Virus record (IMG/VR): IMGVR_UViG_3300030329_002520
Span: 1-28,422 of that record
Strand: one strand, 5' to 3'
From: a virus
DNA length: 28,422 nucleotides
A program made the position numbers and the translations under genes. Positions 1-28,422 of this stretch are shown here, piece after piece (position 1 is the first letter of the stretch; each line of letters begins with the position of its first letter). The notes beneath the pieces were generated by a model. That model was not told where the DNA came from, did not search any database, and was given only the letters and a program-made list of their open reading frames with translations.

Positions 1-396
1 TCGGTCTATACATGCGGTCGTATCTCCTAAAGGATCAATGATTGCTTCAGCGAATCGTTCAACCTTGGGACCACGTAGTGCGGTTAGTTCACCAGCCAGA
101 CATCTGTTAGCTTTGTGAATATTCGCGCCACTTTGGAACCTAGTAAAACCAGTGTCGCAAACTTCAATCGCTGCTATCTGGTTTGTTATCCAATCGGTTA
201 CGGGTGATAATGCAGCGATTGCATACGCAACATTCTTGACTGGTAGATCGTGTTTATCTGCTAAGTCCTCCGCCAGATGTCGCGCCATCCAGTACCAGTT
301 TTCGCCCGCCATCTGTTGGGCTTCTGTCGCTGATTCATAAACATCGATTATGTTTTGTGCGTTACCCGTCATAAGTTCTGCTAGTGGAGTAGCCAT
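1..396 (-). CDS. Phage protein of unknown function, DUF7178-like, 3' end outside window
   Basis: The reading frame is open from an ATG at 396 leftward to the window edge, giving 132 residues with no stop, so the C-terminus is missing. It has the pattern of a widespread phage family that I believe is catalogued as DUF7178. The pattern is a helical N-terminus with an NWYWMARHLA segment (about residues 29-38), then an AYAIAALSPVTDW segment (about 51-63), and a later GPKVERFAEAI stretch. In that family a lysine/valine motif followed by 'FY' and a GD motif is typical, and here a LGDTT motif lies near the truncated end. I know of no established function. It follows the gene at 435-746 by 38 bases on the same strand and is probably cotranscribed with it. 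The Shine-Dalgarno is weak (GAG-like). Confidence 0.7.
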   Translation of the reverse strand, partial: MATPLAELMTGNAQNIIDVYESATEAQQMAGENWYWMARHLAEDLADKHDLPVKNVAYAIAALSPVTDWITNQIAAIEVCDTGFTRFQSGANIHKANRCLAGELTALRGPKVERFAEAIIDPLGDTTACIDR

Positions 397-434
397 TTTG
401 ATTGATTCTCGATTCTGCTAGGAATTGATTTTAT

Positions 435-746
435 TTAGTCGATGTTTAATCGATTGGTTTGTGCGTATTCTCGGAGATACTGGTCGATTTTTCCAGCGTC
501 TAATCTACCAATGTCACCATTCAGTAAAGTGAATGCAGATTTTACGATTTGTTCAAGAGCGGGACCCATCACATAATCGTCACCAACCAGCCAGCCAAAC
601 GGCTGATTGTCAGCGTATGAATTGAGGAATTGGATCATTTTTACGATGGGAATTTCTATTCCAATTGGTGACTCTACCGCTGCATTGTGGCGCGCTCTCC
701 AAGATTGATTGTTAGTCTGGTCATATCGTGATACTAAAATTGACAT
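435..746 (-). CDS. Hypothetical protein, 103 residues
   Basis: I do not recognise this small leftward gene. The ATG at 746 is preceded by AAAGGA at a good Shine-Dalgarno distance, which supports the start and the gene. The product is soluble, with no signal peptide or membrane segment. It has a mixed N-terminus, a hydrophobic middle (IVKMIQFLNSYA, about residues 34-45) and a helical C-terminus ending in KIDQYLREYAQTNRL. The last part suggests a small helical domain. It is the first gene of the leftward unit, about 375 bases downstream of the promoter proposed at 1129-1156, which fits an early regulatory or host-takeover gene. That role is inferred from position only. Confidence 0.7.
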   Translation of the reverse strand: MSILVSRYDQTNNQSWRARHNAAVESPIGIEIPIVKMIQFLNSYADNQPFGWLVGDDYVMGPALEQIVKSAFTLLNGDIGRLDAGKIDQYLREYAQTNRLNID

Positions 747-794
747 GGTTTGATCCTTTGATCTGCTAGTTTTGAGAGTAAATAATCTCTCACA

Positions 795-826
795 AATAGA
801 GTCAAACCGTGAAGCTTGACTCTATT
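795..826. repeat. Perfect 11-bp inverted repeat in leader of the leftward unit
   Basis: AATAGAGTCAA (795-805) and TTGACTCTATT (816-826) are exact reverse complements separated by a 10-base loop. It lies 49 bases upstream of the start of the gene at 435-746, within the transcript expected from the promoter at 1129-1156. The stem is A/T-rich and has no T-run after it in either direction, so it is more likely an mRNA leader structure, processing site or operator than a strong terminator. Confidence 0.6.
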
Positions 827-1111
827 AATGAGATGCTATTTGACTTTGAGGAATTGAATCTCCTTAATCGTTGGCGTCTTATGACTGCGCCGATGGTGTT
901 GATTATGTTTTGGATATCCTTGTGTTTTGTGGATAGTTCTTATGGAAATAGCATCGAGTCAGTCTGGCACTGAAATGGTAGCTGTAGCAATCTGCAATTT
1001 GCGGTTGTTTCCCCGGTTGGCGGTTGCCATCCCTGAAGCGATTGATCCAACCTATCGAGTAAACGATTGAACCGTGCTATAAGTTCAGTTGTTATCAGGG
1101 AATCTGTATTT

Positions 1112-1126
1112 GGTTGTCGGACAACC
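1112..1126. promoter_or_regulatory. Palindromic operator candidate at leftward start site
   Basis: GGTTGTC-G-GACAACC is a perfect 7-bp inverted repeat around one base. It starts 2 bases downstream (leftward) of the -10 box of the promoter proposed at 1129-1156, so it would cover the transcription start. That is the usual place for a repressor operator. The repressor is not identified in this window. Confidence 0.5.
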
Positions 1127-1128
1127 GA

Positions 1129-1156
1129 ATTGTATAGGAATAGTAGTAGTTGTCAA
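1129..1156 (-). promoter_or_regulatory. Sigma70-type leftward promoter
   Basis: Read on the minus strand there is TTGACA (1156-1151, exact -35 consensus), a 16-base spacer, and TACAAT (1134-1129, five of six -10 bases). It points toward the genes at 746 and 396. The start would fall near 1122, inside the palindrome at 1112-1126, leaving a leader of about 375 bases. This is the best promoter match I found in the window. Confidence 0.55.
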
Positions 1157-1190
1157 TAGTATTAAAGCCCTAATCAAGACCAATTTTGAA

Positions 1191-1218
1191 CTATTTTCTA
1201 AATAGAACCGATGTTCTA
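1191..1218. promoter_or_regulatory. SOS-box-like GAAC-N4-GTTC palindrome beside a second inverted repeat
   Basis: TAGAAC-CGAT-GTTCTA (1203-1218) has exact 6-bp arms and contains GAAC-N4-GTTC, the core of the LexA (DinR/Cheo) box of Gram-positive bacteria. It overlaps a second short palindrome, CTATTT-TCT-AAATAG (1191-1205). The pair sits about 40 bases upstream of the leftward -35 box, so it could regulate that promoter or an unseen rightward one. A link to the host SOS response is inferred from the motif only. Confidence 0.4.
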
Positions 1219-1583
1219 ATTTCGACGGAGAGAGCTTAGAGAGTGCGTGGTAGTAGTAGATATCATCACAACGGGCTGTATGCGCTGTGCATTTTGCCCT
1301 AAAATTCTCGGTCAGAGTTACAGATATTGCTACTACGCACCAGATGAACGGAGAGCGTGCGTGGAGTAGGAAATGGTCTCAATGGTCAAATTTCCTTCGT
1401 GCGCGGGTGTGTGCGTCCATTTCAAAAATCCCGATTTTAGCTATTTTGTGGCATATATCGCACATTTTAGGCTTCTTGTTATTGGCTATATTTACCGGGT
1501 AAAGCGCGAAAAATCTGCGCGAAAATCTGAACGGTCAAACGTTTTCGCTTGTGATGCTTTTCACAATGCAAGAATTTCCTAAC

Positions 1584-1618
1584 AGAACAATTGTGCTAAC
1601 AGTAGAACAAACGTGCTA
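1584..1618. repeat. Two 15-base direct repeats, period 20
   Basis: AGAACAATTGTGCTA (1584-1598) and AGAACAAACGTGCTA (1604-1618) match at 13 of 15 positions and start exactly 20 bases apart, close to two helical turns. Such phasing suits a regulator binding one DNA face. The half-motif AGAAC is shared with the SOS-like box at 1203-1218. Confidence 0.5.
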
Positions 1619-1630
1619 CGGCTGGTTTTT

Positions 1631-1725
1631 CGTGGGTGGTGGGTGGTGTGTGTGAGGGTGGTGTGTGGTGCAGGGTGGTGAGGGGGGTGTGCTGTTGGGG
1701 ATGTGGTGTGTGTGAAGGAAGGTAC
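1631..1725. other. G/T-rich tract with G-quadruplex potential
   Basis: The plus strand is almost entirely G and T here, with repeated GGTGGT, GTGTGTG and several runs of three to six G. At least four GGG runs occur within short distances, enough for a G-quadruplex on the plus strand. It encodes no plausible protein and lies just upstream of the TGTAACG array. Confidence 0.6.
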
Positions 1726-1786
1726 CCCTCTGACGCTTTGTGAGTGAAAAAGTGCTTTTGGAGTCCCGCTGGTATTTTTTTTGTGC

Positions 1787-1932
1787 TGTTACGGTGCCGT
1801 TACACTTTGAAACATGCGAGTTGAACGGGGATTTGCGTACCTGTAACGGCTGTAACGGGTGTGTAACGGTATATGTAACGCTACTGCCGTTACACCTACC
1901 ACCCCTTAAGGGGGTGTGGGTAGGATGTAACG
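1787..1932. repeat. Cluster of TGTAACG/CGTTACA boxes (iteron-like)
   Basis: Copies of TGTAACG occur in forward orientation at 1842, 1851, 1862, 1874 and 1926 and in reverse (CCGTTACA) at 1797-1804 and 1887-1894. A variant TGTTACGG lies at 1787-1794. The four central forward copies start 9, 11 and 12 bases apart, so they are near-tandem. Such clusters are typical either of replication-initiator iterons or of repeated activator/repressor sites. The last copy sits where a -35 box would be for a TATTAG hexamer at 1950-1955. Confidence 0.6.
1888..1932. repeat. 45-nt imperfect inverted repeat with perfect 12-bp central palindrome
   Basis: The outer arms are 1888-1900 and 1919-1932, 13 pairs with one bulged A at 1925, and each arm ends in a TGTAACG box. 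Inside lies the perfect palindrome CCCCTTAAGGGG (1902-1913). The only asymmetry is GTGTG at 1914-1918 against a single A at 1901. It could extrude as a cruciform or fold in RNA. There is no following T-run, so it is not an ordinary terminator. Confidence 0.55.
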
Positions 1933-2167
1933 TCTAGGTATTGTTGTTGTATTAGAAAAGAAAACCAAGCAAAGAAAAGGTTGTTTGTTTTATACTTTGT
2001 TTAGCTGTTGATGCTGACGTATCCGGGGTGTTCCCCCACTCGGCTCCTCGTTAGGGTTTAAGCAGATGTTTAGTTGGTACGGCTGTCATCTCTAGGTCAT
2101 CAGTTTTCAGGCTTCCTGTGTGGTTCCTCCTATACCGCACGGGAAGTTTGTGATTTAGGAGATAAGA

Positions 2168-3544
2168 ATGTTATTGACTGAGGATCGCAAGGCTTTATTG
2201 ACAACAGTTGGTTACGGTACGTGGTCTGAGCAGGACGAGATACTTGACCATGAGGCGAGGATCAAGCTTGTGGCGGGAGGGGAGCGTGCTGGCAAGAGTT
2301 TCTTGGGTGCGTTGTCTATTATTAGTCGGTTGGATGAGTTTGAGAGTGGTGATATATGTTGGTTGGTTGCTAGGGATTACGAGAGGACTCGTGCTGAGTG
2401 GAACTATTTGTCGGAAATCCTTGGTAAGTTGGGTTTTTTGATAAAGCAGACCAAGCGTATTGACCCCGGAGAGATGGCTGTAGCGTGTGGCACCACAGAA
2501 AATCCGGGTGTTTTCACGATTAAGACTAAATCGGCGCAGGATCATCGGAGTCTTGCGATGGAAGCCCCAAGAATGGTGGTTGCCTGTGAGTCTTCGCAGA
2601 TAGATTACGAGAGTTTTCTAAGGCTCAGGGGTAGAATTGCAGAAAAGCGTGGGTATTTGTTCTTAGAGGGGACATTTGAGATGTCGTTGGGGTGGTATCC
2701 GTCCCAGTGGGAGGCTTGGCAGTTTTATAACCCTGATGATGATGCTATATCTTTTTCGTTACCGTCGTGGACCAACCAAGTTGTCTATCCCGGTGGCAGA
2801 GAAGACGAGGAGATACTGTCTTTAGAGCGATTGCACTCCGAAGACTGGTTCAATGAGCGTGTCGCAGGGAAACCAGCCCCACCAAAAGGGCTTGTCCACA
2901 ACATGTTCGATATATCAACGCACGTATCAGATAAAGCAGAGTACATCGAGGAAGAACCTGTCCATCTGTGGGTCGATCCGGGGTATTCGCAGGTCACAAA
3001 GTCCGCATATGCAGTGGTAGCAGTGCAGATTATGGGGGGACAGATTAGAGTTATTGACGAAATCTACGAAAGAGAGAAGATTACAGAGGAGATCATAGAG
3101 ATATGCCAGATGCGACCGTGGTGGAAGGACGTTCAACACGGTGTTATCGACATTGCAGCGCACAATATGGGCGAATCAAGACCTGTTGATACTTGGCTTG
3201 AGAAGGCAAGCCTGTATATGCAGTCAGAACGTGTCGGCATTATGGACGGAATCGAAAGATTTAATACATTCCTGAAAGAAAACCCCTCAACAAAGCAACC
3301 AAACCTTATAATCAATCACAAGGCTAGGGGCTTAATCTCCGAATTGGGAGGTTGTGCTAACCCTTTCGACGAGCAAATCCATGTTTATACTTGGCGAACA
3401 GACAAAGATAATAACGTAATCGGAAGACAGCCAAGAGATGCTTTCAACCACAGCGTAAAAGCAGTAACCTACGGATTAGTTGTAAACTTTGGGTATGCGC
3501 GAGCAGCAGGTGCGACGAAAATAATTACGGTAAACAGGTGGTAA
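2168..3544 (+). CDS. terL: Terminase large subunit (packaging ATPase-nuclease)
   Basis: This is the motor that pumps DNA into the prohead and cuts it. The N-terminal ATPase shows a Walker A motif GGERAGKS (residues 37-44), a Walker B MVVACE (136-141) and a coupling-like GTFE (168-171). The C-terminal RNase H-type nuclease shows three spaced aspartates in the expected contexts: VDPGY (D270), VIDIAAHN (D328) and PRDAFNHS (D424). The length, 458 residues, is usual. The ATG at 2168 has TAGGAG seven bases upstream. It opens the rightward virion operon and is followed after one base by the portal gene. The first 600 or so bases are strongly G/T-rich and the rest A/C-rich, an odd switch inside one gene. 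The small subunit candidate is 21 kb downstream. Confidence 0.93.
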   Translation: MLLTEDRKALLTTVGYGTWSEQDEILDHEARIKLVAGGERAGKSFLGALSIISRLDEFESGDICWLVARDYERTRAEWNYLSEILGKLGFLIKQTKRIDPGEMAVACGTTENPGVFTIKTKSAQDHRSLAMEAPRMVVACESSQIDYESFLRLRGRIAEKRGYLFLEGTFEMSLGWYPSQWEAWQFYNPDDDAISFSLPSWTNQVVYPGGREDEEILSLERLHSEDWFNERVAGKPAPPKGLVHNMFDISTHVSDKAEYIEEEPVHLWVDPGYSQVTKSAYAVVAVQIMGGQIRVIDEIYEREKITEEIIEICQMRPWWKDVQHGVIDIAAHNMGESRPVDTWLEKASLYMQSERVGIMDGIERFNTFLKENPSTKQPNLIINHKARGLISELGGCANPFDEQIHVYTWRTDKDNNVIGRQPRDAFNHSVKAVTYGLVVNFGYARAAGATKIITVNRW

Positions 3545-3545
3545 C

Positions 3546-5417
3546 GTGGCAAAAATTGATGACCTAATGTCCCAGATAGAAGATGTTTGGGACTCTCCGG
3601 GTTTTCGTACCAGACGAACCCGCATGGAAAGCGATTACGGACTGTATCGTATGAATCCATACGACGCAGGCAACGGTTATCAAAGCTATACGTCTAATGC
3701 CCCGAAGATTCTTGCAGATAAGATCATGTCTTACCTGTCAAACGCACAGATGTCGATACGTGTTCCGCTAAGTTCTGAGGTTGAAGACCGTACCCCCGGC
3801 GCACTAAAGGAAAAGTTCGTTATCGGCGCGCTCAACCTTGCCGATGAACGTATGCAAAGGTACGGGCAACCCTCCATAAGAGAGCAATTAGCCTTTTACA
3901 TAACCCTGCGTGGATGGTATGCAGGGCGCGCCATGCTGAATAAGCACGAAGATGGCTCTACATATGTTGACATAACGCCCCTTGACCCCCTCCACATTTG
4001 CTACGAGATGGATGACAAGGGGATTGTATGGCTTGCACACAAGACAAAACGCTCTGTTGCTTCGGTAGAAAATACTTTCAACGTAGATGTTGAGCCTTTG
4101 ATTGAGGGAGAAACGTCTTCAGGTGTAACTGTCTGGGACTATTACTCAAGAACAGAAAACGCCGTTCTTGTTTGTGGTGATAAAGACCAAGTTAAATACG
4201 GCAAGCGTCTTACAAAACACAATGTAACTGATAGCAACGGCAACCCATGCGCCCCAGTTTTTCTTGGAGCAGTAGGTCCTGCCCCTTGGATTCAAGACGA
4301 TCTGTCAGGTGATGACACCGCAAGGGATTATGGAGAATCTATTTTTTCTGCAAACCGTACCCTTTACGAAGACTATAACTTCGCAATGAGTGCCTACAAA
4401 ACGCTGGTAAGGCGCGCTGTAAGGCGACCGTACAAGATTATTTCCCCGGATGGAACGACAACCCTTGATACTGATCCGTGGCAGGATGGGTCTGAGGTTC
4501 CACTCCCCGCAGGAACAGAGATCGGATTGATGGAAGAAGTCACGATGCCCCTTGACACGGGAGCATTTGTAGGGCTTGTATCAGGGGAATTGCAGCGTGG
4601 TGGTTTATCAAACGTCAGCTACGGCGAACTGCCCTTTGCGATCTCGGGATTTGCAGCAAAGATATTGCAGGAAGGCTCTGCCCACCAGATCGAACCCAGA
4701 GTAAAAGGTATGACCGCCTGCTACAAGCAGATCTCAGAAATCATTTCGATGCAGTACGAAGCAGGTGGTTACAGCCCGTTAGAGGTAAGGGGTCGCCATA
4801 ACGATATTGCCAGCTACTTCAACCAAGAGATAAAGCCCTCCGACCTTGAAGGTGCCGGGGCTATTGATATTAACTTCGGTGTGCGTATGCCACAGGACGA
4901 GCCTCAGCTTGTAACGATGGCGCAGATGATGAGAGAAGGCGCGAAGCCACTTGCACCAGACGAATGGATTTGGGAGAATGTCTTACAGATCAACGACGTT
5001 GACCAGTTCCGTAATTCAATTTCAGCACAACAAGCGCAAGTAACAGAACCAAAAGCTTTGTTGCTTACGCTGATTGAAGGTCTGATGCAAACGGGTGAGC
5101 AGGAAAAAGCCTTGATTTATATAGACCTTCTGCGAAAAACATTGAAGCAAGACCAGCAAGAAGAAGCTGCTCAAGACTTACAGTTCCAGCAGCTACTTAG
5201 TTCTGTAGGCATGACTCCTCCGCAGGCAGGTCAGGGTGCTGGTCCGCAGCCTCAAGTTCCAAATCCGGGTGGTACAGGAAGAAGTCCTATGGACGTATCA
5301 GGTGGAATAATATCTTCACAGATGCAGGGCTTCCAGCGAACAGGCGATCCTCAACAGGCTCCACCGGGAACACCGGGAGGGGCAGGACCAAGAGTTAATC
5401 CTCTAGGAAGTATTTAG
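3546..5417 (+). CDS. Portal protein (head-tail connector)
   Basis: A 623-residue product starts at GTG 3546, one base after the terL stop. Its position after terL, its size and its composition fit a podovirus-type portal, the dodecameric ring through which DNA enters and leaves. It has a mixed alpha/beta body with long helical stretches in the second half, such as ALIYIDLLRKTLKQDQQEEAA (shown in part). The tail, about residues 550-623, is rich in proline, glycine and glutamine and is probably disordered. I see no single diagnostic motif, so the call rests on gene order plus overall character. An alternative would be another head-tail connector, but no other gene in the window is a better portal. 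Confidence 0.8.
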   Translation: MAKIDDLMSQIEDVWDSPGFRTRRTRMESDYGLYRMNPYDAGNGYQSYTSNAPKILADKIMSYLSNAQMSIRVPLSSEVEDRTPGALKEKFVIGALNLADERMQRYGQPSIREQLAFYITLRGWYAGRAMLNKHEDGSTYVDITPLDPLHICYEMDDKGIVWLAHKTKRSVASVENTFNVDVEPLIEGETSSGVTVWDYYSRTENAVLVCGDKDQVKYGKRLTKHNVTDSNGNPCAPVFLGAVGPAPWIQDDLSGDDTARDYGESIFSANRTLYEDYNFAMSAYKTLVRRAVRRPYKIISPDGTTTLDTDPWQDGSEVPLPAGTEIGLMEEVTMPLDTGAFVGLVSGELQRGGLSNVSYGELPFAISGFAAKILQEGSAHQIEPRVKGMTACYKQISEIISMQYEAGGYSPLEVRGRHNDIASYFNQEIKPSDLEGAGAIDINFGVRMPQDEPQLVTMAQMMREGAKPLAPDEWIWENVLQINDVDQFRNSISAQQAQVTEPKALLLTLIEGLMQTGEQEKALIYIDLLRKTLKQDQQEEAAQDLQFQQLLSSVGMTPPQAGQGAGPQPQVPNPGGTGRSPMDVSGGIISSQMQGFQRTGDPQQAPPGTPGGAGPRVNPLGSI

Positions 5418-5419
5418 TA

Positions 5420-7684
5420 ATGCCTTATTATCGAGTTGATTCAACAGTCCCTTCATATGCAAATCGATTTGGTTTGGGAGATAAGTATGTTTTCGCAAAT
5501 TCTCCAAGCGAAGCAAGGAGAACGGCACTTGCTCTTATTGGACCAAATCTCCCGGCAGCAACCCTTACTTTATCCCCTGTCTCTGGAGTCGAAGCACAGG
5601 ATTATTTGCAGCCTCTTACAAGACAGTCTACGGGGCAGCAGGTAACTGCTGTTGATCCAATTAGATATACACCATCCGAATTTGAAGAAGGACTTGGTGT
5701 GTCTGATATTTCATTGGGATTAGGATTACCTCAAACCCATCCCCCGATGATATATCGCGAAACACCCGCAGGGAATGTTCCGTTCAGACAGACTGCTGTA
5801 CCTCAAGGTTTTGGGTACGCAGACGAATTGCTTGCTATTGACCCTTCAACTGCTGGAGGGTCTGGGTCATTTACAAACTTTACTAACGGACTAACAAACG
5901 CATCATTTAATGATCTTATCAATATGCCATCTGTTGCTGCGCCTGACGCACCAGTCGTTCCTGTGCCTCAAGGGTTCGGGATGGCAGACGAATTGTTTGC
6001 TATTGATCCATCAACTGCTGGAGGATCAGGTTCTTACTCGATAGGGTACGATCCGTACTTCTATGGAGAGACTTTTGTTCCTCCCGTTAAAGGCACTGTA
6101 GTTCCTTTTGATATTAATGCTGTATCAAGTGGGGCTACAGGTGCTATTCCCCAAGTTGATTTCGATAAACAAGAAGAGGAAAGGCGAGAGAGGGAAATAC
6201 GAGAACAGAAAACAGCAAAAGAAGCAAAAGAAGCTGCGCTTCTAACTGGTCCAGTGCGCTCATGGGATGCCAAGCTTGCGGACATAACCCTTTCTTACGA
6301 CGAAAAGGGTAATGTCAGTGTAAACCTGCCTGTTGATATGTGGAGAAATGCTGATGATCGTCCCGGGAATATTGCAGACCAAACTATAGGCAAAGAGCAA
6401 ATAGAAGATGCAATACGAAGATTAGCGGAACTAGGCGGGAGAGACATTCTGGACAGAACTGTTGGACAGATGTTACAGAAAGCACGTAGATATTACGCTG
6501 ACACTCCACGAGGTGATAGCACTTGGGATAGAAACATTGATAGTGGTTTAATACCAGAAGATCAAAGAAAGCCGGGGACTAAACCATCGTTTTTGAATGA
6601 CAGTGCTTGGAAAGCTACATGGGACAATCTTGCAAGTGAAGTGTTAGGCAAGAAAGCAGCAGGCATAGATACCAGCATCCCATTTGGTTGGACTAACAAT
6701 GTAACTGGCTGGAACCAACTTGCTCCAGAACAACAAGCCGTTGCTAAAGCTAAAGGCTTAAATAGTATGCAGGAACTTGAGAATTATTATGACCAAATAA
6801 ATTTTAATGCTATGGATGATTTGCTTAATATTGATGCTATGGGTGGTACATCTCCTCCGGGGGGAGGTTTTGATCCTACTACAGTCACAGGGTTAGCTTC
6901 TGATGATACTGGTCCTACTGACCCTGTAGTTGTAATTGATCCTATGCAAGATTTAGTTGGTATTGATCCTATGGGTAGTACAACTGGTGATCCGAATGCA
7001 GTCACAGGTTTAGCGTCTGATGGAACTGGAGGAACAGGCGACGCTAATCACATTGAGAATGTAGTCAACTTTGCTAAAAGCGCAGCAAACGTTCCTGTTT
7101 GGTCTAGTCAAGATATGATTGATGATCCTGATAGATTTTTGACAGAGGCAGGTCGGAGATTAGCGTTTAGAAACGTGTTTGGTGAACCAGCAACAGGCGT
7201 TGGTCCTTTAGCTAGTTTCTTGCAACGTCAAAACTTCCCGCTGACTGAGGCGTACAGGGCGCAAACTTTTGCAGATATGGGAAGGCAAGAGGCAGGAAAA
7301 TACGTCCTCGCCCCCGATGCCTACCCTAAAGTTTCATTTGAAAACTTCCTTAGATCAGTACGAGATCGTCCAACAGGATTGGGCGGTACTTACAGTCAAG
7401 CCTTACAGAATGTAAATTACCTGAGAGGACTTGAAGGTAGTGAGGTTCCAACAGCATTAGCTGGAGTGTTCAATCCAGAACAATCAGCAAATACATGGGA
7501 TGCAAGAAATCTTCTTGAAGCAGCCCAAAGAGGAAAATACTCTGGTCTTGTAAGCAGGTCTTTCCGTCAACCAACACAAGATGATCTCTTCTCTGATTAT
7601 GTTCTCGCAAAGCAGGATGCTGCTACGGCAGGCACTGCACCGCAGAACTTCCTCAACTTTGCAGCATCAAGGTACGGACTCTAA
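5420..7684 (+). CDS. Putative internal virion protein with repeated short acidic motif, 754 residues
   Basis: I do not recognise a family. The protein starts two bases after the portal stop. The N-terminal half is low in predicted helix and rich in Pro, Gly, Ser and Thr. It has a charged helical stretch (EEERREREIREQKTAKEAKE, about residues 252-271) and a more ordered C-terminus. The motif D-[ED]-L-x-x-I-D-[PA] recurs: DELLAIDP and DELFAIDP inside a 23-residue repeat (128-150 and 183-205), and DDLLNIDA and QDLVGIDP inside a second repeat pair that shares VTGLASD. Such spaced motifs look like docking peptides on a flexible chain. Its place between portal and scaffold, next to the 1806-residue ART protein, suggests a virion or ejection protein. 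It ends in a TAATG overlap with the next gene. Confidence 0.6.
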   Translation: MPYYRVDSTVPSYANRFGLGDKYVFANSPSEARRTALALIGPNLPAATLTLSPVSGVEAQDYLQPLTRQSTGQQVTAVDPIRYTPSEFEEGLGVSDISLGLGLPQTHPPMIYRETPAGNVPFRQTAVPQGFGYADELLAIDPSTAGGSGSFTNFTNGLTNASFNDLINMPSVAAPDAPVVPVPQGFGMADELFAIDPSTAGGSGSYSIGYDPYFYGETFVPPVKGTVVPFDINAVSSGATGAIPQVDFDKQEEERREREIREQKTAKEAKEAALLTGPVRSWDAKLADITLSYDEKGNVSVNLPVDMWRNADDRPGNIADQTIGKEQIEDAIRRLAELGGRDILDRTVGQMLQKARRYYADTPRGDSTWDRNIDSGLIPEDQRKPGTKPSFLNDSAWKATWDNLASEVLGKKAAGIDTSIPFGWTNNVTGWNQLAPEQQAVAKAKGLNSMQELENYYDQINFNAMDDLLNIDAMGGTSPPGGGFDPTTVTGLASDDTGPTDPVVVIDPMQDLVGIDPMGSTTGDPNAVTGLASDGTGGTGDANHIENVVNFAKSAANVPVWSSQDMIDDPDRFLTEAGRRLAFRNVFGEPATGVGPLASFLQRQNFPLTEAYRAQTFADMGRQEAGKYVLAPDAYPKVSFENFLRSVRDRPTGLGGTYSQALQNVNYLRGLEGSEVPTALAGVFNPEQSANTWDARNLLEAAQRGKYSGLVSRSFRQPTQDDLFSDYVLAKQDAATAGTAPQNFLNFAASRYGL
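5801..6034. repeat. Two 69-base imperfect direct repeats inside the 754-residue gene
   Basis: Bases 5801-5869 and 5966-6034 encode nearly the same 23 residues (PQGFGYADELLAIDPSTAGG and following, against PQGFGMADELFAIDPSTAGG and following). The nucleotide differences are mostly at third codon positions. This implies an old in-frame duplication kept by selection on the protein. Confidence 0.75.
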
Positions 7685-7992
7685 TGGCAATCAATCCTAC
7701 ATTCGCAGGCTTTCTTGAAGAAGAACCTCGTGCTGCTTTCTTTGGGACGCTCGGACAGAAAGGTCTAATGGATTCTGCTGGCAGGAGAAAGCAGGCTGAA
7801 GACATTTATTCAGGAGCAATGACGGAGTTTTACGGGAAGCTTGGAGAACAGATACTTGGTGGTGGAGAACCGACAATGACGTTCACAGACTTCCTTCAGG
7901 ACTTTCCGTTCACAGATCGGTTCGCACAACTAGGAAGACAGTATAGCCAGCAAAGCAGGTATCGACCTTCTACTAGATTCTTGTATTACTAA
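7684..7992 (+). CDS. Hypothetical small protein, 102 residues, between two large virion genes
   Basis: It begins in a TAATG overlap with the preceding stop and ends in a TAATG overlap with the next gene, so translation of all three is probably coupled. The product is soluble and moderately aromatic. An N-terminal segment (FAGFLEEEPRAAFFGTL) is followed by a helical region and a DFLQDFPFTDRFAQLGRQY stretch. The last residues are basic and tyrosine-rich (RYRPSTRFLYY). It has no recognisable motif. The context suggests a minor virion component or a partner of the two large flanking proteins. Confidence 0.65.
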   Translation: MAINPTFAGFLEEEPRAAFFGTLGQKGLMDSAGRRKQAEDIYSGAMTEFYGKLGEQILGGGEPTMTFTDFLQDFPFTDRFAQLGRQYSQQSRYRPSTRFLYY

Positions 7993-10900
7993 TGACAACT
8001 GAGTCCTTTAACCAGTTTACTGATAGAGTTGAGCAAGCCCCACCGACTACTCAAAGCCAAATAGCTAGGCTTGTGCTTGAAGCAAAACAGGGTGGTCAGA
8101 TGGGAGCAGTTGCGCGCATGGCACTGCGTTCTATTCCCGGCGGGACAGAGGCGTTGATAGCGTCAACTAGTCCACCACTGCCATACCGTCCTCGTGCTGC
8201 TCCTCCACCTGCACCGCCTGCTCCTCCACCTGTAGCTGCTCCACCCGCACCACCTGCTGCGCCTCCGCCTGATCCTAGCTTATTTGATAAAACGTTAGGT
8301 CGAGGGATCGGAGCAGTAGGTCGTGGTGTGTTAGGCGTGGGTCGTTTTGTGCAGCCAGCAGCAATGCCTGTTCTTGAAAACCTTGGGAAAGCTATAGAAA
8401 CAGGTGTTGGTACTGGCGTGTCAACATTTGGTGCGCTTACCCCCGGAGACTTTATGGGTCTTGAAAAGAATCTGGCTGAAGAAAGGGCTAGGCGTGGGAT
8501 TCAGACAAGTCTTCCTACTTTCATGCAAGCTAGTCCATTGCTTGGACTTGAAAATCTTATAAGAGGGAACTTGCCACAAGAACTTCAGGCACAGGCAGCA
8601 GCATGGCGCGCAACAGACATGCCTTCAACTACGTGGAACGCACTTCCGGGTCAGGGCATACCTCTTCCCGGCGGTAAACGACTGGACGAAATAGATGTTG
8701 GAGTTAAGGGCGCATTTGAACTTCTACCTGAACTTGGGTTAGGTATAGCCACAGGTGGTGGCTCTGCTGCTGGAGGTCTTGCTAGAAGGACAGCTACGAG
8801 CGCAGCGAATGTTCTTGGTGCAGACATAGCGAAGCTTGGTGCAAAGGGCGCACTAGGTGCTGGAAGGGCTGCTACAAGAGGAGCGAAGGCTGTAATGCCT
8901 TCAGGCTCTGCTGCAAAGCAGGCTGCTGCTAGGGGGGCAGGTGGAGTTGGTCAGCCTGTACGTGTATTCCACGGGACAGATCAAGATGCATTTGATGCAT
9001 TTGACATAAATCTTGCAGGCACTTCTACGGATGAAGGGTTCCTTGGGCGCGGGGTTTATTTTTCAACAGACCCGAACATTGGACGCACTAAAACACGAAC
9101 AATCCAAGCGTCTATAAATCCAAAATCTCCATTACGGATAGAGGGCGACCTTTCAACACCAAAACAAAATTTGGTTCAGAAAGCATTGGGGTTGCCAGAA
9201 CCGCTTACAGGTCAGGCTTTGACCGATGCTGTAACTGCGAGAGGGTTTGACAGCGTTATTCTTGATTACGCTCCATCTGGCTACCCACATCAAGAAATCG
9301 TATTATTTGATCCGTCATCGGCAAAGTTGCTTGGAGACATTGATGACGTAACTCGTTCTGCTTTACGAGATAGAGATGCTGCGTTAGCACGAGGAGAACA
9401 GCCCCCTCCTGTAGATATACCAATCACTCCAGCTAGGCAGGCTGACGTTGCTGCTGATGTTGAACCTAGACAGCTAAAATTTGATTTTATTGATGAGCCT
9501 GATATAAGCCCTGTTACTGGCAAGCCTTCTGTTGTAGATGAAGCGTTTGAAGCAAACCAAACAAAGGCAGTAGAACTTCCTGAAGGTTACGGTCGTTCCC
9601 CCGGACTTATCGAAGACCTTATTCCGAAAATAGTATCGCCTGATGTTGTTAGAAGAGCCGTTGAAAAATCTAAGAAACTTCTCAGAGCAGCGAGAATAAG
9701 GAACGAGCAACTTAACCCTAGCACCCTGCCGGGGATGGCTATGAGCGCAGTAATAAAAGCTGCTCCAGCACGAATAGGCAGTGCGTCAAATCGGCTAGCC
9801 CAAGATATTCGGGGGCAACTTACTAAAAGAGATGCCGATGGGAACAGGCTCTTTGAGTTTAGTGACGATGATATGAGGATTGAAAACATTGCTGACAAGG
9901 TATCTGGAAACAACCCTCGCTTAAGTAAATTAAATGGTCGGGATACACCATTAGAACCAAAACCAACTATAGCTGATCTTGCTCAAGACTACGGAGCGTA
10001 TCGTCATGCCCTAAATGATGACCAAAAAGCAGTTATGGATCATTTGCGTGTAAGAGCAGAAGGTTTAGCTGCTGATCTGGAAGAGTTTGGTTTTAATGTT
10101 GACTACAAAGCGGAACTTGGTGACGGAGGATTCTTTATTTCTCGTGGTCCAACACGACAAAAAAGAGATGCTAGAGTACAAGAACAACAGAGAACAACAA
10201 AAGAATCTTATAGAAAAGGAAGAGCAACAGACCTTAAGACTGGCGTACCTTTTACCCAAGTCGAAATGATTGAAAAGGGAAGTGAGTATCTGCCTGTATG
10301 GGATGAGTACGGTCAATGGTCAACAGAAATTTATGAATCTATTCTTGATAAACAGCTAGGTAAGTTTGTTAAAGAGTATGAAGACCCGGCAACTGGTAAA
10401 AAAATTGCCCTAACTACAAGTGAATTAGCAGGAGAACTTTCAATTGATGCACAAAGACTTCGTGCAGAAATATCTGCTGCTAGAAGAACGTTGAAAAATC
10501 AAAAGGTAAGGCTTACAGCAAAGCAGCAAGAATATGTTCGGGCGTTTAGAGAATTTGATACTTATACGAGCAAGCTGTCTACCTTAAGGGCTAAGTTAGC
10601 AGAAGCTGTTAATGCTAAAGCAGCACAGAAAATTGTTAAAAATGCACACAGAGATGCAAACAGAGTTCTAAATCGAGCGGAAGAAGTTCTAAAGGCAAGA
10701 CAAGGTAATTTGCAGATTGCAAAAATGCACTCTGCTGATTTACAAGATCAAGTAGATAGTCTTGTAAAGTTTGAAAAAGTTCAGGACGATTTACTTGCAA
10801 ATGCAGCGCAACGCTTGGAGGCTCAACAATTAAAGGGAGACACTCCAAAAACAATACTTGCAGCTTCGCAAAGAGAAGTTAGAGATGCTGAAAAATTTGT

Positions 10901-13412
10901 AGCCCGCACCAAAGGTCTGCGAGAACGAGCAGAGAGATTAACAGCCACTGCACGTAAACGTGAGGACGCTGCTGATGCAGCGGAAGGTGGAGCAGCGGTT
11001 GATGTAACACTTAAGAAAAGAGATTTTGACGAGTTAGAAAAACCAGCAGACGCAGATGTTGACTTTTACAAAGCCAGATTAGAACTTAGAAAATTTAGAA
11101 ACGAAGTAACTGCTCGTAGGGAAGCAATGGACAGGGCAGGGACAAGGCTTGATACGGCAAAGCGCAAGGTTGCCGAATCTCAACTGAAGCTAATAAAGCT
11201 TGAAGATAAATTAAAACAATTAGAACCAAAAATTGAAGCTGCTGTAAACGAAGCAACTAAGGTTCTTGAGCGTTCAACTCTAAAATATAGAAGCATCAAC
11301 GGTAATATTTGGCTAGACCCTGATGACTTGCAAACAATCAAACGCTCACAACAAGGGATGGAAGCTACGAGAGGTAAGTTGGCACCAATCATTGGTCCTA
11401 TTAGTACCTATCAAAGTATAAGACGAGCAATAGGTGCAACATTAGATGACTCTGGTATCAGTATTCAGGGTAAGTTGAGACAGTTTTCTAATACTCGTGA
11501 GTATTATCTTGCTTGGAAAGATCATCTTCAGTCATTGATCGGTAAGCCCGGACGTAAAGGCAAACGATTACAGCGTGAGTCAATGTCAGATAACGTGAGA
11601 AAGTTTGATGAAGAATCTCAGGCTATGGGCGCGCCAAGTTCTCACGAAATAATTGACCGAATGGGGATACGCTTTGGTGGAGTAGATACAGAAGTAACTC
11701 TCCGACCAGAAGGGATTACTGGAACAATAGGTAAAGCCCCGTTAATTCGTAGGGCTAACGAAGCCTTTGGTGCCTTCGGTGACATGCTAAGACTTCGTGA
11801 TGCCCGCAAAGAAATCATAGAATACATGAGGCTGTCTGGGAAGACATTCGACGAACTTGTTGCAGATGGAACAGCGCGCAAAATTGGGAACGGTGTAAAC
11901 GGTGTTACTGGCTGGACTCCAAACGGAGTAGCTGGTGTATTTGGTGACATGCTTTTGTTTGCACCAAGGTTCTTTAGGGCAAGAATCGAAACGCTACATC
12001 GTGCAATAAAAGGCATGGACACGGACTTTATGATAGACGCTCTTCCGTTTGACAGGCAGATTAGACGGAACCTAAACATCAACTATGGCATTAGGAACAG
12101 TATTGACGCAGACCAGTTAATTGCACGTAGGGCTGTAATAAAATTGGTATCAATGGGTACGCTTATTACAGTTGCAGCCAATGAAGTTCTGGGTCAGGAA
12201 ACAGATTTCCAGCTAATGAGAAACGGCAGAATGAATCCAAACTTTATGTCTGTCAGGCTAACAAAGCTTGGTGCGCCTAGAGACTGGAATATCTTTGGTC
12301 CTTACAAATCAATGGCTGCGCTTATGTTAGCGTCAGGCGGGGCTGGTTGGGAGAAAGAACCTCAGAAGGCATTAGATGCGTGGCTCAATTTGTCCTCTCC
12401 AGTTGTCGGAGATTTATTTGAGTTTATGAATTTCCGAGCATATGGCGAGTCCCGATTTGGCGAAACTCTTGGTGAGTACATAGCAGAAAGTCACATCCCG
12501 TTTGCGCTTCAGGAAGTGCCAAACATTATCAAGGAAACTTCAATAGGTAATCCGAAAGACGCTTTTGGTGGTGGGCTTTCAATCGGTCTTGAACTTATCG
12601 GTGAGCAAAGCAGTCCTCTTTCCCGGTCAGATATTTTGCAGGATCACGTAGGAGGTTTGTTTAGGTCAGGGATGGTTTCGGCTGATAACTATGAAGACCT
12701 TGAACCTTACGAAAAGAACGATGTCAAAGACTCGCTTGTTGCAGAATTAGAAAAGTTTGAGATTGAGAGTGCTGCCACTGGTAAACCTTTGAGGCGGTTC
12801 TTTGCGACAGTTGACATTATCAATCGTCGAAGAGATTCTCAGCTTCAAGAAGCTATGTTCTTTTTCTACGCAGGGCAACGCAGCGACGGTGGCGAATATA
12901 CCAAGCGTGATTTTATAGATGATTACTTCGACATCATTGACGATGCACGAGAACGTAAAGAACAGGTAGAAGAAACTCTTAATATTGAGTGGAAAGATAA
13001 AGTCATAGCGGATGATGATCTTGAAGCGCAGGCACTTGCTGCTTGGCACGAGGCTCCTTCTAAATCATTAACAGCAGCAGGCAGTTACTTGCCAGATAAA
13101 ATGAAGAGGTTGCGGGATAAAGTTCTAAAAGATTACCCTCAACAAGCTGATTACATTATTCGGAATACAAACGACACTCCTTTACCTCAAGGATTTTTAG
13201 AAGCGTTAGAACGAGCAGGGTTGAAATCTACAGTAGAGAGGATCAAAAAGTCTGATGCTGCTCGTCAGGCAAGAGGTGCGCCAGCAAGGGCGGTTGTTCC
13301 TTCTGAGGCATTGATTCCACCAGAGCAGCCATCAGGAATACAGATACTTGAAAACCTTGGGAAACCAGTATCAGAAACAGTCTTACGCACAAGGGAATTA
13401 CTTGCCCCGTAA
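7992..13412 (+). CDS. Giant virion protein with ADP-ribosyltransferase domain, 1806 residues
   Basis: This is the largest gene in the window. After a short N-terminus comes a proline/alanine linker (about residues 61-96). An ADP-ribosyltransferase-like domain follows at about 322-447, with VFHGT (H327), GRGVYFS (Y356) and QEIVLFDP (E435). These form the H-Y-E arrangement and resemble the ART domain found in phage polyvalent proteins. Residues about 815-1100 are long, charged and coiled-coil-like. About 1376-1402 is a hydrophobic helix (IKLVSMGTLITVAA) that could insert in a membrane. Position and size suggest an internal protein ejected with the DNA, like T7 gp16 in role but with a T4 Alt-like enzyme attached. 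The ejection role and targets are inferred. No lytic transglycosylase motif was seen. Start and stop are both clear: a TAATG overlap at the start and a double stop at the end. Confidence 0.8.
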   Translation: MTTESFNQFTDRVEQAPPTTQSQIARLVLEAKQGGQMGAVARMALRSIPGGTEALIASTSPPLPYRPRAAPPPAPPAPPPVAAPPAPPAAPPPDPSLFDKTLGRGIGAVGRGVLGVGRFVQPAAMPVLENLGKAIETGVGTGVSTFGALTPGDFMGLEKNLAEERARRGIQTSLPTFMQASPLLGLENLIRGNLPQELQAQAAAWRATDMPSTTWNALPGQGIPLPGGKRLDEIDVGVKGAFELLPELGLGIATGGGSAAGGLARRTATSAANVLGADIAKLGAKGALGAGRAATRGAKAVMPSGSAAKQAAARGAGGVGQPVRVFHGTDQDAFDAFDINLAGTSTDEGFLGRGVYFSTDPNIGRTKTRTIQASINPKSPLRIEGDLSTPKQNLVQKALGLPEPLTGQALTDAVTARGFDSVILDYAPSGYPHQEIVLFDPSSAKLLGDIDDVTRSALRDRDAALARGEQPPPVDIPITPARQADVAADVEPRQLKFDFIDEPDISPVTGKPSVVDEAFEANQTKAVELPEGYGRSPGLIEDLIPKIVSPDVVRRAVEKSKKLLRAARIRNEQLNPSTLPGMAMSAVIKAAPARIGSASNRLAQDIRGQLTKRDADGNRLFEFSDDDMRIENIADKVSGNNPRLSKLNGRDTPLEPKPTIADLAQDYGAYRHALNDDQKAVMDHLRVRAEGLAADLEEFGFNVDYKAELGDGGFFISRGPTRQKRDARVQEQQRTTKESYRKGRATDLKTGVPFTQVEMIEKGSEYLPVWDEYGQWSTEIYESILDKQLGKFVKEYEDPATGKKIALTTSELAGELSIDAQRLRAEISAARRTLKNQKVRLTAKQQEYVRAFREFDTYTSKLSTLRAKLAEAVNAKAAQKIVKNAHRDANRVLNRAEEVLKARQGNLQIAKMHSADLQDQVDSLVKFEKVQDDLLANAAQRLEAQQLKGDTPKTILAASQREVRDAEKFVARTKGLRERAERLTATARKREDAADAAEGGAAVDVTLKKRDFDELEKPADADVDFYKARLELRKFRNEVTARREAMDRAGTRLDTAKRKVAESQLKLIKLEDKLKQLEPKIEAAVNEATKVLERSTLKYRSINGNIWLDPDDLQTIKRSQQGMEATRGKLAPIIGPISTYQSIRRAIGATLDDSGISIQGKLRQFSNTREYYLAWKDHLQSLIGKPGRKGKRLQRESMSDNVRKFDEESQAMGAPSSHEIIDRMGIRFGGVDTEVTLRPEGITGTIGKAPLIRRANEAFGAFGDMLRLRDARKEIIEYMRLSGKTFDELVADGTARKIGNGVNGVTGWTPNGVAGVFGDMLLFAPRFFRARIETLHRAIKGMDTDFMIDALPFDRQIRRNLNINYGIRNSIDADQLIARRAVIKLVSMGTLITVAANEVLGQETDFQLMRNGRMNPNFMSVRLTKLGAPRDWNIFGPYKSMAALMLASGGAGWEKEPQKALDAWLNLSSPVVGDLFEFMNFRAYGESRFGETLGEYIAESHIPFALQEVPNIIKETSIGNPKDAFGGGLSIGLELIGEQSSPLSRSDILQDHVGGLFRSGMVSADNYEDLEPYEKNDVKDSLVAELEKFEIESAATGKPLRRFFATVDIINRRRDSQLQEAMFFFYAGQRSDGGEYTKRDFIDDYFDIIDDARERKEQVEETLNIEWKDKVIADDDLEAQALAAWHEAPSKSLTAAGSYLPDKMKRLRDKVLKDYPQQADYIIRNTNDTPLPQGFLEALERAGLKSTVERIKKSDAARQARGAPARAVVPSEALIPPEQPSGIQILENLGKPVSETVLRTRELLAP

Positions 13413-13431
13413 TAACGCTGTATCGTATTAT
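13402..13431 (+). promoter_or_regulatory. Possible promoter ahead of scaffold and capsid genes
   Basis: TTGCCC (13402-13407), an 18-base spacer and TATTAT (13426-13431) form a passable sigma70-like pair in the only sizeable gap (76 bases) of this part of the operon. Extra transcription of scaffold and capsid genes would make sense because they are needed in many copies. The -35 match is weak. Confidence 0.25.
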
Positions 13432-13488
13432 TTGAAAACCTAAATAAGAAAGTGTGCCATCTAACGGTGTCATATTTTGGAGAGAAAC

Positions 13489-14328
13489 ATGGTTACTGAG
13501 ACAAACGATCTAGGAACAGAATCTACGGTAGAAGTTACCGAAATCCCGTTGAAAGTTGACGAGAGCGTAGAAACGCCTGCACCAGCAGAAACGCCTGCGA
13601 CAGAACCCGTTGATGATTTAACGGAAACGGATGACTTATCTAGTGAGGTTCCTCCTGCTCCTGAGCCTCAAGCCAACACTGAAACAGAATTAAAATCTAC
13701 ACCTGCGCCTAATCCAGAGTTAAGCAAGTATCAATCTGCTACCGATAAACGAATAGCAGAGATGGAAACGCAACTGGCAAATGAAAGAGCAGCGCGCCAA
13801 AGAGCCGAGCAGATTCAGAACTCTTCTAATTTAGAGGCTGAAGTAAATGCGTACTACCAGAAAAATTACCAACAACTTATAAACCAAGGGTTGGATGAAG
13901 TAGTTGCAACGCAAATGGCTCAACAGCACACTGCTTTTGCAAAAGAAGCGTATCTTGCTAAACAGCAGGCAGATCAGGTTCTTAGTAATTCTCAGCAAAT
14001 GCAGAACGAGTTAAATACTCGTACTCAACTTGCTAAAGCATACGAATTAGCCACTCAATATGGAGTTTCGTATGCGGAGTTACAAGACTTACCTGACCCT
14101 GTAACTATGGAAAAACATGCAAAAGCTTTGTCAACAATTAAAAAGTTGGAAGGCAGGGTACAACAAGTTACTCCAGCCCAAAGTTTGAATAACGCAAACC
14201 CGGCAGCAGATGTGGCTCCTACTAATTCTGAAGATGTTTTAGATAGATACAACGCAGGTGATCCTGCGATAACTACAGAGATGGCAAAGATAGCTTCTAA
14301 GAAGTTAGGCTTTTCTATTTTTGATTGA
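13489..14328 (+). CDS. Capsid scaffold protein
   Basis: The ATG at 13489 is chosen because GGAGAG lies just upstream; an upstream TTG at 13477 would contain that site. The 279-residue product has an acidic, proline-rich N-terminal third with repeated PAETPAT-type sequence, then a long glutamine-rich helical region from about residue 75 (KYQSATDKRIAEMETQLANE and on) predicted to coil. The C-terminus is short. This layout and the position directly before the major capsid gene are typical of scaffolds, which fill the prohead and leave before packaging. No protease motif is visible in it or nearby, so removal may not need cleavage. Confidence 0.8.
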   Translation: MVTETNDLGTESTVEVTEIPLKVDESVETPAPAETPATEPVDDLTETDDLSSEVPPAPEPQANTETELKSTPAPNPELSKYQSATDKRIAEMETQLANERAARQRAEQIQNSSNLEAEVNAYYQKNYQQLINQGLDEVVATQMAQQHTAFAKEAYLAKQQADQVLSNSQQMQNELNTRTQLAKAYELATQYGVSYAELQDLPDPVTMEKHAKALSTIKKLEGRVQQVTPAQSLNNANPAADVAPTNSEDVLDRYNAGDPAITTEMAKIASKKLGFSIFD

Positions 14329-14339
14329 GGTAAATTAAC

Positions 14340-15212
14340 ATGGCAGTACAGACAAGTACAACTGGAAATCTCCAGAACATGTCTCGTATCATGCTTGCAC
14401 AGGCACGATACACTGAGGAGCATAACGCTCCGATGGTTGGACTTATTGAGCAGTTCAATCTTGGTAAGGGTGAGTACAAATTAGAAATCCCTAAAGTTGC
14501 TCAGATGGATGCTGAAGACCTTGCTGAAGGTCAAGACATGATCGACAGTGAAGACATTGATGTCTCAACTGTTACAGCAACTACAGCGGAAGTTGGTCTT
14601 AAGGTAATTATTACCGATACTCTTCTTCGACAGAACAACGAAGATGTGTACAAGATCATTGGTCGCCAGATGGGTGACGCTATGGCTAGGAAGAAGGACA
14701 ATGACATCATTGCTCTGTTCCCTTCCTTGAACGGTGGAACTGCTCTTGGCGCAGACGGTGCTAATCTAACCCTTGCTAACGCATCGGCTCTTATCGCTAA
14801 TGCAAAGTCAGGCAAGTTTGGTAATGATCTTTTTGTAGTTCACCACCCTAACGCTATCTGGAAGCTTGCAACTGATATTGGAAATACTCTAGCAACTTAC
14901 CCGTTGCCTGATGCTTTCAATAAGCCAGCAGTAAAAGATTACTACTCTGGCGTGAAGCTTTCGGGTGTCCCATTCTTTGAGGATGGAAACATTGCCAAGA
15001 TCGGGACTACTGATTCTGGTTACGGAGTTATTGCTGACAAAACTGCAATGGGTCACTTGTCCGCAAGTGGTCGTTCAGAAGAGCGTGAGCGAGATGCTTC
15101 GCTTCGTGCCTACGAGGTTGTTGTTACTGAAGACTATGCAGTCTTTGAAGTTGATGACACTCGTGGTGCTGCTGGTCGTTACGAAATTGGCGACCCAACT
15201 ACAAGTGCGTAG
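14340..15212 (+). CDS. Major capsid protein
   Basis: The 290-residue product lies right after the scaffold gene and has a GAGG ribosome site. Features that fit an HK97-fold coat protein are an N-terminal helix region, an extended acidic stretch (DAEDLAEGQDMIDSED, about residues 56-71), a helical spine segment (DVYKIIGRQMGDAMARKKD), a beta-rich segment and a C-terminal VVVTEDYAVFEVDDTRGA strand pair. This resembles the small coat proteins of marine podoviruses and siphoviruses that bind no separate delta domain. The family call is from overall pattern and order, not from a unique motif. The codons look well adapted, as expected for a highly expressed gene. Confidence 0.85.
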   Translation: MAVQTSTTGNLQNMSRIMLAQARYTEEHNAPMVGLIEQFNLGKGEYKLEIPKVAQMDAEDLAEGQDMIDSEDIDVSTVTATTAEVGLKVIITDTLLRQNNEDVYKIIGRQMGDAMARKKDNDIIALFPSLNGGTALGADGANLTLANASALIANAKSGKFGNDLFVVHHPNAIWKLATDIGNTLATYPLPDAFNKPAVKDYYSGVKLSGVPFFEDGNIAKIGTTDSGYGVIADKTAMGHLSASGRSEERERDASLRAYEVVVTEDYAVFEVDDTRGAAGRYEIGDPTTSA

Positions 15213-15238
15213 TAGGTAAACTAAGGGGGCTTTTAATA

Positions 15239-15541
15239 ATGGTTTCTAGGCAAAGTAGAATTGAAATGTCCGTAGGCGGGGTAAAGAAAATCTCACTATG
15301 GAAGATGGCAATAATTGAAGGAGAGGAAGTTTGGGAAGAACATCCTAATCTTCCAAAAAGTTTTCTTCCGCTCTACTTGAATAGAGGCTTTGTTGAAAGT
15401 CCCCCTAAGCCTGAACCAAAGGTAGAGGAAAAGATTGAAACCTTTTCTGAAGCGGTGGCATCAGGTAAGCTAGATACAGGCACCTCTTCTTTAGATTTAT
15501 CAAGGGTAAAGAAAAAGGCGGGGCAGTCTAAAAAGGTGTAA
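15239..15541 (+). CDS. Hypothetical small protein after the capsid gene, 100 residues
   Basis: A strong GGGGG ribosome site precedes the ATG. The N-terminal half looks folded (VKKISLWKMAIIEGEEVWEE, about residues 15-34). The C-terminal half is charged and disordered, ending in the lysine-rich VKKKAGQSKKV. I do not recognise a family. Its place between the coat and decoration-like genes suggests a small head component or assembly factor. The middle KPEPKVEEKIETFSEAV piece resembles a flexible linker. Confidence 0.7.
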   Translation: MVSRQSRIEMSVGGVKKISLWKMAIIEGEEVWEEHPNLPKSFLPLYLNRGFVESPPKPEPKVEEKIETFSEAVASGKLDTGTSSLDLSRVKKKAGQSKKV

Positions 15542-15590
15542 CGATAGACCGAGCCTTTAACATCGGACTATCGCAGGGCTTAGAACCTGC
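15542..15590. repeat. Two tandem hairpins between coat-region genes
   Basis: The first hairpin pairs CGATAGACCGA (15542-15552) with TCGGACTATCG (15563-15573) across a 10-base loop, with a single A-A mismatch. The second pairs GCAGG (15573-15577) with CCTGC (15586-15590) across an 8-base loop. Neither is followed by a T-run. They precede the strong ribosome site of the next gene, so RNA processing or stabilisation between differently dosed genes is more likely than termination. Confidence 0.5.
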
Positions 15591-15620
15591 TCAAAACTTA
15601 TCCCAAGGAGGGATATTAAA

Positions 15621-16376
15621 ATGGCATTTCCACTCACCGTACATTTAGGGTACGGACAGGAAAAAGTAGAGACTTCTTCTCAGAAGCAGAAACTCGGTAC
15701 AAGGGCGGTAACGCCTGATGGAAGAGTTTTCTATTACGCAGAAAACAGTGGCACAGCCATTACTTCTGCTGGTCAGTTAGTAGATGGTATCGCTCAAGTC
15801 GGAGCGAATGACGGAGACTTGGCTACTGCTGCGTTAGCTGCGGGATCGCAGACGGTAACTACAACTACTTCTCTTACCGTAACTAAAGATCAATACAAAG
15901 ACGGCTACCTTTTTATCAACGACAATGCTGCTCAGGGTGAGGTATATCGAATTAAATCTAATACCGCAGTATCCAGCGCAGCGGGGTTGGAAGTAACAGT
16001 TGACGAGCCAGACGGTATCAGAACTGCCTTCACTACTTCTACGCAGTTTGGGTTAATGTATAACCCTTACAAGGATATAAAGATCATCGACGGTGACGGT
16101 ACTATGACTACCGGACCATTAGGTGTAACTACTATCCCTGTAACCGCAGATTACTTCTGTTGGATACAAACTGCTGGTCCTGCTGCTGTACTATCTGGCG
16201 CAGCGACTTTCGTAGTAGGTGACGCTGTTGGCGTAAGCCAAGCTTCTGGTGAATCAGGGGCTTTTGACCTTTGGGATGCCTCTAGCGAAGAAGACACAAG
16301 ACCTCTTGGTACTTCTATGGGTGTCGTTTCAGTTGACACCGAGTACGGATGGGTCATGCTCTCTATTAGAGACTAA
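15621..16376 (+). CDS. Capsid decoration or minor head protein
   Basis: The start has AGGAGG upstream, one of the strongest ribosome sites here. The 251-residue product is almost all beta-strand in character, rich in Thr, Ala, Gly and Val, with no long helix. Residues from about 140 (TQFGLMYNPYKDIKII) to the end (GVVSVDTEYGWVMLSIRD) repeat the pattern of value/turn/strand seen in DUF2190-like head decoration proteins of phages. Proximity to the major capsid gene and expected high expression fit a protein that coats the head. It could also be a head fiber. The call is by composition and position. Confidence 0.6.
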   Translation: MAFPLTVHLGYGQEKVETSSQKQKLGTRAVTPDGRVFYYAENSGTAITSAGQLVDGIAQVGANDGDLATAALAAGSQTVTTTTSLTVTKDQYKDGYLFINDNAAQGEVYRIKSNTAVSSAAGLEVTVDEPDGIRTAFTTSTQFGLMYNPYKDIKIIDGDGTMTTGPLGVTTIPVTADYFCWIQTAGPAAVLSGAATFVVGDAVGVSQASGESGAFDLWDASSEEDTRPLGTSMGVVSVDTEYGWVMLSIRD

Positions 16377-16392
16377 TCATTAGGGGGCTAAC

Positions 16393-16734
16393 TTGGCGAA
16401 ACAACAACTTTGGTTGCCTGTGTCCGCAGGTAGAAAAGCAGGACATCGCCAAGTTAGTCTCCCTAAAGAGGTTGAACGTGTGATCGGGCAACCATCTGAA
16501 GAAACCTTTGATGTTGGGTATGGAAAGAGTGTTTACATACCCGGAGCATCAAGGCTTGAAGGACATCAGTTAGAAGAACTCCTTCACAAAGAACGAGAAG
16601 TTGCTGAACAAGAAGCAAAGGCTTTTGCAAAGCGACAAGCAACCCATACGGTTAGCAAGGAAAAACTAGACGATCTAAAGGGTGGTCTAAAATCTTTAGC
16701 TGACTGGAGAAGAAAGCGTAGATTAAGCAGGTAG
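16393..16734 (+). CDS. Hypothetical basic protein, 113 residues, TTG start
   Basis: The start is TTG at 16393 with AGGGGG upstream; no ATG fits the ribosome site. The N-terminal half is probably a small folded domain (LWLPVSAGRKAGHRQVSLPK). The second half is a charged helix with many Lys, Glu and Arg (about residues 60-113), ending in a basic WRRKRRLSR. It could bind nucleic acid or a partner in the head-tail joint. I recognise no family. It lies 7 bases before the adaptor gene. Confidence 0.65.
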   Translation: MAKQQLWLPVSAGRKAGHRQVSLPKEVERVIGQPSEETFDVGYGKSVYIPGASRLEGHQLEELLHKEREVAEQEAKAFAKRQATHTVSKEKLDDLKGGLKSLADWRRKRRLSR

Positions 16735-16741
16735 GTATATC

Positions 16742-18004
16742 GTGGCTGCATTTCAAAGCAGGACTAGAGAACAGATTAGACGCTCTATTGCTGCGAACTT
16801 AGATCAGGCTCCAGCTAGTTCTGCAACAGGGAATGGGGACACATTAACACTTATTGATGCTACCTACATAGGCGGGGATGACGAGTTCAATGGTGGGTGG
16901 ATTGTCTTTACATCTGGAACTAATGACGGTCTTATCCGTCGCGTAACCGACTACGCTAGCAGTACAGGTACATTTACCTTCAAGCCAGCAGCTACCGCTA
17001 ACACGCAAGCGAATGACACCTACGAATATTGGCGCGCTGAGTATCCACCTGACCGAATCCACGAGTTCATCAACCAAGCAATAACTCAAAGGACTCCTCG
17101 TGGGCTTGTTATCAACGAAGATATTTCTAATCACGGGCATATAAAAGATAGTCGTTATGACATTCCTTCAGCGATGGTAGCGATAACACAGGTAGATTAC
17201 CGTCATCATTTTTCTGGAGAACAGATTCAAGACGCTAACCTTGTTTGGACAGAGCAAGTTGATAGCGACGTAACGATGACCAAAGACACGCAAGACTTTA
17301 AAGCAAACAATGCGTCTTCTCGTCTTTACATAAGCAGTTCTGTTTCTTCTGGAGATGTCCTTGCGTCACATGCTATTGGTTCAAAAGACCTTAGAAAGTA
17401 TGATGCTGTTGAGTTCTGGATTAAATCTTCTACTGCTACAACAGCAGGCAATATAACTCTGTGCCTAAGTAGTGCTGCGAATCTTGGGACAATAAAAGAA
17501 ACTCTTTCGGTTCCCGCTTTGTCTGCAAGAACGTGGACATACTGTCGAGTTTCACTAGCAAATCCTGAAGATGACAACGCAATCATTTCTGTTGGACTTA
17601 AGTATGTAACGACTGGTGCTAGGTATGTTTGGATCAACGACATAAAGGCTGTTGAAACAGAATCTGCTGTATACAACAGGTTGTGGTCTGGTACTTATCG
17701 AGTAGATAGAGAAGCTAGAAAAGTATTTTTATCTGAGTCAGCTAGAAAAGAAGTTGGCTACAGTTTGGTGCGACTTATTGGATACAACCTTCCGTCATTG
17801 CTAACCAGTGATTCTGCAACTTGCGAGATAGACCCTGATCTAGTGGTTGCTCGCGCCACAAGTAAAATGTTATTTAGTCTTGCTAGAGGGCGCACAACAG
17901 ACCCGGATGACAATGACCGGAGGGCTGCGTACTTTGAAGGAATAGCTGCTCAGGCAGAGCGGTCACTTCCTGCGATTAGACCCGGAACAAAGATGGTGGA
18001 CTAA
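16742..18004 (+). CDS. Head-tail adaptor-like protein with inserted jelly-roll-type module
   Basis: The start is GTG at 16742. The 420-residue product looks composite. The N-terminal part (about 1-145) and the last 110 residues, with a helical VARATSKMLFSLARG stretch, resemble pieces of an adaptor that joins portal to tail. The middle, about residues 160-310, is beta-rich: shorter strands, a KYDAVEFWIKSS strand, RTWTYCRVSLA, then YVWINDIKAVE at the end. That order (strand, polar turn, aromatic strand, final IxDI) is what one sees in carbohydrate-binding-type beta-sandwich modules. Such an insertion would place a sugar-binding surface on the virion neck. Adaptor and module calls are both pattern-based. 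It ends in a TAATG overlap. Confidence 0.5.
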   Translation: MAAFQSRTREQIRRSIAANLDQAPASSATGNGDTLTLIDATYIGGDDEFNGGWIVFTSGTNDGLIRRVTDYASSTGTFTFKPAATANTQANDTYEYWRAEYPPDRIHEFINQAITQRTPRGLVINEDISNHGHIKDSRYDIPSAMVAITQVDYRHHFSGEQIQDANLVWTEQVDSDVTMTKDTQDFKANNASSRLYISSSVSSGDVLASHAIGSKDLRKYDAVEFWIKSSTATTAGNITLCLSSAANLGTIKETLSVPALSARTWTYCRVSLANPEDDNAIISVGLKYVTTGARYVWINDIKAVETESAVYNRLWSGTYRVDREARKVFLSESARKEVGYSLVRLIGYNLPSLLTSDSATCEIDPDLVVARATSKMLFSLARGRTTDPDDNDRRAAYFEGIAAQAERSLPAIRPGTKMVD

Positions 18005-19887
18005 TGGCATCTGTTATTGGGAAGAATGAAATACTTCTGAATAGCGAGCGGTACAAGATCAATGGTCCGGTTCGTAAGACTCTTGTGAGTATTGCTGCTC
18101 CAAGATTTACCATCGGTGACACTCAGCGTGGTGCTGACCCAAGGGCTTCTATTCTCACACAGAACGACTTTCGTGGAGGTATAGGCTGGAACAGAGGGTT
18201 AGACCCCGGAACCGTTGACAGGGTGTGGTGGTCTGATTGTCAGACTAGGTTCAAGGGACATCTCCTTCTGCCTAGAAAATCTAACGCAGCCACAACACAA
18301 GCTGTTGGGACTATAAAGTCAATTACAGAATTTACTGTTGGGGCTAGTACAGATATATATGTTGTCCATTCCGACAACAAGGTTTACAAGTATCTAAACG
18401 CTAGTGATTCGTGGTCTTCCAGCCTAGATACCTTAACTAATCCGACAAAAGAAACGATTGTCTTTAGGGATACCACAGCTAACTACATGATCTTTGCTAG
18501 GGGGTCATCTGGTTATACCTATACGACTGATGCCTCTACGTTTACAGACATGGACGTTAGCGGTTCAGCGACAAGGAATGTTGAATACTTTACTATCTGG
18601 CATGGGCAATTATGGGGTATAGACAGTGAAGGTGTTTTAAAGCAATGGGCTTCTGGACCAACTGCTAACCCTACAGAGAAGGGTGCGTTACCGCTTCCAG
18701 ACGATTACGTTACGTCTTTGTTTGTTTATAGGGATGCTGCGGGTACTCCAATTATTTACGCAGGCACAAAGGTAGGGCTTTGGGCTTTCGATGAAACTAA
18801 TAATCGCTGGGAAGAAACAGAACTAAGGCTTCCGTTCCATACCAACTCTGGCAAGGGAACAGTAGTGTGGCGTGACGCTGTGTATTTCCCTGCTGGTAAC
18901 GCTATCTACAAATATCAAACAGGTTCTAACACAGCAGTAGTAAGCCTTGTTGGTTTTGATAGAGATCACGGTATCCCTGAAGCCTATGCAGGTCAGGTTA
19001 TAAAACTAATTGGAACCCATAATGATTTGCTTGCATTTGTAAACGCAGATATAGATACAAGTTATACCGTATTTGCCACAGGCAGGCAGGCTTCTGGACT
19101 GGGTGGTGCCTCTACGGTTGTTTCTGGGACAGGGACTTCAGCTATCTTAGGTTTTAATGATGTGGCTTGGGAAGTAAAGTGGACTGGTACAAACAACACA
19201 GGTCTTGAAAATGCCCATGTAGGTAGTGCTTACAACGAATACCGGATGTGGTTTGGCGTTGGAAATGCTCTTTACTGGACAGCCCTGTCACCTGATGTAA
19301 TAAACCCTGATGAGATTTCAACATTCCAGTACGCTAGTAGTGGGACAATGGAGACACCTTGGTTTGACGGAGGCGATGCTGCTGGTAACAAGACTGCTAT
19401 TTCTTTACGAGCCGTTACGTCAACTTGTTCTACTAATGTAAATATAGCTATTTCTTATGCTACGAACTTTAATGAGTCGTATACATCGCTTGGAACAATT
19501 ACTACTAACGGCACAACTACCTATGATTTTGCATCAGGAGTAGGTGTTGAGTTTGCATCTATTAAGTTCAAGGCGACTTTAACCAGTGACACTGTTTTGT
19601 CTAGCCCTGACCTAAACTTAATAGAACTAAGGTGGAGAGAAAAGATTCCACCTAAGTATGGTTTCAGTGTGACCATAGATGCTGCGAAAATGTTTAGAAG
19701 CAAAACGCCTAAGCAAATACTAGATAACATAACAACTGTTATTAACACCAACACGCTTGTTCCGTTTACATATAAAGATAATGATTCCGACAGGTCTTAC
19801 TATGTAGATTTGATAAGTGCTTCTGGGTTTGAATTTACAGGACATGACGAAAGAGGTCAGATACAAATACAGTTGGTTGAAACGTAA
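18004..19887 (+). CDS. Tail protein with beta-propeller, 627 residues
   Basis: Repeated blade-like units run through about residues 100-370. Each has a hydrophobic strand, a turn, and an aromatic strand such as IYVVHSDNKVYKY, QLWGIDSEGVLKQW, IIYAGTKVGLWAFD and AVYFPAGNAIYKY. This is the signature of a propeller made of 40-50 residue blades. The C-terminal third is beta-rich with a final domain (PPKYGFSVTIDAAKMF). Proteins of this design form part of the tail nozzle or hub in short-tailed phages, the position of T7 gp12. Coupling by TAATG to genes on both sides supports a shared tail role. No enzyme motif is visible. Confidence 0.65.
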   Translation: MASVIGKNEILLNSERYKINGPVRKTLVSIAAPRFTIGDTQRGADPRASILTQNDFRGGIGWNRGLDPGTVDRVWWSDCQTRFKGHLLLPRKSNAATTQAVGTIKSITEFTVGASTDIYVVHSDNKVYKYLNASDSWSSSLDTLTNPTKETIVFRDTTANYMIFARGSSGYTYTTDASTFTDMDVSGSATRNVEYFTIWHGQLWGIDSEGVLKQWASGPTANPTEKGALPLPDDYVTSLFVYRDAAGTPIIYAGTKVGLWAFDETNNRWEETELRLPFHTNSGKGTVVWRDAVYFPAGNAIYKYQTGSNTAVVSLVGFDRDHGIPEAYAGQVIKLIGTHNDLLAFVNADIDTSYTVFATGRQASGLGGASTVVSGTGTSAILGFNDVAWEVKWTGTNNTGLENAHVGSAYNEYRMWFGVGNALYWTALSPDVINPDEISTFQYASSGTMETPWFDGGDAAGNKTAISLRAVTSTCSTNVNIAISYATNFNESYTSLGTITTNGTTTYDFASGVGVEFASIKFKATLTSDTVLSSPDLNLIELRWREKIPPKYGFSVTIDAAKMFRSKTPKQILDNITTVINTNTLVPFTYKDNDSDRSYYVDLISASGFEFTGHDERGQIQIQLVET

Positions 19888-20282
19888 TGGCTGAAAGCAT
19901 TGACACGATTGTCACTCCTGAATGGTGGGCAGGAAGTGGTCCTGAGTATCTGTGCTGGCAAGCGTTACTAAAACTGGGACTCAAGCCGAATATAGATTTT
20001 TCTTACCAGTCACAAATGGCTGGAGGCAGGCAGGCAAAAGGAGGACGGGTTATAGACTTTGAAATTTATAACCCGCCTAACATAGCGATAAATGTGCAGG
20101 GAGTGTTTTATCATTACGAGAAAGGCGCAGCGGTAAGGCAGTCGGATATACTCACACGAGAATATCTAGCAACATTGGGAATAAAACTAATCTTTATTGA
20201 CGAGGACGATTTGATAGATAATGCAAGGGCTATCGTAGGAGATGCCTTAGCAGGAATAGACCGATCAAGGTTTGGCAGGTAA
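19887..20282 (+). CDS. PD-(D/E)XK-fold nuclease-like protein embedded in tail operon
   Basis: The 131-residue product has the order of a small restriction-like or Vsr/DUF559-type nuclease. A helix carries E20 (GPEYLCWQALLKLGL), then comes VIDFEI with D57, a strand IAINVQGVFYHY where the family usually has an acidic residue and K or D before G-x-x-H, R84 and D87, and finally LIFIDEDDL. Q71 stands where a catalytic lysine or acid is expected, so activity may be altered or lost. It starts in a TAATG overlap with the tail gene before it and is followed 6 bases later by the fiber gene. It may be a virion-associated nuclease, or a structural protein that has recycled the fold. Confidence 0.65.
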   Translation: MAESIDTIVTPEWWAGSGPEYLCWQALLKLGLKPNIDFSYQSQMAGGRQAKGGRVIDFEIYNPPNIAINVQGVFYHYEKGAAVRQSDILTREYLATLGIKLIFIDEDDLIDNARAIVGDALAGIDRSRFGR

Positions 20283-20288
20283 ATAATC

Positions 20289-22700
20289 ATGGCGATGACG
20301 CTAACTGGGTTCGTTTACGACAACGCTGGTAACGCCATCTCTGGCGCAACAGTTCAGGGTTACGTTAGCGCGGATAATGCAACAACAACTGCTGAGAGTT
20401 CTACCACCACCGACTCTAACGGTAAGTGGTCTATTACAACTTCAACTGCTGCCCGAATCCCTATGGATGTCAAGATCACTTATGGGTCTAACGTCCGTTG
20501 GATAAAAGCTGGTGACAAAGTAAACGTCACAGACATGACGGTTACAGGAACCCTAACTGTCGGTGAAGATGCTGCTGGTTTTGATTTCTCTCTGTTCTCC
20601 TCTGACACTTCTGGAGATGGTCTTACTTGGGACGCATCTGAAGAGGTGCTACAGATAACAGGTAAAGATGCTAATACAGCACTGGATGTCCTAGACGGTG
20701 ACGTAAGGATAGTAGACAAGCTTTACTTCTATGACAGGGGCGGTGAGTACCTATCTTCAGATGGCTCAACCTTAACAATAACTGGTGCGACAACTGTTAG
20801 TGGAGGGCTTACCTCAACCGCAGCAAGTAACACATTTGGTGCTACTTCATTCAATGATGCCAGCATTACTAACGTAAATGATATTGCTCTAGACAGTATC
20901 AGCGCAGATGGAACAGACATAAATGTTGCTGTAAGTGATAACTCTGCAACATCTTTCACAGTCAAACAAGGGTCTGATGCTTATCTGATTATCGACACGG
21001 CTAATAGCAGCGAGTCTGTATCTATTGGTACAGGTATTTCAGGTACTGCAATAACGCTAGGTCACAGCACTTCAGAGGTAACTGTTGCAGATAACCTGAC
21101 AGTAACTGGTGATCTAACCGTCAACGGAACAACAACAACTGTTGACACAACAAACACAGTAGTCAAAGACAGCCTGATCGAACTAAACACTGGTGCTAGT
21201 AGCAACTCTAGTGACCTAGGTGTTGTTATGGAGCGTGGCTCCACAGGCGACAATGCGATTATTGCTTGGGACGAAAGCGCAGATGGTTTTGTTGTTGGAA
21301 CAACTACTGCGACTGGAGCATCAACAGGCGACCTAACCATTACCGCTGCCCCTCTTGTCGCATCGGATATTACGGCAGCCACATTAGACATTAGTGGCAA
21401 CATAGACATAGACGGAACAACAAACCTAGACGCTGTTGATATAGATGGAGCGGTGCAATTAGATAGCACGTTTACTATAGGAGAAAACGATCAAGGCTAT
21501 GACGTAATCTTCTATGGAAATGCAGCCTCTGCAAATATGACATGGGATACATCGGCAGACGATCTTATCCTTAACGGGGCAGCGAGAATAGTTGTTCCTG
21601 ACGGACAGCTAGTGCTAGGAAGTACGGCTGTTTCTGCTACGGCTGCGGAACTAAACCTATTAGATGGCAATACATCTGTAGGCGGGTCAATCACAATAGC
21701 TGACACTGATGGCTTTGTTGTCAACGATGGCGGGACGATGAAGACAATCCCTGCCTCAGACATCAACACGTATGTTGGAGACAGCGACACAACCTACTCT
21801 GCTGGGTCATTACTAGACCTTTCTGGAACTACGTTCAATGTAGATCTAACTGAGTCAGCAGAAGCTGCTATAGCTGACGGGGATTACATTTTATTCTTAG
21901 ATGGCGGGGCAACCGGAACGCAATCTAAAGAAGCAGTCCACGACCTTGCAACCTTGTTTGCTGGTGCTGGTATGACCGCCACCAGTTCTGTGTTGAACGT
22001 AATAGGCGGGGACGGTATCACAGCCAACGCCAACGACGTGGCGATAACTGCTGCCCAGACAACTGTAACTTCTGTTTACAACTCTAGTTTAGTTGTGGGC
22101 TACGGAGCGTCTGACGCAAATATTAACTTTGCAACCGACAATCAAATTATCTTTGATATTGATGGTACAGCACAGATCGAATTGCTTGATGGAATCCTTC
22201 AGCCTGTAACTGATGCAGACATCAACTTAGGGGCTGCTGATAAAAGATTCCAAACACTTTACGGTCAGCAATATCACATGGATGCCTCTGCCGATGGCAT
22301 AGCCGATCATAGCTATTCGGGTATGTCAGCCACTATAAGGGTAGGCGACGGTGCTAACGTAGGAGCCTTTGACCTAGTGTGCATAAGCGATGTGACTAAT
22401 GAGGTTCAAGTTGCAGATGCAGACGCAATAGCTACGTCAAGGGTTATAGGTATCAACCCTAGTAACAGCGCAATCTCTGACAACTCAGAGGGAACTATCC
22501 TGTTACATGGTTTTGTCCGTGATGATGATTGGGACTGGACTACAGGAGCAACCCTGTATTTAGGAACAGGTGGCACAGGAAGCACAATAACAGCTACGGC
22601 TCCTTCAGGGACAAACGATTGTGTTGTTCCTATTGGAATAGCTTTAGAGCCTGACATGATTTACTTCAATCCGACTCAGACGATTATTGAACACGCATAA
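20289..22700 (+). CDS. Tail or head fiber, 803 residues
   Basis: The N-terminus (about residues 1-70) is an Ig/transthyretin-like domain of the kind that anchors fibers (LTGFVYDNAGNAISGATVQG). The shaft is a long series of Thr/Asp/Ser-rich strands with repeats such as VTGDLTVNGTTTTVDTTN, a sequence style I know from marine phage fibers. The C-terminal 120 residues form a compact beta domain (VGAFDLVCIS, VIGINPSN, ILLHGFVRDDDWDW, VPIGIALEPDMIYF) resembling DUF2190-like barrels. No chaperone domain of the self-cleaving type is visible. It recognises the host or decorates the virion. It ends in a TAATG overlap with the adhesin gene. Confidence 0.75.
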   Translation: MAMTLTGFVYDNAGNAISGATVQGYVSADNATTTAESSTTTDSNGKWSITTSTAARIPMDVKITYGSNVRWIKAGDKVNVTDMTVTGTLTVGEDAAGFDFSLFSSDTSGDGLTWDASEEVLQITGKDANTALDVLDGDVRIVDKLYFYDRGGEYLSSDGSTLTITGATTVSGGLTSTAASNTFGATSFNDASITNVNDIALDSISADGTDINVAVSDNSATSFTVKQGSDAYLIIDTANSSESVSIGTGISGTAITLGHSTSEVTVADNLTVTGDLTVNGTTTTVDTTNTVVKDSLIELNTGASSNSSDLGVVMERGSTGDNAIIAWDESADGFVVGTTTATGASTGDLTITAAPLVASDITAATLDISGNIDIDGTTNLDAVDIDGAVQLDSTFTIGENDQGYDVIFYGNAASANMTWDTSADDLILNGAARIVVPDGQLVLGSTAVSATAAELNLLDGNTSVGGSITIADTDGFVVNDGGTMKTIPASDINTYVGDSDTTYSAGSLLDLSGTTFNVDLTESAEAAIADGDYILFLDGGATGTQSKEAVHDLATLFAGAGMTATSSVLNVIGGDGITANANDVAITAAQTTVTSVYNSSLVVGYGASDANINFATDNQIIFDIDGTAQIELLDGILQPVTDADINLGAADKRFQTLYGQQYHMDASADGIADHSYSGMSATIRVGDGANVGAFDLVCISDVTNEVQVADADAIATSRVIGINPSNSAISDNSEGTILLHGFVRDDDWDWTTGATLYLGTGGTGSTITATAPSGTNDCVVPIGIALEPDMIYFNPTQTIIEHA

Positions 22701-23719
22701 TGGCTAACAACGTACTAAAAGTAAACGGCATAGCTATTGCTGACATCGCTAAGATTAACGGGCAAAACGATACTGACTTAGCCAAGTTGAACGGCGAAGA
22801 GTTCACTGGAACTACCTATACCGTTGCTACTGGTGGAACTATTACCACCGACGGTGATTACAAGGTTCACAAATTTGATAGTAGCGGAAGTTTTGAGGTC
22901 ACTACCGCTGGAACAGCAGGGATTGAATACATGATTATCGCTGGGGGTGGTGGAGGCGGTGGCAGTAATACCTCAGCAGGATACTCCTATCAAGGAGGAG
23001 GAGGAGGAGGAGGCGGTGGCTATCTTGCTGCTACCGGAATGGCTGTTACCGCAAAGACATATACGGTCACTGTGGGAGCAGCAGGTTCGGGTGGATCAGG
23101 AGAATCAGGGGCAAACCCCGGCACTAATGGGGGCAATTCTTCAGTGGATTTTGATTCTGGAACACTAACTGCCGTAGGCGGTGGTGGTGGTGGAGGCTGT
23201 GTTGGTAGTAGCGATCAAGCTGGAAAAGATGGCGGGTCAGGTGGAGGAGGAAGCACTCAAGGGTCGGATAGAGCAGGTGGAGATGCGACATCTGGGCAAG
23301 GAAATGCTGGCGGTAATGGAGCGTCTAATGGAGTTGAGGCTGGAGGAGGAGGAGGTGCTGGAGGTGCAGGGGTGAATGGTGCTACAAGTAACACAACGGG
23401 TTCTGGCGGTAATGGCGGGTCAGGATCAGCTAATGATATTGTCGAAACGAGTACAAACGTAACTTACGCTGGTGGCGGTGGCGGTGCGCCGTATGCTGGT
23501 AACTCTAACTCTAATGGCACTGCGAATGGTGAAGGCGGGGGTGCTGGACAGTCATCTAAGACCAGCTCAGGGGGGTCATTTACCGCTGCACAGTCAGCAC
23601 CGAATAACAGAGGTGGTGGTGGCGGTGGCACAACTGCGGATGTTGGTACATGGGGGCAGAGAGAAGATGGTGGCAACGGCGGTTCCGGGGTAGTTGTATT
23701 GAGGTATCAATTCCAATAA
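22700..23719 (+). CDS. Glycine-rich adhesin / receptor-recognition protein
   Basis: A 60-residue N-terminal region with the repeat LKVNGIAIADIAKING / NDTDLAKLNG and a strand pair (YKVHKFDSSGSFEVT) leads into about 260 residues of glycine-rich sequence with runs of 5 to 9 Gly. It ends with VVVLRYQFQ, a typical last strand. This matches the Gly_rich domain adhesins of tail fibers, where polyglycine helices pack in layers and loops between them contact the receptor (as in phage S16 gp38). DNA encoding the runs includes GGA trinucleotide repeats that can change length without changing frame. The position after the fiber gene fits. It is overlapped by TAATG at both ends. Confidence 0.8.
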   Translation: MANNVLKVNGIAIADIAKINGQNDTDLAKLNGEEFTGTTYTVATGGTITTDGDYKVHKFDSSGSFEVTTAGTAGIEYMIIAGGGGGGGSNTSAGYSYQGGGGGGGGGYLAATGMAVTAKTYTVTVGAAGSGGSGESGANPGTNGGNSSVDFDSGTLTAVGGGGGGGCVGSSDQAGKDGGSGGGGSTQGSDRAGGDATSGQGNAGGNGASNGVEAGGGGGAGGAGVNGATSNTTGSGGNGGSGSANDIVETSTNVTYAGGGGGAPYAGNSNSNGTANGEGGGAGQSSKTSSGGSFTAAQSAPNNRGGGGGGTTADVGTWGQREDGGNGGSGVVVLRYQFQ

Positions 23720-24132
23720 TGGCACACTTCGCACAAATAGATGAAAACAATATCGTTACCCAAGTAATCGTAGTGGGTAATGAAGATTGCCTAGACTCTG
23801 ATGGCAATGAATCAGAAGCTGTTGGTATAGCGTTTTGTAAAGAGTTGCTAGGTGCTGACACTAATTGGGTGCAGACTAGCTACAACAACAACCTGAGATG
23901 CAGATACGCTGGCATTGGGATGAAATATGACTCAGCCAATGATGTCTTTTACAGATTACCCGACTATCCGTCATGGGTTTTGAATACTTCTACATGGGAA
24001 TGGGAGCCACCCGTAGATAAGCCCGCTGATGCTGGTATACGAAACGAGACAACTACCCCACATCACACCATCGACTATACTTGGGATGAAGATACAACAT
24101 CATGGACGAACAGGACTGTAATAGATTTATGA
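23719..24132 (+). CDS. Tail-associated protein of a family shared with cyanophages
   Basis: The start is ATG 23719, in a TAATG overlap with the adhesin stop. The frame extends upstream but only through the adhesin gene, so the longer version is rejected. The 137-residue product begins MAHFAQIDENNIVTQVIVVG and continues with DSDGNESEAVGIAFCKELLG, TNWVQTSYNNN, YAGIGMKYD, YPSWVLN and TWDEDTTSW. I recognise this set from a small protein common in cyanomyoviruses and other marine phages, usually near tail fiber genes. Its function is not known to me. The tryptophan/proline-rich end suggests a beta structure. Sharing across very different phages points to horizontal spread. Confidence 0.8.
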   Translation: MAHFAQIDENNIVTQVIVVGNEDCLDSDGNESEAVGIAFCKELLGADTNWVQTSYNNNLRCRYAGIGMKYDSANDVFYRLPDYPSWVLNTSTWEWEPPVDKPADAGIRNETTTPHHTIDYTWDEDTTSWTNRTVIDL

Positions 24133-24293
24133 CCACAGAGAACAACATAACGATAACAATGCAGGACGTAGACATAGTGATGGCTTTGAACCCTGAGTTC
24201 AAGCAGCAGATACTTATTGCTGCTGAATCGAGAAGGCGAACTGAGCTTACTCAGAAGATTGAGAAGGAAGCAACAGCGAAGGCTAAGAAGTAA
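24129..24293 (+). CDS. Small helical protein, 54 residues
   Basis: The start is the ATG in an ATGA overlap (24129) with the previous stop, and the gene ends in a TAATG overlap with the next. The product begins MTTENNITITMQDVDIVMAL and becomes a charged helix (AAESRRRTELTQKIEKEATAKAKK). It is probably a helical hairpin or short coiled coil. Small proteins like this next to tail fiber genes are often chaperones or assembly factors, but nothing here proves it. Confidence 0.6.
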   Translation: MTTENNITITMQDVDIVMALNPEFKQQILIAAESRRRTELTQKIEKEATAKAKK

Positions 24294-24784
24294 TGGTTCA
24301 GGTAGCAAAGTATCCCGATACTGTAAATAAAAGAACTAAACTAACGCCTGTTGTTTTTAAGACAATTCTTGAGGCAGTAAGTCAAGGTAATTGGATTGAC
24401 ACTGCTGCTCAATCTGTCGGGATAACCAAAAGAGTGATACACCGATGGATTCAAATTGGAAGAGGGGATCACCCTACAAGAAAGCCAGTCGAACCTTTCA
24501 TAACTTTCTCTCAAGAAATTGAAACTGCTCTGGCAAAAGCTGAACAAAGTTTAGTGAAAGACCTTCGCAAAGAAACAGACTGGCGCGCTAAAGCGTGGTT
24601 GCTGGAGCGTGGTCCATCGAGGGATCGTTGGTCACAGAATGTTACAATCTCTGCACAGTTAGCACCTGCTGCGTCTATCTTAGATGCACTTCGTAGTAGG
24701 GCTGCTGCCACAGAAGAAGGTGAAGAAGTACAGCCTCTACAAATATTAGAAGCAAAGGAAGATTCAGATGCCAAAAGTAGGTAA
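24293..24784 (+). CDS. terS: Terminase small subunit-like DNA-binding protein
   Basis: The 163-residue product has a helix-turn-helix at about residues 34-54 (WIDTAAQSVGITKRVIHRWI), a helical middle with EIETALAKAEQSLVKDLRK, and the WRAKAWLLERGPSRDRW block that is frequent in small terminase subunits. The C-terminus is acidic and disordered (EEGEEVQPLQ), where a large-subunit contact is usual. It would choose the packaging site and start DNA loading. It lies 21 kb from the large subunit gene, which is unusual for most phages. An alternative is a HTH regulator, but the W-x-AWLLER-block argues for terminase. Overlap with the next gene is 17 bases. Confidence 0.75.
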   Translation: MVQVAKYPDTVNKRTKLTPVVFKTILEAVSQGNWIDTAAQSVGITKRVIHRWIQIGRGDHPTRKPVEPFITFSQEIETALAKAEQSLVKDLRKETDWRAKAWLLERGPSRDRWSQNVTISAQLAPAASILDALRSRAAATEEGEEVQPLQILEAKEDSDAKSR

Positions 24785-24884
24785 AAAGAAATTCCCTTAC
24801 ACAACAAAAGGTAAGGCTGCTGCAAAGAAAGCTGCTAAACGCAAAGGCATGAAGGTTAGGTCTAGAAAGAAAAGCCGATACTAA
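24768..24884 (+). CDS. Small basic protein MPKVGKKKF type, 38 residues
   Basis: A short frame with ATG 24768 begins MPKVGKKKFPYTTKGKAAAK and ends RSRKKSRY. The opening motif is one I have seen in many marine phage genomes, always in small lysine-rich proteins, with no function assigned. Fifteen or so of 38 residues are Lys or Arg, so it likely binds DNA or RNA. It overlaps the end of the terS-like gene and joins the next gene by TAATG, the same coupling seen throughout the operon. Confidence 0.75.
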   Translation: MPKVGKKKFPYTTKGKAAAKKAAKRKGMKVRSRKKSRY

Positions 24885-25210
24885 TGGCAGGTATTGTTAG
24901 CGGAAGTATAGAACTAGGGGGACTAGCCCAAAGGCTTACTCAGACTCCAACTCCTATTAAGTATCTGTGGATACAGACACCGATTGAAAACAAGGGTGTT
25001 GTTTTTATTGGGTCGTGGAGAGAGGGGGAATCACTTGACCATATAGCCAACGCTGACCCCATTCCTCCCGGTCCTGCTGTAGCACCCGGAGTGGACAAAG
25101 AGTTTATCTTTAGGCATCATGCTAAAGAAGCACCGTGTAATCTCAGCGAGATTTTTGTTGTTGGTAAGGAACACGGTGATGTTATTAGCTACTTAGCAAT
25201 AACTACTTAG
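24884..25210 (+). CDS. Hypothetical beta-rich protein, 108 residues
   Basis: The start is in a TAATG overlap with the small basic gene. The product has a beta-strand pattern: IKYLWIQTPIE, KGVVFIGSWRE, KEFIFRHHA, EIFVVGKEHGDVISYLAI, with a proline-rich link (DPIPPGPAVAPG) between. This looks like a small beta-barrel or jelly roll, as in minor virion proteins that stud the head or tail. I do not recognise the family. Confidence 0.65.
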   Translation: MAGIVSGSIELGGLAQRLTQTPTPIKYLWIQTPIENKGVVFIGSWREGESLDHIANADPIPPGPAVAPGVDKEFIFRHHAKEAPCNLSEIFVVGKEHGDVISYLAITT

Positions 25211-25218
25211 GGGGAAAT

Positions 25219-25515
25219 ATGACAACCGAACCAGATCAATCAACCAGTAAGCCTAAGAAGAAGGTAACAAGGAAACGAAAAAAGTCTACGACTGCAAAGA
25301 GAAAGCCACGCAAGGCACCTGCTAGAACAGTAGCACCGCCTCCTCCTCTAACTATTGAGGAACTCAAGGAGCAGGGAAGGGAAGCCAAGCAGGAGATTGT
25401 CAACGCAGTTGTTGAACCTGCGGTGGAAGTTGTTGGTTCTTTATCCCAGACAATAAGGGATACGATTAGTGGAGCCTTCGCTGGCTTGCTCAGTCGTAAG
25501 CGCAGGAAAGACTAA
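25219..25515 (+). CDS. Lysine-rich tail plus amphipathic helix protein, 98 residues
   Basis: GGGGG upstream supports the ATG at 25219. The N-terminal 40 residues are a Lys/Arg/Pro/Thr-rich, histone-H1-like segment (KKKVTRKRKKSTTAKRKPRK). A PPPP turn follows, then helices LTIEELKEQGREAKQEIVNA and VGSLSQTIRDTISGAFAGLL, and the product ends RKRRKD. The second half could lie along a membrane surface or bind a partner. It could compact DNA or hold a charge on the membrane. It is joined by TAATG to a single-helix membrane protein, so a membrane-linked role is possible. No family recognised. Confidence 0.65.
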   Translation: MTTEPDQSTSKPKKKVTRKRKKSTTAKRKPRKAPARTVAPPPPLTIEELKEQGREAKQEIVNAVVEPAVEVVGSLSQTIRDTISGAFAGLLSRKRRKD

Positions 25516-25682
25516 TGCACCCATTAGGCTGGATGTTTAAATACTTTATCGGTGCGATTGTTGGCGCAGCCACAGTTGTTCAAGCCGTAAAGATAGCTAA
25601 GTTTGAATTGGGGAACACTGTTGAGGGACTGATATTTCGTCTTGGTATTCACGATAATAAATACAAGAGGGATGATGAGTAG
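25515..25682 (+). CDS. Single-pass membrane protein, 55 residues
   Basis: The start is in a TAATG overlap. The product has one hydrophobic helix at about residues 8-25 (FKYFIGAIVGAATVVQAV) followed by a shorter amphipathic-looking part (GNTVEGLIFRLGI) and a charged end (DNKYKRDDE). One membrane helix plus an amphipathic helix is the shape of TatA/E-type proteins and also of small holins. The FG hinge usual in TatA is absent. Its closeness to the tatC-like gene makes both readings worth testing. Confidence 0.65.
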   Translation: MHPLGWMFKYFIGAIVGAATVVQAVKIAKFELGNTVEGLIFRLGIHDNKYKRDDE

Positions 25683-25776
25683 CTTCGACAGTTCTGTTAC
25701 TGGATTCCGTCGAAATGTTTTCGGTAGAATAAACAAGTTAGGTATTCTCAACTTCGGGAATAGCAAGAGAAAATAA
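25672..25776 (+). CDS. Small basic protein, 34 residues
   Basis: The frame opens with ATGATG at 25672 (or 25675) just behind AAGAGGG, and overlaps the previous stop. The product (SSFDSSVTGFRRNVFGRINK and on) is basic, with a short amphipathic middle and no membrane helix. It is the least certain gene of the cluster. It is kept because it fills the space between two tightly packed genes with a ribosome-site-like sequence. Confidence 0.4.
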   Translation: MMSSFDSSVTGFRRNVFGRINKLGILNFGNSKRK

Positions 25777-25785
25777 GAGGGCAGT

Positions 25786-25911
25786 ATGCCAAACGATCCA
25801 ATCATCATCGGTATAGCAGTGCTAGCCATTGCAGTTCTTGGTTACACAGCAATCAATGGAATGTTGAATAACAACAAGGGCGGTAAAGACAAGCCTAATA
25901 AAGGCGCGTAG
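25786..25911 (+). CDS. Single-pass membrane protein, 41 residues
   Basis: AAGAGGG lies at the right distance before ATG 25786. The product is a single hydrophobic helix (IIIGIAVLAIAVLGYTAI, residues 6-23) followed by a short polar, lysine/asparagine-rich tail. It looks like a small N-out membrane peptide. It sits 3 bases before the tatC-like gene. Holin-like and TatA/E-like roles are both open. TatA-type proteins usually have a longer amphipathic helix than this, which counts against that reading. Confidence 0.6.
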   Translation: MPNDPIIIGIAVLAIAVLGYTAINGMLNNNKGGKDKPNKGA

Positions 25912-25914
25912 TCT

Positions 25915-26826
25915 ATGAGCCTCTCCGCTTACGAGCGGGGGTTCAGGTTCGGTCAGCGGTTTAGGAACACCGTATTCCTGTGCATCTTGGCATGGAGTAT
26001 TGGGGCAGGGGCTACCTTCTGGTGGCATCCAGAAGTGTTTGCTTTCCTGCTTGCCCCCGCAGAAGAGATGCTGTCTCCCTTTGATGGGCGACCTGTCTTT
26101 ACAGCACCTCAAGATATGTTCGGGTCTACCCTGAGTTTGTCTATGAAGGGCGGGCAATTTGTAGCGTTCCCTGTGCTTGTTGTGGGTGCGCTAACAATGC
26201 TCAAGCCCTTTGTACCAAGACGCTTCTGGCTGTTCGTAACAACATACTCTGCAATATCCATTGCGATGTTTGCACTGGGCGCATCATTCGTGTTCTTTGT
26301 GATGATGCCTGTGAGCCTTAACTTCCTGCTCACGTTTGGTGCGGGCATTGCTCAACCAGTAATTTTGCTTACTTCGTATATGGCTTTGTTGTTGAGCCTG
26401 TTGTTCTGGATAGGGATAGTCTTTGAGTTGCCTGTAGTGATGCAGCTACTGGCTAAGTTCAGACTTGTTCCTTATTCAAAAGCCAAGACACTTCGCAAGT
26501 GGATTGTTCCGACAGCTTTTATTTTCGCTGCCCTTATAACTCCATCTTTGGACGGGACGCTCACGTTCTTAGTCGCTTTACCAATGCTGATCTTGTACGA
26601 GGTCGGACTGATAGCAGGGTGGCTTACTGATCGTGAAGGGAATTACTTTGCTGACCTGCCTATGGTTCAAAGGGTGTACCGAATAACTAAATCAGGTGCG
26701 GTGTGGGTTGCCCGAAAGGTACGTCAAGCGATAGGGTTAGCAATGCGGTCAGCCCTGTGGAGTAAAAGTAAGATAATAATGTGTAAAGTCCTGTGGCGGT
26801 GGTGGAATCGTTATGATTGGAGCTAA
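25915..26826 (+). CDS. tatC: TatC-like membrane protein
   Basis: TatC is the receptor core of the twin-arginine pathway, which moves folded proteins across the cytoplasmic membrane. The 303-residue product shows six likely membrane helices and keeps P48 (LLAPAEE), a GASFVFFVMMPVSLNFL segment in helix 3-4, F-E-L-P (E171) and a TPSLD motif (D213) with LPMLILYEVG. Those match E. coli P48, E170, D211 and its end. The N-terminal HLxELRxR motif that supplies E15 is not present (YERGFRFGQRFRN instead). The loop that supplies E103 reads VPRRFWLF with no acidic residue. About 70 residues past the last helix are basic and Trp-rich. The gene is in the phage operon after two small membrane proteins. The family is judged by eye from memory of the E. 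coli protein. Confidence 0.85.
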   Translation: MSLSAYERGFRFGQRFRNTVFLCILAWSIGAGATFWWHPEVFAFLLAPAEEMLSPFDGRPVFTAPQDMFGSTLSLSMKGGQFVAFPVLVVGALTMLKPFVPRRFWLFVTTYSAISIAMFALGASFVFFVMMPVSLNFLLTFGAGIAQPVILLTSYMALLLSLLFWIGIVFELPVVMQLLAKFRLVPYSKAKTLRKWIVPTAFIFAALITPSLDGTLTFLVALPMLILYEVGLIAGWLTDREGNYFADLPMVQRVYRITKSGAVWVARKVRQAIGLAMRSALWSKSKIIMCKVLWRWWNRYDWS

Positions 26827-26931
26827 CTATTTGTTGGTCGTTCTGTTTCTGTCTGGTTACAGGGCGACCGCCCTCTGCGTCCCTCGCTAAGTGCAGGTAT
26901 AACCTTTGGCTGGCGGGGGGCGTTTGATTAA
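26827..26931. other. Convergent gap with a short G/C hairpin
   Basis: The tatC-like and VTT genes end facing each other across 105 bases. AGGGC (26861-26865) and GCCCT (26870-26874) form a 5-bp stem with a four-base loop. There is no T-run in either direction, so a terminator is not clearly shown. A G-rich run (about 26915-26923) follows. Confidence 0.3.
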
Positions 26932-27495
26932 TTAGAACCACGTCGCCCCGTAGTAACAGCCTAACGAAACCCATGTGAACTTAAATAATTTTCCCGCGAA
27001 TATGAGCAGAAGAAATCTTTTGACAGGGTAGAGAGTGCTTCCTGCTATAACGCCAAGGATGTCAAAGATGGGGTTAGGGATCGCGCTTCCCGCAAGCAAT
27101 GTTAGGGCAGCGTAGCGTGAGAATAAGTTCTTGAACCGCAGGTAGAAACGCTTGTGTTCAAAGAAGGACTTGCCACCCATGCCAGCTAGGTATCCGGTCA
27201 ACTCTCCGACAGCCTCTGCTGATGCTGCTACAAGGGCAACCATGAAAGGGTTCAGGTCAACCGTAGCTGCCACACATACGGCACCCAATGCTCCAACAGG
27301 AGCGAACACGAGTGCTGCTCCGATGAAGGCGAGGAGCCAGATGCTGGCGTAACCAATTGTCTCGATGTTGAATGAACCAGTGGTCCAGAGTACAAGACCT
27401 GTTGCAATGAAGACTATGCTTATAAATAGCGGACTAGCACGTAAGATTTTTTGGTGTTGGGCAAGCCAGTGTTGTTGGTAGTTCGGTTCATCCAT
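26932..27495 (-). CDS. VTT-domain (DedA/VMP1 superfamily) membrane protein
   Basis: The 187-residue product has a first membrane helix at about 21-37, a second at about 50-65, and a VTT core with AEAVGELTGYLAGMGG (residues 93-108) and a SAIPNPIFDILGVIAG segment (137-152), followed by a hydrophobic helix with a GK pair. The PNPxFDxxG element is the one I know from VMP1-like members. VMP1 and TMEM41B act as lipid scramblases, and DedA relatives move lipid carriers across membranes. Here the role is unknown. It is on the opposite strand to tatC, ends towards it, and has no clear ribosome site, so its transcript may be almost leaderless from the promoter at 27508-27537. Such a gene in a phage is unusual. 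Confidence 0.8.
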   Translation of the reverse strand: MDEPNYQQHWLAQHQKILRASPLFISIVFIATGLVLWTTGSFNIETIGYASIWLLAFIGAALVFAPVGALGAVCVAATVDLNPFMVALVAASAEAVGELTGYLAGMGGKSFFEHKRFYLRFKNLFSRYAALTLLAGSAIPNPIFDILGVIAGSTLYPVKRFLLLIFAGKLFKFTWVSLGCYYGATWF

Positions 27496-27507
27496 GTCTA
27501 GTAAACT

Positions 27508-27537
27508 ATGCTAGTTACCGAAGCTATTGGAGGTCAA
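27508..27537 (-). promoter_or_regulatory. Possible leftward promoter for the VTT gene
   Basis: On the minus strand TTGACC (27537-27532), an 18-base spacer and TAGCAT (27513-27508) lie just upstream of the VTT start at 27495. The -10 box ends 12 bases from the ATG, which would leave a leader of only about 5 bases. That agrees with the missing Shine-Dalgarno. The same bases hold the ribosome site of the divergent gene at 27541. Confidence 0.3.
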
Positions 27538-27540
27538 GTA

Positions 27541-27753
27541 ATGGAAGATGCGATAACAGCAGACGGCTTTGAGAAAGCGTTGCTAGGGTTCGGGCATCAA
27601 TTCAATACCCCTGTCGCTGTGTATAGCAGGGATAGGTGCTTGCATGTATTGATGGAACGGGATGGGATGAGCAGGGAGGATGCTGAGGAATACTTTGACT
27701 TCAATGTTGCAGGAGCATGGGTGGGTGAAGGCATGCCTGTGTTTTTAGATTAA
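27541..27753 (+). CDS. Small conserved phage protein, 70 residues
   Basis: The ATG at 27541 is chosen because GGAGG lies seven bases upstream; an earlier ATG at 27508 would place that site inside the gene. The product contains VAVYSRDRCLHVLMERDGMS, then REDAEEYFDFNVAGAWVGEG and PVF. This is a compact motif set I recognise from a protein of unknown function found in many phages and bacteria, with the consensus E-F-NV-x-GAYVG-E-x-x-P-VF. The family is small and acidic and is often near replication or recombination genes, as here. It faces the RusA gene across a terminator. Confidence 0.75.
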   Translation: MEDAITADGFEKALLGFGHQFNTPVAVYSRDRCLHVLMERDGMSREDAEEYFDFNVAGAWVGEGMPVFLD

Positions 27754-27761
27754 ATAAAAAA

Positions 27762-27802
27762 GTACCCCGCCTCGGAGAATCAATAAAAACAAGGCGGGGT
27801 AC
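27762..27802 (-). terminator. Intrinsic terminator for the leftward RusA unit
   Basis: GTACCCCGCCT (27762-27772) and AGGCGGGGTAC (27792-27802) pair perfectly over 11 bp with a 19-base loop. On the minus strand the stem is followed by TTTTTTATTTA (complement of 27761-27751). The T-run on this side only, about 65 bases past the RusA stop, sets the direction as leftward. It also overlaps the end of the small gene at 27753. Confidence 0.8.
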
Positions 27803-27868
27803 CAGACAGAAACCCATCTAACTCCTAGCAGAAAGTTAGAATGGCTGCTGCCTATAATATCACAGTGC

Positions 27869-28273
27869 TTACCATGCAACGACTATTTCTACTCTCTCCT
27901 CTCCTCTAGGACATCTCCACTTTTGCAGGAAGATTCTGTCCACTTGGTTGTCATCTTCCCAAACCCCTGCCTCAGAGAGAGCGTCCATGACAGGTTTGAG
28001 TAGGTTATCTGCGTCAGGCTTCTGTACGTGCGCTCCGGTCGTAGCAGCTAGCTTCTTTGGCGTTGCCTTCTGCCAAGGAAGGAACACATCTACTATGATT
28101 CCTACTGGTACGCCCTTTGGTGCAGACTCTGAGCCATGTGCTGCCCACCTGACTTCATCCATCCATGCCCGAACTCTTTTGTTGTTCGCCATGCTTGGGT
28201 GTCCATTCTTCATAATGATCTTGATGCTCTTAGGCACAGCAACGCCGGGGTGTGTGATGCGTACTTCAGTCAT
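27869..28273 (-). CDS. rusA: RusA-family Holliday junction resolvase
   Basis: RusA cuts four-way DNA junctions made in recombination and replication. The 134-residue product carries the family core: HVQKPDADNLLKPVMDAL with D87, D89, K93 and D97, followed by GVWEDDNQVDRI with D107 and D108. The spacing is the same as in the E. coli enzyme. TAGGAG precedes the ATG on the minus strand. A branch resolvase would clear junctions before packaging. It overlaps by 8 bases the small gene that precedes it and ends ahead of a clear terminator. It is likely the last gene of a leftward replication unit that begins outside the window. Confidence 0.9.
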   Translation of the reverse strand: MTEVRITHPGVAVPKSIKIIMKNGHPSMANNKRVRAWMDEVRWAAHGSESAPKGVPVGIIVDVFLPWQKATPKKLAATTGAHVQKPDADNLLKPVMDALSEAGVWEDDNQVDRIFLQKWRCPRGEERVEIVVAW

Positions 28274-28397
28274 CCTGTCTCCTAAAGCTTGGAACTGTGT
28301 GCAATTTCAACTCTTTTATCATCTCCTTGAGTTCAGCAACTTCCTGACGTAGCGAAATCACTTGGTCATAGACTCGGATAATGTTTAGGGGACTCAC
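28266..28397 (-). CDS. Small coiled-coil protein upstream of rusA, 43 residues
   Basis: The frame runs from GTG at 28397 to TGA at 28266, its end overlapping the rusA start by 8 bases. A TAGGAG sequence lies about 11 bases before the GTG. The product has one clear heptad-type helix (VISLRQEVAELKEMIKELKL) and a short basic end. It is probably a dimerising small protein. Overlap and a ribosome site argue that it is translated with rusA. It is too short to be found by length filters. Confidence 0.6.
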   Translation of the reverse strand: MSPLNIIRVYDQVISLRQEVAELKEMIKELKLHTVPSFRRQDD

Positions 28398-28422
28398 TTT
28401 TTTGGGAACTCCTAAAGAAGAA

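Follow-up and report, generated by a model that had tools for sequence, protein, structure and literature searches.

The open reading frame at 25915-26826 of a 28,422-nucleotide viral DNA (the window: positions 1 to 28,422 of IMG/VR record IMGVR_UViG_3300030329_002520) is, judged by sequence comparison, a true TatC homologue, which has lost the entire published twin-arginine (RR) recognition site although the columns that support the fold of the family are retained. The gene directly follows those of small co-encoded membrane proteins. Our leading but still tentative reading is that its product belongs to a Tat-derived membrane complex that is the phage's own, works independently of RR signals and acts late, with release from the host as the likeliest purpose.

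The twin-arginine recognition site

The positions in and around the tatC gene on which the comparison depends are as follows.
25915..26826, + strand: TatC-like protein of 303 residues with six predicted transmembrane (TM) helices and a basic C-terminal helix (Pfam, NCBIfam, PDB sequence search, alignments and models)
25957..25959, + strand: codon of R15, in the column of E. coli E15 (alignment)
26197..26199, + strand: codon of M95, in the column of E. coli F94 (alignment)
26224..26226, + strand: codon of F104, in the column of E. coli E103 (alignment)
26425..26427, + strand: codon of E171, the retained counterpart of E. coli E170 (alignment)

The 303-residue protein matches PF00902 over residues 15-223 (E 1.9e-34, with a score of 119.8 bits where the cut-off is 25.1), and NCBIfam TatC models match it at E of about 1e-27, under their equivalog cut-offs. 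A profile built from the phage proteins recovered TatC chains of the PDB in a sequence search, and Foldseek ranked TatC structures at the top when queried with the first, low-confidence AlphaFold2 model. Both AlphaFold2 models (pLDDT 51 and 56) place the six helices correctly and are too poor for judging the geometry of the site. P48, E171, T209 and D213 (the last equivalent to E. coli D211) are retained. The original prediction had called a TatC fold plausible on the strength of P48, E170 and D211, and the Pfam match, the PDB search and the alignment support this. Its estimate of a basic, Trp-rich tail of about 70 residues was likewise accurate, as the tail measures 68 residues with a net charge of +9 and 7 Trp; the tails of the relatives' TatCs are also basic, 48-91 residues long, and helical in the models.

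Compared with the bacterial TatCs (PF00902; E. coli and Aquifex aeolicus; structures 4b4a, 4hts, 9dzz and 9e01), the phage proteins share the domain, the six predicted TM helices and the columns R17, P48, P85, P131, F169, P172, T208, P209, D211 and E227, but differ in having H12, E15, F94, Y100 and E103 all replaced, with R at position 15, in carrying the basic tail, and in being accompanied by small proteins that are not recognisable as TatA or TatB. The roles of the replaced residues are known from the TatBC-substrate structure (PMC13323110): R3 of the signal contacts E15 via water and stacks beneath F94, R4 forms a salt bridge to E103 and is packed against Y100, a pocket of F94, L9, H12 and L13 takes up the consensus F of the signal, and L99 traps lipid. 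In alignments of the window protein with cellular TatCs, E15 is replaced by R15, E103 by F104, F94 by M95, H12 by F12, L99 by V100 and Y100 by P101. The residues of a functional Tat signal receptor (E15, F94 and E103, also H12 and Y100) are thus missing from the window protein and its close relatives alike (position 15 is Q in L004). The earlier assignment of E103 to F104 and the absence of both glutamates hold, but E15 falls on R15 rather than on R11, the alignment from TM1 to P48 being ungapped and R17 retained. One profile alignment moves the TM2-TM3 loop by one residue and puts an arginine opposite E103, so that the column is non-acidic in both alignments; the TM2-TM3 loop of the window protein contains no acidic residue. 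We also considered E7 as a replacement for E15. It is invariant among the close relatives, yet the deeper member L180 has no acid before TM1, so that E7 cannot be a general substitute.

To compare the site with the rest of the protein, we defined the site by the residues identified in the TatBC-substrate structure (PMC13323110) and counted a column as conserved when its conservation among cellular TatCs was 80% or more. In the close phage family 0 of 6 columns of the site are retained, against 20 of 24 conserved columns elsewhere (Fisher P 3.5e-4, to be read as a guide because columns are not independent), in line with the expectation that the E15 and E103 columns would lack acids while other conserved columns stayed intact. 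With an enlarged alignment the counts are 0 of 6 and 20 of 25 for the window protein, and 1 of 6 and 20 of 25 for L180. Divergence alone does not explain this pattern, since long-branch cellular TatCs (Ilyobacter, Collinsella and Priestia) keep all six site columns and lose 4-7 of the others. Of the 22 cellular TatCs in which both positions are covered, two have no E15 and a third has no E103, and none lacks both. Plasmids and chromids contribute most of this sample, which also includes E. coli and Aquifex and contains no Chloroflexota; the Aquifex sequence used agrees with the PDB alignment. The cellular TatC without E103, encoded on a Miltoncostaea oceani plasmid (L171), has S in that column and may be a second instance of an altered signal site.

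The nearest parallels are found among divergent TatCs of mitochondria. One example, the Naegleria protein, which is unable to replace E. coli TatC, resembles the phage proteins in having lost F94 and in lacking recognised partners, but it works in an organelle, has also lost the E170 that the phage proteins keep, and is not accompanied by a co-encoded cassette (PMC6251230).

The tatC cassette and its neighbours

The cassette follows the tail genes and the probable small-terminase gene, at the end of the late co-directional block, and its genes and flanks in the window are listed below.
24293..24784, + strand: probable small terminase subunit of 163 residues with a helix-turn-helix (HTH_29 below cut-off), a likely assignment made from position and composition
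25219..25515, + strand: gene 1, 98 residues, rich in K/R in its N-terminal part and with a helical tail, conserved, at the C-terminus, ..GAFAGLLSRKRRKD
25515..25682, + strand: gene 2a, 55-residue membrane protein MHPLGWMFKYF.., matching the start of an 85-92-residue MGW.. protein of deeper phages
25672..25776, + strand: small conserved reading frame of 34 residues, MMSSFDSS..SKRK, found upstream of the tatC loci examined
25786..25911, + strand: gene 3, 41-residue single-TM protein MPNDPIIIGIAVLAIAVLGYTAI.., with an acid just before the TM segment and a Lys-rich C-terminus, predicted to be N-out/C-in
26932..27495, - strand: VTT-domain (DedA-superfamily) membrane protein of 187 residues, directly after tatC (PF09335, 36.2 bits against a cut-off of 33.9)

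In most close relatives the identity of gene 1 is 72-84%, whereas in G003 it is 56%, and its homologues of 79-125 residues stand upstream of tatC in other phages, with deeper ones in L153, L154, L179, L180 and L152. The deeper phages have the same order of genes, namely gene 1 (79-117 residues there), the MGW protein, a 40-55-residue MNEW single-TM protein and tatC. The MGW protein seems to be split at 25515-25776 of the window, and in the close family generally, into a 55-residue and a 34-residue reading frame, the latter of which is possibly the second half of gene 2. The first 23 residues of gene 3 are almost invariant, a single-TM gene 3 adjoins the close tatC orthologues wherever upstream sequence exists, and every contig recovered in a scan with gene 3 had already been identified as a carrier of tatC; in L179 gene 3 was not found upstream of tatC. 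The conservation of these co-encoded small membrane proteins suggests that the phage TatC works with phage partners, and the four-gene cassette would be new as a working unit.

Gene 3 is similar in layout to TatA and to the small holins of the TpeE type (PMC9527704), having a short single TM segment with an acid just before it, a basic cytoplasmic tail and, in deeper members, a glycine hinge. It differs from TatA in that no sequence homology was found and that the 41-residue window protein has little or no amphipathic helix. Neither gene 3 nor gene 2 is supported as a recognisable TatA by profile comparison (hhalign probability 5.7% and 0.4%, respectively), and Pfam gave no TatA match.

The VTT gene lies beside tatC on the opposite strand in six loci (the window, G001, G004, G005, L153 and L154), and L177 has a VTT match of 42 bits. 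It resembles the DedA/VTT proteins in passing the VTT cut-off, the difference being that it is phage-borne and placed next to tatC. According to the title of Sikdar & Doerrler 2010, as cited in PMC6849406, E. coli DedA mutants export Tat amidases poorly; a link between the VTT gene and Tat in these phages is no more than suggestive. The surroundings of the cassette contain nothing of note among RNA families, tRNAs and repeats, and the search for anti-phage defence families gave no match. Two further genes of the window deserve mention. A small family (g24884) precedes it at 24884-25210 of the window, and a related-looking protein follows it in L180 (10952-11278). Within the tail block, a 131-residue protein (19887-20282, + strand), which is 82-98% identical in most relatives, has a weak restriction-endonuclease-like match (MTES_1575).

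Relatives, descent and exchange of the cassette

A scan of 2.9 million viral contigs yielded 16 contigs with orthologues whose best segments are 69-93% identical. All 11 full-length close sequences (the window and its relatives) and two at about 45% identity lack both E15 and E103; in the full-length close orthologues M95, F104, E7, P48 and D213 are invariant, and position 15 is R except for the Q of L004. Searching first with the neighbouring gene and afterwards with TatC led to the deeper members L153 and L154 (about 45% identical to the window protein), L179 and L180. All four have R in the E15 column, and the E103 column holds Q in L153, L154 and L179 and E in L180. In trees with the 22 cellular TatCs, the phage proteins fall together on one branch with a long stem and support of 100/100, the basal order of L179 and L180 not being resolved. 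Because of this distribution of E, Q and F on the one hand and of R on the other, E103 seems most simply to have been lost inside the phage clade (E to Q to F), and R15 is common to nearly the whole clade. This is thus a natural TatC family in which the site has apparently been removed stepwise while the remainder was kept; the dispensability of the RR site of TatC has so far been addressed mainly with mutants and divergent organelle TatCs. The median dN/dS of the TatC domain is 0.10 over 55 pairs (NG86, median dS 1.1), which indicates that tatC is in use and under purifying selection. In the phage TatC of L006 (8001-8915), E171 is replaced by Q and TM4 is longer by one residue; some cellular TatCs likewise have Q at the E171 position.

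A tatC gene in a late phage operon had been described as unusual, and this is the case, since 50,697 phage records gave only 5 TatC matches, all weak. We rejected these as true relatives: the annotated match sits inside a bacterial tatABC operon and, apart from a second record of the annotated phage, the remainder come from short scaffolds that carry no annotation. That phage, named Acinetobacter phage MD-2021a, is represented by two records that match alike in tatC (CAKLQH020000005 and CAKLQF020000005, 219-kb); in the record examined, rdgB and alkaline phosphatase genes accompany a chromosomal tatABC operon, and the DNA resembles that of a bacterium. Two pattern scans of GTDB genomes, run with the phage TatC and with the capsid protein, found no relative, which excludes close ones only.

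The cassette is more alike than the core genes between distant phages, which points to its exchange as a unit. Between the window and G008 the identity is 72% for TatC, 73% for gene 1 and 90% for RusA, but 24% for TerL and 29% for MCP; between the window and G013 it is 80% for TatC and 26% for the portal protein. The slot itself also appears to vary. In the sister phage G032 (L142), whose MCP is 84% identical, TatC is absent from the 19.2-kb contig, and the interval between the small terminase and RusA genes (2147-3514) encodes a 109-residue membrane protein, a 292-residue TM protein whose outer part is large, and a 50-residue protein with two hydrophobic stretches. With other membrane proteins in the place of tatC, the slot after the small terminase seems to carry exchangeable membrane modules.

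Two genomes with exact end repeats, G002 (36,874 bp, 95-bp repeat) and G042 (40,487 bp, 127-bp repeat), were taken as complete. Their tested proteins include PrimPol, RusA, an exonuclease, capsid, terminase and tail-type proteins, and among the proteins tested (a set that omits some small reading frames) neither Pfam nor PHROGs identified a holin, endolysin or spanin. Besides a few doubtful reading frames, the membrane proteins of these two genomes are those of the cassette, together with the VTT protein in G042 and a hydrophobic stretch of a giant protein in G002. No convincing RR-signal protein was found in G002 and G042, and a search of G002 and the 42-kb contig G003 beyond the cassette gave no phage protein with a convincing hydrophobic signal at its N-terminus.

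Candidate roles of the phage TatC

The late, phage-owned complex that we tentatively favour would have the phage TatC as the derived core of the four-gene membrane cassette. The protein would no longer serve as a receptor for RR signals, and would assemble with gene 3, which is TatA-like in layout and not in sequence, with gene 2 and possibly with host TatA. Such an assembly, expressed late, may weaken the membrane or translocate proteins, its likeliest job being release, for which it would substitute for a holin by opening the membrane or letting out a lysis enzyme. A common mechanism of membrane weakening has been proposed for TatA and small holins (PMC9527704), and the adjoining VTT/DedA-type gene would fit an envelope function. 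The late position and the membrane proteins fit a lysis cassette, and no muralytic enzyme was recognised by Pfam or PHROGs in the tested G002 and G042 proteins. Many marine phages carry unrecognised lysis genes, so that the absence of a lysis match is a weak argument. That marine phages have made a captured TatC the core of an RR-independent membrane machine with two or three small partners of their own, which moves a phage or host protein or breaks the membrane and so replaces a holin, we consider possible, with considerable doubt.

The closest rival is a true translocase of changed specificity, which would read its signal by hydrophobicity or by an altered (e.g., acidic) motif suiting R15 and would spare the RR substrates of the host. 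We judge this rather unlikely overall. The scaffold columns are kept while the site is specifically rebuilt in a pattern invariant in the close family, and the E103 of L180 together with the Q of L179, L153 and L154 describes a graded change and not a collapse. In E. coli TatC, E103G/K and F94S are inactivating and E15G is mild (PMC3712464), but transport by the F94D and E103K proteins is restored by more hydrophobic signals, and E. coli Tat transports without the RR motif or its site on TatC when given such a signal (PMC5539426). A TatC without the site is therefore not necessarily dead. The co-encoded TM protein also has an acid just before its TM segment, as is usual for TatA in two-component systems (PMC9527704). 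On the other hand, with no convincing signal-bearing phage protein outside the cassette in G002 and G003, such a translocase would need a cargo that is unusual or comes from the host.

The original prediction had offered a role as decoy or retargeting subunit of host Tat complexes, and a decoy is not supported as the leading idea. As a decoy, the phage TatC would mix with host TatA, TatB and TatC and block export, for instance of amidases, or exclude other phages. TatC is an obligate oligomer (PMC5102672), residues in the periplasmic cap and in TM5/TM6 have for the most part been retained (P48, T208 and D211, with Q215 changed to T in the window type), and the cassette moves among phages that probably share hosts, all of which agree with interference. 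However, the dominant-negative single substitutions of E. coli TatC lie in the periplasmic cap (P48L, M59K, S66P, V145E and D150Y) and none at the signal site (PMC5102672), which makes a simple decoy less likely; the phage TatC retains the cap residue P48, and three conserved partner genes would be superfluous. The cap-mapped dominant negatives and the co-encoded membrane proteins lead us to prefer a phage-owned assembly to a decoy; the latter we regard as unlikely.

A role in another step of infection, such as entry, superinfection exclusion or membrane-associated virion assembly with TatC as an oligomeric scaffold, appears more doubtful still. It would suit the position of the cassette among virion-type genes, beside small basic proteins and the g24884 family, as well as the basic, helical tails of the TatCs, but six-TM proteins are, to our knowledge, unusual as virion parts of tailed phages. 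Finally, although marine phages often pick up host genes, a decaying host-derived tatC with a drifted site, or a mis-binned host gene, is very improbable, since the low dN/dS, the invariant site residues and the synteny conserved among members about 45% identical contradict decay and host contamination, a pattern scan found no proteobacterial-type tatC in the viral collection, and the window record holds capsid and terminase genes.

If the phage-owned complex does open membranes or move proteins, it would be the first Tat-derived device for phage release or export known to us, and would offer a small test system for roles of TatC other than signal reading. A probable member of the same lineage has been reported in a sea-surface study as a circular marine virus (Virus_1 of 39.7 kb or Virus_2 of 35.1 kb), whose TatC is labelled in a figure legend only (PMC10564846). 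Like the phages described here, it combines TatC with a bifunctional primase/polymerase and a terminase. We found no sequence analysis of the label, and the k-mer link to Porticoccus in that study concerns a virus that is not matchable to the window phage.

The giant protein mentioned above, 1,800-2,800 residues long, is encoded between the portal and capsid genes (window 7992-13412, + strand; G002 23270-29716; G004 26570-35026; G042 8468-13876). In the window it weakly matches, below the cut-off, an ADP-ribosyltransferase domain known from polyvalent proteins, and its length is strongly variable among the relatives.
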